Shown piece by piece: positions 1-64,000 of a stretch of 64,000 nucleotides of DNA. Source of the DNA: Parvibaculum sp. (GTDB lineage: Bacteria; Pseudomonadota; Alphaproteobacteria; Parvibaculales; Parvibaculaceae); assembly GCA_030645235.1 (NCBI GenBank), contig JAUSMV010000030.1, forward strand, positions 1,054,001 to 1,118,000, in the 5' to 3' direction. A program made the translations under genes and the position numbers. Every line of letters begins with the position of its first letter. The first letter of the stretch is position 1. The notes below the pieces were generated by a model that saw only the letters and a list, made by a program, of their open reading frames with translations, had not been told where the DNA came from and did no database searches.

Positions 1-112
1 TGAGTTCGCGCTTGCCCTTGGCCCGCGTATCGGGAGCACCCGCCGCAGGCTCATGCTTGGGCATGGCTTTGATAAGCGGAGACCGCGACGGCATTTCTTT
101 GACGTCGCTCAT
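1..112 (-). CDS. Hypothetical protein, N-terminal fragment cut by window edge
   Basis: An open reading frame begins at an ATG on the minus strand (complement of 110-112) and runs off the left edge without a stop. It starts MSDVKEMPSRSPLIKAMPK and is rich in Lys, Pro and Ala, which suggests a disordered cytosolic N-terminus; there is no signal peptide or membrane segment in the visible 37 residues. A sigma70-like promoter can be drawn upstream at 240-267. I do not recognise the family, and too little is present to assign a function. The overlapping plus-strand ORF 12-251 is a shadow. Confidence 0.5.
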   Translation of the reverse strand, partial: MSDVKEMPSRSPLIKAMPKHEPAAGAPDTRAKGKREL

Positions 113-239
113 GCGCGGACCGTCGCCCCGCACACTCTGCCGTATCGACACTCCACCCTTCACGTCTCCCATTTCGCGCACGCCTGACTTTGCGTGGCGC
201 CTCGTCAACTTCGCGCTCATTATTGCGCATTTGCGATCT

Positions 240-267
240 AATCTAAACTAAGTCCCGAAAAGGTCAA
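240..267 (-). promoter_or_regulatory. Candidate sigma70 promoter for the leftmost gene
   Basis: On the minus strand TTGACC (complement of 262-267) is followed after 16 bases by TAGATT (complement of 240-245). This would give a leader of about 120 bases to the ATG at 112. It is a motif match only. The rest of the 113-471 gap shows no coding ORF or obvious RNA. Confidence 0.35.
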
Positions 268-471
268 TTTAAGCCCTGCAACGTGCCCTAAAAAACAACG
301 ACGGATCAAGGACTTGGGCCATATTTTGGGGTCTATCGCGGTTGCCCTTGCTGCGCCTTGAGCGGTCAAATGGCGGCGAAGCACCCCACAGCCCTCTTTG
401 GGCATTACAAAAGCCAAAAGGCGGCGTTAGGGTGCGGGTCAGTCACCCCGAACCAGTAGTGATCGATTCTT

Positions 472-972
472 ATGACCAACGACTTCCAGCTGACGCCCGA
501 AAATATCCAGATGATGAAAGACGTGCTCATTGAGCATGTGCCGCATGCCCGCGCGCTAGGTCTCACCATACTGGACGCCAAACACGGCGAGAGCTGGCTC
601 ACTGTGCCTTACGACAAAAAGCTCGTCGGCAATCTGGAAACAGGCGTTATTCACGGCGGCGTCATCACGGCCATGCTCGATAATGCCTGCGGCGTCGCTG
701 TGCAACTCGCTTTGCCCGAACGCATCTCGATTGCGACGCTTGATCTGCGCATCGACTATATGAAACCAGCTACACCCGGCGAGACGCTGGTGGGCCACGC
801 CCATTGCTACAAGGTCACGCGCAACATCGCCTTTGTGCGCGGCACGGCCTATCACACGGACCCGTTGGACCCTATCGCCACCTGCGTCGGCACATTCATG
901 CTAGGGGCGAATCGCGCCGCGCCGATGCCTTTGGATGTCTCCGTTGATTTATTGAAAAAATTCGAGGGCTGA
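472..972 (+). CDS. PaaI-type thioesterase (hotdog fold)
   Basis: The 166-residue protein has the layout of a single hotdog-fold acyl-CoA thioesterase of the PaaI/YigI type. The HGG motif (VIHGGVITAMLDNACG) marks the start of the long central helix and the usual active-site turn. The product probably hydrolyses an acyl- or aryl-CoA in the cytosol; the substrate cannot be read from sequence. It is followed after three bases by a second thioesterase of the same family, so the two are surely cotranscribed and may form a hetero-oligomer or arise from duplication. The start is the first ATG in frame. Confidence 0.85.
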   Translation: MTNDFQLTPENIQMMKDVLIEHVPHARALGLTILDAKHGESWLTVPYDKKLVGNLETGVIHGGVITAMLDNACGVAVQLALPERISIATLDLRIDYMKPATPGETLVGHAHCYKVTRNIAFVRGTAYHTDPLDPIATCVGTFMLGANRAAPMPLDVSVDLLKKFEG

Positions 973-975
973 GCC

Positions 976-1410
976 ATGAGCGAGACACTCAAAAACCCGC
1001 CCGCCCCTGATCTCAACGCCTTTCTGGCTGCGATCCCCTATGCACAATTTCTCAATATCTCCATTGACCAAAAGGGTAATGAGATCACGACCGTTATGCG
1101 CTTTGAGCACAAGCTCATCGGCAATCCGGTTTTGCCTGCGCTTCACGGCGGGGCCATCGGCGCGTTTCTCGAAATGACGTCGATCATCCAACTGGCATTT
1201 GAAACCGGCATCACCTCTATCCCCAAGCCCATTGGTCTCACCATCGACTATCTGCGCTCCGGCAAACCGCAAGACCTCTACGGCCGCGCGCATATCACCA
1301 AGCAAGGCCGTCGCGTCGCCACTGTCCATGCCGAAGCCTGGCAGGATGACCGCGCCAAACCCGTTGCGGCGGCACATGGACATTTTCTGCTGAAGGCGGC
1401 AGAAGAATAA
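976..1410 (+). CDS. PaaI-type thioesterase, second copy
   Basis: A 144-residue hotdog protein with LHGGAIGAFLEMTS at the position equivalent to the HGG motif of the upstream gene. The two proteins differ enough (Asn versus Glu in the central helix) to have distinct substrates. The ATG lies three bases after the upstream stop, which indicates translational coupling. Probable role: release of CoA from acyl or aryl thioesters in lipid or aromatic catabolism. About 200 bases follow before the convergent arsC gene, with no clear terminator. Confidence 0.83.
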   Translation: MSETLKNPPAPDLNAFLAAIPYAQFLNISIDQKGNEITTVMRFEHKLIGNPVLPALHGGAIGAFLEMTSIIQLAFETGITSIPKPIGLTIDYLRSGKPQDLYGRAHITKQGRRVATVHAEAWQDDRAKPVAAAHGHFLLKAAEE

Positions 1411-1613
1411 GTTTCTCCGTGGACCGCACGAAATCATATATGGCTGCGTGCTATGCAATGCGCAATGCCATGGTACTATCGCCTTTCTCTTGAGTTAATG
1501 GTTTCTCACACCGCGCTTCGGCAATCATGATCGCTGAGCGGCTCTTGTCATCTTTTGCGTCGCGTGCAGTCTTACGCTGTAGCCTTTTTATGGGGCCGCC
1601 GCGCGCGCGTCGC

Positions 1614-1967
1614 TCAAAGATCAGTGAAGAGATCGAGTACGTCTTCGGGCGGACGACCGATGGCCGCGCGCTTGCCAAAGAAGACAACGGGACGCTCAAT
1701 CAGGATCGGGTTTGCAGCCATCGCAGCAATGAGCTTGTCTTCGCTCGCGCGCGCCAAGCCCAGCTCCCTGTAGATATCCTCGCCCTTGCGGATGAACTCG
1801 CTTGCTTTCAGATGCAGTTTTTTCAACGCGCCTTTAATCTCGTCGGCGCTGGGCGGCGTCTTCAGATACTCAATGACAATGGGTTGCAGCCCGTGTTCTT
1901 CGAGAAGCGACAGGGTCGCACGGGATTTCGTGCAACGCGGATTATGCCAGATGGTTACCGATGCCAT
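1614..1967 (-). CDS. arsC: ArsC-family arsenate reductase (glutaredoxin type)
   Basis: A 117-residue thioredoxin-fold protein of the ArsC/YffB family. The N-terminal WHNPRCTKSR carries the catalytic cysteine at residue 12. The three arginines expected of true glutaredoxin-coupled arsenate reductases are present (in FIRKGE, ERPVV and GRPPE). It would reduce arsenate to arsenite in the cytosol. It is the last gene of a DUF952-pyrD-arsC operon, starting 7 bases after pyrD, and no arsB/acr3 efflux gene or ArsR is nearby. The role may therefore be general rather than part of an ars operon. Confidence 0.88.
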   Translation of the reverse strand: MASVTIWHNPRCTKSRATLSLLEEHGLQPIVIEYLKTPPSADEIKGALKKLHLKASEFIRKGEDIYRELGLARASEDKLIAAMAANPILIERPVVFFGKRAAIGRPPEDVLDLFTDL

Positions 1968-1974
1968 ACTGTCC

Positions 1975-3018
1975 TCACTTCACATCGACGCCAACGGCGT
2001 CTTCTACACGCGCGAAGCCATCACGTTTCAAACTCTCAACCAATTCGCGTTTGATGCGCGTCACAAGCGCCGGTCCTTGATAAGTGAGCGCGGAATAAAG
2101 CTGAATGAGCGAAGCACCGGAACGGATTTTCGTATAAGCGTCAGCGCCGCTAGCAATGCCACCCACACCGACGAGCGGCACCTTGCCACCCGTGAGGCGA
2201 TAAATATCGGCGAGCACTTTCGTCGACATCGCAAACAAAGGTTTGCCGGACAGGCCGCCCGTCTCTTTGGCGTGGACGCCGCTCACCAAACCTTCACGTT
2301 CAATCGTGGTGTTGGAGACGATAAGACCGTCGAGTTTCAGATCAAGCGCCACAGCTGCAATGTCGGCGCGGTCTGCTTCGGTGAGGTCCGGCGCGATCTT
2401 CAAAAGGATCGGCACGTTGCCGGTGCGCGCTTTCAGCACGCGCACCATCAGCGCTTCAAGCTCGCCGCGGCCTTGCAGCGCACGCAGCCCCGGCGTGTTG
2501 GGTGATGAAATGTTAACGGTGAAATAGCTCGCCAAATCTTCGAACGTCCTGATGCCGAGTTCGTAATCCGCCATACGGTCGGCCGCGTCTTTGTTCGCGC
2601 CGATATTGACACCGACAATGCCACCACGATTTTTGCGCGCTTCAAGGCGACGGCGCAGACTTGCATGGCCTTCATTGTTGAAGCCCAGGCGGTTGATGAC
2701 CGCGCCTTCGTCCGTAAGCCTGAAAATACGCGGGCGCGGATTTCCTGCCTGCGGGCGCGGCGTCACGGTGCCGACTTCCGCAAAGCCCATGCCCATCGCA
2801 AGCATTGCGTCCGGCACTTCACCGTTTTTGTCGAAGCCTGCCGCGATACCGAGCGGATTTGTGAAATGCAAGCCGAAGCGGTCAATACCGAGCGCAACAG
2901 GATCGCTCTCATGATCGGTCGGACCGAAGCCAAGCCGCAAGCCGATGAGCGTGAGCCGATGCGCGCGTTCGCCATCAATCAGACCAAGAACGGGACGGAC
3001 AAGCGGAAAGAAGTTCAT
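1975..3018 (-). CDS. pyrD: Dihydroorotate dehydrogenase (quinone), class 2
   Basis: PyrD oxidises dihydroorotate to orotate in de novo pyrimidine synthesis, using FMN and passing electrons to membrane quinone. The 347-residue length, the N-terminal amphipathic segment (MNFFPLVRPVLGLIDGERAH), the AGFDKNGE flavin site and NISSPNTPGL with the catalytic serine identify class 2. It lies 4 bases after the DUF952 gene and 7 bases before arsC, so the three genes form one minus-strand operon. Long plus-strand ORFs here are codon-bias shadows. Confidence 0.96.
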   Translation of the reverse strand: MNFFPLVRPVLGLIDGERAHRLTLIGLRLGFGPTDHESDPVALGIDRFGLHFTNPLGIAAGFDKNGEVPDAMLAMGMGFAEVGTVTPRPQAGNPRPRIFRLTDEGAVINRLGFNNEGHASLRRRLEARKNRGGIVGVNIGANKDAADRMADYELGIRTFEDLASYFTVNISSPNTPGLRALQGRGELEALMVRVLKARTGNVPILLKIAPDLTEADRADIAAVALDLKLDGLIVSNTTIEREGLVSGVHAKETGGLSGKPLFAMSTKVLADIYRLTGGKVPLVGVGGIASGADAYTKIRSGASLIQLYSALTYQGPALVTRIKRELVESLKRDGFARVEDAVGVDVK

Positions 3019-3022
3019 CGGA

Positions 3023-3361
3023 TCACTCGACCATATCTGGAAAACGATGTTCGCCGCTCGCGCAAAGCGGCAGGTCCACCACGCGCATAACGGCGCTCAT
3101 CGGCAATGGTTCATAAAGATGCGGGAAAAGCGCCCCGCCGCGCGAGACTTCCCATTTCAAAGGGAGCGCATCAGCGTTGATTTCAACAATTAGAAGGTCT
3201 GCGACACCGGCAAAGTGTTTGGCCGCTGTCTCGCGCGCCTGAGCCGCCGTCGAAAAATGGATGAACCCGTCTTTCATGTCCACGGCCGAGCCTGTGAACC
3301 GACCCTTGGCTTCCGCCGCGCGCCATTCGGCCTCGCCCACGATCTTGTAAATGCTCGCCAT
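3023..3361 (-). CDS. DUF952 family protein
   Basis: A 112-residue protein starting MASIYKIVGEAEW and containing GFIHFSTAAQ and PHLYEPLP, typical of DUF952 proteins, which have an unknown function and an ADP-ribosyltransferase-like fold in some analyses. The ORF track extends to 3490, but that extension would run into the promoter and operator of the divergent repressor gene. The ATG at 3361 fits the family start. It is the first gene of the DUF952-pyrD-arsC operon. Confidence 0.82.
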   Translation of the reverse strand: MASIYKIVGEAEWRAAEAKGRFTGSAVDMKDGFIHFSTAAQARETAAKHFAGVADLLIVEINADALPLKWEVSRGGALFPHLYEPLPMSAVMRVVDLPLCASGEHRFPDMVE

Positions 3362-3461
3362 CCGCTCACGTGCTCCGCCTTTAAGAGTGAGCGCAACATA
3401 ACGGCGCGGACTGGCACGAACAAGGAAGCTATCCGCAATTTTCCCTCTAGCACGATCGAAT

Positions 3462-3497
3462 AAATAGGTTATAATTCCTAAGGGTAGCAACCTATTT
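3462..3497 (+). promoter_or_regulatory. Operator palindrome spanning a TATAAT box
   Basis: AAATAGGTT (3462-3470) and AACCTATTT (3489-3497) form a perfect 9-bp inverted repeat with an 18-bp spacer. A consensus -10 hexamer TATAAT lies at 3470-3475, inside the repeat and 33 bases before the repressor ATG. A protein bound to both arms would cover the -10 and the start site. This is inferred to be the autoregulatory operator of the S24-type repressor that follows. Confidence 0.6.
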
Positions 3498-3508
3498 GGT
3501 AAGCTTTT

Positions 3509-4150
3509 ATGCTCTCAAATCTCTCTCATCCGCGCCTTTGGAGCGCTATTGACGCTCTGGCTTCGCGCCACAGCCTGTCCGTATCGGGACTAGCCAAAGC
3601 CGCCGGACTTGACCCCACCTCATTCAACAAATCGAAACGCGTGACGGCCGAAGGCCGCCCGCGCTGGCCGTCGACCGAAAGCTTGGCGCGTATATTGGAC
3701 GCTACAAGTGCCACTCTTGATGAGTTCGTCGACCTTGTCGGCGGAGACGGCGTTGGCGGTCGTACGACACGCGTGCCACTCATCGGTCTGGCGCAGGCCG
3801 GAAATGGTGGCTATTTCGATGATGCAGGCTTCCCTGTCGGCGGAGGCTGGGATGAAGTGCGGCTCCCCGATCTTAAAGACGAAAACGCATATGCACTTGA
3901 GGTGTCGGGCGACAGCATGGTTCCCGTCTATCGCGATGGTGATGTGATTGTCGTGTCGCCCGCTGCTTCCATCCGCAAGGGCGATCGCGTGGTGGTGAAA
4001 ACAATTTCAGGCGAGGTGCTCGCCAAAGTGCTGGCACGCCAGAGTGAAAAGCGCATTGAGCTTCATTCGCTCAATCCCGCTTTCGAGGCGCGCGTCTTGA
4101 AGCCTGAAGAGATTTTGTGGATGGCGCGTATTGTCTGGGCAAGTCAGTAA
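3509..4150 (+). CDS. HTH repressor with C-terminal S24 (LexA-like) peptidase domain
   Basis: The 213-residue protein has an N-terminal helix-turn-helix (SVSGLAKAAGLDPTSFNKSKR, about residues 25-45) and a C-terminal S24/LexA domain. EVSGDSMVPVYRDGD holds the catalytic Ser and VLAKVLAR the Lys of the self-cleavage dyad. It resembles phage CI-like repressors and the chromosomal S24 regulators common in alphaproteobacteria, and is not LexA itself. An inverted repeat over the -10 suggests autorepression. No phage genes are nearby, so it looks like a host regulator. The gene ends directly against the convergent TPR gene. Confidence 0.88.
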   Translation: MLSNLSHPRLWSAIDALASRHSLSVSGLAKAAGLDPTSFNKSKRVTAEGRPRWPSTESLARILDATSATLDEFVDLVGGDGVGGRTTRVPLIGLAQAGNGGYFDDAGFPVGGGWDEVRLPDLKDENAYALEVSGDSMVPVYRDGDVIVVSPAASIRKGDRVVVKTISGEVLAKVLARQSEKRIELHSLNPAFEARVLKPEEILWMARIVWASQ

Positions 4151-4975
4151 TCAACGCTTGCCTTCTGGCAATTTCTGTTCCGTCACGCCCGCACCCGCGC
4201 CGAGACCCTCACGCAATATCGCCTTGAGCGTCGGCGTATCGCGTGTTTCAAGCACGATCTTCAAACGCTGCGCACGACGACGTGCCAATCTCTCTACCGC
4301 GTCTTCATCCTTTGGTTTCAACGCGTGAACGAGTATGCGATATGCCTCATCACGGTGCACAAAAATGTTCGCGTCTAAGAGTTGCAATGCAAACTGATAG
4401 GCGATGGCGGTGTTTTGCGGCTCGAATTTCAATGCACGACGATAAGCAGCAACACCTTTGTCAAACGATGCACCATAAAGCGTCTCACCGATCAGTCCGC
4501 CGCCGCGTGCGATCTCAAGATTCCATCCGCCATCAAGTGCATGGCCCCATGCATTATTTGGATCAAGCACCAACGCGCGATCAATATGACTGCGCGCATC
4601 GTGTGCCAGTCCAGCAAAATGCGCGGCGATATTTCCATCAAGCCTGCCGATAAAGCCGAGTGCCAATGCGAGATAGAGATGACCGCCGGCTTTATCAGGT
4701 GCCAGCGCCACAGCGCGGCGTGCGTCAGCTTCTGCGTCAACAAACAACGCGCGGCGATCTTGGGGCGCGGCGCTGAAATCTCCTTGCGCAAGTTCAGCGC
4801 GGGCTGCCAGCGCATAAGCATCAGCACTTTCGCCTTCACGAGCCAACCGCGCAGCGGTGAGGAAATCACCGGCCGCGAAGGCGGCGCGCGCGGCGTCGAG
4901 CTCGGCGGCATGGACCGGCGCTGCTTGCACAAACACCAGCCACAAAAACAAAAATATGTATTTCCACCAAGACAT
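4151..4975 (-). CDS. Exported TPR-repeat protein
   Basis: From the ATG at 4975 the protein has 274 residues and begins with a strong signal peptide (MSWWKYIFLFLWLVFVQAAPVHA). Helical repeats of tetratricopeptide type follow (for example AAYRRALKFEPQNTAIAYQFALQLL and ARSHIDRALVLDPNNAWGHALDG). It is probably a periplasmic scaffold of unknown partner. A GTG at 5029 overlaps the lysK stop (GTGA) and could give an 18-residue longer N-terminus; I prefer 4975 because it places the signal peptide at the start. The gene is cotranscribed downstream of lysK. Confidence 0.72.
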   Translation of the reverse strand: MSWWKYIFLFLWLVFVQAAPVHAAELDAARAAFAAGDFLTAARLAREGESADAYALAARAELAQGDFSAAPQDRRALFVDAEADARRAVALAPDKAGGHLYLALALGFIGRLDGNIAAHFAGLAHDARSHIDRALVLDPNNAWGHALDGGWNLEIARGGGLIGETLYGASFDKGVAAYRRALKFEPQNTAIAYQFALQLLDANIFVHRDEAYRILVHALKPKDEDAVERLARRRAQRLKIVLETRDTPTLKAILREGLGAGAGVTEQKLPEGKR

Positions 4976-5025
4976 GGCTTGAGCTTCGCAGAAGCCCGCC
5001 TGTTTATGCAAGCGGATCAAGCGCT

Positions 5026-6651
5026 TCACGCTTTCGACAGGTCTTCGCCTTTGAGTGCGCGGCGTATGAGGTTTGCAGTTTCTTTGACGCCGTAAAGCGC
5101 AATGAACGAACCAAAGCGCGGACCTTGTGCTTCGCCGAGCAATACTTCGTAAAGCGCCTTGAACCAGTCGCGCAGGTTTTCAAAACCATGCGTCTTGCCG
5201 ATGTCATAAACGACGTTTTGCAACTCTTCCGCCGTCAGCGGCACCTTGCCGTCCAACGCTTCAAGACGCGTGGCGAGGTCACTCATCGCCGCGACTTCCT
5301 GCTCGCTCGGTACACGGTAAGTTTTGGCGGGTTTCACAAAATCATGGAAATAGTTGATGGCGTAGCCAACAAGCTGATCGAGCTTCGGTTGATTTTCCGG
5401 CGTTGCATCCGGTGCATAGCGCTGAATGAAGCCCCAGAGCACAGACTTGTCTTCGGCCTGACAAGCACTAGCAAGATTGAGCAGCAGACCGAAGCTGATC
5501 GGCAACGCGCTGGCAGGCGGGTTGCCGCCATGAATGTGCCAGACAGGATTGCCGAGTTGTTCTTTGATCTCTTGCTTGGGGTAAGCCGAGGCAAAAGACA
5601 AATACTCGTCAACGTTCTTCGGGATCACATCGAAGTAGAGGCGCTTACCCGTGCGTGGGCTTTGGTACATAAACAATTGCAGACTTTCGGGGCTTGCATA
5701 GCGCAACCAATCTTCAATCGAAAGGCCGTTGCCCTTCGATTTTGAAATCTTTTTGCCCTCCTGGTCGAGGAACAGTTCATAATTGAAGCCTTCGGGCGGA
5801 TTGACGCCCAGCACGCGGCAGATTTTCGATGCGAGCTTGATGCTGTCGATCAGATCCTTGCCTGCCATTTCGTAGTCGACCTTGAGCGCGGCCCAGCGCA
5901 TCGCCCAATCAGCCTTCCATTGCAGCTTGCAATTGCCGCCTGTCACCGGCACTTCGACAATCTCGCCTGTATCAGGCTCAGCGTAAGAGACCGTACCCTT
6001 CTCGACATTGCGCGCGGTGAGTGGCACAAGCAGCACATGGCCCGTCTTGGGGCTCACAGGCAGAATGGGGCTATAGGTTTGCTGGCGCTCTTCACGCAAG
6101 CTTGGCAACATGATGGCCATGATCTCATCGAACTTTTCGAGCACTTTCAGCAGCGTCGCGTCGAAGCGGCCAGACTTGTAGTACTCGGTCGAGGAGGCGA
6201 ACTCGTATTCAAAGCCGAAGCTGTCAAGGAAAGCGCAAAGGCGTGCATTATTGTGCTCACCAAAGCTCGGATGCGTGCCGAACGGGTCCGGCACTTTGGT
6301 CAGTGGCATGTTGATATAGTTTGCCAGCATCTCCTGATTGGGGACATTGGTCGGTACTTTCCGCAAACCGTCCATATCATCGGAGAAGCAAAGAAGGCGG
6401 GTCTTGACCCCAGGCGCCAAAATTTCAAAAGCACGGCGCACCATCGTCGTGCGCGCTACCTCACCAAACGTACCGATATGAGGCAGACCGGAGGGCCCGT
6501 AACCTGTCTCAAACAGCACGGTGCGGTCCGGATTTCCTTCTTTTTCACGCCTTACCACCAGTTTACGGGCTTCCTCAAAGGTCCAGGCTTTGGAGACCTG
6601 AGCGGCTTCAAAGAGGGCACTATCACTGGAGTTATGGCCGATTACAGACAT
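5026..6651 (-). CDS. lysK: Lysyl-tRNA synthetase, class I
   Basis: LysK charges tRNA-Lys. This is the class I (archaeal-type) enzyme, used in place of class II LysS by many alphaproteobacteria. The 541-residue protein has the HIGH-like motif [13 protein letters not shown] near the N-terminus and the KMSKS-like [10 protein letters not shown] near residue 305, with the alpha-helical anticodon-binding region after it. The start [10 protein letters not shown] is the usual N-terminus in these bacteria. A promoter and an inverted repeat lie immediately upstream, and one arm contains the weak ribosome binding site. Confidence 0.97.
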
Positions 6652-6654
6652 GAT

Positions 6655-6743
6655 GGTTCCGGAAAAATGCTTTAGGATTTGTAAAGTGACCGGAACCTAA
6701 GCTCGGGGACCGATCCAGTCAACGTAACCGGACGGAACGTTCC
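6655..6743 (-). promoter_or_regulatory. lysK promoter with flanking palindromes
   Basis: On the minus strand TTGACT (complement of 6717-6722) and TAGGTT (complement of 6694-6699) are separated by 17 bases. A perfect 8-bp inverted repeat, CCGGAACC/GGTTCCGG (6655-6662 and 6690-6697), has one arm over the -10 box and the other over the Shine-Dalgarno-like GGAA just before the lysK ATG. A second palindrome, GGAACGTTCC, sits upstream at 6734-6743. Whether these are operators or RNA structure cannot be decided from sequence. Confidence 0.45.
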
Positions 6744-6829
6744 TTCTTGTTTTGCTTGCGCCGCCTGTCCGGCTGCGTCCCGCCTTTCCCGTCTTGATGT
6801 AGCCGCCCTAATGTAGCCGAACGCGTAAC

Positions 6830-8758
6830 ATGTCCGAACCAAGCCTTCCCCATCCCCCCGCAAACCCCGAGATGCCTTTGAAAGGCGCGAAAGGCAGCGG
6901 TATGAACGGACAATCTACAGGCTACAGCAGCACCTTCGGCCCCATCGGCCGCAAGCCCGACATAGCGACGCGCGTCAAAGCCGAAGAAATCCGCCTCCTC
7001 ATTGATCTTGGTCAATCGAGCACCACACCTATCTTCATCGGCATCATTATTGTCGGCCTTGCCTTCTGGGGCACATCGCCGCTCTGGGCAACGGGTGTCG
7101 TGCTCGCCATCCAGATTATAGCTCAGACCTATTTCAATCACGTGCGCGCCGGGTTCCGTGCCGACCCTGATGTGGTCATCAATGCTTCGCTCTGGGCGCG
7201 GCGCTATACAATCGGCACATTTCTCTCCGGTCTCACCTGGGGTGTCGGCGGACTTCTATGGCTGCATGAGGGCACATTCGAACAGCAGGTCTTTTATTCG
7301 CTTGTTCTCTCGTCGGTAAGTGTCGCAACCGTCATCACGCGTGCAACCTTCCCACCAGCCGTCATCACCTATATCAGCACCGCCGTCACACCCACTGTTG
7401 TCATCATGCTGATCCAACACGATCCGCTTCAGCTTGCGACCGTGGGCCTAGCGCTGATGTTTCTCTATACGCTCGTCGCCTGGACGCGACGCATCAGTCG
7501 CGCCTATCGCGAGACAATCCGTTTGCGTTTTGAAAATGTTGATCTCGTCGAACGCATGGCACGCGCACATGCCGCGACCGAGCAAAAGCGTTTCGACGCA
7601 GAAGCGGCCGAGCAACGCGCCAAGGCTGCCGACCGTGCCAAAGCAGAATTCCTCGATATTCTCGGTCACGAAGTCAGCACGCCGCTCGAATCACTCAGCG
7701 CCATGGCGCGACAGTTGGGCAGCGAACCCTTGAGCGCGGCGCAGGTCAATCTTGCGGATACGATGAGGGCCTCAAGTGACGAGTTAAAACGCCTATTCAA
7801 TGACATGATCGACTTCTCGCAAATGGAGGCACGGACACTCGAACTCAATCCGACGCATTTTGATGCAGTAGATTTCGTCAAATCCATTGTGCGCGACATG
7901 CGACCGCTCGCCGCCAAGCGCCACCTCTCGCTTGAGCTTGACGTGGTGCCCTCGTCCCTCACTGCCATTCGCACCGACGCAACACGCCTGCGGCAAGTTC
8001 TCACCAATCTCATTTCCAACGGCATCAAATATACTGAGAGTGGCGGCATTATCCTGCGCATGCAATTAACCGATCAGCCAGGCGGCAAAAACGCTTTGCG
8101 GTTTTCAGTGATCGATACCGGCATTGGCCTCACACCCGATGCGCGTAAGCATCTGTTTGAAGGTTTCGCCAAGGGCATTAAAGAAAATTCCGACGGCACC
8201 GGAGGTGCCAATTTTTCAGGGGGCATGGGTCTCGGCCTTGCCATTTCCGACCGTCTCGTGCGCCTCATGGGTGGCAAGATCGAAGTCGACAGTGCGCCGG
8301 GACAAGGCAGCTCCTTCTGGTTTCTGCTACCCTGCGACAGCCCCGCTTCCAATGAAGCCACAACAGATGTACCGGTCCTAGCGTCATTCGCGCCCCGCAA
8401 TTCGCAGCGCCTCATCGACCATGATTATCTCTATGAGCTGGAGCGCGAGCTTGGGCCGGACGAAGCCGCCGACCACATGGTCGATGCACTGACCGTCATT
8501 CTCATACTCTATGAAGAGATCGAACGGGCCCGCCGTGAGGGCAATGCACATGATCTGAAAGCCAAAGCGCAGAGCCTGCAAACGGCCGCTGACGCCATCG
8601 GTCTTGTCGCCATTGCCGAGGCTGCCCGCATAATCGCGGCACAAGGGGCGGACACCCGCGCCGAGGAAGTGCCCTATCTCCACAAGCGCATATCCGAGAC
8701 CTGGGGCCAACTCGCGCGGGCCTATCCGGGCATCATCATGAACGAACCGGACGCTTAA
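6830..8758 (+). CDS. Membrane sensor histidine kinase with degenerate Hpt-like tail
   Basis: The 642-residue protein has several N-terminal membrane helices (about residues 67-215), a coiled-coil linker and a HisKA domain with DILGHEVSTPLES (phospho-acceptor His about 280). The HATPase domain shows the N box NLISNGIKY, DTGIGL and GMGLGLAI. The C-terminal helical region (about 530-635) resembles an Hpt domain, but Gln581 occupies the position expected for the phosphorylated histidine (AQSLQTAADAIG); a His sits seven residues earlier. There is no receiver domain. No response regulator is adjacent, so the partner is unknown. Confidence 0.85.
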   Translation: MSEPSLPHPPANPEMPLKGAKGSGMNGQSTGYSSTFGPIGRKPDIATRVKAEEIRLLIDLGQSSTTPIFIGIIIVGLAFWGTSPLWATGVVLAIQIIAQTYFNHVRAGFRADPDVVINASLWARRYTIGTFLSGLTWGVGGLLWLHEGTFEQQVFYSLVLSSVSVATVITRATFPPAVITYISTAVTPTVVIMLIQHDPLQLATVGLALMFLYTLVAWTRRISRAYRETIRLRFENVDLVERMARAHAATEQKRFDAEAAEQRAKAADRAKAEFLDILGHEVSTPLESLSAMARQLGSEPLSAAQVNLADTMRASSDELKRLFNDMIDFSQMEARTLELNPTHFDAVDFVKSIVRDMRPLAAKRHLSLELDVVPSSLTAIRTDATRLRQVLTNLISNGIKYTESGGIILRMQLTDQPGGKNALRFSVIDTGIGLTPDARKHLFEGFAKGIKENSDGTGGANFSGGMGLGLAISDRLVRLMGGKIEVDSAPGQGSSFWFLLPCDSPASNEATTDVPVLASFAPRNSQRLIDHDYLYELERELGPDEAADHMVDALTVILILYEEIERARREGNAHDLKAKAQSLQTAADAIGLVAIAEAARIIAAQGADTRAEEVPYLHKRISETWGQLARAYPGIIMNEPDA

Positions 8759-8792
8759 GACTTCCTCCCGAGTGCCGCTATACTGCGCGCAC

Positions 8793-11705
8793 ATGACCGA
8801 CAGACCCGTCCACGATTCGCAAAACTTAACGCATGAACTCCTGCCCGATGTTCCGGCCATCGTGCCCGCACGTCTGGACGATGGCTCCCACTGGGGCGCT
8901 GTGGCGGTGAGCCGCGATGGGGAAATCGAGGAATATGTGGCCGATGACGCGCTTGAGCGCCTCGCACGGGGCCAGGTCATGTGCGTCCATGGCGGCTTCA
9001 CGGCGCGACGCATTGCACTAGGCCTCGACGCGCGCAAAGCTCATCGCGTTTCAAACCTCTCTGTCGGTCCGCAAGTCCTCGATCTTCTTGAACTTTTTGC
9101 CTTTGTCCATCCGGCGTCACCCTGCCTACCGACGCCCGCAGGTCTTGGCCGCGCATTGGGACTCAAGGCCGATCCCGCGCATGAGGCCCAAGCCCTCATG
9201 CTGCATGAGGCCGCGCATCGCCTGCTCACCACCCTGCGCTCGCCGCAATATCCCGACCGCACAGGTGCCGCCCGCATCGCTATGCGCATGGCCGAGGCCC
9301 ATTGGCCATGGGGACCGTTTGTCAAAGCCGCGCTTGCTGACATTATCACGCGCGATGGCCGCCCGCCCATCGGACGCGGCTTTGATGTGTGGAACGATCT
9401 TGCCGAATGGGATGATGAAGCGCCACGCGCAGCGCCTTCATCCTTGCCGGTCAGCGAAGATGAGGCCCGCGCGCGGCTTGCCGAACTTGTCGGACCCGAC
9501 GCCGAACAACGCCCCGGCCAATCCGATTTCGCCGCCGCCACCGCGCGCGCCTTCAGCGCGCGCGAAAGCGTCGGCGCACCCAATATCGTTATTGCGGAAG
9601 CCGGTACCGGCATCGGCAAAACATTGGGCTATATCGCACCAGCCAGCCTCTGGGCCGAACGCAACAAAGGCACGGTCTGGCTCTCCACTTACACCAAAAA
9701 TCTACAACGCCAACTCGATCAGGAATTGACGCGGCTCTATCCTGACCCAGCCGAGAAGCGCGAGAAAGCTGTGATCCGCAAAGGCCGCGAAAACTATCTC
9801 TGCCTGCTCAACTTTGAAGAACTTGCCGTGCGTGCCGCCACAAGTGGGCAAGGCGTCACTGTGGGCCTTGTCGCACGCTGGGCGCGCGCCAGCCGCGATG
9901 GAGACATGGTGGGCGGCGATTTCCCCGCTTGGCTGACGCAGCGCCTTGGTCAAAGCAACGAACAACGTGGCTCACTAACCGACCGGCGCGGCGAATGTAT
10001 ATACACCGCATGTACCCATTTCAAAAAATGCTTCATCGAAAAAGCAATTCGCAAAGCGCGCCGCGCTGACATTGTCGTCGCCAATCACGCACTCGTCATG
10101 CGCCAAGCGGCACTCGACCAAGCCATTGCCATCATCGCACCCAAGGCCAACACAACTAATGTTGAGACTGCGGGCAACTCCGAAGACGAGGAACCAAGCG
10201 GGCGCGAAGCCCGCTCACGCTTTGTCTTTGACGAGGGACACCATATTTTTGATGCCGCCGACAGCGCTTTCTCCACGCACCTCTCGGCACTTGAAACAGC
10301 CGAGTTGCGTCGCTGGATCCGCGGTCCTGAGGGCGCACGAGGACGACGCGGTCGCGGCCTTGAAGACCGCATCGGTGATCTTGTAAGCGGCGACAAGGCG
10401 AGCGAAGACGCACTCTCGCTTGCTATGTCGGCAGCCCTCGCTCTGCCTGCTACCGGCTGGGGTTCGCGTCTCAATGAAGGCACACCCAAGCGCGAGGCGG
10501 AGGATTTTTTAGCGCTCGTCAGTCGTCAGGTTCATGCCCGCACTGAGAATGATGACACACCCTTCTCGCTCGAAGCTGAGGTGGTACCGCTGATTGACGG
10601 TCTCGATATGGCGGCCCGCGCCTTCGACCTCTCGCTGCAAAAACTCATCACGCCGCTTTTAAACCTCGCCGACGGCTTGCGCTCCAAGCTTGACAAGCAG
10701 GCCGAAGAGCTTGACAGCGCACTCCGCACGCGCATGGATGCCGCCGCGCGCGGACTGGAGCGTCGCGCCAAACTCCTGATCCCTTCATGGCGCGCGATGC
10801 TCTCTGCCATCGGCCAACCGACGCCACAGGAATTTGTCGATTGGTTTTCCATAGAGCGCATCGCAGGCCGTGACATTGACGTTGGCATGCATCGCCATTG
10901 GCGCGATCCGAGTGAACCTTTTGCGCGCGCCGTGCTGGAGCCCGCGCATGGCGTTGTTATCACATCGGCCACCTTGCGTGACCGTCTTCCGGATGATGAA
11001 GACGACGATGACAACTGGCAGTCGGCCGAAATTCGTACTGGCGTCACCCACCTCGCCACGCCTGCACGTCGCGCCTTCATGCTTTCACCATTTGACTATG
11101 CGGCGCAGGCCCGCATCTTTGTCGTACGTGATGTTAAAGGCAGCGACATGGGGCAAGTCGCAAGCGCGACGCGCGAACTGTTCTTAGCATCAGGTGGCGG
11201 TGGGCTTGGTCTCTTTACCGCCATTCATCGCCTGCGTGCCGTGCATGAGCGCATACTCACACCGCTTGAGCGAGCAGGCATCCCGCTCTACGCCCAGCAT
11301 GTCGATGCGCTTGATACGGGCACGCTTGTCGATATTTTCCGCGCCGAGGAAAATGCCTGTCTTCTCGGCACTGATGCTGTACGCGATGGCGTCGATGTTC
11401 CGGGCGCGTCGCTCCGCATGATCGTCTTTGACCGCACACCATGGCCGCGCCCCGATATCTTGCACAAAGCGCGCCGCGCTCAATTTGGTGGCGCACGCTA
11501 TGACGATATGCTGACACGGCTGCGTCTGAAACAGGCTTTTGGTCGCCTCATCCGCAGCCAGACCGACAAGGGTGTCTTCGTCATGCTGGATGCACGCCTG
11601 CCGACAAGGCTCACATCCGCCTTCCCTCCCGGCGTCGTCGTTGAGCGCGTCGGCCTTGCCGAAGCCATTGCGGGCGCGCGCGAATTTCTCAAAACGCCGC
11701 TTTAA
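8793..11705 (+). CDS. DinG/XPD-like Fe-S ATP-dependent DNA helicase
   Basis: A superfamily 2 helicase of about 970 residues. A roughly 260-residue N-terminal domain precedes Walker A (AEAGTGIGKT). Four cysteines arranged as ENYLCLL and GECIYTACTHFKKC can ligate the 4Fe-4S cluster typical of XPD/DinG enzymes. The Walker B/DEAH-type box is DEGHH, and the C-terminal motifs include GTDAVRDGVDVPG and QAFGRLIRSQTDKG. It probably unwinds damaged DNA or R-loops. The ORF track starts at a GTG (8772); the ATG at 8793 (MTDRPVHD) is more likely. It follows the kinase gene by 34 bases. Confidence 0.9.
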   Translation: MTDRPVHDSQNLTHELLPDVPAIVPARLDDGSHWGAVAVSRDGEIEEYVADDALERLARGQVMCVHGGFTARRIALGLDARKAHRVSNLSVGPQVLDLLELFAFVHPASPCLPTPAGLGRALGLKADPAHEAQALMLHEAAHRLLTTLRSPQYPDRTGAARIAMRMAEAHWPWGPFVKAALADIITRDGRPPIGRGFDVWNDLAEWDDEAPRAAPSSLPVSEDEARARLAELVGPDAEQRPGQSDFAAATARAFSARESVGAPNIVIAEAGTGIGKTLGYIAPASLWAERNKGTVWLSTYTKNLQRQLDQELTRLYPDPAEKREKAVIRKGRENYLCLLNFEELAVRAATSGQGVTVGLVARWARASRDGDMVGGDFPAWLTQRLGQSNEQRGSLTDRRGECIYTACTHFKKCFIEKAIRKARRADIVVANHALVMRQAALDQAIAIIAPKANTTNVETAGNSEDEEPSGREARSRFVFDEGHHIFDAADSAFSTHLSALETAELRRWIRGPEGARGRRGRGLEDRIGDLVSGDKASEDALSLAMSAALALPATGWGSRLNEGTPKREAEDFLALVSRQVHARTENDDTPFSLEAEVVPLIDGLDMAARAFDLSLQKLITPLLNLADGLRSKLDKQAEELDSALRTRMDAAARGLERRAKLLIPSWRAMLSAIGQPTPQEFVDWFSIERIAGRDIDVGMHRHWRDPSEPFARAVLEPAHGVVITSATLRDRLPDDEDDDDNWQSAEIRTGVTHLATPARRAFMLSPFDYAAQARIFVVRDVKGSDMGQVASATRELFLASGGGGLGLFTAIHRLRAVHERILTPLERAGIPLYAQHVDALDTGTLVDIFRAEENACLLGTDAVRDGVDVPGASLRMIVFDRTPWPRPDILHKARRAQFGGARYDDMLTRLRLKQAFGRLIRSQTDKGVFVMLDARLPTRLTSAFPPGVVVERVGLAEAIAGAREFLKTPL

Positions 11706-11772
11706 GCGCCCACTTGCCGATAGAGGCAACGCGACCTAAGCTCTGCGCACTTAACCCCGCAAGGACCTTTTG

Positions 11773-12183
11773 ATGTCAACAATCTCGCCCGAAAATGCCC
11801 TCATCTATGTCATGGTCACCATGAGCGCCGTCGACAGCGCCATGTCGGACAATGAATTGCGTACGATGGGCGATATTGTAAAACATCTGCCGATCTTCCG
11901 CCGGTTCGACAAAGAACGCCTCATCCCCGTTGCTAAGGAATGCGCCTCGATCCTGCAAGAAGACGGCGGGCTTGATGCAGTGTTCGGCCTCGTAAGCGAC
12001 GCGTTGCCGCCGCATCTGCGCGAGACGGGCTATGCTGTCGCTGTCGAAATCGCATCGGTTGATTTGTCGGTCGGTCAGGAAGAAGTGCGCTTGCTGCAAC
12101 TGCTGCGTGACGCGCTCGGCATCGACAAGCTCGTTGCCGCCGCCATCGAACGCGGCGCCCGCGCCCGCTACATGACCGCCTGA
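11773..12183 (+). CDS. TerB-family (tellurite resistance-like) protein
   Basis: A 136-residue all-alpha protein starting MSTISPENALIYVMVTMSAVDSAMSDNE. This matches the TerB fold pattern, with an acidic DxxMxxxE metal-binding motif in helix one and DLSVGQEEVRLLQLLRDAL in the second half. Such small TerB-like proteins are common in alphaproteobacteria, and their function is not established. The ATG at 11773 has AAGGA seven bases upstream; the track start at 11770 is a TTG. It lies downstream of the helicase gene in the same direction. Confidence 0.78.
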   Translation: MSTISPENALIYVMVTMSAVDSAMSDNELRTMGDIVKHLPIFRRFDKERLIPVAKECASILQEDGGLDAVFGLVSDALPPHLRETGYAVAVEIASVDLSVGQEEVRLLQLLRDALGIDKLVAAAIERGARARYMTA

Positions 12184-12186
12184 CAA

Positions 12187-12891
12187 TTATTCTTTTCCGG
12201 CCACATCGTCCTCGCAAGCGCCTGTACCGGTTTTGCGCAACTCATCTTCGATACGATCAAAAAAAGTACGTGTACACGTGCCGTCCGGCCCATACGCATC
12301 TGTCTCACGGTGAATAAGCACAGGTACCGCGCCGTCATAGGCATAAACATCGCTACCGCCCTCGCTCGCACTGCTACGCCAATGACTGTTGATCTCCTGT
12401 GCCTCCACATCAAATTGCGGTGAGGTAATGTCATCAAGCGCCGCATTGGCAACAAACTTTCCTTCCGTCTCCGACCAGAGCCAATTCTCATACGGCATGT
12501 TCGGCCCCGCTGGAATAAAGCGGACAACACGCATATCGAGAAAACCATCAAAATTGAGATCAATCATCTCAAAACCATTATGCGCAACGCTCGCAGGCAC
12601 GTTTGAGTCAACCGGCGCAATGGTTTGAAAGGCAGCGGCCTCGCCTCTGCGCGCAATATCAATACGATCGATCACAGACACGCCAGATGCCCCATCCGTA
12701 TGACGGATCAGCGTAAAGTCCAAACTCGGCAAGCCCGGATTGATAGTGCTGCGACAGATCAGCGGTACGGCACCCGCTGCCTCATCGCAGACAAAGCCGC
12801 CCTCAAAAGTTTCATCGCCCACAGGCTCCACCGCTAAAGCAGGACCGCTCAACAATGCTCCGCAAAGGCAAAGCCAAACACCTGTTTTCAT
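12187..12891 (-). CDS. Exported hypothetical protein (XAC2610-like)
   Basis: Starting at the ATG at 12891 (MKTGVWLCLCGALLSGPALAVE) the product is 234 residues with a Sec signal peptide. The central MIDLNFDGFLDMRVVRF resembles the calcium-loop-like stretch of XAC2610/VCBS-type exported proteins, and four cysteines could form disulfides. It is probably periplasmic or secreted; I cannot give a function. The gene converges with the TerB-like gene with a gap of only three bases. Confidence 0.65.
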   Translation of the reverse strand: MKTGVWLCLCGALLSGPALAVEPVGDETFEGGFVCDEAAGAVPLICRSTINPGLPSLDFTLIRHTDGASGVSVIDRIDIARRGEAAAFQTIAPVDSNVPASVAHNGFEMIDLNFDGFLDMRVVRFIPAGPNMPYENWLWSETEGKFVANAALDDITSPQFDVEAQEINSHWRSSASEGGSDVYAYDGAVPVLIHRETDAYGPDGTCTRTFFDRIEDELRKTGTGACEDDVAGKE

Positions 12892-13037
12892 CTTTATCAT
12901 CATCGCTCTGGCCTTACACAAACTCTTGCTTCCTGCAGTCTAGCTAATTTGCAACCGGTGCGCTGTTACGCGTTTGCCGCAGGCCAAACCTGAACGACGG
13001 GCTTTCCTCTTTCCCTGTTTGTCGCCAAACTCACACC

Positions 13038-13898
13038 ATGCAACCTGGAACCCCTGTTTTTCTAACCGCAGAACCCGCCATTCGCCTTGGCGTCTTTGCG
13101 CTCGTTTTTGTGACAATGGCAGGGCTTGAAATCCTGTCTCCTGTCCGCCAACTCGCAAGGAATAGTTTACGCTGGCGCACCAATTTAGGCCTCACGATTG
13201 CGGCCACATTTCTCCTCCGGGTGACGCTGCCCATCGCCGCTGTCGGCACTGCCCTCTGGGCTCAATCGGCTGGGGTCGGTCTCTTCCATATAATTGAGGT
13301 ACCGCCTCTTCTATCTATTCTAATTGCTATCATCGCGCTTGACGCCCTCGTCTATCTCCAGCACAGGCTGATGCACCGATTTGACATTCTGTGGCGGTTA
13401 CACAAAGTCCATCACGCCGACATGGCGCTCGATGTCACCACGGCCTTACGCTTTCACCCCCTCGAAATTTTCCTGAGCATGCTCCTCAAAATGGCTTTTG
13501 TGGCGGCCCTCGGCGCGCCGCCCTTGGGAGTCCTCATTTTTGAAGTTTTGCTTAATGCCTGCGCCATGTTCAACCACGCAAATCTTGAGCTCGGCGCGAC
13601 GGCAAATCGGATACTCCGGCGTATAATCGTGACGCCCGATATGCATCGCAGCCATCACTCGGTCGAGCCAGATGAACAAAACAAAAATTTTGGATTTAAT
13701 CTGTCTCTCTGGGACCGGATTTTTGCTACATATCAGGAGGTGGACAAAGCTGATTTGGCACAGATGCGCCTTGGCCTTGCCGACTGCCCTGAACCAAAAC
13801 CCAACCAGTTTATCTGGAGCCTGATTTTGCCGTTTCTGAAAATCGAACCTGTCAAAGCATCCCATCTTTCAAAGGGGAAAGCGGGAGAGCCACTATGA
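13038..13898 (+). CDS. Sterol desaturase/fatty acid hydroxylase family protein
   Basis: An integral membrane di-iron oxygenase of 286 residues. The three histidine boxes are visible: HRLMH, HKVHHAD and HRSHHS, between hydrophobic segments. The family hydroxylates or desaturates lipids (sterols, carotenoids, fatty acids), and the substrate here is not predictable. The stop overlaps the start of the following phosphatase gene (ATGA), so the two are translationally coupled. Confidence 0.9.
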   Translation: MQPGTPVFLTAEPAIRLGVFALVFVTMAGLEILSPVRQLARNSLRWRTNLGLTIAATFLLRVTLPIAAVGTALWAQSAGVGLFHIIEVPPLLSILIAIIALDALVYLQHRLMHRFDILWRLHKVHHADMALDVTTALRFHPLEIFLSMLLKMAFVAALGAPPLGVLIFEVLLNACAMFNHANLELGATANRILRRIIVTPDMHRSHHSVEPDEQNKNFGFNLSLWDRIFATYQEVDKADLAQMRLGLADCPEPKPNQFIWSLILPFLKIEPVKASHLSKGKAGEPL

Positions 13899-14428
13899 AA
13901 AGGCTCTGCCTCATGCGCCACGCCAAGTCCGATTGGAGTGATCCTGCAAGTGATGATTTTTCACGCGCGCTCAACGAGCGCGGCGAAATCGCTGCCAATT
14001 TTATGGCCGACTATATCGCCCACTCACCTTATCGGCCTGATTATGTGATCTGCTCAACGGCGCGACGCGCCTCACAAACCTGTGAACCCCTCGCCAATGC
14101 TTTGGGCAAAAACGTGCCCGTCATCTATGACGATACGCTCTATCACGCTATGCCCGATGTCCTCATCGCACATGCCCGTAGCACGCCCGAAAGCGTCCAG
14201 ACGCTCCTCATCGTCGCGCATAATCCAGGCCTCGTGCTGCTTGCCATGGCGCTGGCACGCAACCCTGAAGACGAAATTGCGCTCCGCGTCGCCAATGGCG
14301 TACCAACCGGAGGTTTCATGGTGTTTGATTTTCCGGATGCTCAAAACTGGGACGACGTGAGTGAAGGCAAAGCCGAGACGATTTTCTTCGGCCGCCCGCG
14401 CGATTTGATGCATACCGCTAAAGGCTAA
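13895..14428 (+). CDS. SixA-like histidine phosphatase
   Basis: A 177-residue protein of the histidine phosphatase (phosphoglycerate mutase-like) superfamily. LCLMRHAKSDWSD at the N-terminus carries the catalytic RHG-type motif as RHA, and LLIVAHNPGL has the second catalytic histidine. The size and RHAKSDW motif match SixA, a phosphohistidine phosphatase acting on Hpt-type domains or on the nitrogen PTS. It overlaps the upstream desaturase-like gene by four bases. The target protein is unknown. Confidence 0.87.
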   Translation: MKRLCLMRHAKSDWSDPASDDFSRALNERGEIAANFMADYIAHSPYRPDYVICSTARRASQTCEPLANALGKNVPVIYDDTLYHAMPDVLIAHARSTPESVQTLLIVAHNPGLVLLAMALARNPEDEIALRVANGVPTGGFMVFDFPDAQNWDDVSEGKAETIFFGRPRDLMHTAKG

Positions 14429-14431
14429 GTC

Positions 14432-15379
14432 TTAGCGGATCGCTTGCCCGAAGTAGGGTCGCGCCAAACGAAGTGCCGTGCCGTCCTGTGCTATAGCGGC
14501 AAGCACACCGTCCACATCCGCCCGCAACTCCTTGTCTTTCGAGCGCAACGCGATGCCAGCACCTTGCCCGAAAAAAATCGGATCGTCGTAATCACCGCCC
14601 ACCATCCGGCAGCACCCATCACCCCCGCCACGCTTCATCCAATTCAAAAGCGCATTGCGATCAGCAAAAACGAGATCGGCGCGACGATCAATAACGGCGG
14701 CTTCCGCTTCATCAAGCGAGGGCAGCGACAAGAGTGTTGCGTCCGCAAAACGTGCTTTCAAAAAAGCCTCATGTGTGCTGCCGGCCTGCACGGCAATGGT
14801 TTGTGTGGCAAGCGAGCCTGCGCTCAGCCCCAAAGCCTTGCCGTCGCGACGCGCCGCAAAATGTCCCGGTGTCCTATAATAGGATTTAGAAAATGCAATC
14901 TGCTTACCCGCCTTCACACCACTACTGCCTTCGGTCGGAATAAGCATGGAGGCCACCACCATATCGCCTTCATCACGCTTCAGTGAGATCAGAAGTGACT
15001 TCCACGGGCGCGCTTCGATGACACAGGCGCGCTTCAGACGCGCACAAATCTCGTTTGCCATATCAATGTCAAAGCCGACAAGCGCGCCCGAACTGTCGCG
15101 CCCGTTGAACGGCGGATAGGCACCTTCTGTCAGCACGCGCAATTTTGTTTTGGCGACGGGTGCGACCGGTTCCGTTTCAGCCTGTCCGGACCCTGTCAGC
15201 GGCGCGGGCGCTTTCAATGCGGGCACAGGTCTTTGGATTTTAGCGTCCGGTGCAGCCTTAAAGTAATCGGCCAATACTGCGTTCTTGCCCCATGGAAGAG
15301 CCACGCCCTCATACATCTGCGCCAGCGCTCCTGCGATGGTCACAATGACAATCAGATTGAAGTAGAGCAGCGCACGCAT
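14432..15379 (-). CDS. Family 3 solute-binding protein, membrane-anchored or exported
   Basis: The 315-residue protein begins with a hydrophobic segment (MRALLYFNLIVIVTIAGALAQ) without a lipobox, then a Pro/Ala-rich linker and a periplasmic SBP_bac_3 domain. The domain start LRVLTEGAYPPFNGRDSSGALVGFDIDMANEI is characteristic of polar amino acid binding proteins. No permease or ATPase gene is adjacent, so it may serve a distant ABC transporter or act as a sensor. The gene converges with the SixA-like gene. Confidence 0.82.
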   Translation of the reverse strand: MRALLYFNLIVIVTIAGALAQMYEGVALPWGKNAVLADYFKAAPDAKIQRPVPALKAPAPLTGSGQAETEPVAPVAKTKLRVLTEGAYPPFNGRDSSGALVGFDIDMANEICARLKRACVIEARPWKSLLISLKRDEGDMVVASMLIPTEGSSGVKAGKQIAFSKSYYRTPGHFAARRDGKALGLSAGSLATQTIAVQAGSTHEAFLKARFADATLLSLPSLDEAEAAVIDRRADLVFADRNALLNWMKRGGGDGCCRMVGGDYDDPIFFGQGAGIALRSKDKELRADVDGVLAAIAQDGTALRLARPYFGQAIR

Positions 15380-15680
15380 GGACCGGCCTTAAGACAGATG
15401 CGGCCCGTTTCGGACGCCACACTGCGATGGGAGTGAACTCAAAGGATATTGTATCAAAATGAAACAACGACATCCGTCCTTCGTCCCACAGAAAGACGCA
15501 CTTTGCCGTTTCACCTTATTTCATCCACAGAAAAGCAAGTCCTGTGCCCCGCTTTCAATGCCGACCTAGACTTTAGATTTATTTCTCACTTGAAATTTGC
15601 CTTTTATCGTGAGCGGCAATTCATCCGTATTCTGACAGTGTTTCTTCGCGTGCGTGCCACCCCACGGCGAAAGGTTCACG
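15380..15680. other. Intergenic region between divergent genes
   Basis: About 300 bases separate the solute-binding protein and glycosyltransferase starts. The stretch is AT-richer than its surroundings. I see no convincing promoter hexamer pair, palindrome or small gene apart from the AAGG ribosome binding site of the glycosyltransferase. It must hold two divergent promoters. Confidence 0.5.
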
Positions 15681-17723
15681 ATGACGCAGAAAGACATTGA
15701 TCTTTCGAGCGATGGAAGCGTTTCGAGAAATGCACCGCGCTTGGAGGCAACGCAACTCAGCGAATTCCCGGAAAAACGCACCGCATTTAACTGGCAAGGG
15801 GGACATCGACGTCGGCCTCTGCTAGGTGAGCTAGCCGTACGCGCGGGCCTCATTGAGCAAGGTCCGCTCGACTATCTGGTACGCCGCCAGAACCGCACAG
15901 GCGAGCGCATCGGCGAAGGTCTTGTGAGTTCGGGCGGCGTACGCGCTAAAGATCTCGCGCGACTCTTATCGATTCAGTCCCGTTCCAGCTTCATCGACCT
16001 TGAGAAACAGCCGCCTGATCCGACGCTTTCCGATTACCTAGATCTCGACCAGTATATCGAGCATCAATATTTGCCTTGGCGCAGGATCGATCGCGAGGTG
16101 GTCTATGTCGCTGCCGACCCCGCTGGCGTCCGGGCGCTCATTGAGGCGCGTGAGGACCGGCCTTGCCTCATCTATGTGGTCACACCTAAAGCGATCCGCC
16201 GCGCTGTACAAGCTCTCTTTCAAAGGACGCTCGACGAACGTGCGCGGCTATCGCTTGCCCACAGCATGCCTGAAAGCTCCGCCCAGCACCGCTTCGGCGG
16301 CGCACAGGCTGCTATCTTTCTCGCGCTCTTTATCAGCTTCACCACACTTTCTTATGTCGTACCGCGGCTGATGCTGACCGCTGTCAGTCTTGCCTTTGCA
16401 CTCTGCTTCCTGTCGATCTCGGCGCTCAAATTTTTGTCGATCTTCATCGGACCACGCGTCAGTGATCCGTTGAAGAACAACGAGCCGCGTGCAAACACAC
16501 CCCCGACCGATTTCAGCTTGCCGGTCTATTCGATTCTCGTACCTCTTTTTCGAGAGGCGGCTGTCTTGCCCATTCTGGTCGAAGCCCTTAGCCGCCTCGA
16601 TTATCCCGCTACCAAAGTCCAGACCCTTCTGATCTTTGAAGAGAGTGACGCAGAGACAATCGCGGCAGCTAAGACGCTTAATTTGCCTGACAATGTGGAG
16701 TTCCTCTATGTACCCCACTCATTGCCGCTCACTAAGCCAAAGGCCTGCAACTACGCCCTGAACTTCGCACGCGGGGATTATCTTGTTGTTTACGACGCGG
16801 AGGATATGCCGGAACCGGATCAGCTCCGCCGCGCGCTTGCCGTCTTTGACCAAAATGATGAGAACCTAGCTTGCGTACAAGCCCGTCTCAATTTCTACAA
16901 TCAGTTTGAGAACTGGCTGACGCGCCAGTTCACGCTTGAATATGCCACCTTCTTCGATCTCCTGTTGCCTACGCTGGAAAAGCTCGGCCTGCCCATTCCG
17001 CTTGGCGGCACATCAACCCATTTTCGCACCAAGGCCCTCAGAGAGGCCGGCGCATGGGATCCGTTCAATGTAACCGAAGATGCTGATCTCGGTATGCGTT
17101 TTGCAGTGCTCGGTATGCGCACAAGCACCATTACGTCTACCACTTATGAGGAAGCCAATTGCCAAATGGACAATTGGTTGCGTCAAAGATCGCGTTGGAT
17201 CAAAGGCTGGATGCAAACCTATCTCGTGCGTATGCGCCACCCGGGGAAGCTCTGGCGCGCGCTCGGCCCGCGCGGCTTTATCGGCTTTCAGATCGTTATT
17301 GGCGGCTCATGTCTCGCCAATCTGATGCATCCTATTTTCTATATCGCGCTGATTGGCACCATATTCAACGACTATGCTCAATTGGGCATAGTGAGCCTGC
17401 CCTTCCATGACGGCTACATCACAACCCTCAATCTGATTACTCTCGTCGCGGGCTACGGGATGTCAATTTCAGCCGGTATGGTTGCGGCCTCGGCACGCGG
17501 GCTTCGTCCTCTGATGCTCACCGCCATATCAATGCCAGCTTATTGGATACTCATTTCGTGGGGTGCCTACAAAGCTCTCTTCCAATTCATCTCGCGGCCT
17601 TCTCATTGGGAAAAGACTGAACACGGCATTTCACGTTACTGGGCGCTGCAACATGCCAATGCAATGAGGAAAATCACCCGTCGAAATACGCAAAAGCGGA
17701 GTATGTCAGTAACTCCGCGCTAA
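15681..17723 (+). CDS. MshEN-domain glycosyltransferase family 2 (predicted c-di-GMP-controlled polysaccharide synthase)
   Basis: A 680-residue protein counted from the ATG at 15681, which has GGCGAAAGG upstream; the track start at 15654 is a GTG. Residues 47-70 and 76-99 are two 24-residue MshEN motifs (LLGELAV...Q and RIGEGLV...Q) separated by exactly five residues, the arrangement that binds cyclic di-GMP in MshE-type domains. Membrane helices around 210-255 precede a GT2 domain with DAED (372), TED (465) and QRSRW (502). Three or four C-terminal helices follow. It is probably a processive inner-membrane synthase of an unknown exopolysaccharide, similar in parts to NfrB but with the MshEN domain at the N-terminus. 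Confidence 0.85.
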   Translation: MTQKDIDLSSDGSVSRNAPRLEATQLSEFPEKRTAFNWQGGHRRRPLLGELAVRAGLIEQGPLDYLVRRQNRTGERIGEGLVSSGGVRAKDLARLLSIQSRSSFIDLEKQPPDPTLSDYLDLDQYIEHQYLPWRRIDREVVYVAADPAGVRALIEAREDRPCLIYVVTPKAIRRAVQALFQRTLDERARLSLAHSMPESSAQHRFGGAQAAIFLALFISFTTLSYVVPRLMLTAVSLAFALCFLSISALKFLSIFIGPRVSDPLKNNEPRANTPPTDFSLPVYSILVPLFREAAVLPILVEALSRLDYPATKVQTLLIFEESDAETIAAAKTLNLPDNVEFLYVPHSLPLTKPKACNYALNFARGDYLVVYDAEDMPEPDQLRRALAVFDQNDENLACVQARLNFYNQFENWLTRQFTLEYATFFDLLLPTLEKLGLPIPLGGTSTHFRTKALREAGAWDPFNVTEDADLGMRFAVLGMRTSTITSTTYEEANCQMDNWLRQRSRWIKGWMQTYLVRMRHPGKLWRALGPRGFIGFQIVIGGSCLANLMHPIFYIALIGTIFNDYAQLGIVSLPFHDGYITTLNLITLVAGYGMSISAGMVAASARGLRPLMLTAISMPAYWILISWGAYKALFQFISRPSHWEKTEHGISRYWALQHANAMRKITRRNTQKRSMSVTPR

Positions 17724-17735
17724 GATTTTCAGGTG

Positions 17736-17792
17736 ATGCTGGGGCATTAGGTGAGTCACCCATTAAATCCTCGCGAGCGCATACCCCAGCAT
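17736..17792 (+). repeat. Inverted repeat whose 3' arm contains the start codon of the next gene
   Basis: ATGCTGGGG (17736-17744) and CCCCAGCAT (17784-17792) are perfect 9-bp complements, and the second arm includes the AU of the response regulator start codon. An 11-bp palindrome, GGTGAGTCACC, lies inside the loop (17750-17760). In RNA the structure would bury the start. No Shine-Dalgarno sequence is visible here. Confidence 0.45.
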
Positions 17793-18333
17793 GTCAGCCA
17801 AACCGACAATCATCCCGAAGCCCACGCAGAATGCCTTCGACAAGAAGGTCTATGAAAACCTTAATGTGATGGTGGTCGAAGACGCGTCGTATATGTCGAG
17901 TCTCATCTGCGGCATATTGAAATCATTGGGTATTGGCCGCATTTTTGAAGCCCGCAACGGCTCGGATGCACTTGATATTCTCAACACCCAAGCCATTGAC
18001 ATGGTGCTGATCGATGACCTTGCGCCGCCGCTCGACGGCCTTAGCGTTGTCAAAAAGATGCGCATGTCAGAAACCTCCGGTTGCGGATCCCCCGTGATCC
18101 TTCTCACCGCCAAACCACAACAGAGCGAGATTTTTGCGGCCCGCGATGCCGGTGTCACTGAAGTTCTTTCCAAGCCTTTTTCCGCCGCTCAGATCATCAC
18201 ACGCATTGAAGCCGTGCTCGCCAAGCCACGTCCCATGGTTAAGTCGGAGGTTTTTGTTGGCCCGGACCGCCGCCGCCGCGAAAAGGCGGCGCCTGAAGAA
18301 CGCCGTACCGTCGAAAACAAACCCAAAATCTGA
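17791..18333 (+). CDS. Receiver-only response regulator
   Basis: A 180-residue protein with one receiver domain and no DNA-binding output. The acidic pocket is E30-D31, the phospho-acceptor D75 (VLIDDLAPPLDG), with T106 and K128 completing the active site, so it should be phosphorylatable. The C-terminal tail VFVGPDRRRREK is basic and is shared with the next gene. It follows the MshEN-GT2 gene by 67 bases in the same direction. The likely role is protein-protein signalling; no cognate kinase is adjacent. Confidence 0.85.
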   Translation: MSAKPTIIPKPTQNAFDKKVYENLNVMVVEDASYMSSLICGILKSLGIGRIFEARNGSDALDILNTQAIDMVLIDDLAPPLDGLSVVKKMRMSETSGCGSPVILLTAKPQQSEIFAARDAGVTEVLSKPFSAAQIITRIEAVLAKPRPMVKSEVFVGPDRRRREKAAPEERRTVENKPKI

Positions 18334-18461
18334 ACTACGTTCCATCCTGCGTACAACAGCGTAAGGTTTTGCTAACCAATTTTCCTAACCTTTTGCATAC
18401 CCCTCACGGGCATAATGCAGTTCAAGTTTCAATAAGATGAGCATCAAGGATGGTGAACATC

Positions 18462-19034
18462 ATGAGCAGCAGTGTAATCGACGAAAGCGCAACCCTGACG
18501 GAGCTTGGTCCTGACCAGCTGCGTGTCCTCAACACGCTTATCATCGTTGACAACCTGCCGATGTTCCAGATTTTCCGGGGCGTGCTTGAAGAACTTGGCA
18601 TTCACAATGTCACCCATGGCCGCTCTGCACAGATTGCCATTCAGTCGCTGATGACCGAGCCGATTGATCTTGTTATCATTGATGATTATGCACCACTCGA
18701 CGGTGTCAAATTTCTCAATCTGCTGCGTAAGGGTTCAAACAAACTGCCCCATGCCGTGCCTGTCATGTTTGTGACCGCACGCGCTGAGCGCGAACGCATT
18801 GTTGCGGCGCGTGATGCCGGCGCCAGCGAAATAATGCTGAAGCCCTTCACCGCTGCCCAGCTTCTCGCCCGCCTCACGACGACAGTAAAGAAGCCGCGCC
18901 CCTTCGTTGAATCAAATGTCTATGTCGGCCCCGACCGTCGCCGACATGCTGCCGATTGCAACTCCGTCGAGCGCCGCAACAATGACCAGGGCAATGATCG
19001 CCGCCAAATGATAAATCCTGCGGTTCTCGACTGA
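18462..19034 (+). CDS. Receiver-only response regulator, diverged paralogue
   Basis: A 190-residue protein paralogous to the upstream regulator, with the same single receiver and the tail VYVGPDRRRH. One of the two acidic pocket residues is changed (D30-N31), and the loop after the phospho-acceptor D74 (IIDDYAPLDG) is one residue shorter; T105 and K127 are kept. Phosphorylation may therefore be altered. The ATG at 18462 is preferred because AAGGA is ten bases upstream; the track ATG at 18450 abuts that sequence. Confidence 0.83.
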   Translation: MSSSVIDESATLTELGPDQLRVLNTLIIVDNLPMFQIFRGVLEELGIHNVTHGRSAQIAIQSLMTEPIDLVIIDDYAPLDGVKFLNLLRKGSNKLPHAVPVMFVTARAERERIVAARDAGASEIMLKPFTAAQLLARLTTTVKKPRPFVESNVYVGPDRRRHAADCNSVERRNNDQGNDRRQMINPAVLD

Positions 19035-19037
19035 AAC

Positions 19038-20576
19038 TTACCTGCACGCATCCTTATAGGTCTCGCGCAGCAGGTTCTTCTGCACTTTCCCCATCGTGTT
19101 GCGCGGCAGGCTTTCGACAAAGAAAACACGCTTTGGCACTTTATAATTTGCCATCTTCTCCTTGACGCGTGCGATGAGTATCGCCTCATCAAGCATCTCA
19201 TCTTTGTTGAGCACAATCACAGCAACGCCTGCTTCGCCGAAATCACGATGTGCGACGCCGACAATCGCACTCTCCAAAACCTCCGGCATATCGTCAATAA
19301 GTTCCTCGATCTCTTTCGGGTACACATTGAAACCGCCGGAAATGATGAGATCTTTGGCGCGGCCCACAAGATGCACATAGCCGTCGGCATCGATAAGCGC
19401 GACGTCACCGGTTTTAAACCAGCAGCCCTCTGCAAATTCTTCCGCCGTCTTTTCCGGCATGCGCCAATAGCCCGAAAACACATTCTGCCCGCGCACCTGC
19501 AAATCACCGATCTCACCCGGACCACAGATCGTATCGTCACCCGCCACCACACGCGCCTCAACGCCGGGCAGCGGAAAGCCAACAGTTCCCGCACGCCGCT
19601 CGCCTATATACGGGTTCGACGTGTTCATCCCCGTCTCGGTCATGCCGTAGCGTTCCAGGATCGCCAAGCCCGTACGCGATTTGAACTCTTCAAACGTCTC
19701 GGCCAGCAACGGTGCCGAGCCGCTCGTAAAAAGTCGCATGTGAGAGACAAGTTTCTTGTCGAACTTCGGATCGTCGAGCAACCGTGTATAGAAAGTCGGC
19801 ACGCCCATAAAAACTGTTGCCTTCGGCAAATGCTCACGCACTTGGGCGGCATCAAACTTTGCCAGCCAGATCATCTTCGCGCCTGATAGAAGCGCCGTGT
19901 GGCAGGCCACAAAAAGCCCATGCGCATGAAAAATCGGCAATGCATGAAGCAACGTATCAGCCTCACTGAAAGCCCAGGCGTCACGCAGTGCCAAACCATT
20001 TGCCGCGAGATTGCCGTGACTTAGCATCGCGCCTTTAGGCTTGCCGGTTGTGCCCGACGTATAGAGGATCGCTGCCAAATCTTTGGACGCACAATCAACT
20101 GGTGGATGCGCCTCGCGCACGCGGGCCGCGCTTTCTGCAAATGTGCCGCGTCCGAGACCGTCAAGCGTCAACACCTGCATATGTCCGTGTCCCCGCGCGA
20201 TCTCCACCATCTCCGCCTCGCGGGCGGGATCACACACCATTAGAGCAGGTTCAGCATTGCCGACGAGATAATCGACCTCATCCGTCCGATAAGCAGTGTT
20301 CATCGGCAGAAAAACAAAACCGCCACGCAGGCAGGCGAGATAAAGAAACAGCGCCTCGGGTGATTTCTCAACCTGCACCGCCACGCGGTCTCCGCGCTTC
20401 AGGCGCAAATCCCCCATCAGGCTCGCATAGCGCGCGACGATGCTTTCAAGATCAATATAAGACCAACTCGCCCGCACCGTTTTCCCCAGCCCCGCGCGAT
20501 CGGGTGCTTCAAGCGCCACGCGTTTGCGGTCATCGGGAAAGGCAGATTGGAAGAGCGTGTAAAGCGAAGTCGGCAT
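19038..20576 (-). CDS. matB: Malonyl-CoA/acyl-CoA synthetase (MatB-like)
   Basis: An ANL-superfamily adenylating enzyme of 512 residues from the ATG at 20576. Motifs include YTSGTTGKPKGAMLSHGNL (P-loop), YGMTETGMN, TGDVALID and the C-terminal PRNTMGKVQKNLLR with the catalytic lysine. The length and these motifs best match malonyl-CoA synthetase, which makes malonyl-CoA from malonate, CoA and ATP. No malonate decarboxylase or transporter is adjacent, so the substrate is a family-level inference. The longer ORF start at 20741 adds 55 residues of unconvincing sequence. Confidence 0.82.
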   Translation of the reverse strand: MPTSLYTLFQSAFPDDRKRVALEAPDRAGLGKTVRASWSYIDLESIVARYASLMGDLRLKRGDRVAVQVEKSPEALFLYLACLRGGFVFLPMNTAYRTDEVDYLVGNAEPALMVCDPAREAEMVEIARGHGHMQVLTLDGLGRGTFAESAARVREAHPPVDCASKDLAAILYTSGTTGKPKGAMLSHGNLAANGLALRDAWAFSEADTLLHALPIFHAHGLFVACHTALLSGAKMIWLAKFDAAQVREHLPKATVFMGVPTFYTRLLDDPKFDKKLVSHMRLFTSGSAPLLAETFEEFKSRTGLAILERYGMTETGMNTSNPYIGERRAGTVGFPLPGVEARVVAGDDTICGPGEIGDLQVRGQNVFSGYWRMPEKTAEEFAEGCWFKTGDVALIDADGYVHLVGRAKDLIISGGFNVYPKEIEELIDDMPEVLESAIVGVAHRDFGEAGVAVIVLNKDEMLDEAILIARVKEKMANYKVPKRVFFVESLPRNTMGKVQKNLLRETYKDACR

Positions 20577-20604
20577 GAGTTCTAAAATCACGTGAATTAA
20601 GGTA

Positions 20605-21636
20605 CTACCAGCGGTTTTGCACTTCTTCGGCAAAACCCAAAAAGCGGCTGATCTCGAGTTTACGCCCGTCGTCCAAAACCACAAAGCCCGTGAAGTAACC
20701 AAAAACCTGATGCTGGATCGAACGCAGCAGCTTGATGTCAAAGGCCGCCGCGCGATCGATCACCGGCTCAAAGCGCATTTCAAAGCGCCCGTCATTGCTT
20801 GTGAAGCTCCATGACGCGCCATCAAACGTGCCTTGCTTTGAAGGCGGCGGCATATGGAACGTCACTTGATCGAGCTTATGCGCGCGGCCTTCATAGAAGA
20901 CCATATTTTCACTCGCCTTCGATGTGTCGCCGAACCCGTAGCCGATGTTGAAGCCGAAGCTCTTGCCGTCAACAAGGCCCGAAGCCGAACCCCAGTACCA
21001 AGTATTGTCATAGGTCCAGACACCACGCCCCCAGTCGAGCAGCCCAAACGATGCCGAAGGCTCGAACTCATAGGCCTTGCCGTCAAAGGTGATGCGCCCC
21101 GTCGCGCCCATACAGTTGATTTTCTGATTGTAATAGAACGCGCGCGGATTGCTCTGAAACGGCGTCGCGATCACCATGCGGTCCATCTCTGGTTGGCTCA
21201 GATGTATCTCGCCTTTCAGTCCCTTACCGCCCGCAAATTTAGGCGCGTCGATCAACAGCACGCGTCCGCCTTTGACATGATGAAAGGCAATGGCCATGTC
21301 GCCATGTTCGGCGACAACGTCGCCCGCATCTGCACTTTCGGGCAGGCCCAATGTTCCACGCGGAAAAGCGATCATCGGCCCTTCGGTGAAGGTGCGGGGA
21401 GAACGGAAATCCAGCCATGAGGCCGAGAGCAATCCCATATAGGAATTGTCAGCAATAGTCAGCGCAAGACCGAACTCATCGTTCGTCACACAGTAGTAAT
21501 CCCACTCCTTGATGCGATACCACGGCGCTTTGATCGCGCCACGGCGATAGCGCTTCACCTCTGCCGTCGCGTAACCGGCCTCAGCCACCGCGCCATTTGC
21601 GTCAAGCAAGTCGCCTGCGCTCAATTTGTGTTGCAC
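20605..21636 (-). CDS. DUF2804 domain-containing protein
   Basis: A 343-residue protein rich in aromatic residues and beta strands (WGRGVWTYDNTWYWGSASG, FNIGYGFGD). It matches DUF2804, a family seen in lipid-metabolising bacteria whose function I do not know. There is no signal peptide. The start is a GTG at 21636 (VQHKLSAGDLLDANG), which fits the usual N-terminus. It lies between matB and the PAP2 gene in the same orientation, with short gaps that suggest cotranscription. Confidence 0.75.
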   Translation of the reverse strand: MQHKLSAGDLLDANGAVAEAGYATAEVKRYRRGAIKAPWYRIKEWDYYCVTNDEFGLALTIADNSYMGLLSASWLDFRSPRTFTEGPMIAFPRGTLGLPESADAGDVVAEHGDMAIAFHHVKGGRVLLIDAPKFAGGKGLKGEIHLSQPEMDRMVIATPFQSNPRAFYYNQKINCMGATGRITFDGKAYEFEPSASFGLLDWGRGVWTYDNTWYWGSASGLVDGKSFGFNIGYGFGDTSKASENMVFYEGRAHKLDQVTFHMPPPSKQGTFDGASWSFTSNDGRFEMRFEPVIDRAAAFDIKLLRSIQHQVFGYFTGFVVLDDGRKLEISRFLGFAEEVQNRW

Positions 21637-21654
21637 GCGTTTCTCAGCCTCCGG

Positions 21655-22278
21655 TCACGGTCCATGTCCTGACGCTCTGCTATCCCACATGGCCTTGCTC
21701 ATCAAGGCTGTTGTTGCCCCAAGGAATAATCCACCAATCGTATCGGCCACAAAATGCCATCCGATAAGGACAAGCCCCGCCATAACCGCGAGTGTCACCA
21801 AACCCGACACAATCCGCAGACGCGGATGGCAAAGACCGATCACGATCATCACAGACGCAATCATCGCCGAATGGCCGGACGGATATGCCGTCGCATAACC
21901 ACCGTGAAACGGCACGAAACCATATTGGCTGGGTTCGGCAAAAAGCTTTGATGTCTCGATACGTCCGAAAGCAGGTTTCAGCAAGAAGAAAAATGCAGCG
22001 AGCGACCACATCAGACTGTTCGATGCGATGAGCGAAGTTTCCAACCAACGCGGTCGCACGCGTCCCGCAAAAGCGTAGAAACCACCGATGAGCAACGCGA
22101 GCGCACCGAGCGGAACGAGCAGGAGCACAAGGTCTTCAAACTGCTTGATCGGTCCCCGTGCAAAAGGATGCGCATGCACCCAGTTAGCGACGGGAAGATC
22201 GATAAACTGCACCGACAGATAAGACGCGACACCCGTCGCCACAAGCGCACCAAACCATTTTGTGATTTTTGAAGCCAT
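21655..22278 (-). CDS. PAP2-family phosphatase
   Basis: A 207-residue integral membrane protein with the type 2 phosphatidic acid phosphatase signature. The first motif is weak (KPAFGR), but YPSGHSAM and GWHFVADTIGG carry the catalytic histidines of motifs two and three. It likely removes phosphate from a lipid phosphate on the periplasmic face. The ATG at 22278 is preceded by GGGGGGATC. The longer ORF (22341) would extend toward the tRNA gene and lacks a family match. Confidence 0.82.
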   Translation of the reverse strand: MASKITKWFGALVATGVASYLSVQFIDLPVANWVHAHPFARGPIKQFEDLVLLLVPLGALALLIGGFYAFAGRVRPRWLETSLIASNSLMWSLAAFFFLLKPAFGRIETSKLFAEPSQYGFVPFHGGYATAYPSGHSAMIASVMIVIGLCHPRLRIVSGLVTLAVMAGLVLIGWHFVADTIGGLFLGATTALMSKAMWDSRASGHGP

Positions 22279-22346
22279 GATGATCCCCCCAGAGTTTTCC
22301 CGTGGGAAATCTAGCGCGATTCTCACAGCCTGGTGGGTCATGAAAT

Positions 22347-22420
22347 TGGAGCGGGTGAAGGGAATCGAACCCTCGTCACTTGCTTGGGAAGCAAAAGCTC
22401 TACCATTGAGCTACACCCGC
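22347..22420 (-). tRNA. tRNA-Gly (anticodon CCC)
   Basis: The minus strand reads GCGGGTGTAGCTCAATGGTA, with a complete cloverleaf. The 7-bp acceptor stem is GCGGGTG/CACCCGC, the anticodon loop TTCCCAA gives anticodon CCC, the T arm has GGTTCGATTCC, and the discriminator T is followed by an encoded CCA (complement of 22347-22349). The 74-base length is normal. It decodes GGG glycine codons. Confidence 0.95.
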
Positions 22421-22580
22421 TGACCAAGCTTTAGTAGCCTCTCCGGCGTGCTTTAGGCAAGCCTTTGGCAGCGCCTAAAACGATCAAACTGAGGGTTTCC
22501 CTTCTATGCCGCCGCCCTTTATGTTTGGGCTGAGGTCGGACGGGTAAATGTCCGGCACTTGATCTGCATAGTGGGGGCTT

Positions 22581-23471
22581 ATGGCGGATATGTTGCGACC
22601 TTTAAATGAAACGCGCACCAATGCTTTTTCGCAGGCGGGCGAAGACGGGGTGCTTGCCGAAATTTTCGACCGGCTCAACATTGCGCAAGGTTCGTTCTGC
22701 GAGTTCGGCGCATGGGACGGTCAGCACCTGTCCAACACCTTTGCCTTTTACAACAAAGGCTGGAACGGCGTTTACATCGAGGGTAACGAAGCCCGCTTTG
22801 CGGACCTGACCCGCAATATCACACGCCCCGGCACCGACAATTTTTGTGCATGGGTGCGCACAGAAGGCGTCACCTCGCTCGACGCATTGCTTGCCAAAAG
22901 TCATGTCGCCAAAACAGGGGTACTCGATCTTCTCTCCATCGATATTGATTCAGACGATCTCGCCATCTGGAAGTCGCTTAAAAATTTCCGCCCCAAAGTC
23001 GTCATCATCGAAATCAATCCGACGATCCCGATTGACGTTTATTTTGAGAATCCGCAAGGCCAGTTTTTGGGAAACTCCGCGCGCTCAACTTATGAGTTTG
23101 CACGAAGCCAAGATTACGGTCTCGTCGCCACCACCGCCTGCAATATGATTTTCATTGATCTGCGACTTCCCCATCAGCCTTTGCCGATCCTTGAGCTCAC
23201 CGACCCGACGCTTACTTTCGGCACACGCTATTTCTTCGGCTTTGACGGTTCGCTCATTGTAAAGGGCGCCAACGATCAGGGCGCTCACATGATCCCCGAC
23301 ATTATCCGCGTGCCGTGGAACGGTGCCCGCTTTGCCCAGCCCGTGGCAAAGTCATTTCGCTCAACCTCGCAAGGCAAATGGACACGCCGCTTCTGGCATT
23401 TCTTCTCGCGCATTCGCCTGACGCTTATGCATCCCATCGCCGCGCTCACCGGCAGCGTGCATCGTTCTTAA
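22581..23471 (+). CDS. FkbM-like methyltransferase
   Basis: A 296-residue protein with the SAM-binding motif FCEFGAWDGQHLSNT and a second motif LLSIDIDSDDLAIW, as found in FkbM-type or related class I methyltransferases. VVIIEINPTIPIDVYF lies in the next strand. The substrate may be a sugar or lipid hydroxyl, but no glycan cluster surrounds it. It reads toward lrgB, and the two stop codons share the bases TTAA. Confidence 0.75.
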   Translation: MADMLRPLNETRTNAFSQAGEDGVLAEIFDRLNIAQGSFCEFGAWDGQHLSNTFAFYNKGWNGVYIEGNEARFADLTRNITRPGTDNFCAWVRTEGVTSLDALLAKSHVAKTGVLDLLSIDIDSDDLAIWKSLKNFRPKVVIIEINPTIPIDVYFENPQGQFLGNSARSTYEFARSQDYGLVATTACNMIFIDLRLPHQPLPILELTDPTLTFGTRYFFGFDGSLIVKGANDQGAHMIPDIIRVPWNGARFAQPVAKSFRSTSQGKWTRRFWHFFSRIRLTLMHPIAALTGSVHRS

Positions 23472-24190
23472 GCGAAATAAAGCCACAGCAGCGGCAAGAC
23501 GATCGCCGTGATGATGCCGTTCAATGTCATGCCGACACCTGCGAATGTACCGGTCAGCATGCTCTCCTGAAAGGCACGCGCCGTGCCGATACCGCCAGCG
23601 GCCACACCAAAGGCAAAGCCGCGCGCACGCTCGTCTTTGATGCCGACAAGCCTGAACAAAAATGCGGCTGACACCGCACCGATGATGCCGGTGAAAATAA
23701 CAAAGGCCGCGGTCAGCTCCGGTATGCCGCCGATCTCGCGCGCAATACCCATCGCAATCGGCGTTGTTACGGTCTTGGGCGCAAGAGAGCGCACCGTCTC
23801 GATGCTTGCACCTAGCATATGCCCGATGACGATGGACGAGACGACGGCCACAACTGATCCAGCGACGAGCGCCAGGGCCATAGGTCGCCACGCCGCCCGC
23901 ACATGAGAAAAATTGATGTAAAGCGGCACGGCAAGCGCCACCGTTGCGGGACCGAGCAGCCACAGCAACCAAAAGCCGCCCAACGCGTAATGCGACACAG
24001 GCACATCAAAGAAGTAGAGCAGCGCCATGATCGGCAAAGCGGCCACAAGCACGGAATTCACCAGCGGATTGCCGCCGCTCTTTTGCTGCAAGCGACGCGC
24101 GACAACATAAAGTGCGATGGTGAGCAAGAGCCAGAATGTCCCTTCGCCGACTTCCGACCAGTCAATAAGCTGAAAACCGATATCGCTCAT
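23468..24190 (-). CDS. lrgB: LrgB family membrane protein
   Basis: A 240-residue multi-pass membrane protein starting MSDIGFQLIDWSEVGEGTFW. The LrgB/CidB signature SLAPKTVTTPIAMGIAREIGG is followed by GVAAGGIGTARAF. The LrgAB pair is linked to murein hydrolase control and, in several bacteria, to pyruvate or glycolate transport. The true start is at 24190, overlapping the lrgA stop by four bases (ATGA). The track ORF begins upstream only because it stays open inside lrgA. Confidence 0.92.
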   Translation of the reverse strand: MSDIGFQLIDWSEVGEGTFWLLLTIALYVVARRLQQKSGGNPLVNSVLVAALPIMALLYFFDVPVSHYALGGFWLLWLLGPATVALAVPLYINFSHVRAAWRPMALALVAGSVVAVVSSIVIGHMLGASIETVRSLAPKTVTTPIAMGIAREIGGIPELTAAFVIFTGIIGAVSAAFLFRLVGIKDERARGFAFGVAAGGIGTARAFQESMLTGTFAGVGMTLNGIITAIVLPLLWLYFA

Positions 24191-24567
24191 GAGCGCTTCC
24201 CCGCTGCCCAGCGAAAGGTGAGGGCTGCCGCAATCGTTGCGAGAAATGTGCTGACAAAGAGCGTCACCACAATGGGCCAGAAGTCGCGCGCGACGAGCGC
24301 CAGATAGCCCATGACACCAACACCCGCAGGCACATAAAGCAGGTTGAGATGGCCGAGCAAATACAGCGACACGTCGTTCACGGCGTCGGGTACGCGGCGC
24401 AGCGCGAACAATCCAGCAAGCAAAATCAAGATACCGATGACCGTGCCGGGTACGGGCAATCCCGCGCCCCATGCCACAAGATTGCCAAGCTCAAGGCAGA
24501 GCACGAGCACCACAAACCCAAGCACCCATGAGCCGATCCGCCGCGCGCTGGGTCGCCCGCCCGCCAT
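24187..24567 (-). CDS. lrgA: LrgA/CidA family membrane protein
   Basis: A 126-residue protein with four predicted membrane helices. LGNLVAWGAGLPVPGTVIGILILL is the conserved part of the CidA/LrgA holin-like family, and LLYVPAGVGVMGY is the second landmark. It is translationally coupled to lrgB. The gene starts four bases after the dcd stop, so dcd-lrgA-lrgB may be transcribed together. Confidence 0.9.
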   Translation of the reverse strand: MAGGRPSARRIGSWVLGFVVLVLCLELGNLVAWGAGLPVPGTVIGILILLAGLFALRRVPDAVNDVSLYLLGHLNLLYVPAGVGVMGYLALVARDFWPIVVTLFVSTFLATIAAALTFRWAAGKRS

Positions 24568-24570
24568 CGC

Positions 24571-25728
24571 TCAGAGGGCTTTGAAATGTTTGGAGAGCTT
24601 CAAGCCCTGACGCTGATAATTCGATCCGAGCCCTGCGCCATATAGGACCAATGGCCGGTCGGTGAGGCGCTCCAGCACGAAACGGCCGATGATCTGCCCA
24701 TGTTCGAGAATAAACGGTACTTCATGGCTGCGCACTTCAAGCACAATACGGCTGCCCGCCCCGCCCGCTTCACGCGCGCCAAAACCCGGATCAAAGAAGC
24801 CCGCGTAATGCACGCGAAACTCACCAACCAGCGGATTGTAAGCAACCATTTCAGCGGCATGCGTCGCGGGGATTTGCAGCGCCTCGCGCGAGGCCAGAAT
24901 GTAAAATTCGTCAGGATCGAGAATAAGCCCCTTGCCGGGCCGCACTTTCACAGGGTCCCAGAAATCCAGCACATCATATTCGCCGATCTTATCGACATCG
25001 ATCACGCCCGAATGGCGCTTGGCGCGGTATCCGACGATGTCGTGCTCTTTGTCCGGCGTGAGATTGACTGTGAGCGCAATGCCGCCGTCAATGTCAGCTT
25101 CGCCATCAACCAATTTGATCTCATCATGCAAGCGGCGCATTTCCGCGTCCGTGCTCGTATGCGAGCCGCGGCGAAAGCGGATTTGTGCGAGGCGCGATCC
25201 GGGTCGCACGAGAATGGGAAAAGTCCGCGGGGAAATTTCGAGAAACAAATGTCCCTTATAGCCCGCGACAACCTGATCGAACTCCGTGCCAAAATCGGTG
25301 ATGACGCGCGTGAAGACATCCAGCCGGCCCGTCGAGCTCTTCGGGTTTGCCGACGCCGATGTGCGTTCCGACAGTGCAAGCGCTTCCACGAGCGGCACAA
25401 GATAGACGCAGCCGGTTTCCAGCACCGCCCCGCCCGTCAGATCGATTTTATGTAGCGTCAGATCCTCAACACATTCCATGACACCGCGCGTCGGTCCGGG
25501 CAGAAAGCTCGCACGCAGGCGATAGGCGGTAGCGCTCAAACGCAGGTCAAGGCTCGCAGGCTGGATCTGATTGGCGTCAAGCTCACGCGTGCCCCAGATC
25601 TCCTGCTCACGGATCATCGCCTCAATGCCGTGCGCAGGCAGAATGCCGGTGGCATGCAACTGCCCCGGGCCGCGCCGAATTTCGAGCCCGTCATGGTTCG
25701 GGAAAAGATCATCCGCCGATTTCGTCAT
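24571..25728 (-). CDS. dcd: 2'-deoxycytidine 5'-triphosphate deaminase, double-domain form
   Basis: A 385-residue protein made of two dUTPase/DCD-like halves, the form found in alphaproteobacteria, rather than the roughly 190-residue enzyme of enterics. The first half has ASLDLRLSATAYRLRASFLPG and the second GLILDPDEFYILASREALQIP and RVHYAGFFDPGFG. It converts dCTP to dUTP for thymidylate synthesis. The ATG at 25728 (MTKSADDLFP) fits the family start; the track start at 25758 adds ten residues. Confidence 0.9.
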   Translation of the reverse strand: MTKSADDLFPNHDGLEIRRGPGQLHATGILPAHGIEAMIREQEIWGTRELDANQIQPASLDLRLSATAYRLRASFLPGPTRGVMECVEDLTLHKIDLTGGAVLETGCVYLVPLVEALALSERTSASANPKSSTGRLDVFTRVITDFGTEFDQVVAGYKGHLFLEISPRTFPILVRPGSRLAQIRFRRGSHTSTDAEMRRLHDEIKLVDGEADIDGGIALTVNLTPDKEHDIVGYRAKRHSGVIDVDKIGEYDVLDFWDPVKVRPGKGLILDPDEFYILASREALQIPATHAAEMVAYNPLVGEFRVHYAGFFDPGFGAREAGGAGSRIVLEVRSHEVPFILEHGQIIGRFVLERLTDRPLVLYGAGLGSNYQRQGLKLSKHFKAL

Positions 25729-25828
25729 GTCTCGCCTTTGTCCGGTCCGGTCCAACAAACCGGTCGCCCGTTATAAGTCCCCTCCGCGCGCCCGCAAAGC
25801 CCTGAAAACAGGCTTTCCCCAGCCCCGC

Positions 25829-25858
25829 TTGACGGCCCGCCCCCTCTCGCACTAGATT
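25829..25858 (+). promoter_or_regulatory. Candidate sigma70 promoter for the SAM-II/metZ transcript
   Basis: TTGACG (25829-25834) and TAGATT (25853-25858) are separated by 18 bases. Transcription would begin near 25865, a few bases before the riboswitch aptamer, which is the spacing expected for a leader RNA. Confidence 0.6.
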
Positions 25859-25871
25859 TCCCACCACTGAC

Positions 25872-25928
25872 CCCGTGGTGATTTGAGCCGACCGGCTTGC
25901 GGCCACGTTAAATAAATCGCTAAAGGGT
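25872..25928 (+). promoter_or_regulatory. SAM-II riboswitch aptamer
   Basis: The stretch CGTGGTGATTTGAGCC, then CGGCTTGC, CCACGTTAAATAAATCGC and TAAAGGG, matches the SAM-II (metA motif) consensus. P1 forms between CGTGG (25874-25878) and CCACG (25903-25907), and GATTT pairs with AAATC to make the pseudoknot. SAM-II senses S-adenosylmethionine and lies before methionine synthesis genes in alphaproteobacteria. Here it precedes metZ. Confidence 0.92.
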
Positions 25929-25939
25929 CGGGTGGTTTC

Positions 25940-25971
25940 AAACCCCGGTCCTTTACAGGTCGGGGTTTTTT
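25940..25971 (+). terminator. Intrinsic terminator of the SAM-II expression platform
   Basis: AAACCCCG (25940-25947) pairs with CGGGGTTT (25961-25968), and six T residues run from 25966. The 5' arm can alternatively pair with AAAGGGTCGGGTGG, just upstream at 25922-25935, as an antiterminator. When SAM is bound the AAAGG segment should be held near the aptamer, favouring termination. Confidence 0.85.
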
Positions 25972-26028
25972 GTATTTTCGGCCTCCCCACGCGGGAACCG
26001 GCCCTCAAGGCAGACGCAGGTGAACACC

Positions 26029-27207
26029 ATGACCAAGACCCTCAGGCCCAAAACAGCCCTTGTGCATGGCGGAACGATGCGCAGCCAGTTCGGCGAGACG
26101 AGCGAGGCGCTCTTCCTCACGTCGGGCTATGTCTATGAGACCATGGAAGCAGCGGTGAAACGTTTCACCAATGAAGAGCCGGGCTTCATCTATTCGCGCT
26201 TTGCCAATCCGACGATCCGCATGTTTGAAGAGCGCATGACGCTGCTTGAAGGTGCGGGCGATGCGCGCGCAACTGCCACCGGAATGGCGGCCGTGACCGC
26301 GGCGCTTCTGTGCTGCCTCAAGTCAGGCGACCATGTGCTCTCCTCACAGGCACTCTTTGGCTCCTGCCGCTTTGTTATCGAAGAGCTGCTGCCGCGCTAT
26401 GGCATCACCTCGACGCTTGTTGACGGCCGTGATCTCAAAGCATGGAAAGCCGCGATCCGCCCCAATACCAAGATCGTCTTTCTGGAATCACCGTCCAATC
26501 CGACGCTCGAAATCATCGACGTGCGCGCGGTCGCAGACATCGCGCACTCGGTCGGCGCGCTCCTGATGGTTGATAATGTGTTTGCCACCCCCATCCTCCA
26601 GCGCCCGCTGGAACTCGGTGCTGACATCGTCGTCTATTCCGCGACCAAACATATCGACGGTCAGGGTCGCTGCCTTGGCGGTGTGATCTTGTCGTCGAAA
26701 GAATGGATCGCCGACAATCTGCATAATTTCATGCGCCAGACGGGCCCCTCCATCAGCCCGTTCAATGCCTGGGTAATGCTCAAGAGCCTTGAGACGCTTG
26801 ATCTCAGAGTGCGCGAACATTCGCGCAATGCGGAAGCGGTTGCCAACTTCCTTGAGACGCATCCCAAGATCGCCCGCGTACTCTATCCCACGCTGGCATC
26901 CCACCCGCAGCACAAGCTCGCCATGAGCCAGATGAACATGGGCGGCGGCATTGTCGCTTTCGACGTTGCAGGCGGACAGGCGGGCACGTTCCGGTTTGCC
27001 AATGCGCTAAAAGTCATCAAGATTTCCAATAATCTCGGAGACTCAAAAAGCCTCATCACGCACCCTGCGACAACAACGCATCAGCGCCTGACCGAAGAGC
27101 AGCGCGCCGAAGTCGGCATCAATGCAGGCACGGTGCGACTTTCGGTCGGTTTGGAGGATGTTCAGGACCTGATAGAAGATCTGAACGCCGCACTTATCCA
27201 CGCTTAA
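26029..27207 (+). CDS. metZ: O-succinylhomoserine sulfhydrylase
   Basis: A PLP-dependent Cys/Met metabolism enzyme of 392 residues. MetZ makes homocysteine directly from O-succinylhomoserine and sulfide. Motifs include YSRFANPTIRMFEERM, the PLP lysine in VVYSATKHIDGQGRCLGG, and SLGGAESLI-like GDSKSLITHPATTTH near the C-terminus. The start is the ATG at 26029 (MTKTLRPKTALVHGG), with AGGTGA upstream; the GTG at 26020 is less likely. It is controlled by the SAM-II riboswitch about 100 bases upstream. Confidence 0.94.
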   Translation: MTKTLRPKTALVHGGTMRSQFGETSEALFLTSGYVYETMEAAVKRFTNEEPGFIYSRFANPTIRMFEERMTLLEGAGDARATATGMAAVTAALLCCLKSGDHVLSSQALFGSCRFVIEELLPRYGITSTLVDGRDLKAWKAAIRPNTKIVFLESPSNPTLEIIDVRAVADIAHSVGALLMVDNVFATPILQRPLELGADIVVYSATKHIDGQGRCLGGVILSSKEWIADNLHNFMRQTGPSISPFNAWVMLKSLETLDLRVREHSRNAEAVANFLETHPKIARVLYPTLASHPQHKLAMSQMNMGGGIVAFDVAGGQAGTFRFANALKVIKISNNLGDSKSLITHPATTTHQRLTEEQRAEVGINAGTVRLSVGLEDVQDLIEDLNAALIHA

Positions 27208-27396
27208 AGCGCTCATTAATCTTTTCAGCGCCTATCTATTAAGGGTGGATTAGCGCCTGATTGGTATTGTCATCAATTGAAGCGGCTATTTTGCGCAGCC
27301 GTTTGTGAGTAAGTCTCTCGCGTGTTGATGGCAAAGCCAGAAGGTCGCGTCGTCGGCACGGATCACATCTAACGTCGCATTCGGGCAGGAAAGCCA

Positions 27397-27789
27397 ATGT
27401 TTAGCGCCACCAGTCACTCGATCCATATTGAAGTGGAACCCACGTTCCTCGCCGAGCAGTCTGAGCCGGATCAGGATTATTTTGTGTGGGCCTATCACGT
27501 CATCATCGAAAACCGTGGCGACCGGACCGTACAATTGCGCTCGCGTCATTGGCGCATCACAGACGCTGCAGGCCGTCAGCATGAAGTGCGCGGCCCCGGT
27601 GTTGTCGGTGAACAACCCGTGCTGAAACCCGGCGAGTGCTTCGAGTACACATCAGGCACACCGCTTGCGACGCCCTTCGGCATCATGTTCGGTACCTATG
27701 AAATGGAAACAGACGGCGGCGAAAAAATCGAAGTGTCGATCCCGGCCTTCTCGCTTGACTGCCCGTTTGGTACACACCTGCCGAATTGA
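27397..27789 (+). CDS. apaG: ApaG protein
   Basis: A 130-residue fibronectin-III-like protein. The ApaG core is clear: YHVIIENRGDRTVQLRSRHWRITDAAG, GPGVVGEQPVLKPGECFEYTSGTPLATPFGIMFGTYEM. ApaG is linked to cobalt/magnesium tolerance in enterics, but its biochemical role is not settled. AGGAAA precedes the ATG. The 189 bases between metZ and apaG hold two AGCGCCT repeats but no clear promoter. Confidence 0.95.
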   Translation: MFSATSHSIHIEVEPTFLAEQSEPDQDYFVWAYHVIIENRGDRTVQLRSRHWRITDAAGRQHEVRGPGVVGEQPVLKPGECFEYTSGTPLATPFGIMFGTYEMETDGGEKIEVSIPAFSLDCPFGTHLPN

Positions 27790-27791
27790 TC

Positions 27792-28160
27792 TCAGGTCTT
27801 GGCAGGTCGCTTACGATCTACCAGCACTTCAAAGCCCCCATACATCATCCGCTTCGGATCCATCGGCACGCATGCGTCCGGTACCATGCGCGGGTCAGCC
27901 ATAATTTTTGCCATCACCTTGTCGCGATGAGCGCGTGAACGATAGGTGATCCAGGCGAAGATAACCGTCTCGCCCGTCTTCGCCTTGGCCGCCTTGGAGA
28001 ACGACGCCATGCCTTTCACGTTGAGGTCTTCGCCGACACATTCGCGGTAATCAAGCGCCCCGTATTCAATCCATATTTTGCCGGCCCGCGTCGCCATGCG
28101 CTTATAAGCAGCAACATGCTTCTTGGCCAAGGGCAACACAAATCCGTCCACGTAGGTCAT
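27792..28160 (-). CDS. DUF1428 family protein (YbaA-like)
   Basis: A 122-residue protein starting MTYVDGFVLPLAKKHVAAYKRMA and ending in DPKRMMYGGFEVLVD, which match the DUF1428 (alpha/beta barrel-like) family. GETVIFAWITYRSRAHRD lies in the middle. Its function is unknown; the fold is related to dimeric ferredoxin-like enzymes. The ATG at 28160 is the family start. A palindrome, TAACCGATTGGTTA, stands 24 bases upstream and may be its operator. Confidence 0.88.
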   Translation of the reverse strand: MTYVDGFVLPLAKKHVAAYKRMATRAGKIWIEYGALDYRECVGEDLNVKGMASFSKAAKAKTGETVIFAWITYRSRAHRDKVMAKIMADPRMVPDACVPMDPKRMMYGGFEVLVDRKRPAKT

Positions 28161-28184
28161 GGTCCGTTTCCTCCAAATGACGCT

Positions 28185-28198
28185 TAACCGATTGGTTA
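28185..28198. promoter_or_regulatory. Candidate operator TAACCGATTGGTTA
   Basis: TAACC and GGTTA flank a GATT centre in the divergent region between the DUF1428 gene and argE. The form is similar to many TetR-family operators. It lies nearer the DUF1428 start, and no TetR gene is adjacent. Confidence 0.4.
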
Positions 28199-28294
28199 TG
28201 TTTGGCGAGGCCGGCGGCCATGTCAAGCACCTTAGGCGCGCGCCACAATCATCAAACTTGCGCTATAGTCACCGCTCTCAAAAGGAGCGCGACC

Positions 28295-29464
28295 ATGCCT
28301 GCCCAGACCCTCACCACCCGCGAGCTGATCGACAAGCTCATCAGCTTTGACACGACGAGCCGCAATTCAAATCTGGAATTGATTGAGTTTGTTGAAGAAT
28401 ATCTGGCAGGCCATGGCATTGCCTCAACGCGCGTCGCGAACGACGACAATACCAAAACCAATCTCTTTGCGACTATCGGCCCTGCGGATCGGACCGGCGG
28501 CATCGTGCTGTCCGGCCATACCGACGTTGTCCCCATCGACGGACAGGACTGGACAACCGCGCCCTTCACGGTCGCTGAGCGTGACGGCTATCTCTTCGGA
28601 CGCGGCACGTCCGACATGAAATCCTTTCTCGCCTGCGCACTTGCCGCCGTGCCGCGTTTCATCGCCGCCGAGCCGAAGGTGCCGGTCTATCTCGCGCTTT
28701 CTTACGACGAAGAGGTCGGTTGCCTCGGCGTGCGCCCCATGATCGACACCCTCATCCGGGCCCTGCCCCGCCCGCAGGTTGTCATTGTCGGCGAGCCGTC
28801 CAATATGAAGGTTGTGAATGCCCATAAAGGCATCCGCTCCTACACAACCAAAGTGACAGGCCTTGAGTTCCATTCAAGCCAGACCCATCAGGGCGTCAGC
28901 GCCATTCAATATGCGATGGAATTGATTTCTGAGCTGATGCGCCTTGCCGACGAAATGCGCACCCGTGAAAATCCGTCAAGCCGCTTCACACCGCCTTACA
29001 CAACTATCAATATCGGCCATATCAAAGGCGGCACCGCCGTCAACATCATCCCGCGCACCTGTGTTTTCGGCTGGGAATACCGCTCACTGCCCGACGCCGA
29101 CGAAGCGGAAGTCCTGACGCGTTTCAACGACTATGCAATGACGGAAGTCCTGCCGCGTATGCGCGCGGTCTTTGCGGATGCGAGTATCGAAACCGTGGTC
29201 CGCGCCGAAAGCCCCGGTCTCACCGCGCGTGACGGCGATGCGGGCGAAACATTGGTAATGAAACTCGCCCAATGCAACGAAACCGAAGCGGTCTCCTACA
29301 ATACGGAAGCGGGGTTATTTCAACTCGCTGATATCCCGACCGTTATCTGTGGTCCGGGCTCCATCGATCAGGCGCATAAACCCAACGAGTTCATCGCCCT
29401 GTCGCAAGTCGCCGAGTGCGATCGCTTCATGGCGCGACTTGCCGAACATGTGAGCGGTGCGTGA
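28295..29464 (+). CDS. argE: Acetylornithine deacetylase
   Basis: An M20-family zinc hydrolase of 389 residues that removes the acetyl group from N-acetylornithine in arginine synthesis. Metal ligands are in LSGHTDVVPIDGQDW, GRGTSDMKS and SYDEEVGCLG (catalytic Glu and ligand), and the dimerisation domain follows. The ATG at 28295 has AAAGGAG eight bases upstream; the earlier track start lacks a ribosome binding site. argD and argF are 3 kb away on the other strand, which supports the arginine assignment over a generic peptidase. Confidence 0.9.
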   Translation: MPAQTLTTRELIDKLISFDTTSRNSNLELIEFVEEYLAGHGIASTRVANDDNTKTNLFATIGPADRTGGIVLSGHTDVVPIDGQDWTTAPFTVAERDGYLFGRGTSDMKSFLACALAAVPRFIAAEPKVPVYLALSYDEEVGCLGVRPMIDTLIRALPRPQVVIVGEPSNMKVVNAHKGIRSYTTKVTGLEFHSSQTHQGVSAIQYAMELISELMRLADEMRTRENPSSRFTPPYTTINIGHIKGGTAVNIIPRTCVFGWEYRSLPDADEAEVLTRFNDYAMTEVLPRMRAVFADASIETVVRAESPGLTARDGDAGETLVMKLAQCNETEAVSYNTEAGLFQLADIPTVICGPGSIDQAHKPNEFIALSQVAECDRFMARLAEHVSGA

Positions 29465-29466
29465 TG

Positions 29467-29937
29467 TCAGGTATTTTCGTCTAATGAAGGTGCCCCGATC
29501 ATATGGCGTGAACTATAGAGCGAACGCATAAAGACCAGAATTTCGGGTGCCTTTTTTGCCAGAACACTGATAGTTGGGTTTTGGGAAAATTCGTTCATGT
29601 CGAAAGGCATCTCATCTGCCATCGCGTTCCCGTCGCTGCCGCGCATAACTTTTTCAAATCCCATTGACCAATCAGGAAAAAGCCGGTCCTCACGTTCGAC
29701 CGAAACAAGACGGATCAATCCATTGTGCAATAAATTTTTTTCTATCCGTCCGATCAAAGCCTCAACAACATTCTCTTCGCCTTCCAATACCTGAAAGAAT
29801 ACCTGATCCATAAGAAGCAACATTCCCGTGACACCAAGCGCTTTATTGTTGGTCTGGGATTTTGCAAGAATTAGAGCAATGTCATCTTCACTTAAACCGT
29901 CAACGGCCGAACTGAAGTAAGCGGTCTGATAGATCAT
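29467..29937 (-). CDS. BLUF-domain blue-light photoreceptor, stand-alone
   Basis: A 156-residue protein with the FAD-binding BLUF domain and a short C-terminal helix pair, and no enzymatic output. The key residues are present: Tyr7 (TAYFSSA), Asn31 (TNNKALGVTGML), Gln49 (FFQVLEG), and Trp90/Met92 (FPDWSMGF). It would sense blue light through the flavin hydrogen-bond switch and act through a partner protein. It is a single gene, convergent with argE, with a 12-bp palindrome just upstream. Confidence 0.92.
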   Translation of the reverse strand: MIYQTAYFSSAVDGLSEDDIALILAKSQTNNKALGVTGMLLLMDQVFFQVLEGEENVVEALIGRIEKNLLHNGLIRLVSVEREDRLFPDWSMGFEKVMRGSDGNAMADEMPFDMNEFSQNPTISVLAKKAPEILVFMRSLYSSRHMIGAPSLDENT

Positions 29938-29949
29938 TTCCGGTTTTCC

Positions 29950-29961
29950 AATCAGCTGATT
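29950..29961. promoter_or_regulatory. Perfect palindrome AATCAGCTGATT upstream of BLUF gene
   Basis: A 12-bp perfect dyad centred about 18 bases before the BLUF ATG. It could be an operator or chance; no regulator gene is adjacent. The rest of the 112-base gap to the lipoprotein gene shows no clear terminator. Confidence 0.35.
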
Positions 29962-30049
29962 TAATGCGCGCGTTCATCCACCCTGACACCTTTAATGTGT
30001 AGCAGCCATAAAACACACTTTGCACGCAACGACCGGAGCGTCTCTTTCT

Positions 30050-30643
30050 TTAATTACGGAGCGCCGGTGTCATGGTGCGTCTGACTTCAGCTGTGAGAAC
30101 ACGATCAAATTCCGCCGACAATTTTTTTGTCAGATCAAAATAAGCCTGATCGCGTTCATTCAGCGTCGCGCTTTGCAGCAGTGTCTGCTCACTTGATGCC
30201 GTCACACCGGCCTTATAGACCGACGTGCCGCCTGCGGATTGCTGTTTCATCACGGTGAGTTCGGCGCGCAATGTGCCGATGATTTTTGTGTCCACCTGAT
30301 CGCCGAAAAATCCAGTGAGGCCACCTTTGGTCGAGAGTTTCACTTCGACAACGCGCGCATCATAAATGGTGAGCAGTGCCTGCCCGTCAGTGCCGACGGG
30401 CACCACGCGCGTCTGCAGCCAGCGTTCTGCCACCGTCGATGGCGTCACTTCATGCAACTGTTCGATATTGGGTGCCTGACCTGACGGTACATATTGATTG
30501 TCGATAGCGACGGTCGCCACATCAAGGCGCAGCGGCGCACCTGAGAAGCCGATATCGCCCTTTGGCGCGGGCGGCGGTGTGTCGGCGCAAGCGGCAAGAC
30601 CGAGCAAAGCGACAGCAAAAGCAGCATGAATAATAAATTTCAT
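30050..30643 (-). CDS. Outer-membrane-type lipoprotein of unknown function
   Basis: A 197-residue protein starting MKFIIHAAFAVALLGLAACADTPPP, with a clear lipobox (LAAC) and a Pro-rich linker. The mature part has a mixed fold (RVVEVKLSTKGGLTGFFGDQVDTKIIGTLRAELTV) that resembles hypothetical lipoproteins widespread in alphaproteobacteria. It may be anchored in the outer membrane, since no Asp follows the Cys. The start overlaps the hslO stop (ATGA), so expression is coupled to the argD-argF-hslO operon. Confidence 0.8.
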   Translation of the reverse strand: MKFIIHAAFAVALLGLAACADTPPPAPKGDIGFSGAPLRLDVATVAIDNQYVPSGQAPNIEQLHEVTPSTVAERWLQTRVVPVGTDGQALLTIYDARVVEVKLSTKGGLTGFFGDQVDTKIIGTLRAELTVMKQQSAGGTSVYKAGVTASSEQTLLQSATLNERDQAYFDLTKKLSAEFDRVLTAEVRRTMTPALRN

Positions 30644-31620
30644 TCTCGAGCCTCTTTCAATTCGTCTGCCGCGAAGTGATAGACCTCGCTGCAAAACTCA
30701 CACTTCACTTCAACCTTGCCGTCCAGCACCATGTCGGCAATTTCATCGTCATCAAAAGACGCCACCACCGAGCGCGTACGGTCGCGCGAGCAGCGGCAGG
30801 CAAACTGCACTTCGCTTGGCGCAAAGGCGCGCACGCCGTCCTCATGGAACAGGCGGAATAGAAGTTTGGACGAGGCGAGCGCAGGATCAAGCAACTCGTG
30901 ATCTTCAACTGTGTTCAGCAGGATCGACGCGCGGTTCCAATTTTCTTCCTGCGTTGTCGGCGCGCGCGTCTCGTCTTCCTCGCGAAAACCCGTGATACCG
31001 CCATCGCTCGCAATATGCTGGAGCATAATCGCACCGGCGCGCCACAGCGTTTCGGTTTGCCCGTCGCGCCCACGCTGCATCAGCGGACCGGCGGCGAGGC
31101 GGATCGTTGTCGCCACCTGCTCGGAGCTTTGGAAATATTCATGCGCACTTGCCGACAGGCCCGCCGGATCAAGTGCCACGATGCCCTGATAGCGTTCCAT
31201 GTCTGCGCCCTGATCGATGGTGAGCGCGAGATAGCCATCGCCCAACAGATCAGATGTCGATGTCTTGCCTTCTGAGAGATACGTCGCGAGCCGCACTTCA
31301 TCCATCTGTGCATAGCCGCGGATGCGACCGTGCAGATGCTCGCTGTCGGGCGTCATATAGTCGGCAACCAGCATATGTACAGGACCCTTGCCCTGCGTCT
31401 GAAAGGTAAAGCGCCCTTCAAATTTCAGCGCCGAGCCGATCATTGTGGTGAGCGCCAAGGCTTCGCCCAACATGCGCGAGACGGGTTCGGGATAATTGTG
31501 TTGGCGCAGCACGCGGTCCACGAGAGGCCCAAGGCGCACGACGCGGCCGCGAATGCCGAGATCTTCGATCTGAAACGGCAAAACCATATCATCGCCCAAA
31601 TCAATGCGGCTTTCGTCCAT
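30640..31620 (-). CDS. hslO: Hsp33 redox-regulated chaperone
   Basis: Hsp33 is a holdase activated by oxidation and unfolding. The C-terminal zinc site is present as CRCSRD and CEFC, and the N-terminal domain has the expected beta/alpha layout (FTFQTQGKGPVHMLVADY, GRIRGYAQ). From the ATG at 31620 it has 326 residues. A GTG at 31662 would overlap the argF stop and add 14 residues; I prefer the ATG, though no strong ribosome binding site separates the choices. It lies downstream of argF. Confidence 0.93.
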   Translation of the reverse strand: MDESRIDLGDDMVLPFQIEDLGIRGRVVRLGPLVDRVLRQHNYPEPVSRMLGEALALTTMIGSALKFEGRFTFQTQGKGPVHMLVADYMTPDSEHLHGRIRGYAQMDEVRLATYLSEGKTSTSDLLGDGYLALTIDQGADMERYQGIVALDPAGLSASAHEYFQSSEQVATTIRLAAGPLMQRGRDGQTETLWRAGAIMLQHIASDGGITGFREEDETRAPTTQEENWNRASILLNTVEDHELLDPALASSKLLFRLFHEDGVRAFAPSEVQFACRCSRDRTRSVVASFDDDEIADMVLDGKVEVKCEFCSEVYHFAADELKEARE

Positions 31621-31649
31621 CAGATCACTCAGTTCCAAAAGCCCTTTTC

Positions 31650-32576
31650 TTACGAAAAGCACCAGGTCAAAACGCCCTTTTGCGCATGGAGGCGATTTTC
31701 AGCTTCGTCCCAAACGACCGATTGCGGCCCGTCGATCACGTCCGCCGTCATTTCTTCGTCACGATGCGCGGGCAGGCAATGCATAAAGATCGCCTTGTCG
31801 TTTGCCGCCGCCATCAGCCGCTTGTTCACCTGAAAAGGTGCCAGCAAATTGTGGCGATGTTTGGCCGCGCCCGGTTCTGTCCCCATCGACACCCAGGTGT
31901 CGGTGTTAATGGCGTCAGCGCCTTTGACGGCTTCTGCGGGATCGCGCGTCACTGAAACCTTGGCGCCCTTGGCTTTGGCCCATGCGAGCACCTCGGCATT
32001 GGGCGAAAGTTCATCGGGACAGGCAATGGCGAGCTCAAAATCAAGTTGCACAGCGGCATGGATCCATGACGTCACCATGTTATTGCCGTCGCCGACCCAT
32101 GCGATTTTGCGGCCCTTGATCGGACCCTTATGTTCTTCAAACGTCATCACGTCGGCCATCAGCTGACAGGGATGCGAACGGTCCGTGAGCCCGTTGATTA
32201 CCGGCACGGTGGCGTATTCAGCCAACTCGGTGAGGTGCTTGTGATCCGTCGTGCGGATCATAATGGCGTCAACATAGCGTGACAGAACGCGCGCGGTGTC
32301 GGCAATCGTCTCGCCGCGACCCAATTGCGTGTCATTGCCATTGAGCAACAGCGTCTCGCCGCCGAGCTGGCGCATCGCCACATCGAAGGACACACGCGTC
32401 CGCGTTGAGGGTTTTTCAAACAGCATCGCCAGCAACTTGCCCTTGAGAGGGCTGTCGGCATCGGGGGCCGCTTTCGCCATACCGTTGCGCAAGCCTTTGC
32501 GCTTCACGCTGTCATCCAGCATCGCGCGGATATCGAGCGGCGTCACAGCACTCAGATCGAGAAAATGCTTCGTCAT
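31650..32576 (-). CDS. argF: Ornithine carbamoyltransferase
   Basis: ArgF joins carbamoyl phosphate and ornithine to give citrulline. The 308-residue protein shows the carbamoyl phosphate motif [28 protein letters not shown], and the ornithine-site [10 protein letters not shown]. The start overlaps the argD stop by four bases (ATGA), so argD-argF is a coupled arginine operon. Confidence 0.97.
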
Positions 32577-33775
32577 GCTGCCGACCCCTGAGCAGACGCG
32601 GCCTTGGCTTCCAGCGCCTTGCAGGCGGCATGAAGTTTTATCATCGCTTCATCAAGATGCGCTTCTGTGATGATAAGCGGCGGCAGAAGCCGCACGACAT
32701 TGTCGCTCGCGCCAACGGTCAGCATATGTTCAGTGCGCAAAGCTTCGACCAATTCCGTGTTCGGCACTTTGGTTTTGATGCCGAGCATCAGCGCCACGCC
32801 GCGCACGCTATCAATAATCGTCGGATGCTCATCAGCGAGCTGTGCCAATTTCTGCGCGGCCTTCACGCCCATCTCATTCACATGGGCAATAAATTCCGGC
32901 GCCACCATCAGCTCAACAGCAGCACTGGCCACAGCCATCGCCAGCGGATTACCGCCATAGGTCGAGCCATGTGTCCCAACAACCATGCCACGCGCGGCAG
33001 CCTCGGTCGCAAGGCATGCGCCGACCGGAAACCCGCCGCCCAAAGCTTTGGCGACAGGCATAATATCCGGCGTGATGCCTGCAAGCTCATGCGCAAAGAG
33101 TTTGCCCGTGCGCCCGAAGCCCGTCTGCACTTCGTCGAGAATGAGCAAAATACCATTGTCATCACAGAGCTTGCGGATCGCGCGCAGAGATTCATTCGGC
33201 AATACGCGGATGCCGCCTTCGCCCTGCAACGGCTCGATCAACACACCTGCTGTATGCGGGCCAATTGCGGCCTCAACGGCTTTCACGTCACCGAACGGCA
33301 CCTGCACAAAGCCCGGCATCGCGGGGCCGAAACCTTCGAGATATTTAGCGTTGCCGCCTGCCGCGATGGTCGCGAGAGTGCGGCCATGGAACGCGCCTTC
33401 AAATGTAATGAGGTCCGTGCGCTCAGGATTACCACCGGCATAGTGATATTTCCGCGCCATTTTGATCGCGCATTCAAGCGCCTCGGCACCGGAATTTGTG
33501 AAAAACACCGTGTCAGCAAAAGTCGCGTCGATCAGTTGTTTGGCAAGTTTTTCCTGTCCGGGAATGCGGTAGATGTTCGACAGATGCCAAACCTTCTGGG
33601 CCTGCTCCATCAGAGCGGCAATCAGTTTGGGGTGCGAATAGCCAAGCGCGTTGACGGCGATGCCTGCGCCGAAGTCGAGATAGCGCGTGCCGTCTTTGGT
33701 GAAGAGATAGGGGCCTTCGCCCCGCTCAAATTCGAGGTTGGCCCGCGCATAGGTCGGCAAAACTGGGGTAATCAC
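32573..33775 (-). CDS. argD: Acetylornithine aminotransferase
   Basis: A class III PLP aminotransferase of 400 residues that converts N-acetylglutamate semialdehyde to N-acetylornithine. [32 protein letters not shown] and the PLP lysine in [14 protein letters not shown] are visible. The start is a GTG at 33775 ([19 protein letters not shown]) with GAGAAGGA upstream; the track extension to 33889 has no family match. A 50-codon leader ORF overlaps this start in another frame. Confidence 0.94.
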
Positions 33776-33878
33776 GGCAAAAGTCCTTCTCAATAGTCGG
33801 GGACATTTGGGCTTCGCCAGCAAACGGGGAAGCGGCGCAAATATCCGGCGAGGAAACGGGGTTCGGGTCGGCAGACAT
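33726..33878 (-). CDS. Possible leader ORF overlapping the argD start
   Basis: A 50-codon ORF ([14 protein letters not shown]...) has a strong ribosome binding site, AGGTGG, seven bases before its ATG, and ends 50 bases inside argD in a different frame. It could couple or attenuate argD translation. The peptide is not arginine-rich, so a classical attenuator is not evident. It may also be a chance ORF. Confidence 0.3.
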
Positions 33879-34000
33879 GACGAGACCACCTGAAAAATCA
33901 GGGGCCAATCAAAGTCAGCGTCGTCGCGTCCCGTTCAGGATCATCAAGATCTCTCCGCGCCTCGTTTAGAGGGTCCAAAGCCCGTAAGGCCCCGAACCCA

Positions 34001-34030
34001 ATAGAAAAAGCCGCCCCATCCGGCGCGGCT
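34001..34030 (-). terminator. Intrinsic terminator after the ABC permease gene
   Basis: On the minus strand AGCCGC...GCGGCT (34009-34014 with 34025-34030) forms a GC-rich hairpin followed by TTTTTCTATT. It lies about 65 bases after the permease stop and upstream of the argD leader, so it isolates the two units. The rest of 33776-34096 holds the argD leader and the hairpin at 34059. Confidence 0.8.
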
Positions 34031-34058
34031 ATCTGAGAAGTGGCTGAGTATTACGGAA

Positions 34059-34087
34059 TTCGGGTGAGACTGTCAATCTCACCCGAA
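34059..34087 (-). repeat. Strong hairpin directly after the ABC permease stop
   Basis: TTCGGGTGAGA and TCTCACCCGAA are perfect 11-bp arms with a 7-base loop. No U-tract follows on either strand, so it is not a standard terminator. It may stabilise the 3' end of the permease mRNA or bind a protein. Confidence 0.6.
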
Positions 34088-34096
34088 CAGAAGCAC

Positions 34097-34930
34097 TTAG
34101 CCCTTCAGCCGGTAGCCCTGCCGGAACAGCCGGTCCGAGACAAACCACAAGACCGCATTGACGCCGATGGTGAGCATGACGCCCGTCATCACCGAGCCGT
34201 CGGCATGGCCGGTAAAGCCATAGCGGAAGCCGTCGATAAGATAGAAGACAGGGTTCCAATGCGTGATCGTATGGGCAAAGGGCGGGAGCTGATCGACCGA
34301 GTAAAACGTGCCCGACAGGAACGTCAGCGGCAGCAGCACAAAGTTTGTTACCGCCTGCAAATGGTCGAATTTTTCAGACCAGACGCCCGCGATAATACCC
34401 ATCAGCGAGAGCATCAGCGATGCACCGATGCCGAAGAAGAAAATCGCCCAGATATGCGCAAGGCCCATATCAACAAAGGGGATCATGGCAATGCCGGTCG
34501 CCACACCCACAACAACGCCGCGCGAAACGCCTGCGGCGGCAATGCCGAAATTCAATTCGCCGGGCGACAAAGGCGGCATCAGATAATCAACGACATTGCC
34601 CTGTACCTTTGAAATAAGGATCGCCGACGATGTGTTGGCAAAAGCGTTCTGGATCATCGTCATCATGATGAGGCCGGGTGCCAGAAACGAAATAAACGGC
34701 ACACCATGCACAGCCGGACGGAACTGACCCATTGAGAGCGAAAACACCGCGAGATAAAGCAGCGTCGTAATCATCGGCGCCATCACGGTTTGCGTTTTTA
34801 TCTTGGTGAAGCGGCGCACTTCCTTGGTGTAGAGCGTCCATGCACCAAGCCAATTCACAGCACCGAAACGGCGCACGCCTGCTTGCGGAAATTGCTTTAG
34901 CCCCGAAGTCTCTGGTGTTGTAGCGCTCAT
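34097..34930 (-). CDS. ABC-2 type transporter permease
   Basis: A 277-residue membrane protein starting at MSATTPETSGLKQFP (34930). It has six predicted helices and the ABC-2 signature FLSGTFYSVDQLPPFAHTITHWNPVFYLIDGFRYGF, close to the NodJ/DrrB/YadH group of exporters. The ATP-binding partner is not adjacent in this window. It probably exports a lipid, polysaccharide or drug-like compound. The track start at 35053 adds 41 residues in front of the helices with no family support. Confidence 0.87.
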   Translation of the reverse strand: MSATTPETSGLKQFPQAGVRRFGAVNWLGAWTLYTKEVRRFTKIKTQTVMAPMITTLLYLAVFSLSMGQFRPAVHGVPFISFLAPGLIMMTMIQNAFANTSSAILISKVQGNVVDYLMPPLSPGELNFGIAAAGVSRGVVVGVATGIAMIPFVDMGLAHIWAIFFFGIGASLMLSLMGIIAGVWSEKFDHLQAVTNFVLLPLTFLSGTFYSVDQLPPFAHTITHWNPVFYLIDGFRYGFTGHADGSVMTGVMLTIGVNAVLWFVSDRLFRQGYRLKG

Positions 34931-35266
34931 TTTGCTCTCGCTCTTACCGGCTTTATTTTGTCCCTGCCCCCATATAAGGGCTCCTACGCCGCTTCGCTCG
35001 CCCCAAATCCGCTTCTCGTGATTTTCCGGCGTTTTCTGTGGATAAGGGTTCACTCTTAGGCCCGACAGCGTTGCGAGGCTCTAGCTCCATATTGTATATT
35101 TTAGCTTAAGGCCCACGAAATATGGTGTGGCCTGTTTGCTATGGCCGGGTTTTATCGGCTGGTGCGGGGTGGCTCTCTTCGGAGGATGCCCGCGCCTCAA
35201 AGGTGCTTTTGGGGGCTGTTCGCGCATTGCGGGCCTGCTCACCGGGCTTGGCGGAGGGGTGTCCCC
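34931..35266. other. Divergent intergenic region before gcrA
   Basis: About 336 bases between the permease and gcrA starts. I see no GANTC methylation site, no clear promoter pair and no small gene. A Shine-Dalgarno GGAGGGG stands before gcrA. The plus-strand ORF extension from 35141 is not supported. Confidence 0.45.
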
Positions 35267-35776
35267 ATGTGGACCGACGAACGCGTTGAATTGTTGAAAA
35301 AGCTCTGGGCCGAAGGTCTCAGCGCCAGCCAGGTCGCCAAACAGCTTGGCGGCGTAACGCGCAATGCCGTCATCGGCAAGGTGCATCGACTTGGCCTGTC
35401 AGGCCGCGCCACACCGAGCCGACCGGCCCGGCCCCGCGCGCCGACGCCCCGCACACTTACTCATGTGCGTGGTCGTCCCGATCCGTTGGTCGCCGACCGC
35501 GCCGACGAAACGGACGAAGCCGAAGTCACCATGAAGCGCGCCGAACAGGCCCGCTCTGAGGCAGAGAATTTCTCCTCATCCAAGGAACTCACGACCGTGC
35601 TCACGCTTACAGAGCATATTTGTAAATGGCCGATCGGCGATCCGGGCCATCCCAATTTCCACTTCTGCGGACGAGGTGCCGACCACAACTCGCCCTATTG
35701 CGCCGAGCATTCCAAACTTGCCTACCAGCCCATGCAGCCGCGCCGCAACCGCGAGCGCCGCAAGGATTTTGCCTGA
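35267..35776 (+). CDS. gcrA: GcrA cell-cycle regulator
   Basis: GcrA is the alphaproteobacterial regulator that binds sigma70 holoenzyme and CcrM-methylated GANTC promoters. The 169-residue protein starts MWTDERVELLKKLWAEGLSASQVAKQLGGVTRNAVIGKVHRLGLSGR, the diagnostic N-terminal HTH. The C-terminal zinc-like region (CKWPIGDPGHPNFHFCGRG...YCAEHSKLAY) binds sigma70. GGAGGGG before the ATG fixes the start at 35267. A bidirectional terminator follows. This gene strongly indicates an alphaproteobacterium. Confidence 0.96.
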   Translation: MWTDERVELLKKLWAEGLSASQVAKQLGGVTRNAVIGKVHRLGLSGRATPSRPARPRAPTPRTLTHVRGRPDPLVADRADETDEAEVTMKRAEQARSEAENFSSSKELTTVLTLTEHICKWPIGDPGHPNFHFCGRGADHNSPYCAEHSKLAYQPMQPRRNRERRKDFA

Positions 35777-35800
35777 GGCTTGTAAGCTGACCCAAAACAA

Positions 35801-35832
35801 AACCGGCGGCCCTCACGGGTCGCCGGTTTTTT
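35801..35832 (+). terminator. Bidirectional intrinsic terminator between gcrA and phoB
   Basis: AACCGGCG (35801-35808) pairs with CGCCGGTT (35821-35828), with TTTTTTG after it. The A-rich 5' flank gives U residues on the other strand, so it can serve both gcrA and the convergent phoB. Confidence 0.9.
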
Positions 35833-35856
35833 GTTCTTCACAGAGCCTTCAGAGAA

Positions 35857-36600
35857 TCACTTACTAAAATGCTCATCCAGCGAGTATCCCGCCGAACGCA
35901 CCGTGCGGATCGGATCGCGCTCACCGGGTTCCACCAGCGCCTTGCGCAAGCGACCGACATGCACGTCCACGGTGCGCGCTTCCACATAGACTTCCGAACC
36001 CCAAACCGCATCCAGCAATTGCTCGCGGCTGAAGACGCGTCCGGGATGCTGAATGAGATGATCAAGCAAACGATATTCCGTCGGTCCGAGATGCACTTCG
36101 CGTGTGCCGCGACGCACGCGATGCGCGGAACGGTCGATTACAATGTCACCGAAAGTCACAAGGTCTTCTGACAATGCCGGCCGGATACGCCGCATCACTG
36201 CACGTACACGGGCGAGCAGCTCCGTCATCGAGAAAGGCTTCGTCACATAATCATCTGCACCCGTATCAAGTCCACGAATGCGGTCGCCTTCTTCGCCACG
36301 CGCCGTGATCATGATAATCGGCAGATTGCGGGTCTCGGATCGTCCGCGCAACCGGCGGCAAAGCTCAATGCCCGACAGGCTCGGCAGCATCCAGTCAAGT
36401 AACACAAGATCAGGGGCTTCTTCGCGGATGAGCATCGCGGCTTCTTCGCCGTCTGCCACAGTTGTCACCTTGTAGCCTTCTTTTTCGAGGTTGTAGTGAA
36501 GCATGGTGGACAATGCTTCTTCGTCCTCGACGATCATGACTGACGGCTTCATACGACGCTCAAAATTCTGAGTAAGTTCACGTTCAAGAACAATCGACAT
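35857..36600 (-). CDS. phoB: Phosphate response regulator PhoB
   Basis: An OmpR-family regulator: receiver (MIVEDEE, phospho-acceptor in LVLLDWMLPSLSG, VTKPF) and winged helix (HVGRLRKALVEPGERDPIRTVRSAGYSLDE). PhoB activates the phosphate-starvation regulon. The ATG at 36600 has AGGTGA six bases upstream and gives 247 residues; the family-typical start MKPSVMIVEDEE at 36552 would have only a weak site, so the longer form is preferred. It is 50 bases downstream of phoU and converges with gcrA. Confidence 0.95.
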   Translation of the reverse strand: MSIVLERELTQNFERRMKPSVMIVEDEEALSTMLHYNLEKEGYKVTTVADGEEAAMLIREEAPDLVLLDWMLPSLSGIELCRRLRGRSETRNLPIIMITARGEEGDRIRGLDTGADDYVTKPFSMTELLARVRAVMRRIRPALSEDLVTFGDIVIDRSAHRVRRGTREVHLGPTEYRLLDHLIQHPGRVFSREQLLDAVWGSEVYVEARTVDVHVGRLRKALVEPGERDPIRTVRSAGYSLDEHFSK

Positions 36601-36650
36601 GAAAACTCACCTGGTTTGCCTGACACCGGAGGTATCAGGTCGCTGTTAAA

Positions 36651-37361
36651 TTAGACACCAACAGGTGTCGTGCTGGTTGTGTCGCCTTTGGGGCGGTCGT
36701 CTGACAAGACTTCGCCGGTGGCGACGTAATAGACCGTCTCGGCAACATTGGTGGCGTGGTCGCCGATACGCTCGATATTTTTGGCGATAAACAAAAGATG
36801 GGTGCAAACGCCGATGGTACGCGGGTCTTCCATCATATAGGTCAGCAACTCGCGGAAGACGGAGTTGTACATTTCGTCGATTTCTTCGTCGCCCTTCCAC
36901 ACTTCAACAGCAAGCTGCGCATCGCGATTGGAGCAAGCGTCAAGCACTGACTTCAACTGACCTTGGGCCAACCGCCCCATGCGGGCAATGCCCTGAATGA
37001 GACGCACAGGCGTATCGAAATCACCCTGAATCACAAGCGCGCGCTTGGCAATGTTTTTAGAAAGGTCGCCGATGCGCTCAAGATCAGCGGCAATTTTAAT
37101 CGCCGAGATTGCTTCGCGCAGATCGGACGCCATGGGTTGGCGTAGCGCGATGACACGGACAGCACGCGCTTCAATTTCGCGCTCCAGCACGTCGATACGG
37201 CGATCCTGCTGCACGGCGAGATTTGCAAGTTCACTGTCGCGACGCGATACAGCTTCAATGGCACCTGCAAGCTGGGCCTCGGTCAGGCCACCCATTTGCG
37301 CGATGCTCGCGGCAATGGCGTCGAGCTCTTCCTGAAACGATTTTACAGTGTGGTCAGTCAC
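36651..37361 (-). CDS. phoU: Phosphate signalling protein PhoU
   Basis: A 236-residue protein with two PhoU helical bundles, each carrying the conserved metal-binding pattern (AISAIKIAADLERIGDLSKNIAKRA and LLFIAKNIERIGDHATNVAETVYY). PhoU links the Pst transporter to PhoR. The start is a GTG. A PHO box lies about 108 bases upstream, suggesting that phoU-phoB is its own PhoB-controlled unit. No pstSCAB genes are in the window. Confidence 0.96.
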   Translation of the reverse strand: MTDHTVKSFQEELDAIAASIAQMGGLTEAQLAGAIEAVSRRDSELANLAVQQDRRIDVLEREIEARAVRVIALRQPMASDLREAISAIKIAADLERIGDLSKNIAKRALVIQGDFDTPVRLIQGIARMGRLAQGQLKSVLDACSNRDAQLAVEVWKGDEEIDEMYNSVFRELLTYMMEDPRTIGVCTHLLFIAKNIERIGDHATNVAETVYYVATGEVLSDDRPKGDTTSTTPVGV

Positions 37362-37452
37362 GTCACGCCTCTCCTGAACGCCGCAGCTCCGTCCGGAACC
37401 CGGCTTAAGACCTTTTGCAGCTTTAACCGGAAGCTAGCTCGGGTCCGCGAAT

Positions 37453-37486
37453 TGTGTACGACACTAGCATGTCGGTTTTTTGACAG
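37453..37486 (-). promoter_or_regulatory. PHO box and -10 upstream of phoU
   Basis: On the minus strand CTGTCAAAAAACCGACAT (complement of 37469-37486) matches the 18-bp PHO box CTGTCATAAAACTGTCAT at 15 positions. TACACA (complement of 37453-37458) follows after ten bases, the spacing expected for a PhoB-activated promoter lacking a -35 box. It would drive phoU-phoB. Confidence 0.75.
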
Positions 37487-37524
37487 TCGCTAAAGCTGGC
37501 TGTTTTTCAGGATATTTCAACCGT

Positions 37525-38877
37525 TCAGGCCGAAATTTCGTCGCCTGCAGCAGGAATCAGCACGGTAAAGGTTGAGCCCTCACCCAATTCACTGTCGATA
37601 CTCAACGTACCCTGATGCCGGTTGACGATATGTTTGACAATAGCAAGGCCGAGGCCGGTGCCGCCTTTGGCGCGGCTTGCGGCGGCGTCCACACGGTAAA
37701 AACGTTCGGTGAGGCGCGGCAGATGCTCACGCGAAATCCCTTCGCCAAAGTCGCGCACACTCAAGCGCAGCATCGGCTTGCCACCGCGCGTATCGGGCGC
37801 AAGGCTCACCTCAACACGCTTGCCGGAACGACCATAGCGCAGCGCATTATCGACAAGATTTTGCACCACCTGCGCCAATTCCTCGGCCTCGCCTTTCACG
37901 CGCGGCAGCACGGCAGCCGAAGTCACCGTGAGGGTCATACCGTTTTTTTCAGCAACGTGTTCAAGTCCGTCAGTGACGTCGGAGACAACCGCCAGCATGT
38001 CGACGATCTTATGCGGGCGAACATGTTCTTTCAGTTCAATACGCGACAGCGATAGCAGGTCTTCGATAAGACGCCGCATCCGGTCAGCCTGATCGGCCAT
38101 GATGGCGAGAAATTTTTCCTGTGCTTCGGGATCATTCTTAGCGTGACCGCGCAATGTGTCGATGAAGCCCGACAGTGAGGCGAGCGGCGTTTTCAACTCG
38201 TGGCTCGCGAAAGCCACAAAGTCCACACGCATATCTTCCACGCGGCGCGCTTCAGTCACATCACGCAGCACCACAAGCACCGCGCGCGAACGTTTGCGCC
38301 CGATTTCCGACTGTTCTGCACCTGTATCAATCGTATCGGTTTCAATCGGCGTGATGAAAGCGGTGTAATTGCGCTCAACCGGCACAGGCTGGCTATAGCT
38401 GACCGTCTGCGCTTCGTCACCCTGCAGCACCTCGTCAATTGCCGTCATCAGCGGCGCCGAGCGCAGCATGGTCGCTACATGCTTGCCATTGGCCTGCGGC
38501 CCGATCAGCCCTTCGGCGGCACGGTTGCAAAAGATAATGCGCCCGCCGCTGTCGAGCACAATCACCGGATCCGGCATTTCAATGAGGATCGTGCGGCCCG
38601 CACCACTGGCAAGCCCCGCAAAGCCGCTCTGCGCCACGGGTGCCGACACACGGATGCGACCCACCGGCTCCCCAAGTAACAGGCTATGCATGATGACAAC
38701 GCCCGTGAGTGTCAGGACGCTGAGAAAAGCAACCCAGGTGGCGACGGCCCCTGTGGCGGCAAGCAGGCCAAAGAGGAGAGCCGCGGCCACCACAAAGGTC
38801 CGCCGTCCGCTCCAGCGTTCCGCGTACACGCGGAAAAGCTCCCACCAGTCACTCACGTTCTTACCGCCGATCTCCAT
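37525..38877 (-). CDS. phoR: Phosphate sensor histidine kinase PhoR
   Basis: A 450-residue kinase with two N-terminal membrane helices (about residues 27-68), a PAS domain (LIEMPDPVIVLDSGGRIIFCNRAAEGLIG), a HisKA H box (FASHELKTPLASLSGFI) and a HATPase domain (NLVDNALRYG, DFGEGI, GGTGLGLAIVKHIVNRHQG). It phosphorylates PhoB when phosphate is low. It begins 12 bases after an acyl-CoA dehydrogenase gene and is separated from phoU by 163 bases containing a PHO box. Confidence 0.95.
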   Translation of the reverse strand: MEIGGKNVSDWWELFRVYAERWSGRRTFVVAAALLFGLLAATGAVATWVAFLSVLTLTGVVIMHSLLLGEPVGRIRVSAPVAQSGFAGLASGAGRTILIEMPDPVIVLDSGGRIIFCNRAAEGLIGPQANGKHVATMLRSAPLMTAIDEVLQGDEAQTVSYSQPVPVERNYTAFITPIETDTIDTGAEQSEIGRKRSRAVLVVLRDVTEARRVEDMRVDFVAFASHELKTPLASLSGFIDTLRGHAKNDPEAQEKFLAIMADQADRMRRLIEDLLSLSRIELKEHVRPHKIVDMLAVVSDVTDGLEHVAEKNGMTLTVTSAAVLPRVKGEAEELAQVVQNLVDNALRYGRSGKRVEVSLAPDTRGGKPMLRLSVRDFGEGISREHLPRLTERFYRVDAAASRAKGGTGLGLAIVKHIVNRHQGTLSIDSELGEGSTFTVLIPAAGDEISA

Positions 38878-38889
38878 ATTCGACTCACT

Positions 38890-40107
38890 TTAAGCGCCGA
38901 AATCCCAACTCATGCCATCGTGGTAGCATTTGAGAACGCTGCGCGCGATGACAATACGATGAACTTCGTCGGGACCGTCGGCAATGCGCAATGTGCGGGC
39001 ACCGAGATACATGCCGGCAAGCGGTGTGTCACCTGACACGCCCAATGCGCCATGCACCTGAATGGCGCGGTCAACGACACGGCTGAATGCTTCCGGCACG
39101 AAGATCTTGATCGCCGAAATATCAGCGCGCGGGTCGTGGCCCGCTTCCATCTTATTGGCGCAATGAATGGTCATCAGGCGGGCGGCCTGAATGTCGATAT
39201 AGCTGTCAGCAATGAACCCTTGCACGAATTGCTTGGTTTCGAGTTTGCCGCCATGCACTTCGCGCGACACGGCGCGTTTGCACATAAGGTCAAACGCCCG
39301 CCACATCTGACCCACTGAATTCATGCAATGGAAAACGCGACCTTCACCCAGGCGGTCCTGCGCGGCCTGGTGGCCGGTGCCGGTGCGCCCCAGCTGGTTC
39401 TCCGCGGGCACGCGCACGTTTTCATATTTGATCTCGCAATGGTCGCCGCCGGTATGGCCCCAGACGGGCACAGAGCGGATGATGTTCACGCCCGGCGTCG
39501 TCATCGGCACGATGATCTGGGTCATCTTGTCTTTGACGCCGCCTTTGCCGTCGGCCTGCTCGGTGCGGCACATGACAATCGCAATGTCGGCATTGCGGCC
39601 ATTGGACGTAAACCACTTATGCCCGTTGATCACCCATTCATCGCCCTCCCGCACGGCGCGCGTCTGGATCGCATAAGGGTCAGAGCCCGGCTGGTCCGGC
39701 TCCGTCATCGAAAAGCAGCTTTCAATGTCACCGGCGACAAGCGGCTCCAGCCATTTTTTCTTTTGCTCGGGCGTGCCGTATTTCAGCAGGATTTTCTGAT
39801 TGCCGGAATTGGGGGCAACCACACCAAAGAGCCGCGATGAAAAAGGCGACCAGGCCAGAATTTCATTCATATAGGCGTGCTTCAGAAAACCGATGCCCAT
39901 GCCGCCGTATTCTTCCGGCAGATGCGGTGCCCAAAGGCCCTGATCTTTGACCTTTTGCGAAATCGCCTTGCGCAAGGCCTTGGCCTCATCGCCACCCTTA
40001 TAGAGCGTCGCCTCAGCGGGAATAATATCCTCCGAAACGATCTTCGCCGTCAGCAGACGAATATCGTTCACGCTGTCATCAAGCCCGGCAATCGGCTGCA
40101 CCTGCAT
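38890..40107 (-). CDS. Acyl-CoA dehydrogenase family protein
   Basis: A 405-residue FAD enzyme of the acyl-CoA dehydrogenase superfamily, closest in motifs to the ACAD10/11-like group. CFSMTEPDQPGSDPYAIQTRA and WVINGHKWFTSNG are the flavin and substrate loops, and QVHGALGVSGDTPLAGMYLGARTLRIADGPDEVHR is the C-terminal signature. It likely catalyses alpha-beta dehydrogenation of a fatty or branched acyl-CoA. It is divergent from an SDR operon and lies just upstream of phoR. Confidence 0.92.
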   Translation of the reverse strand: MQVQPIAGLDDSVNDIRLLTAKIVSEDIIPAEATLYKGGDEAKALRKAISQKVKDQGLWAPHLPEEYGGMGIGFLKHAYMNEILAWSPFSSRLFGVVAPNSGNQKILLKYGTPEQKKKWLEPLVAGDIESCFSMTEPDQPGSDPYAIQTRAVREGDEWVINGHKWFTSNGRNADIAIVMCRTEQADGKGGVKDKMTQIIVPMTTPGVNIIRSVPVWGHTGGDHCEIKYENVRVPAENQLGRTGTGHQAAQDRLGEGRVFHCMNSVGQMWRAFDLMCKRAVSREVHGGKLETKQFVQGFIADSYIDIQAARLMTIHCANKMEAGHDPRADISAIKIFVPEAFSRVVDRAIQVHGALGVSGDTPLAGMYLGARTLRIADGPDEVHRIVIARSVLKCYHDGMSWDFGA

Positions 40108-40195
40108 TGTTCTCTCCCAAGAATCTTCATTTTCCTTATGAGCAAATCATAGGGAAGCAAAATGTCGGAGGCCAACGCTCTGCGCGTGACTTTTT

Positions 40196-40207
40196 GGGGA
40201 ATTCCCC
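40196..40207. promoter_or_regulatory. Perfect palindrome GGGGAATTCCCC between acyl-CoA dehydrogenase and SDR genes
   Basis: A 12-bp dyad in the divergent promoter region, about 48 bases before the SDR ATG. The position suggests an operator for a regulator controlling one or both directions. No regulator gene is adjacent. Confidence 0.4.
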
Positions 40208-40254
40208 TAATTTATGCCGCATTACAGCAATTCATGAGATTCAGAGGACAGACG

Positions 40255-41118
40255 ATGACGGAAATCAGGGGCAAGCTCGCGGTGGTCACAGGGGCGGCCA
40301 GCGGCATCGGGCGGGCAACCGCCGTGGCACTCGCCGTTGAAGGTGCCCGCCTTGCCATTGCCGATGTGGACCGTGCAGGCCTTGCTGAAACCGCCAAGCA
40401 GATCGAAGCCGCAGGCGGTAAAGTCTCGACCTATCTCCTCGACGTCTCTTCGCGCGAAGCGGTCTATTCCTTTGCTCAGGAAATCGACGCGCAGGGTGGC
40501 GCTGACATCGTCATCAACAATGCAGGCGTGGCCCAAGTCGCCGCCATCGAAGAGCTTTCTTACGAAGACTTCGAATGGGTGATGAATATCGACTTCTGGG
40601 GCATGGTCTATGGCACCAAAGCTTTTCTTCCCCAGCTCCGCAAAAAAGGCCAAGGCCATATCGTCAATGTCTCGTCGATCTTCGGCCTCTTCGCGGTGCC
40701 CACGCAGGCTGCATACAACTCAGCGAAATTTGCCATTCGCGGCTTCACCGAAGCTCTGCGTCACGAGATGCGCGGCACCGGCATCGAGGTCGCCTGCGTC
40801 CATCCCGGCGGCATCAAAACCAATATCCTGCGCAATGCGCGCTTCCTGCAAAGCGTCCAGACAACCGAGCGTGAAACAGCCGCTTCAGGCTTTGACCGTC
40901 TCGCACGCACCACACCGGCGCAAGCCGCTCAGACGATCCTCAAAGGCATCAAAAAGAATAAGCCGCGCATCCTGATCGGTATGGACGCGCGCCTTCTCGA
41001 TTGGTTTATCCGTCTGTTCCCTGCCTCCTATGGTAAGATTATGTTTCGTGGTGAAGGCGGCACAGGCGGGCTTCTGGGCACAATGGGCGGTGACGACGTC
41101 GCGGTAGCTAAAAAATAA
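40255..41118 (+). CDS. Short-chain dehydrogenase/reductase
   Basis: A classical SDR of 287 residues from the ATG at 40255, which has AGAGGA upstream. TGAASGIGRATA binds the nucleotide, NNAG is present, and the catalytic Ser-Tyr-Lys is in NVSSIFGLFAVPTQAAYNSAKFAIRGF. HPGGIKTNILRNARF follows. The Asp after strand two (IADVDRAG) suggests NAD(H) preference. It is the first gene of a four-gene plus-strand operon. The earlier ORF start at 40162 is unlikely. Confidence 0.92.
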   Translation: MTEIRGKLAVVTGAASGIGRATAVALAVEGARLAIADVDRAGLAETAKQIEAAGGKVSTYLLDVSSREAVYSFAQEIDAQGGADIVINNAGVAQVAAIEELSYEDFEWVMNIDFWGMVYGTKAFLPQLRKKGQGHIVNVSSIFGLFAVPTQAAYNSAKFAIRGFTEALRHEMRGTGIEVACVHPGGIKTNILRNARFLQSVQTTERETAASGFDRLARTTPAQAAQTILKGIKKNKPRILIGMDARLLDWFIRLFPASYGKIMFRGEGGTGGLLGTMGGDDVAVAKK

Positions 41119-41166
41119 GACAGACGGCCCGCAAGGTTCTGATCCGGCTGGGGAGGCGGACATACC

Positions 41167-42063
41167 ATGGCGACAACGGAGACAGTCACAAGCGAGCCCG
41201 CGTCCCGCATGACATTGCGGCGGCCGCCTTTCGCCTTTTCGCGCGACAAGGCTTTGCATTGGAATGCGGGCAAGCCCGAATTCTCGCAGATCGTCAATGC
41301 CGCCTCGCTCGCCATGCCCTATCTCGAACCTTATCTCATCAAGACCATGCGCGAGGCCCGGCCCCTCATCACGGACGCGCAACTCGTCCGCGATCTCGAT
41401 CTTTATTGCGGGCAGGAATCCGCGCATTACCGCCAGCACCGCAAATTCAACGACGAGTTGAAGGCACTGCGTCCTGAAATCATCGACACGCTCGAAGCCG
41501 CGCTCGCCGCCGATTACGCGCGGCTCGCGCGTGACCGCTCTCTCACCTTCAATCTCGCTTATGCCGAGGGCTTTGAATCCATGGCGCTCGCCATCGGCCA
41601 CATGCTGATTGAGGAGCGCGAATTTCTCTTCGGCGGTGCCGAAAGCGCCGTCGCCTCGCTGGTGCTCTGGCATTTTGTCGAGGAGATTGAGCACAAGAAC
41701 GTCACCTTCGACGTCTTCAAACATATTTCCGGCAGCTACCTCTGGCGCATCACCGGTCTGTTCTATGCAACGGGCCATATCATGTGGCGCACGCGGCGCG
41801 GCTATCACGCCTTGCTCAAAGCCGACGGGCTCTGGCGCAACCTGCGCTCACGGCTCGCTCTGGCGCATGTGTTGTTCCGCATCTTCAAAAGCCTGACGCC
41901 GAAATTCCTCCGTATCCTTCACCCGGCCTATCATCCGAGCCAGGTCGCTGATCCCGAATGGGTGAGCGCCTGGGCGGCGATCTACGAGGCGAGTGACACC
42001 GCCGCCGCGCGTCTCGACACACATCGCCTTCGTGAAGCTCTTCCTGTTGCCCTTCCCGCCTGA
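41167..42063 (+). CDS. Predicted metal-dependent hydrolase (PF10118-type)
   Basis: A 298-residue protein starting after MTLRRPPFAFSRDKALHWNAGKPEF. Histidine and glutamate clusters (GQESAHYRQHRKFND, GFESMALAIGHMLIEEREF and LWHFVEEIEHKNVTFDVFKHI) form a ferritin-like metal site typical of the uncharacterised YbiX/PF10118 family of predicted metal-dependent hydrolases. It may be a di-iron enzyme acting on lipids. It lies 48 bases after the SDR and 9 bases before a small membrane protein. Confidence 0.83.
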   Translation: MATTETVTSEPASRMTLRRPPFAFSRDKALHWNAGKPEFSQIVNAASLAMPYLEPYLIKTMREARPLITDAQLVRDLDLYCGQESAHYRQHRKFNDELKALRPEIIDTLEAALAADYARLARDRSLTFNLAYAEGFESMALAIGHMLIEEREFLFGGAESAVASLVLWHFVEEIEHKNVTFDVFKHISGSYLWRITGLFYATGHIMWRTRRGYHALLKADGLWRNLRSRLALAHVLFRIFKSLTPKFLRILHPAYHPSQVADPEWVSAWAAIYEASDTAAARLDTHRLREALPVALPA

Positions 42064-42072
42064 GAGGATTCC

Positions 42073-42570
42073 ATGACCGAAATGCCGACCCGCATGCGCG
42101 CTTTGCTGTTTCTCAACGGCACGGGGCTTTTTATTCTCGCCGTTTCCATCGGCTGGATCTGGTTCTTCGCGCTTCTGGGCCGCGTCGTTCTCTGGCCGCT
42201 GCCAATCGACATCCCCGTCATCATTCCCGACGATGGCCGCGCCTGGCGCATGGCGCATATGGAAGGCATCACGCAGGGCCTGTTGCTGATGGCGCTGGGT
42301 CTCGGCGGTCAGTTCATGCGCCTCAAGCCCAAACAATATGTCTGGCTCTTCTGGTCCTCGCTCGTCACCGGCTGGCTCTTCACCGTGCCCACAATCTTCA
42401 ATGCAATCTTCGGCACGCGCGGGCTCGCCTTTGGCGGTGGTCCGTTCAAGGCGGGGCTCGCAAATGATGTGATCTATCTCGTCGGCTGGCCGCCTGTCGT
42501 CGCGGTCCATATCATGCTGGGCCTCACCGTCTTCGGTCTCTGGCGTTTCCTCAAATCGGAAAAGACCTGA
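42073..42570 (+). CDS. Small four-helix membrane protein, styrene oxide isomerase-like layout
   Basis: A 165-residue integral membrane protein with four predicted helices. The motifs WRMAHMEGITQGLLLMALG, SLVTGWLFTVP and TRGLAFGGGPFK resemble in order and spacing the helices of styrene oxide isomerase (AH..N.G, DGW, NRGLTFGP). However, the Asn, Asp and Tyr that I recall as catalytic in that enzyme are replaced by Gln, Thr and Thr. It starts nine bases after the metal-dependent hydrolase gene, so the two are coupled. Its function is unknown. Confidence 0.6.
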   Translation: MTEMPTRMRALLFLNGTGLFILAVSIGWIWFFALLGRVVLWPLPIDIPVIIPDDGRAWRMAHMEGITQGLLLMALGLGGQFMRLKPKQYVWLFWSSLVTGWLFTVPTIFNAIFGTRGLAFGGGPFKAGLANDVIYLVGWPPVVAVHIMLGLTVFGLWRFLKSEKT

Positions 42571-42631
42571 CCGCGCCGCCCGCGATAGGATAGTCTCACC
42601 CTATCGCATCATTTGAATTTGAAGTTTGTTT

Positions 42632-43519
42632 ATGACCACATCCCCCCAGTTGATCGGCCCCGTCTCGCAGTTCTACATCTCGCAGCGCCTGCGCCTGCAT
42701 TATGTCGATTGGGGCAATGAGGATAAGCCGCCGCTCCTGCTCGTGCATGGCGGGCGCGACCATTGCCGCAACTGGGACTGGGTCGCGCAATCCTTGCGTG
42801 ACCGCTATCACATCATCGCGCCCGATCTGCGCGGTCACGGCGACAGTCAGTGGATGGTTGGCGGCACCTATGAGTTCAACGATTATGTCTATGACATTGC
42901 ACAGCTCATTCATCAGTTGAAACTCGCGCCGCTCACTATCCTGTCCCATTCGATGGGCGGCGCGATTGCGCTGCGCTATGCCGGCCTCTATCCCGAAACG
43001 GTGAAAAAACTCATTGTCATCGAAGGCCTCGGCCCCTCGCCAAAGATGATCGCCGAACGCATGACCGATACGGTGGATGAACGTCTTCGCAAGTGGATTG
43101 CCGAGCTGCGCAAATCATCCTCGCGTCTACCGCGCCGCTACACGTCGATTGAAGAGGCGTATAAACGCATGCAGGAAGAAAATCCGCATCTGTCGCCCGA
43201 ACGCGCGCGCCATCTCACCGTGCATGGCATCACGCAAAACGAAGACGGCACTTACAGTTGGAAGTTCGACAATAACGTGCGCCACTTCTCGCCCAACGGC
43301 TTTGATGTCAGCGCCACGACACATCTTTGGTCACAGGTCACGTGCCCCACGCTCTTGTTGCGCGGTGCCGATAGTTGGGCGTCTGACCCCTTGGCCGATG
43401 GCCGCGCGGCGCATTTCAAAAACGCCACCGTTAAAACCATCGAAGGCGCGGGCCATTGGGTCCATCACGACAAGCTTGATGAATTTTTGTCGATCACGAA
43501 TGAGTTTTTGGAAAAATAA
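42632..43519 (+). CDS. Alpha/beta hydrolase
   Basis: A 295-residue alpha/beta hydrolase. LLLVHGGRDHCRNWDWV holds the oxyanion region, the nucleophile elbow is SHSMGGA, and LLLRGADSWASDP and GAGHWVHHDKLDEF supply the acid and histidine. The substrate is not predictable (esterase, C-C hydrolase or epoxide hydrolase subtypes all share the fold). The ATG at 42632 replaces the TTG of the track. It is the last gene of the SDR operon and converges with the DUF1330 gene. Confidence 0.88.
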   Translation: MTTSPQLIGPVSQFYISQRLRLHYVDWGNEDKPPLLLVHGGRDHCRNWDWVAQSLRDRYHIIAPDLRGHGDSQWMVGGTYEFNDYVYDIAQLIHQLKLAPLTILSHSMGGAIALRYAGLYPETVKKLIVIEGLGPSPKMIAERMTDTVDERLRKWIAELRKSSSRLPRRYTSIEEAYKRMQEENPHLSPERARHLTVHGITQNEDGTYSWKFDNNVRHFSPNGFDVSATTHLWSQVTCPTLLLRGADSWASDPLADGRAAHFKNATVKTIEGAGHWVHHDKLDEFLSITNEFLEK

Positions 43520-43534
43520 AAGAGGGCCGCGCCC

Positions 43535-43951
43535 TCACGCCGGAATCGAGTCTCCGGCACATGCGATCAGCATTGTACGTTCTAATCCCGCTTCGCGGTG
43601 AACCGACGCTGCCTTGTAATCAGGCATATCGACCATACGCAGAAAGGCCGCGCGGTTTGGATAGCGCACAATGGCGATCATGTCCCAGTCGTCAGCACCA
43701 ACGCCGATAAAAGTCTGTGCCGCCGGTGCCGCCCAGAACATACGCCCGCCGACTTCGGCAATCTTTTCCATGGCCACCTGACCATAAAGCCCGTAAGCCG
43801 CCGCGCCGCTCAGTCCCTTGGCGTCGCGCCCGTCTTCATAGACGGCGTCCTTGCGGAACTTGAGCAGGTTTACCATGGCAATGGGTGTGGTCTGATTGTC
43901 GGACGCAAATGTTTCCAACTGCGCTTCTGTCGGGTGGTGCGGTGACGTCAT
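43535..43951 (-). CDS. DUF1330 domain-containing protein
   Basis: A 138-residue dimeric alpha-beta-barrel-type protein. PIAMVNLLKFRKDAVYEDGRDAKGLSGAAAYGLYGQ and DDWDMIAIVRYPNRAAFLRMVDMPDY are characteristic of DUF1330. The family function is unknown; relatives are small oxygenase-like or isomerase-like proteins. It starts two bases after the tetR-type gene stop, so the pair is one operon. Confidence 0.85.
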   Translation of the reverse strand: MTSPHHPTEAQLETFASDNQTTPIAMVNLLKFRKDAVYEDGRDAKGLSGAAAYGLYGQVAMEKIAEVGGRMFWAAPAAQTFIGVGADDWDMIAIVRYPNRAAFLRMVDMPDYKAASVHREAGLERTMLIACAGDSIPA

Positions 43952-43953
43952 TT

Positions 43954-44667
43954 CTATTTCTTATCTTTCTTCTTCACGACTTTTTTCAAAGCCTCCAGCG
44001 TCTTCTCCGACACGGGGGCCGTCAAAAAGCCCTGAAGGCTGTCCATCAGATTGGCGAGAAACAATTCCCGCGCGGCGGTGTCATTCACACCGTCATGATG
44101 GCGGGCCCAAATGGCCAACGAATTCACCGTCATCTCAACGAGAAAACGCTGTCGCTGAATTGCAATTTCAGGTGCCACATCGCCCAAGGCTGCAATGAGC
44201 AATGCATTGGCCTGATTGGCGCCCTGCAATTTTCCGCTCATCGCCAGATTGGGTAAATCGAAATCGGGATCGTTCAGCACCTGGGCCAGAAAGCGCACAA
44301 AGCGCACACCGTCCTCATTGGCCAGCATGGCGGCCATGGGCATGAACGTCGCGGCCAGAATGGCGCTGAGATCGGTGTCTTTGCCACTTGCATAAAGCTC
44401 TTCGACACGCGCCAGGCGGTCTGCGTCAATGTCAGCCGAGCGATGAATCAGAATCGCTTCGACAAGCGCCGCCTTCGAACCGAAATGATAATGCAGAGCG
44501 CTTTCATTACGTTGGCCCGCCGCGCCGTTGATTTCTTTCAACGTAACCGAGTGAATGCCTTTTTCGCCGAACAGTTTTTCCGCCGCCGTAATCAGGCGCA
44601 AACGCGTATCGTTGCGCGGTCGCGCATTCGTCACCGGAATATCCTGTGTTGCATCTTTGGTTTTCAT
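43954..44667 (-). CDS. TetR-family transcriptional regulator
   Basis: A 237-residue regulator with the TetR HTH at the N-terminus (LITAAEKLFGEKGIHSVTLKEINGAAGQRNESALHYHFGSKAALVEAIL) and an all-helical ligand domain. The last ten residues are mostly Lys. The inducer is unknown. It shares an operon with DUF1330. A palindrome, TAATG-N5-CATTA, is 11 bases upstream of the ATG and probably its operator. Confidence 0.9.
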   Translation of the reverse strand: MKTKDATQDIPVTNARPRNDTRLRLITAAEKLFGEKGIHSVTLKEINGAAGQRNESALHYHFGSKAALVEAILIHRSADIDADRLARVEELYASGKDTDLSAILAATFMPMAAMLANEDGVRFVRFLAQVLNDPDFDLPNLAMSGKLQGANQANALLIAALGDVAPEIAIQRQRFLVEMTVNSLAIWARHHDGVNDTAARELFLANLMDSLQGFLTAPVSEKTLEALKKVVKKKDKK

Positions 44668-44677
44668 AATTTCACTC

Positions 44678-44692
44678 TAATGCGTTACATTA
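44678..44692. promoter_or_regulatory. Candidate TetR operator TAATGCGTTACATTA
   Basis: TAATG and CATTA are inverted 5-bp arms around CGTTA, immediately upstream of the TetR gene. Autoregulatory TetR sites commonly occupy this position. Confidence 0.45.
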
Positions 44693-44891
44693 AAAATCGC
44701 AAGTTTAAGGGATGCAGCAGGCCTAATCTCTGCCAATCACGGCCAATCAAGGTATGATCCTATTTGTATTGTTTATAGGATTGTTTGGCGCTTTGCGTTT
44801 GAGAGATTTTCACTTCTTTGTCGAAAAAACGCATCGTGCCGCCTCTGCGCTGCGCCCGTCGGCCAAACTTGCCCACAGCACATTGCGGAAA

Positions 44892-46841
44892 ATGAGCCCG
44901 CACCTCCCTTCGGCCGACGTTATTTTCCCTCTTGCCGTCGCCCTGTCCTTCGCGGTGATCGCCCTCTGGCCACGCGGCGAGGCTCTCGCCAAAGATGGCA
45001 GAGCGCCCTTTGCGACTGCAAGCTCAAAGGTGGAAGGGACGACCGGCGCAAAAGATAATTCATCGCAACAACCGCAATCCCAAAGAGAGACAGGGACGCG
45101 GCCAAAGTCAGGTTTTGTTTTTTCCGTCACCGTCATGGGCGAAAAACTGCCCGATGACATCAAGGCTCAGATCGAAGAGGCGCAGTCTCTCGGCAAAGTC
45201 GAAGACGGCACGGAACCGACAACGCTTGGCCAATTGCGCCGCCGTGCCAATACAGAAGCCCAGCATCTCAACAAAGTGCTGCGCAGTCAGGCTTATTTTA
45301 ACGGCCGCATCGAACCCGTCATTGAAGAGGCGCCGGGTGGCAGTTTCGAACTCATCTACCGCGTGACCTTGGGCAAGCGCACGATGATCGAGAGCTTCAC
45401 CATCACCTATGCCGATCATCCGTCCGACGAAGCAAACCTGCCCCATGACGCAAAACCCTTAGGTCTCAAGCCCAACCGCGCCGCGCGCGCGCAGCGCATC
45501 ATTGATCTCACAGGCGACGCACTCATCTGGCTTGAAAATCACGGCCACCCGACACCCAAACTCGACAACCGCAAAGTCATCGTCGATCTCGCCACCAATC
45601 AGGCCTATGTGACACTGACCATCATCGCCGGACCGCCAAAATATTTCGGGGCCCTTGCCGTCAGCAATAAAGGCCCGAAAGATCAGTCCGCCCGCGCCGA
45701 TCCCGCTTACATCCAAAGCCTGGCGACCTTCAAACCGGGGGATCTTTATGACCGGCGCAAGGCCGATGAAACAATCACAGCCTTGCGCCAGACAAATCTT
45801 TTCGATGAGGTCACGATTGATATTGTGAATGCCGAAGGCGACCGCGTAACGCCCGACGTGAAACTCACAGAGCGCGCGCCGCGCTCCGTCGGTGTCGGTG
45901 CCAGTTGGTCATCAGATGAAGGGCCCGGCGTCAAAGCCTTTTGGGAGCATCGCAATCTTTTTGGCCACGCCGAGAAACTGCGCACCGAGCTCGCGCTTTC
46001 AACGCTTGAGCAAAGCGTCAAAGTCGATTTCACCAAGCCGCGTTTTCTGCGTCCCGATCAAAGCCTCATTGCCACTTACGATTTTGCCAATGAAGAAACG
46101 GACGCCTATGACGAATTGAGTTCCAGACTCGGGCTCGGTCTCATGCGTCAACTCACACCCGTATTGCAAGGCTCTGCCGGCGTCTCGTTTGAAGTGTACC
46201 GCACCGAAGACAGTATGGGCGTGCACAATTATCGGTTATTCGGTCTGCCGCTCACACTGCGCTACGATGGCAGTGACGATCTTCTCGATCCGACCAAAGG
46301 CATCCGCCTTGGTGGCGCGTTCACCCCCTATGGCGGCGTTGCCAATGGGGACCCGACAGCCTTTGGCAGATTTGAAGGAACGGGCTCCACCTATATCAGC
46401 TTCGGTACGCGGCCCGACATCACACTCGCCTTTCGTGGCCGCTATGGTTTGACGCTGGCGCAAGACGTGCCGGACATTCCGGGCTCCCTGCGGTTCTATG
46501 CCGGTGGTGGCGGCTCGATACGCGGCTATGGCTATCAGCTTGTCGGCCCGCTTGATGCGCAGAACGATCCCACAGGCGGTCGCTCCGTTGTTGAGTTGAG
46601 TTCCGAGGCGCGCTGGCGCGTGACCAAGACCATCGGCATCGTCGCTTTCATCGATGCGGGCAATGCCTATTCGACCGTCACGCCGAAGTTTTCAGAAGAG
46701 CTGCAAATGGGCGCGGGTCTGGGCTTGCGTTACTATACGCCCATCGGTCCCGTCCGCGCCGACGTCGCCATGCCGCTCAACCGCCGCAAGGGCATTGATG
46801 ATGCTGTACAGTTCTACTTCTCATTAGGGCAGTCGTTCTGA
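44892..46841 (+). CDS. tamA: Outer membrane assembly protein TamA
   Basis: A BamA-superfamily barrel protein with POTRA domains (FSVTVMGEKLPDD..., MIESFTITYADHP..., KYFGALAVSNKG...) and a C-terminal 16-strand barrel (GSIRGYGYQLVGPLD, GLGLRYYTPIGPVRADVAMPL, terminal FYFSLGQSF). It works with TamB to place proteins or lipids in the outer membrane. The ATG at 44892 gives a signal peptide (MSPHLPSADVIFPLAVALSF...) and 649 residues; the ATG at 44754 would add 46 residues and puts another helix ahead of it. It overlaps tamB by one base. Confidence 0.9.
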   Translation: MSPHLPSADVIFPLAVALSFAVIALWPRGEALAKDGRAPFATASSKVEGTTGAKDNSSQQPQSQRETGTRPKSGFVFSVTVMGEKLPDDIKAQIEEAQSLGKVEDGTEPTTLGQLRRRANTEAQHLNKVLRSQAYFNGRIEPVIEEAPGGSFELIYRVTLGKRTMIESFTITYADHPSDEANLPHDAKPLGLKPNRAARAQRIIDLTGDALIWLENHGHPTPKLDNRKVIVDLATNQAYVTLTIIAGPPKYFGALAVSNKGPKDQSARADPAYIQSLATFKPGDLYDRRKADETITALRQTNLFDEVTIDIVNAEGDRVTPDVKLTERAPRSVGVGASWSSDEGPGVKAFWEHRNLFGHAEKLRTELALSTLEQSVKVDFTKPRFLRPDQSLIATYDFANEETDAYDELSSRLGLGLMRQLTPVLQGSAGVSFEVYRTEDSMGVHNYRLFGLPLTLRYDGSDDLLDPTKGIRLGGAFTPYGGVANGDPTAFGRFEGTGSTYISFGTRPDITLAFRGRYGLTLAQDVPDIPGSLRFYAGGGGSIRGYGYQLVGPLDAQNDPTGGRSVVELSSEARWRVTKTIGIVAFIDAGNAYSTVTPKFSEELQMGAGLGLRYYTPIGPVRADVAMPLNRRKGIDDAVQFYFSLGQSF

Positions 46842-49800
46842 TGGCAGCCCCCGTATCCAGATGGCACTCCCCTGTCCCCGTCATGCGCAGGCTGATGAAG
46901 TGGACGCTCGGCCTCGTTGTCACTTTCGTACTCGTGATCGCCCTCATCGTCGCCCTGTTGCAAATCGCGTCTCTGCGTCAGGCGCTCCTCGCCTTCAGCC
47001 TCAGTGCCGTCAATCAGGGCTCAACCAAAGTTGAGATCGGCGACCTCACCGGCGAATGGCCGCGCCATCTTCACATTGTTGATCTGAGCATCTCGGACGC
47101 TCAGGGTCCGTGGCTCACGTTGCGCGAGGCCGACGTCACATGGTCGCCGCTCGCTCTGATACGCGGGGATATTTCTATCCGCACTTTGGTCGCTTCCGGC
47201 CTCACTGTTGCCCGTATGCCTGAGGATAATAAAACGGGGATAGAGGAGCCCGAAACGACAGGCAGTCCGTTCGCCTTATCCCCGCTTCCCTTCGGTCTTA
47301 AGGTCGGTTCGGGCACGATCACCGACATTATCCTCGGGCGGGCATTGGCGGAGCCGGGGGCCACAGGCGACCTTGCTCGACTCGACCTCGTCACATCACT
47401 CAATCTCGACATGGAAACACTCGATCTCTCACTCGAAATCGAGCGAAAAGATGACATAACGGGGAGACTAACGGGGTCTGTTTTATACTCCCCCCGCTCC
47501 CGCGCCCTTACTCTATCGCTCGATTTGGAAGACGGCGACGCGGCCCATAAGGGGCTCATCGACGAGCTTGCCGGCCTCGATTTGGGTCCGCTCAAACTCA
47601 CCGCTTCCACCGATACGGTAGAGGGAAAAATGACGGGCACACTCGCACTTCAGGCAGATTCAAATCTCAAATTGCATGGCCGTGCCGATGGCTTTTGGAA
47701 CCGCGATTTAGCGCTCAAACTCGACGCTAAAGCGTCGGGTCGTTTGCTTGAACCGACATTGAAGGACATCGGCGGTGCGAATGATATTGTTCTGTCCACG
47801 GACCTTGTTTGGGGCGCCAAAGACAATCTCACACTCGATAATCTCAATGTCACCACGGGCAAGTTGTTCATGTCCGCCAAGGCTTATCTGGAAAGCATCT
47901 CGCTCGCCGCGCCGCATAATTTTGAAGCGACAGGCACGCTTGAAGGTCTCGACAAACGCCTCGAACTCAAAGACGGCACCACCCTTTCAACATTGCAATG
48001 GGCCGCCAAATCCCAACTCGATTTCCGCACCGGCTTTGCTGACAACACCGAACTCAGCTTCATCGGACCATCGGGTTCGGCCTCCTATACAGGCAGCGTT
48101 TCACTTGACTTCTCCGTGTTCAAAGGTGCGGCGCGCGTTGATCTTATTGACCTCTCCGTCCTCAATGAATTTGCCGACATGCAGATGTCGGGTGCCGCCA
48201 CACTTGATCTTTCTTCCATCGACACCGACACACAGGGCAATATCAGCGCCGATATTTCCATCGTTACCAACGGCGCATCCTTCAGCGATCCGACACTCGA
48301 TCAACTCGGAGGTAACACCGAAGCGACAGGCGAAATCGTCATTGCAAATAAAGGCGGCTTTGAACTTTCATCCCTCGTCGCCAAACCGCAATCGGATCAC
48401 TATGCGTTCAACGGCAATGTCAAAATTTCTGCCGGTGATGCGCTCTCCGGCGATCTTCACTTCACCTCATCTGCCATCGAAAGAATTCTCACAACGGGCG
48501 ATGCATCCGGTTCTTTCAAAGCCAACGCCACTTTGTCGGGCACGCTCAATGCGCCGCGCGGCGATCTCGTCGCGATGCTGACCAAAGGCCAAATCGGCGG
48601 CGTGCAAACCGATGAAGCAACGCTCACGATTAACACCACACAAGGCTCCGGCCCGCTCGCCTTCCGCTTCAAAGGTGAACCCGGCACCGCGCAACTCGAC
48701 GCGCTCCTGCATTTTCCCGATGAGGGCGGTGTGCAAATTGACGATATAAAATCAAACCTTTTCGGCTCGCGCGTCACCGGCTATGTGCTCATCGACAAAG
48801 CCTCACTCATCACCGCCAGCCTCTCCGGCGAACGTGTGATCTTCAAACCGCTGGGCGAGATTGTCGGCACATCACTCGCGGGCACCGGCACCTTTTTGTT
48901 TAAAGCCTCCCCCGTCAATGACAAGCAATCCGCCTCGCTCAACCTCACATCGGGCCGCCTTGACGTTGAAGGCGTCACACTTGATCAGGTCACGCTCACT
49001 TCAAAATTCACCGATCTCTTTCACGACGCCAATGTTGATGCTTCACTCGTCGCCGCCTCAGGTCAGATTAATCTCACACATCTCGACAGCGTGAAGTTCA
49101 CCGCGCGCGGTCCTTTAAGCAAACTCGCGATCGACGGCAACGTCACCGGCAAGCACGAAGCGCAGTTCCCGCAAGACATCGCAATCACCGCGCAAACTGT
49201 TTTGCATGTGACGAAGTCAACATCGCTTAATCTCAACAGTGTCAATCTCACCCTTGGCAAAAGTACAGCCTCACTTGCCAGGCCCGTGACACTCAAGCTC
49301 GACAATGGCATCAGCGCCAAGGCGATGCAGATCGATCTCGTCGGCTCCGCAGGCACCGGTCGCATCACCGGCGACATGGCCATCGGTTCCGCCGCACGTA
49401 TGAAATTCAAACTTGATCATGTACCGCTTGATCTCGCCGCCCTCTTCATGCCCGCAGGCCGCATCACCGGCTCGCTTGACGGCGCGTTTGTTCTGGATGC
49501 CGCGCAAGGGTCGGGCAAGTTTGGTTTCTGGTTCAAGCAAGTGCGTCTCACACCTGAGCTTGACAGGCCCCAGCCCGCTTTTGATGCCAATGTCGATGGC
49601 GTATGGGCCAAAGGTCGTCTCAACATCGTCGCTGAAGCACATGGTGTCTCATCGCAGCCCTTCATGCTCAAAGCCGCCTTGCCTGTCACACGCGCACAAG
49701 GCAGCGCCTTTCCCGCGCTTGCCAAACGCGGGTCTCTTTCCGCCTCGCTCAATTGGGACGGCGAACTTGAAACGCTTGCCGCGCTTGCTGATCTCAGTGG

Positions 49801-51043
49801 ACAGCGCGTAAGCGGCAACACGAAAGTCGCGATCAATGCCGAAGGCGATATTGTCAAACCCGTCATCAATGGCAGCATTATCGTGACCGGCGGCGCTTAT
49901 GAAAACTTTATGACGGGCACTTATCTCAAAAACATCGACGCGCGTTTGACGGGACACAGCAGCCAAACGCTCGACTTCACGCTCACCGCCACGGATGGCG
50001 AAGCGGGTCGCCTCACCGGTCAGGGTACTGTCTCGCTCGGCACGGAAATGCTGCAGGCGATTTCGATTTCAACGACGCTCGACAATATGCGTCTCGTCCG
50101 GCGCAGCGATCTTGATGCGACGATTGACGGATCCCTGAGCCTCACGGGTCCGGTCTTTCCACCAACACTTGAGGCACCCGTTACTTTGAGTGGCGCACTC
50201 ACGACGCGCGCCATGCACATCACCATTCCCGACAGCCTCCCCGCCGACGTGCCGCTGGTCGAAGTCATCGAGATCAATGGCGGCACACAAGGCGAGACAT
50301 CCGTTGACGGCAAAGCCGTTCCCCTGCCGCTGCTGCTTGATGTGACGCTCGCCACCACCAAGCCCGTTCGCATCAGCGGACGCGGGTTGGATTCACTTTG
50401 GGTTGGTGACTTCGCTGTCAAAGGCCGCATCGATGAACCACTCATCAAAGGTGATCTCAACAGCCAGCGCGGCACATTGGATTTTGCGGGCAAGACCTTC
50501 ACGCTCACCAAAGGCCGCGTGAATTTTCCCGGCACCTATCCGGTCGATCCGAACTTTACCGCGACACTCACATTCAAGCGTGATGACTTCACGGCAAATA
50601 TCGGCGTCAGCGGCAATAGCGCCAAACCGGAGATTACATTTTCGTCCAGCCCCAGTTTGCCGAAAGACGAAATCCTTTCACGTATCCTGTTCGACAAAGG
50701 TGTCGGTGAACTGTCAGCAATGGAAACACTGCAACTCGCGCGCACGCTGGCGGAACTTTCCGGTGTCAATATCGGTGGCACAGGCGGCGGCATCATGGAC
50801 CGCGTGCAGGAAACACTGGCGCTTGATGTGCTCCGCATCGATAGCAGCGCATCGGGCGCGACGACCGTTGAGGCCGGTAAGTATATTCAGAAAGGTATCT
50901 ATGTCGGCCTTGAGCAGGGCGCCCTTGCCAGCGACAGCTCGGTCAAGGTTGAGATTGAATTGACGCCGCAGATTTCGGTTGAAACCAGCATCGGCCAGAA
51001 CTCAACAGGCGATGTCGGCGTCAACTGGAAATGGGATTACTGA
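46841..51043 (+). CDS. tamB: Translocation and assembly module TamB
   Basis: A 1400-residue AsmA-like protein anchored by one N-terminal helix (MKWTLGLVVTFVLVIALIVALLQI) with a long repetitive beta-taco periplasmic region. The conserved DUF490/TamB C-terminus is clear: LNSQRGTLDFAGKTFTLTKGRVNFPGTYPVDPNF, then FSSSPSLPKDEILSRILFDKGVGELS and QNSTGDVGVNWKWDY. It partners TamA or moves phospholipid between membranes. The start codon overlaps the tamA stop. Confidence 0.95.
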   Translation: MAAPVSRWHSPVPVMRRLMKWTLGLVVTFVLVIALIVALLQIASLRQALLAFSLSAVNQGSTKVEIGDLTGEWPRHLHIVDLSISDAQGPWLTLREADVTWSPLALIRGDISIRTLVASGLTVARMPEDNKTGIEEPETTGSPFALSPLPFGLKVGSGTITDIILGRALAEPGATGDLARLDLVTSLNLDMETLDLSLEIERKDDITGRLTGSVLYSPRSRALTLSLDLEDGDAAHKGLIDELAGLDLGPLKLTASTDTVEGKMTGTLALQADSNLKLHGRADGFWNRDLALKLDAKASGRLLEPTLKDIGGANDIVLSTDLVWGAKDNLTLDNLNVTTGKLFMSAKAYLESISLAAPHNFEATGTLEGLDKRLELKDGTTLSTLQWAAKSQLDFRTGFADNTELSFIGPSGSASYTGSVSLDFSVFKGAARVDLIDLSVLNEFADMQMSGAATLDLSSIDTDTQGNISADISIVTNGASFSDPTLDQLGGNTEATGEIVIANKGGFELSSLVAKPQSDHYAFNGNVKISAGDALSGDLHFTSSAIERILTTGDASGSFKANATLSGTLNAPRGDLVAMLTKGQIGGVQTDEATLTINTTQGSGPLAFRFKGEPGTAQLDALLHFPDEGGVQIDDIKSNLFGSRVTGYVLIDKASLITASLSGERVIFKPLGEIVGTSLAGTGTFLFKASPVNDKQSASLNLTSGRLDVEGVTLDQVTLTSKFTDLFHDANVDASLVAASGQINLTHLDSVKFTARGPLSKLAIDGNVTGKHEAQFPQDIAITAQTVLHVTKSTSLNLNSVNLTLGKSTASLARPVTLKLDNGISAKAMQIDLVGSAGTGRITGDMAIGSAARMKFKLDHVPLDLAALFMPAGRITGSLDGAFVLDAAQGSGKFGFWFKQVRLTPELDRPQPAFDANVDGVWAKGRLNIVAEAHGVSSQPFMLKAALPVTRAQGSAFPALAKRGSLSASLNWDGELETLAALADLSGQRVSGNTKVAINAEGDIVKPVINGSIIVTGGAYENFMTGTYLKNIDARLTGHSSQTLDFTLTATDGEAGRLTGQGTVSLGTEMLQAISISTTLDNMRLVRRSDLDATIDGSLSLTGPVFPPTLEAPVTLSGALTTRAMHITIPDSLPADVPLVEVIEINGGTQGETSVDGKAVPLPLLLDVTLATTKPVRISGRGLDSLWVGDFAVKGRIDEPLIKGDLNSQRGTLDFAGKTFTLTKGRVNFPGTYPVDPNFTATLTFKRDDFTANIGVSGNSAKPEITFSSSPSLPKDEILSRILFDKGVGELSAMETLQLARTLAELSGVNIGGTGGGIMDRVQETLALDVLRIDSSASGATTVEAGKYIQKGIYVGLEQGALASDSSVKVEIELTPQISVETSIGQNSTGDVGVNWKWDY

Positions 51044-51062
51044 CCGTTCGCCGGGAGATCAG

Positions 51063-51410
51063 TTAGGGGGTCAGCCCGGGTTGCTGTTTTATGTCACCAT
51101 TCGGCGACGCGCGGCCCATGCCATCGAGAAGCGCCTTGTCTTTCAGCGCCTTCTCGGCCTGTTCTTTTTCGTATTGTTCGGCAAACATTTCAGCATCGCG
51201 CTGCTCCGGCGTGTCGTAACGCTCGTCTTCGTTGGAGCGATAGTTCACGGGCGGTGAATCCGCTGAATCATGAATTTCGAAATGCTGATCGGTCGGCGCG
51301 GGCTTTGCCGCTTCTTCCGCCAGAACCGGACCGGACAGCGCCAATGCAATCGCCGTCGCGCAGGCCATCATCGTGCCTGCTGCTTTGAATGTTGCTTTGC
51401 CGTTTTTCAT
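51063..51410 (-). CDS. Small exported hypothetical protein
   Basis: A 115-residue product from the ATG at 51410. It has a signal peptide (MKNGKATFKAAGTMMACATAIALALSGPVLA), then an acidic, Glu/Lys-rich region (SNEDERYDTPEQRDAEMFAEQYEKEQAEKALKDKALLDGMG) predicted to be helical. I do not recognise the family. It converges with tamB with a gap of 19 bases. The 113 bases upstream separate it from the next minus-strand gene. Confidence 0.65.
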   Translation of the reverse strand: MKNGKATFKAAGTMMACATAIALALSGPVLAEEAAKPAPTDQHFEIHDSADSPPVNYRSNEDERYDTPEQRDAEMFAEQYEKEQAEKALKDKALLDGMGRASPNGDIKQQPGLTP

Positions 51411-51547
51411 GTCCGTCACTCCTGTCTTTACCATCCCCCTCTTTTACAAGGTTTCGGCACAATCTGATCGTCCTAATTTGGTCATAACGTGGCAGACCCG
51501 GCACAGTCAGGGCAATATTAAGGGTTAAATAGCCCCTTTCGGAAACC

Positions 51548-52576
51548 TTAGTGCTGAGCAGGGTCCGCCACTCTGACGATGAGCTTGCCCATATTCTGAC
51601 CGTCAAACAGGCGATTAACCGCGGTCGGTGCGTTCTCAAGCCCGTCCACGATGGTCTCTTCGTGATGTAATTTACCTGTCGCGACCCACTCGGCGAGCTG
51701 GCGCGCGCCTTCGGCATATTTGGCGAAAAAGTCTGTCACGATGAAGCCGCGCACCTGAATGCGGCGCATCAGGATGGGTGAGAAGTCGGCGCGCATCGGC
51801 TGATCGGTGTTATAGCCGGAGATCATGCCGCAGAGAGGCATGCGGCTGAACAGGTTCATCCGTGCCATGACGGCTTCCATGATCTCGCCGCCGACATTTT
51901 CAAAGTTCACATCGATCCCGTCAGGCGTTGCCGCCACGAGTTGTTCTTTCCAGTCGGCGCGCTTGTAATCAACGGCCGCGTCAAAGCCGAGCTTCTCGAC
52001 AATGTAGCGGCATTTGTCAGCACCGCCCGCAATGCCGACCACACGACAGCCTTTGATCTTGGCAATCTGCCCCACAACCGATCCCACGGCACCGGCAGCG
52101 GCGGAGACGAGAACCGTCTCACCCGCTTTGGGTTGGCCGAGTTCCAGCAAGCCAAAATAGGCGGTGAGACCCGTCATGCCGCAGGCACCCATCATGGCGG
52201 TGAGCGGCACAGGCAGACCCTTGGGAATGACGCCCATGCGGTTGTCCATTTTCTCGCCCGCAATCGTATAATCCTGCCAGCCGGTGAGACCTGTCACATG
52301 ATCCCCGACCTGATAGGCCGGTGAGTTTGACTTCACCACCACGCCGATGCCGCCGCCACGCATGACAGCGCCGAGTTCCACAGGCGGCATGTACTGATCC
52401 ATGTCGCTCATCCAGATGCGGTTCGTCGGATCAAGGCTCAGATAAAGCGTGCGCACCAGTGCCTCGCCCTGCGCGGGCTCGGGAATGTCGGCTTCAACGA
52501 GATCGAAGTCCGTGGTTTTGATGCGACCCACGGGCCGCGACTTCAGACGGAACTGACGGTTGACGTTGTTTTTCAT
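51548..52576 (-). CDS. NADP-dependent medium-chain oxidoreductase (zinc-free)
   Basis: A 342-residue MDR-family reductase like prostaglandin reductase/YncB (CurA). SLDPTNRIWMSDMDQYMPPV, GACGMTGLTAYFGLLELGQPKAGETVLVSAAAGAVGSVVGQIAKIKGCRVVGIAGG binds NADP(H), and MPLCGMISGYN follows. It reduces double bonds of alpha,beta-unsaturated ketones. The ATG at 52576 (MKNNVNRQFRLKSRPVG) fits the family. It lies downstream of the alkyl sulfatase gene and is likely cotranscribed. Confidence 0.9.
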   Translation of the reverse strand: MKNNVNRQFRLKSRPVGRIKTTDFDLVEADIPEPAQGEALVRTLYLSLDPTNRIWMSDMDQYMPPVELGAVMRGGGIGVVVKSNSPAYQVGDHVTGLTGWQDYTIAGEKMDNRMGVIPKGLPVPLTAMMGACGMTGLTAYFGLLELGQPKAGETVLVSAAAGAVGSVVGQIAKIKGCRVVGIAGGADKCRYIVEKLGFDAAVDYKRADWKEQLVAATPDGIDVNFENVGGEIMEAVMARMNLFSRMPLCGMISGYNTDQPMRADFSPILMRRIQVRGFIVTDFFAKYAEGARQLAEWVATGKLHHEETIVDGLENAPTAVNRLFDGQNMGKLIVRVADPAQH

Positions 52577-52624
52577 TTTATCTTTCTCATTCCCAAACCA
52601 CGTATTTATCCAAAGCCTCATAGA

Positions 52625-54523
52625 TCAGGGCATCACGATCTCAAACCAGAAATTGAAATAGTCAAACAGCGCGATGAGATCGCTCACTGACTTTGTATTG
52701 CCCTTAACGTTTGCCTCACCCTTGGCCACGAGATCGTCAATCTTTGCTTCACCAAGGACGAGCTGCACAAAGCTCAGACGCGACAGGGAAACCGTCGCAT
52801 CGGCTTTGGCGTCCTGCTTGTCCTTAAAGTGATGCAGCACAGCGTTTTCGAGCGTGACGAGATATTTTTCGCGCGTGTCCGTGAACTCAAAATTGAGCAC
52901 GATATAGGCCGCGCCCGCCTTCGGTCCGTTGAGACGCACGGACAATGAATCGAGCAACTGCTCGACGGGAAGCTCGCGGATCTGGCCCGCCCCGCCGATA
53001 CCCTGTCCCATGGCGGGCGCGCGCGGATTGCGTAGTTCCATTGCCGCCGTGAGATAGAAGCCACGCCACGGTCCGCTTTCGGCCTGATAGCCAAGCTGCT
53101 CCAGCGCGTCGGCCTGCAGGTGACGTGCATCGGCATTCGCCGGATCGGCGAAGACGAGATGATTGCCGATTTCTGCGACCCAACGATAGTCGCCCTTGTC
53201 ATAGGCCGCGCGCGCATGGGCGAGGAGCTTGTCAGACCCGCCCGCAAGCTCGACATAGCGTTTGCCTGCTTCGACCGGCGGCAGCTTGTGCAGGTTCGCG
53301 GGGTTGCCGTCGAACCAGCCGAGATAACGCTGATAGACGGCCTTGGCGTTGTGATTGAGCGTGCCGTAATAGCCGCGCGTGTACCATTCTTCGGCGAGCG
53401 TCGGCGGCAATGCAATTTCTTCGGCAATCTCGGTGGGCGTCAACCCGTGATTGGCAAAGCGCAAGGTCTGGTCATGCACATATTTGTACATGTCGCGCTG
53501 CTTCTTCAGGAAGTCGATGGCGACATCCGAGCCCCAGCGCGGCCAATGGTGACTGGCGAAGAGTACATCGGATTTCGCGCCGAAAAGCTCAATCGCTTCG
53601 TTGATGTAATAGGACCATGACTTCGCATCGCGTACCTGCGCGCCGCGCGGCGTGTAGATATTGTGCATATGGCAGGAGCAATTTTCCGCCATGCAAAGCG
53701 CCTTCATCTGCGGGAAATAGAAATTCATTTCCGCAGGCGCTTCTGTGTCAGGTGTCATCTGGAAGATGATTTCAACGCCGTCAACGACGAGCTTTTCCAT
53801 TGTCTCTTTGATGAGAACGGTGGGCGGCACGAGGCTCACCTGCCCCATCGACACGGTTTTGCCGAGGCCCGCATCAACGTGACCTTTGGGACCACGCGGC
53901 AAAAGCGCGCCGTACATGTAAGTCGCGCGACGGCCCATGGCGACGCCAGCGAGCACATTCTCGCTCACCGCTTCTTTCAGAAACCCGTCAGGCGCGATGA
54001 TCGGAATGTCGCCGCGCGCCAGGTCCTCATCGGTCAGCACGCCTTTGACGCCGCCATAGTGATCAACATGGGAATGGGTGTAGATGACGCCGGTCACAGG
54101 CTTGTCGCCGCGATGGGCGCGCATGAGATCAAGGCCCGCGCGCGCGGTCTCAGATGAAATCAGCGGATCGATAATGACATAGCCTTTGTCGCCTTCGATG
54201 AAGGTGATGTTGGACAGGTCAAAATTACGCACCTGATAGATACGCTCGGTCACTTTGAAGAGACCATGGATTTTGTTGAGCTTGGCCTGACGCCAAAGGC
54301 TCGGATTGACCGTGTCGGGTGTTGCTTCTTCGTCTTCAAAGGCAAAGCCGGACATGTCCCAGACGGCGTGACCGGCCGCATTGACGATGCGTGCATCGGG
54401 GATCGTTGCGATGAAGCCGCGGGTCGAGTTTTTGAAATCTTCGTCTGACGCAGGCGGCAGCTTCTCGCGCAAATGCGCATGGGCCTGACATGTGGCGTGT
54501 GTTGCGTCTTTCGGACCTTGCAT
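52625..54523 (-). CDS. Alkyl sulfatase (SdsA1-like, metallo-beta-lactamase fold)
   Basis: A 632-residue linear alkyl sulfatase with the MBL metal motif THSHVDHYGG, a dimerisation domain (LPPTLAEEWYTRGYYGTLNHNAKAVYQRYLGWFDGNPANL) and a C-terminal SCP2-like domain. TVNPSLWRQAKLNKIHGLFKVTERIYQVRNFDLSN is family-diagnostic. It hydrolyses primary alkyl sulfates such as SDS to alcohol and sulfate. No signal peptide is seen from the ATG at 54523 (GGGGGAAG upstream), so it may be cytoplasmic. SdsA1 itself is exported. Confidence 0.92.
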   Translation of the reverse strand: MQGPKDATHATCQAHAHLREKLPPASDEDFKNSTRGFIATIPDARIVNAAGHAVWDMSGFAFEDEEATPDTVNPSLWRQAKLNKIHGLFKVTERIYQVRNFDLSNITFIEGDKGYVIIDPLISSETARAGLDLMRAHRGDKPVTGVIYTHSHVDHYGGVKGVLTDEDLARGDIPIIAPDGFLKEAVSENVLAGVAMGRRATYMYGALLPRGPKGHVDAGLGKTVSMGQVSLVPPTVLIKETMEKLVVDGVEIIFQMTPDTEAPAEMNFYFPQMKALCMAENCSCHMHNIYTPRGAQVRDAKSWSYYINEAIELFGAKSDVLFASHHWPRWGSDVAIDFLKKQRDMYKYVHDQTLRFANHGLTPTEIAEEIALPPTLAEEWYTRGYYGTLNHNAKAVYQRYLGWFDGNPANLHKLPPVEAGKRYVELAGGSDKLLAHARAAYDKGDYRWVAEIGNHLVFADPANADARHLQADALEQLGYQAESGPWRGFYLTAAMELRNPRAPAMGQGIGGAGQIRELPVEQLLDSLSVRLNGPKAGAAYIVLNFEFTDTREKYLVTLENAVLHHFKDKQDAKADATVSLSRLSFVQLVLGEAKIDDLVAKGEANVKGNTKSVSDLIALFDYFNFWFEIVMP

Positions 54524-54613
54524 CGCTTCCCCCAGTTTTAGGTGCCGATCACCTGTCGGCTTAACGGCGAGATTAGCCCGACAAGGGACCAAGTACAAAG
54601 CATCCCTTGGGGC

Positions 54614-54644
54614 TTGACCTTCCAGTGACAGGAAGGACTAGGGT
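54614..54644 (+). promoter_or_regulatory. CueR-type copper-responsive promoter
   Basis: TTGACC (54614-54619) and TAGGGT (54639-54644) are 19 bases apart, with the dyad CCTTCC-N7-GGAAGG (54618-54623 and 54631-54636) inside the spacer. An overlong spacer with this dyad is the hallmark of CueR/MerR-family promoters. It precedes the copper ATPase gene by 35 bases. No cueR gene is in the window. Confidence 0.85.
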
Positions 54645-54679
54645 GTCTACCAATGAGAAAATCAAACCGGTAGTTCAGG

Positions 54680-57010
54680 ATGGATAAGCACACCCACGAT
54701 CATTGCAACCACGGGCACGGAGCCGCGCCGGACAAGGCCAAAGATGTTGTCTGCGGCATGAGTGTGACCATCGAAGGTGCGAAGCATCAGATGGTGCATC
54801 AGGGCAAAACCTATTATTTCTGCAGCGCCGGTTGCCGTCAGAAGTTTGAAGCCGACCCGCAAAACTATCTGACACCCAAGCATGATGAACCACCCGTGCC
54901 TGCGGGCACGATATTCACCTGCCCGATGCATCCTGAAGTCCAACAAATCGGACCCGGCTCCTGCCCCAAATGCGGCATGGCGCTCGAACCCATGATGCCG
55001 TCGCTTGATGAGGCCCCCAATCACGAACTCATCGACATGCAGCGACGCTTCATTGTGAGTGCCGTGCTGGGTATGCCGCTTGTTGTGTTTAACATGGGCG
55101 GCCATGCCGGATTTTTCAGCGCGCTGATGGGCCAGGCGCAATGGATTGAAGCGGCGCTGGCGACCCCCGTTGTGCTTTGGTGCGGCGCGCCTTTCTTTGT
55201 GCGCGGCTGGGCCTCGCTCGTCACGCGCCATTTCAATATGTTCACGCTGATCGCGCTCGGCACAGGCATCGCTTGGAGCTACAGCATGGTCGCAATGCTT
55301 GCGCCGCAGCTGTTTCCCGCCGGCTTTCGCAATCATATGGGAGAGGTGCCGGTTTATTTTGAAGCCGCCGCCGTCATTACGCTTCTTGTGCTGCTGGGGC
55401 AAGTTCTCGAACTCAAAGCCCGCGAACGCACGGGCGGCGCCATTCGGGCATTGCTTGATCTCGCGCCGAAGACAGCTAGACGTTTAGGCAAAGACGGCTC
55501 GGAACAGGACATCGACTTATCGGACGTGCATGTCGGCGATGAGCTGCGCGTACGACCCGGCGATCAGGTGCCGGTCGACGGCGTGATCCTTTCAGGCGAA
55601 GGCACGATCGATCAATCGATGATGACAGGCGAGCCTTTGCCCGTGCAGCGCGGCGTGGGTGAGCATGTATTGGCTGCGACGCTCAATCAGGCGGGCAGCT
55701 TTGTCATGCGCGCCGACAAAGTGGGCGCGGAGACAACCTTGTCGCGCATTGTGCAACTCGTGGCAGACGCCCAGCGCTCGCGCGCACCGGTACAGGCTCT
55801 CGTCGATCAGGTCGCAAGCTGGTTTGTGCCGCTGGTGCTGGCGTCTGCCGCTCTCGCTTTCGCAGTATGGGCGACCGTGGGACCGGAGCCGCGTCTCTCT
55901 TATGGCTTGGTCGCTGCCATTGCCGTTCTCATCATTGCCTGCCCCTGTGCGCTCGGTCTTGCGACACCCATGTCAATCATGGTGGGCATGGGGCGCGGGG
56001 CGCGCGCCGGTGTCTTGGTGCGCAACGCTGATGCGCTGCAAATGATGGAGCGCGTTGATACTCTGGTGATCGACAAAACCGGTACGCTGACGGAGGGACG
56101 TCCCTCACTTGTCGCCGTCGGTGTTGCTCCTGAACACAAAGAAAATGATGTGCTGCGCCTCGCGGCATCCCTTGAACGCGGCTCGGAGCATCCGTTGGCG
56201 GCTGCCATTGTGAGTGCTGCCACAGAGCGCGGTCTCGACATTCCCGCCTATACCGACTTCCGCAATGAAAACGGCAAAGGCGCGGCAGGGCTTGTGGAGG
56301 GCAAGCACCTCACAATCGGAAGCGCGCGCTTTCTCACCGAGAGCGGCGCTGATGTATCAGCCTTTGCGACTGATGCAAAGCACGCGGCGGAACAAGGTGC
56401 CACCGTGATTTTTCTCGCGATTGAAAATCAGGCGGCCGCCTATTTTGTTTTGGCTGACAAAGTGAAGTCCACAGCGGTACCCGCACTCGCAGCTCTGCGC
56501 GAGCAGGGATTGCACGTCATCATGGCCACGGGCGACGGCAAGGCGACAGCGGATGCTGTTGCAAAATCGCTCGGCATTGACGAGGTGCTGGCCGAAGCCT
56601 TGCCTGCCGACAAGGCGGTGCTGATTGCGAAACTGCGCAGCGAAGGCCGCATTGTTGCGATGGCCGGTGACGGGATCAATGACGCACCGGCTCTGGCAGA
56701 GGCTCATATCGGCATTGCCATGGGCACGGGCAGCGACATCGCCATGCAGTCGGCAGGCGTGACGCTCTTGCATGGTGATCTCAACGGGATTGTGAAAGCG
56801 CGGACTTTGTCACATGCGACCATGCGCAATATCCGCTTAAACCTGCTCTTTGCCTTTGCCTATAACGCGGCAGGCGTGCCCGTTGCGGCGGGGCTTCTTT
56901 ATCCGGCGTTCGGAATTTTGCTGACGCCTGTTATGGCGGCAGCGGCGATGGCGCTGTCATCGGTCAGCGTCATCGCCAATGCGTTACGGTTGCAGCGGTT
57001 GAAGCTTTAG
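54680..57010 (+). CDS. copA: Copper-translocating P1B-type ATPase
   Basis: A 776-residue P1B-ATPase that exports Cu(I). The N-terminus carries a His-rich start (MDKHTHDHCNHGHG), a YHS domain (CGMSVTIEGAKHQMVHQGKTYYFCSAGCRQKF) and a heavy-metal-binding segment (TFTCPMHPEVQQIGPGSCPKCGM), in place of HMA domains. IACPCALGLATP is the transmembrane metal site, DKTGTLTEG the phosphorylation site, and GDGINDAPAL the hinge. A CueR-type promoter sits just upstream. Confidence 0.95.
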   Translation: MDKHTHDHCNHGHGAAPDKAKDVVCGMSVTIEGAKHQMVHQGKTYYFCSAGCRQKFEADPQNYLTPKHDEPPVPAGTIFTCPMHPEVQQIGPGSCPKCGMALEPMMPSLDEAPNHELIDMQRRFIVSAVLGMPLVVFNMGGHAGFFSALMGQAQWIEAALATPVVLWCGAPFFVRGWASLVTRHFNMFTLIALGTGIAWSYSMVAMLAPQLFPAGFRNHMGEVPVYFEAAAVITLLVLLGQVLELKARERTGGAIRALLDLAPKTARRLGKDGSEQDIDLSDVHVGDELRVRPGDQVPVDGVILSGEGTIDQSMMTGEPLPVQRGVGEHVLAATLNQAGSFVMRADKVGAETTLSRIVQLVADAQRSRAPVQALVDQVASWFVPLVLASAALAFAVWATVGPEPRLSYGLVAAIAVLIIACPCALGLATPMSIMVGMGRGARAGVLVRNADALQMMERVDTLVIDKTGTLTEGRPSLVAVGVAPEHKENDVLRLAASLERGSEHPLAAAIVSAATERGLDIPAYTDFRNENGKGAAGLVEGKHLTIGSARFLTESGADVSAFATDAKHAAEQGATVIFLAIENQAAAYFVLADKVKSTAVPALAALREQGLHVIMATGDGKATADAVAKSLGIDEVLAEALPADKAVLIAKLRSEGRIVAMAGDGINDAPALAEAHIGIAMGTGSDIAMQSAGVTLLHGDLNGIVKARTLSHATMRNIRLNLLFAFAYNAAGVPVAAGLLYPAFGILLTPVMAAAAMALSSVSVIANALRLQRLKL

Positions 57011-57023
57011 TTCACGACACGCC

Positions 57024-57536
57024 CTAGTTAACAACGCGCCATGAGCCGTCGGGCTGCTGGCAGGCTGTGCCGTAGCCATAGGTCATCCGGCCGCCAATAT
57101 TGGCCTGCGACTGATACTCGCGGCAATACTGGCCCGACTGCGTCTGATAGATGTCGGAAGACGGCGTCGCCTGAATGGGCTGATTATAGCCGTAGTTTGA
57201 GCCATAGACGGGCGCGGGCGCATAGACCGGCTGGGCATAGGACGGCTGGCTCGCGGCAGACATCACCGCTGCGCCAAGGATCACACCACCGATCAGCGCG
57301 ATAGCGGCAAGGCCGTCATCACCGCCACGACGTCCACCACCATGATGGCCGCCACCGTGATAGCCGCCGCCATGGCTGTAACCACCACCGCCGCCACCCC
57401 AACCGCCGCCACCGCCGCCGCCATGACGGCCGCCGGCATAGGCAGGCACGCTCAGGGCCATTGATGTTGCAGCCACCAGTGCCACGGCCATGGCCGTGGA
57501 TTTCAGCGCCTTGCGGGATTTGAGAAATGTACTCAT
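57024..57536 (-). CDS. Exported Gly/His-rich protein with 17-kDa-antigen-like C-terminus
   Basis: A 170-residue protein with a signal peptide (MSTFLKSRKALKSTAMAVALVAATSMALSVPAYA), then a Gly/His repeat region (GGRHGGGGGGGWGG...HHGGGRRGG), a hydrophobic segment, a Tyr/Pro-rich linker and YCREYQSQANIGGRMTYGYGTACQQPDGSWRVVN. That last part recurs in many alphaproteobacterial surface proteins. The His-rich part could bind metal, which fits the adjacent copper ATPase, but this is inference. The ATG at 57536 is preferred over the track start. Confidence 0.75.
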   Translation of the reverse strand: MSTFLKSRKALKSTAMAVALVAATSMALSVPAYAGGRHGGGGGGGWGGGGGGYSHGGGYHGGGHHGGGRRGGDDGLAAIALIGGVILGAAVMSAASQPSYAQPVYAPAPVYGSNYGYNQPIQATPSSDIYQTQSGQYCREYQSQANIGGRMTYGYGTACQQPDGSWRVVN

Positions 57537-57650
57537 CGAACCAACTCCTGGCAGACTATTCCTTGAGGCGGGTGCCGTGCCTGGGGGTTCAGGTGTCGGA
57601 TCGCCTTTTGTCATACCGGTATAGGGGGTACTGCCTGAACGCCACCTGAA

Positions 57651-57683
57651 CAAAAAAGGCCGCTCCGGTTGCCCGGAACGGCC
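57651..57683 (-). terminator. Intrinsic terminator after the aldehyde dehydrogenase gene
   Basis: On the minus strand GGCCGTTCCGG and CCGGAGCGGCC form a stem with a GCAA loop, followed by TTTTTTG. It ends the four-gene monooxygenase-to-ALDH operon. Confidence 0.9.
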
Positions 57684-57704
57684 GATTTCTGAGGCTTATA
57701 TCAC

Positions 57705-59108
57705 TTAGCGGGCGACGTTGATGACCTGAAGCTGGGTGAACTCAGCCAGACCTTCTTCGCCAAGCTCCGTGCCGAGACCGGACATTTTCGAACCGCCGAA
57801 GGGAATATTCGGTGCGAGTTCAGCGTGTTTATTGACCCAGACTGAGCCCGACTCCATCTGTAAGGCGAGCTTATAGGCGCGGTCAGGATTGGACGACCAG
57901 ACCGAGCCGCCAAGGCCATAAGGCGAGGCATTGGCACGGGCGACCGCATCTTCGGGATCAGAATATTTGATCACCGGCAGGACGGGGCCGAACTGTTCTT
58001 CGTCCACCAGACGCGTACCGTCCGTGATGTCGCGCACGATGGTCGGCTGGATGAAGAAACCGGCACCCGACATTTTCTCGCCGCCCGCGATGACCTTGCC
58101 ATGCTTCTTCGCATCGGCAATGACTTCGCTCACCTTGTCATATTGCATTTTGTTTTGCAGCGGCCCGAGTTGCGTGCCCTGCTTCAAACCATCGCCGACA
58201 ATCGCGGCGTTCGCCAGGATCGCCAGCTCGTCGCACATTTCATCATAGATCGATTCATGCACATAAAGCCGCTTCATCGCGATGCAGACCTGACCATTGT
58301 TCTGGAAAGCGCTCTGGAACAAAGCAGGCGCCATCTTTTTCGGATCAACGTCATCAAGCACAATGCCCGCATCATTGCCGCCAAGCTCAAGCGTGATGCG
58401 CTTCAATGTAGCAGCGGCTCCCGCCATGACTTTGGAGCCGGTGGCGGTTGAACCCGTAAAGGAGATCTTGCGCACATCGGGATGGGCGGTCAGCGCACCG
58501 CCGAGATCATTCGCATCCGTGATGATGTTGACGACACCGGCAGGCAGAATGTCTTTGATGAGTTCGCCAAGGCGCAGCGATGTCAGCGGCGTTGTCGGCG
58601 CGGGCTTCAACACGATGGTGTTGCCTGCGAGAAGGGCTGGCGGCAGTTTGAACGACATCAGGATCATCGGGAAGTTCCACGGCACGATCGCGCCTATAAC
58701 GCCGAGTGGCTTCCTGTGCAGTTCCACCTTGCGGCCTTCGCTGTCGTCGATAACTTTAATCGGCAGATCAAGCGCCGTGAAATAGCGGAAGAAAGCGGCG
58801 GTGCCATAAACTTCGCCTGTCGCGTCCGCGAGCGGCTTGCCCTGTTCCTGTGTCAGCAGGCGCGCCAGTTCCGCACCATTGGCTTCAATCACATCGGCAA
58901 TGGCATTCAATGCTTTCTTGCGGTCAGCCATCGGGGTTTTGGACCAGGCCGGAAATGCAGCTTTGGCGGCGGCAACGGCCTGATTAAGCTGCGCCACAGA
59001 GGCGCGCGGGCATTTCGCCAGCACTTCCTCGGTCGCGGGGTTGATCACATCCATCGTCTGATCGCCTGCGACGAGCTTGCCGCCGATCAAGAGTTTGTAG
59101 TCGCTCAT
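57705..59108 (-). CDS. Aldehyde dehydrogenase (NAD(P)-dependent)
   Basis: A 467-residue ALDH. VPWNFPMILMSFKLPPALLAGNTIVLKPA is the cofactor loop, LELGGNDAGIV holds the general base Glu, and NNGQVCIAMKRLYVHE the catalytic Cys. It oxidises an aldehyde to an acid; the substrate is not clear, though its operon partners (a flavin monooxygenase, an NTF2-like protein and a kinase-like protein) suggest catabolism of a hydrophobic compound. It is the last gene of the operon, 23 bases after the phosphotransferase-like gene. Confidence 0.92.
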   Translation of the reverse strand: MSDYKLLIGGKLVAGDQTMDVINPATEEVLAKCPRASVAQLNQAVAAAKAAFPAWSKTPMADRKKALNAIADVIEANGAELARLLTQEQGKPLADATGEVYGTAAFFRYFTALDLPIKVIDDSEGRKVELHRKPLGVIGAIVPWNFPMILMSFKLPPALLAGNTIVLKPAPTTPLTSLRLGELIKDILPAGVVNIITDANDLGGALTAHPDVRKISFTGSTATGSKVMAGAAATLKRITLELGGNDAGIVLDDVDPKKMAPALFQSAFQNNGQVCIAMKRLYVHESIYDEMCDELAILANAAIVGDGLKQGTQLGPLQNKMQYDKVSEVIADAKKHGKVIAGGEKMSGAGFFIQPTIVRDITDGTRLVDEEQFGPVLPVIKYSDPEDAVARANASPYGLGGSVWSSNPDRAYKLALQMESGSVWVNKHAELAPNIPFGGSKMSGLGTELGEEGLAEFTQLQVINVAR

Positions 59109-59131
59109 TTGAAATCTCCCTGAATGGTTTT

Positions 59132-60217
59132 TTATTTCGGCAACAGCGATAAAGCATTCGTATCAAGCACGTGATCGGCACCGCCGAGCAGCATAGCAAA
59201 AAACATATCATCTCCGCGCGGCGTACGCTCCACGATCATGGAGGCCACAAACGCCATAATAAACAGCGCAAAACTGTAATGGGCATAGTTTTTCCACACA
59301 TCGTCAAATGTGAAGTCGCGGACGCCCAATTCAACGAGCTTGTTGTGATAGACTGTCAGCAGCGCCTTTTCATGCGCCCGGCGTTCCTCACGCTTCAGCG
59401 CCCCTGACATGAAATAAGACACATCATGCATACCGCAGCCAAGGCCCAGTGACTGCCAGTCAACGACTGTCAGCGGCTTGCCGCCTGCCGCCGTGCCGAA
59501 CATCATATTGTCGGGCCGGAAATCCATATGGATCAGGCATTTCGGCCCCTGATAGCCGAAACGGTAATGCTCAAAATTGCGGATGAGCGCGTCGCCGATT
59601 TCGATGCAATGGGGCGGGATACGCGTTGTGTACCGTTCCTGAAAAGCCGCCCAAAGGGTCACAAACAATTCGCCCGTGGTGATGGGCGCTGCCGCCTTCG
59701 TGTCGGTGATCCAGGCGAGGTCTTCAAGCGAGCTGTCACCCCAATGCGACGCGTGAAGCTTCGCCGCTTCAATGAGCGCCAGTTCTGTCTGGTGCAGGCT
59801 TACGCCTTTCATCTGGTCGCCCTGCTCGGCTGGCGCGAGGTCTTCCATCATCAGCACAAATTCGCTGGTCTCAGGATCAACATCGGCATGAAGGCAGGTG
59901 GGTGTGGAGATGAGCGCTTTGGGTGCCAGCAAATGATAGAAATTCACTTCGCGGATATAGTTGCCGAAATTGACGCCCGTTGCGCGGCTCTCTTCGTCGG
60001 ATGAGGGAAACTTGCCGACAATGGTGCGCGGCGCGTTGCCTGAGACGCCCTGATATTCCATCGTAAAACGCACACTCTCGCCGACCTGCCCCGTGCCGAC
60101 GCGCTTGGCGGTAAAATCTTTGACGCTCGCCTTATAACCGCCACGGCGCAGCACTTCCGTGAGCCAGGGTGCTGTCACTTGGGCCGGTCGCAGGATCGGC
60201 AGATCGGAAGTCGTCAT
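59132..60217 (-). CDS. Aminoglycoside phosphotransferase-like kinase family protein
   Basis: A 361-residue protein of the APH/ecdysteroid-kinase-like group. The catalytic loop HMDFRPDNMMFG has the DxRPxN pattern, and VVDWQSLGLGCGMHDVSYFM supplies the metal-binding Asp. Such proteins often occur in lipid and steroid catabolic operons of actinobacteria and alphaproteobacteria, where they may phosphorylate a small molecule or act as accessory proteins. It lies between the NTF2-like and ALDH genes. Confidence 0.85.
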   Translation of the reverse strand: MTTSDLPILRPAQVTAPWLTEVLRRGGYKASVKDFTAKRVGTGQVGESVRFTMEYQGVSGNAPRTIVGKFPSSDEESRATGVNFGNYIREVNFYHLLAPKALISTPTCLHADVDPETSEFVLMMEDLAPAEQGDQMKGVSLHQTELALIEAAKLHASHWGDSSLEDLAWITDTKAAAPITTGELFVTLWAAFQERYTTRIPPHCIEIGDALIRNFEHYRFGYQGPKCLIHMDFRPDNMMFGTAAGGKPLTVVDWQSLGLGCGMHDVSYFMSGALKREERRAHEKALLTVYHNKLVELGVRDFTFDDVWKNYAHYSFALFIMAFVASMIVERTPRGDDMFFAMLLGGADHVLDTNALSLLPK

Positions 60218-60254
60218 TCCTCGTCCCCGTTTTCTTTTTATTTTTTAATTGGTC

Positions 60255-60623
60255 TTACGGCAGTTTTTCCACCGGATGCACATAGACTTCGTTCAATGTG
60301 ATTTCATTGCCCTTCAGCACCACGAGATCAAAACCGCGCATATAGGTCTTCGTGCCATCGGCCGCGCTGATCGTGCAATACCAGCGCCCTGCATAGCCAT
60401 TATGCGTCGCCCATGTTTCATGCGGCACATAGTTCATCGGCGGCGTGCTCTCAAAAAGCTTGGTCAGGTATCCGCGCAAGGCTTCGCGGCCCTTCAAACC
60501 GTTCGGCACCGACGGATCGCAATAGACTGTGTCCTGCGAATAAAACATCACCAGCTCAGCAACGTTCTTGTCGGACCAGGCTTTGAGCCAGCGCGCATTA
60601 AAGTCAATAATATCAACACTCAT
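60255..60623 (-). CDS. NTF2-like (SnoaL-type) protein
   Basis: A 122-residue protein with the cone-shaped NTF2 fold pattern: MSVDIIDFNARWLKAWSDKNVAELVMFYSQDTVYCDPSVPNGLKGREALRGYL at the start and TYMRGFDLVVLKGNEITLNEVYVHPVEKL at the end. SnoaL-like members act as isomerases, hydrolases or hydroxylase partners on polyketides and terpenes. It begins 5 bases after the FAD monooxygenase stop, so the two probably act on the same compound. Confidence 0.83.
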   Translation of the reverse strand: MSVDIIDFNARWLKAWSDKNVAELVMFYSQDTVYCDPSVPNGLKGREALRGYLTKLFESTPPMNYVPHETWATHNGYAGRWYCTISAADGTKTYMRGFDLVVLKGNEITLNEVYVHPVEKLP

Positions 60624-60628
60624 TCGCG

Positions 60629-61864
60629 TCAGCCTTCCAGAACACGTGTGCGGTGTTCAGGTGTGAACACTTCGGGCGGCAGCATTTCAGGACCAACCAT
60701 CACAGCACCGGCATGGGCGCCGAGCATCGGATCGGCGATGCTGCGCGCGTGATAGCTCGCACGACGCGCACGCGCCTCATCGCTGAATTCTGCGTCAAGC
60801 ACTGACGTCAATTCAGCAGCAAAGCGCAAACGACGCATGCGTTCGCAACGCTCTTCGGCATAAGGCGCAAAGAGCGCAGGCGTCCAGTCCGTCGCGCCAT
60901 TCAGCAACTCGCTGACAATACGCACATCGCGGTACGTGATCGACAGACCCTGACCCACAATCGGATCGTTCCAACCGGCGGCGTCACCGACAAGCACGGC
61001 ACCCTCTGCGAATGGTTCATCCGTCCAGGCGTCATTGTTGAAATAGCTGCGCAACGGCCCCGCCTGTTTGCCATCGGCCAAATGACGATTTTCGGGCGAG
61101 CAATTCATGCGGAACGCAGCAAGGAAATTTGCCGCGCCGTCTTCACCGGCAAAGCGACGACGATCATCGAGCGAATAAGAGCCATAGATGCGCACGCGGC
61201 CATCGCCCTGCGGAAAGGCGAGAAAGGCGAAATCGCCTTCGGTGCCGATGGCCTGTTTCGTATCGTTCCAGCCTTTGGCACCTTCAACCAGCATACCGCC
61301 GAACATGTGATGGGGTTTGTTCTGATGGAGCGTGATGCCAGCGGCAGAGCGCGTCGCCGATGAGCGACCGTCGGCGCCGATCACGAGCCGCGCAGTGGCG
61401 CTCGATTGCATATTGTTATGCACATAAGTGACGGACGGGTTCGCGCCCAGTTCAATCGCGTTCACTTCAACGCCGCGCAAAGCGGTGACGCCATGGCGTC
61501 CCGCTTCATCAAACAATGTCTGGCAATGATGCGGATGACCGATGCAAAGCGGGCCCGCCACATTGGGCAGCATCACGTCGAGCGGCATCGCAACAGCTTC
61601 TGACTCTTCGATTGATCGCGTCTCATCATACGTCACATGGGTTTTCAGATGATGGCCGCCCGCCGCGCGCAGCAGATCATAAAGCCCGACGCGCTGCGTC
61701 TCGACCACGCCCCAGGGCGCTATCCATTCGCCGCGCACCTGATCTTCAAAAACGGTCGATTTTTCCAGCAGCAGAACTTTGGATCCCGCCTTCGCCATCG
61801 TGACGGCCAGCGCCGAGCCGCCGATGCCGCCGCCGACAATGATGAGATCGTAATGGTTGCTCAT
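60629..61864 (-). CDS. FAD-dependent monooxygenase/oxidoreductase (PHBH-like)
   Basis: A 411-residue flavoprotein of the p-hydroxybenzoate hydroxylase-like group. LIIVGGGIGGSALAVTMAKAGSKVLLLEKS is the Rossmann dinucleotide motif, LVIGADGRSSATR the DG motif, and VLVGDAAGWNDPIVGQGLSITYRDV the GD motif. It probably hydroxylates or epoxidises an aromatic or terpenoid substrate. It is the first gene of a four-gene minus-strand operon, divergent from an Old Yellow Enzyme gene, with repeated TTGGCGC sites between them. Confidence 0.9.
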   Translation of the reverse strand: MSNHYDLIIVGGGIGGSALAVTMAKAGSKVLLLEKSTVFEDQVRGEWIAPWGVVETQRVGLYDLLRAAGGHHLKTHVTYDETRSIEESEAVAMPLDVMLPNVAGPLCIGHPHHCQTLFDEAGRHGVTALRGVEVNAIELGANPSVTYVHNNMQSSATARLVIGADGRSSATRSAAGITLHQNKPHHMFGGMLVEGAKGWNDTKQAIGTEGDFAFLAFPQGDGRVRIYGSYSLDDRRRFAGEDGAANFLAAFRMNCSPENRHLADGKQAGPLRSYFNNDAWTDEPFAEGAVLVGDAAGWNDPIVGQGLSITYRDVRIVSELLNGATDWTPALFAPYAEERCERMRRLRFAAELTSVLDAEFSDEARARRASYHARSIADPMLGAHAGAVMVGPEMLPPEVFTPEHRTRVLEG

Positions 61865-61892
61865 GTGATGCTGACCTCCCCGTCCGCATGCC

Positions 61893-62000
61893 TTCTTTTG
61901 GCGCGATATTGGCGCTCTATGGGGGTGCGGGCAAGGAGAGGCTTCGGACCCGCCCTAATTGCGCAGACGACGCGACGGTAAATGCGCTGCGCCAAAAGAA
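61893..62000. repeat. Inverted and direct TTGGCGC repeats in the divergent promoter region
   Basis: TTCTTTTGGCGC (61893-61904) and GCGCCAAAAGAA (61989-62000) are perfect 12-bp inverted copies 84 bases apart. A further TTGGCGC lies at 61909-61915, one helical turn (11 bp) after the first (61898-61904). The set lies between the divergent FAD monooxygenase and Old Yellow Enzyme genes and looks like regulator binding sites. Confidence 0.6.
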
Positions 62001-62092
62001 ACACATCCGCAAAAGCTTGGTTTCTCTGCGCATCTCCCTACATAGTAGCCACACATCCATTGCCCTATTTCACACACAAAACGAGACAAATC

Positions 62093-63157
62093 ATGCCCAC
62101 ATTGTTCGATCCGCTGAAAGTCGGCGCGCTGACGCTGCCCAATCGCATCATCATGGCCCCGCTGACGCGCGCCCGCGCGGGCACCGTGCGCGTCCCCAAC
62201 GCGCTGATGGCCGAGCATTATGCGCAGCGCGCTTCCGCCGGTCTCATCATCTCGGAAGCAACGTCTGTGACGCCCGCGGGCGTGGGTTACGAAGACACGC
62301 CCGGCATCTGGTCGGATGAACAGGTGACAGGCTGGAAGCTCGTGACAGACGCCGTGCACAAAGCCGGTGGCCGCATTTTCATGCAGCTCTGGCATGTCGG
62401 CCGCATTTCAGATCCGATGTTTCACAATGGTCAGCCGCCTGTCAGCGCCAGTGCCGTTGCCGCCGTGGGTCACGTCAGCCTCCTTCGCCCCGAGCGTCCC
62501 TATCCCGTGCCGCGCGCCCTTGAAACAAACGAATTGGCCGGTGTCGTCGAGGCCTATCGCAAGGGGGCCGAGAACGCGAAGAAGGCGGGCTTTGACGGCG
62601 TCGAACTTCACGGCGCTAATGGCTATCTGCTTGATCAGTTCCTGCAGGACGGGTCCAACAAGCGCACCGACCAATATGGCGGGTCGCTTGAAAACCGCGC
62701 CCGTCTGATGTTTGAAGCGGTGGACGCCGCCATTTCCGTCTTCGGTGCAGACCGCGTCGGCCTCCATATCGCCCCGCGCGGTGACGCTCATTCGATGGGC
62801 GACAGCGACCTGAAAAAGACCTTCCTCTATGTCGCCACTGAAATGGGCAAACGCAAAATCGCCTTCCTCTGCGCGCGCGAACATAAGGGCGATGATTGGC
62901 TGACACCGCAATTGAAAGCCGCTTTCGGTGGCGTCTTCATTGCCAATGAAGGCTTCGACAAAGCGTCTGCCACAGCCGTGCTCGCGAGCGGTGAAGCCGA
63001 TGCGGTCGCCTTCGGCAAGGCTTTCATTTCAAATCCCGATCTCGTCGCCCGTTTCAAAGGCGACACGGCGCTCAATGAATGGAATTTCAAAACCTTCTAT
63101 GTGAAGGGCGCAACGGGCTATACCGATTATCCGGCACTCGAAACAGCCTCGGCTTAA
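62093..63157 (+). CDS. NADH:flavin oxidoreductase, Old Yellow Enzyme family
   Basis: A 354-residue FMN enzyme. IIMAPLTRARAG, FMQLWHVGRISDP, VELHGANGYLLDQFLQDGSNKRTDQYGGSLENRARL (His/Asn substrate ligands) and EADAVAFGKAFISNPDL identify the OYE/NemA group. It reduces activated double bonds of unsaturated carbonyls or nitro compounds. The ATG at 62093 (MPTLFDPLKVGALTLPN) is the family start; the upstream 37 residues of the track ORF are spurious. It is divergent from the FAD monooxygenase operon. Confidence 0.93.
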   Translation: MPTLFDPLKVGALTLPNRIIMAPLTRARAGTVRVPNALMAEHYAQRASAGLIISEATSVTPAGVGYEDTPGIWSDEQVTGWKLVTDAVHKAGGRIFMQLWHVGRISDPMFHNGQPPVSASAVAAVGHVSLLRPERPYPVPRALETNELAGVVEAYRKGAENAKKAGFDGVELHGANGYLLDQFLQDGSNKRTDQYGGSLENRARLMFEAVDAAISVFGADRVGLHIAPRGDAHSMGDSDLKKTFLYVATEMGKRKIAFLCAREHKGDDWLTPQLKAAFGGVFIANEGFDKASATAVLASGEADAVAFGKAFISNPDLVARFKGDTALNEWNFKTFYVKGATGYTDYPALETASA

Positions 63158-63170
63158 AATTCGCGCAAGC

Positions 63171-63207
63171 AAAAGGGTGGCACTGCGAAGCGCCACCCTT
63201 TTTATTT
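63171..63207 (+). terminator. Bidirectional intrinsic terminator between OYE and epimerase genes
   Basis: AAAAGGGTGGC pairs with GCCACCCTTTTT, and T-rich sequence follows on the plus strand; the opposite strand also ends in TTTT. The genes on either side converge here. Confidence 0.9.
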
Positions 63208-63216
63208 TCTGAAAAC

Positions 63217-63639
63217 TCAGTGAGCCGCGTCAGGCTTCTTCATCAGCTCAACCAGCACGCCGCCCATATCCTTGGGATGCAGGAAAATCACCGGCACACC
63301 ATGCGCACCGATGCGCGGTTCGCCCGTGCCAAGCACCGTTGCACCCTTGGCGCGCATCGCATCGCGGGCGACGATAATGTCATCGACTTCGTAGCAGACG
63401 TGATGCTGGCCGCCTTTGGGGTTTTTGGCGAGGAAGCCGTGAATGGGCGAGTCTGCGCCATAAGGCTCAATGAGTTCGATCTGCGAATTGGGCAGGTTCA
63501 CGAAACACACCCAGACGCCCTGTTCGGGCATGGCCCATTTTTCGGTAATGTCTGAGACGCCGAGCACGTCGCGATAGAGTTTCACCGCTTCGTCGATCGA
63601 AGGCGTGGCGACGCCCACATGGTTCAATCTGCCAATCAT
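63217..63639 (-). CDS. mce: Methylmalonyl-CoA epimerase (VOC superfamily)
   Basis: A 140-residue glyoxalase-fold protein. LNHVGVATPSIDEAVKLYRDVLG, GGQHHVCYEVDDI and DMGGVLVELMKKP supply the metal-binding His and Glu and match methylmalonyl-CoA epimerase. It interconverts the two methylmalonyl-CoA epimers in propionyl-CoA use. The mutase genes are not in this window. It is monocistronic as far as visible and is divergent from the crotonase at the right edge. Confidence 0.88.
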   Translation of the reverse strand: MIGRLNHVGVATPSIDEAVKLYRDVLGVSDITEKWAMPEQGVWVCFVNLPNSQIELIEPYGADSPIHGFLAKNPKGGQHHVCYEVDDIIVARDAMRAKGATVLGTGEPRIGAHGVPVIFLHPKDMGGVLVELMKKPDAAH

Positions 63640-63799
63640 TGTCTTGTCCTGCGCGAAAAGGATGGGGGAAGCGCCCGTTTTGGCGTTCCGATTGGGCGCG
63701 AGACTACAATTTATCGGGGGGTCTCGTCACCTTTGTTGAAAACGCTGCGTCAGGGTGCCGCTTGCCCCCTTGGTATTCGGCTCCGGTCCCGATAACGTC

Positions 63800-63817
63800 T
63801 GGCAAAACAAATTGCCA
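63800..63817. promoter_or_regulatory. Inverted repeat TGGCAA-N6-TTGCCA before the crotonase gene
   Basis: Perfect 6-bp arms with a 6-bp centre, 25 bases before the ATG. Possible operator or transcript hairpin; no further evidence. Confidence 0.3.
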
Positions 63818-63842
63818 AAACAAGATCTAACGGGAGGTCCCA

Positions 63843-64000
63843 ATGGAAGACCGGATTAAAACCACCATCACCGAAGGCGTGGCCGATGTGCGCCTTGTCC
63901 GCACCGACAAGATGAATGCGCTTGATGATGCGATGTTCAATGCCCTCATCGAAACAGGCGAGCGCCTGAAGAAAGACGCGTCCATCCGCGCCGTTGTGAT
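63843..64000 (+). CDS. Enoyl-CoA hydratase/isomerase family protein, N-terminal fragment
   Basis: The gene starts at an ATG with GGGAGG five bases upstream and runs off the right edge after 52 codons. MEDRIKTTITEGVADVRLVRTDKMNALDDAMFNALIETGERLKKDASIRAVV is a typical crotonase-fold N-terminus (substrate-loop pattern MNALDDAM). It would hydrate or isomerise enoyl-CoA in fatty acid breakdown. The subtype cannot be told without the oxyanion-hole and catalytic glutamate regions. Confidence 0.88.
   Translation, partial: MEDRIKTTITEGVADVRLVRTDKMNALDDAMFNALIETGERLKKDASIRAVV

Follow-up and report, generated by a model that had tools for sequence, protein, structure and literature searches.

A GT2 membrane synthase of Parvibaculum with an N-terminal MshEN domain, a likely cyclic di-GMP switch

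The N-terminal MshEN domain of a 680-residue membrane glycosyltransferase of Parvibaculum is likely to bind cyclic di-GMP (c-di-GMP), perhaps tightly, to judge from its sequence and modelled fold. It is rather probable that the protein as a whole is an inner-membrane polysaccharide synthase of the GT2 family, probably processive, that is activated by c-di-GMP. The gene lies in a 64,000-nucleotide stretch of DNA (the window), and its features and neighbours are collected in Table 1. We infer activation rather than inhibition, a processive mode of action, a beta-glycan or amino-sugar polymer as product, and functional roles for the neighbouring proteins, one like a solute-binding protein (SBP) and two CheY-like.

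Table 1. Features of the synthase locus, in coordinates of the window
Feature	Position	Strand	Evidence
MshEN-GT2 membrane glycosyltransferase, 680 aa	15681..17723	+	ORF translation, profiles, AlphaFold, Foldseek
MshEN motif I, residues 47-70 (LLGELAVRAGLIEQGPLDYLVRRQ), Leu at position 1	15819..15890	+	Sequence, NF053729
MshEN motif II, residues 76-99 (RIGEGLVSSGGVRAKDLARLLSIQ)	15906..15977	+	Sequence, NF053729
C-terminal MshEN subdomain, residues 103-183	15987..16229	+	PF05157, N-domain model
First membrane-helix pair, residues 207-226 and 228-260	16299..16460	+	AlphaFold secondary structure; membrane placement inferred
GT2 catalytic domain, residues 283-509; DAED 372-375, TED 465-467, QRSRW 502-506	16527..17207	+	Profile, alignment, Foldseek
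C-terminal membrane helices, residues 521-567, 578-605 and 613-638	17241..17594	+	AlphaFold model
Family-specific WEKTEHG motif, residues 643-649, past the last membrane helix	17607..17627	+	70-member alignment
Divergent SBP_bac_3 protein, 315 aa, N-terminal signal or anchor	14432..15379	-	BLAST, profile
CheY-like single receiver protein, VGPDRRR tail, 67 nt downstream of the synthase stop	17791..18333	+	
Second CheY-like receiver protein, VGPDRRR tail	18450..19034	+	

The original prediction gave the ORF, its translation and the residues of the two motifs exactly, including the 24-5-24 register set by the linker NRTGE. The ATG start is preceded by a ribosome-binding-like stretch (GAAAGG), and a GTG nine codons upstream is a possible alternative. 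A reading of the locus on the opposite strand was rejected, the minus strand being interrupted by stops in the frame read. Rfam shows no c-di-GMP riboswitch in the synthase leader, its sole matches within the window being a SAM-alpha riboswitch and a tRNA, and a scan for promoters and terminators at the locus gave no more sites than shuffled sequence. The SAM-alpha riboswitch (25865-25943, plus strand, 78.8 bits) lies just upstream of an ORF (26020-27207) whose translation, on reading, resembles O-succinylhomoserine sulfhydrylase. Elsewhere in the window a DUF2804 protein (20605-21636, minus strand, 445 bits) lies with the gene of an AMP-binding ligase on one side and a PAP2-like gene on the other, the latter assigned from reading its translation.

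That the N-terminus is an MshEN domain, as had been proposed, is supported by hidden Markov models, by sequence profiles against the PDB and by the predicted fold. The NCBIfam model of the MshE-related c-di-GMP motif, NF053729, matches residues 48-99 over nearly its whole length (E 1.7e-8, 34.1 bits), and PF05157 scores 38.6 bits on the subdomain that follows, above its cut-off of 23.1. A phmmer search of the PDB finds the PilF N-domains (GSPII) at E 3.1e-17, and a profile built from 21 N-domains of the family finds PilF, PilB and MshE there at E 1e-51 to 1e-17. As a baseline for chance, in a set of 6,601 unrelated ORFs from the loci analysed a relaxed tandem pattern occurs in none and a contact-only pattern in one, as against 39 ORFs of the family. 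Profile, fold (a bundle of helices with an alpha-beta subdomain, as MshE and PilF have) and the pair of 24-residue motifs with a five-residue linker all place the domain within MshEN. What counts against c-di-GMP binding is that the NF053729 score falls 4 bits short of the curated cut-off of 38 and that three residues, Ala52 and Val67 (motif I, positions 6 and 21) and Gly86 (motif II, position 11), deviate from the consensus of Wang et al.; the other departures from that consensus are Leu47 (motif I, position 1) and Ile77 (motif II, position 2).

The modelled fold points towards binding. The N-domain alone is modelled by AlphaFold with a pLDDT of 92.5 and superposes on c-di-GMP-bound PilF GSPII-B and MshE with a TM to target of 0.79-0.83 (5htl 0.80, 8pe0 0.79, 9glg 0.83), compared with 0.66-0.68 for apo PilF and 0.53-0.65 for the non-binder XpsE. 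By analogy with MshE and PilF, the cytoplasmic domain would take up one c-di-GMP between its two motifs, with Leu47, Leu63, Val67 and Ile77 stacking against one guanine, Arg76, Leu48, Leu92 and Leu96 against the second, and Gln70 and Gln99 holding the ribose-phosphates. The bound nucleotide may then alter the packing of MshEN on the membrane-bound catalytic domain, and this change could allow chain synthesis and extrusion via the membrane channel. The ligand is very probably present in the host, since its genome (3.83 Mb) gives matches above cut-off for 10 GGDEF, 8 EAL and 4 PilZ domains; the synthase is the only MshEN protein that it encodes.

The leucine that opens motif I, in place of the usual arginine, had been taken as a possible sign of lowered affinity, but the evidence does not support this. 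K167 of the T. thermophilus PilF GSPII-B domain lies 23 places before Gln190 and is thus the equivalent of motif I position 1. Arginine in its place raised the Kd from 6 to 150 nM and leucine lowered it from 6 to 2 nM; the same study extends the MshEN consensus to (R/K/L)LG (PMC11731258). Leucine also stands at this position in 23 of the 24 aligned members of the genus. Taken together, the PilF affinities and the genus-wide leucine remove the support for weaker binding. The N-terminal MshEN synthase would be a natural test of whether a position-1 leucine gives tight binders outside PilF.

A different role for the domain has nevertheless to be weighed, in which MshEN is a structural or assembly module, for dimerisation or the docking of a partner, that has lost c-di-GMP binding as XpsE has, the enzyme being controlled otherwise, for example by the CheY-like proteins. 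This we consider unlikely. XpsE does provide a precedent without binding (PMC5013675), the NF053729 score is under its cut-off, and a sister group of the family lacks the contacts: in 29 members, mostly Hyphomicrobiales (Afipia, Rhodopseudomonas, Methylocystis, Rhodomicrobium and others), Asp, Ala and His stand in for the Gly and Gln contacts, yet the N-domain is still homologous (hhalign probability 98.9% over 152 columns, with weak matches to PilF and PilB). Against it, the resemblance of the model to bound PilF and MshE is joined by the conservation seen in Parvibaculum, where neither the four key glycines (Gly49, Gly56, Gly78 and Gly85) nor Gln99 vary, and 22 of 24 members retain Gln70. 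The contact positions are also more constrained than the rest of the domain, with a mean entropy within the genus of 0.68 bits as against 1.50 for the remainder of the 53 residues (p 0.0013, a guide only, as the alignment rows are related). Outside the genus, the contacts also score as intact in the other Parvibaculaceae (all six members) and in members from Gallionella, Bryobacteraceae, Bacillota and Rhodobacterales.

The family tree, read as unrooted, needs three changes of the intact-contact label, and loss of the contacts in the Hyphomicrobiales would be the simpler reading of it. Since the domain is retained in this branch without its contacts, MshEN is likely to have a c-di-GMP-independent role as well, for which the contact-free sister group provides a natural control. 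In the Hyphomicrobiales loci the MshEN domain is cryptic: it retains the fold but is usually missed by PF05157.

The catalytic part is more readily placed. In a 70-member family alignment most of the columns that hold DAED, TED and QRSRW are invariant or nearly so, bearing out the assignment as a GT2 synthase, and Q-x-x-R-W is invariant. So are W643, E644, K645, T646 and H648 of the WEKTEHG motif. The full-length AlphaFold model (pLDDT 89.9, with the 70 family members in the alignment) has a disordered tail some 37 residues long that leads into the MshEN domain, a pair of helices and the GT2 domain; beyond these come an interface helix (496-517) and three long helices, and the chain closes with WEKTEHG and one more helix. 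It confirms that membrane helices flank the glycosyltransferase domain on both sides, and the protein therefore combines DxD, TED and QxxRW with flanking helices, as do processive GT2 enzymes of the BcsA/HAS type.

In a Foldseek search of the PDB with this model, hyaluronan synthases and BcsA rank first. A non-processive, c-di-GMP-controlled GT2 enzyme that transfers sugar onto a lipid or protein carrier, of the dolichyl-phosphate-mannose-synthase type, would fit the match to the archaeal mannosyltransferase PcManGT (TM to target 0.66) and the lack of polymer-export genes in the neighbourhood, but is improbable, given that the invariant Q-x-x-R-W is a signature of processive GT2 enzymes, that cellulose and hyaluronan synthases are amongst the best matches in both sequence and structure, and that BcsB-like subunits adjoin relatives with the same domain order. 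The last point also supports the identification as an exopolysaccharide synthase.

The original prediction of a synthase with no nfrA-like or export partner beside it stands in part. No homologue of NfrA_C or of BcsB is found anywhere in the host genome, a point that counts against the proposed synthase; what had been missed is a conserved SBP gene on one side of the synthase and the CheY-like genes on the other. The neighbours of the orthologues were tallied from BLAST comparisons with the genes of the window itself, clustering of longest ORFs having been misled by antisense ORFs in this GC-rich DNA. A divergent SBP_bac_3 homologue occupies the same place in 79 of 110 glycosyltransferase loci, some genomes being counted twice, and is found in both Parvibaculaceae and Hyphomicrobiales. 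It appears to be an orphan, with no permease amongst the neighbouring genes read in the window. In 29 of 30 Parvibaculaceae loci, one or two CheY-like genes with the GPDRRR tail lie downstream of the glycosyltransferase and share its strand, a position that suggests a link to the synthase. Similar receiver genes occur near the synthase in five other loci (L047-L049, L058 and L079), on the other strand.

These observations can be drawn together, tentatively and with some doubt, into a single picture. The protein may represent an uncharacterised, widely spread class of exopolysaccharide synthase with an N-terminal, possibly nanomolar, c-di-GMP switch, which could be joined to CheY-like receivers in the Parvibaculaceae and paired with an orphan SBP-like periplasmic protein in Parvibaculaceae and Hyphomicrobiales, and would hence be subject to more than one control. 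The Hyphomicrobiales branch would have lost the contacts and kept the domain.

The orthologous genes are repeatedly interrupted by IS1595-type elements of 3-4.7 kb, which carry a PF12762 transposase, inverted ends of 22-28 bp and passenger genes such as KilA-N. Such insertions were seen in ten loci, and a blind search of 60 genomes by element end sequence matched the synthase gene again in a further genome (G238, L140/L141). In seven loci a junction lies at the same DYP codons (residues 307-309, target GA(T/C)TATCC), and one of these loci (L099) has two different elements in tandem; other insertions are at residues 413-415 and 447-450. A second complete copy of the element was found in neither G224 nor G225, and in G227 a second copy lies inside a dprA-like gene. 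A class-wide search for the transposon terminal repeat was negative in all 190 genomes. Two explanations can be offered for the repeated insertions: a target preference for the synthase gene, or recurrent selection that favours losing its surface polymer.

MshEN-glycosyltransferase fusions are mentioned by Wang et al. 2016 (PMC5013675), but a search of the open-access literature turned up neither a paper on an N-terminal MshEN synthase nor a named protein of this architecture. Of the polysaccharide synthases that carry their own MshEN switch few have been studied, and NfrB is the one that the literature searched brought up.

The closest systems in architecture are the MshEN-GT2 proteins of Gallionella (about 42% identity) and of the Geobacillus plasmid pEF60063-1 (WJQ05460, about 38%), which have the same domain order and the WEKT-(E/D)-HG motif. 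Unlike the Parvibaculum gene, theirs lie directly after a BcsB-like gene, together with other polysaccharide genes. BcsA and PgaC share the GT2 fold, the catalytic motifs and the type of membrane channel with the synthase, but lack its N-terminal MshEN: BcsA senses c-di-GMP through a C-terminal PilZ domain, and PgaC at its interface with PgaD. The bacterial cellulose synthase complex is not a fitting assignment, the CelA model TIGR03030 scoring 48.6 bits against a cut-off of 699 in a genome without BcsB. On the regulatory side, PilF GSPII-B of T. thermophilus and the N-domain of V. cholerae MshE resemble the synthase in sequence, tandem motif and fold, and the tight-binding K167L variant of PilF has the same leucine at motif I position 1; in these proteins, however, the domain is fused to a traffic ATPase rather than to a glycosyltransferase. 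Motif II of PilF GSPII-B is one residue below the consensus length (PMC11731258).

A further comparison is with E. coli NfrB, a GT2 enzyme that makes the N4 glycan receptor and is activated by c-di-GMP; it is a characterised case of MshEN-controlled GT2 synthesis and binds c-di-GMP with a Kd of about 1 uM (PMC8669469). NfrB is likewise a membrane GT2 enzyme with DxD, TED, QxxRW and an MshEN domain, and both proteins have W-(D/E)-K-T-x-H past the last membrane helix. However, MshEN is C-terminal in NfrB, so that the proposed reversal of domain order is upheld, and nfrA lies in the nfrB operon but has no homologue in the Parvibaculum genome. The motif I of NfrB is also less canonical, with P1, Q10 and R24 as read from its sequence, and yet NfrB binds the nucleotide. 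The two glycosyltransferase domains share about 23% identity by BLAST, which is no more than the synthase shares with PgaC, and the family's glycosyltransferase profile scores PgaC at 51.9 and NfrB at 35.4 bits. The synthase matches the NfrB family model NF008411 over the MshEN part only (21.8 bits against a cut-off of 1170), and it departs from that family in full-length similarity, in domain order and in nfrA. We therefore read the two as following the same working principle with the fusion built separately. A relative with the same function and the opposite order, spread over Alphaproteobacteria, Betaproteobacteria, Acidobacteriota and Bacillota, would demonstrate that either end of a membrane-bound catalytic core can carry the switch.
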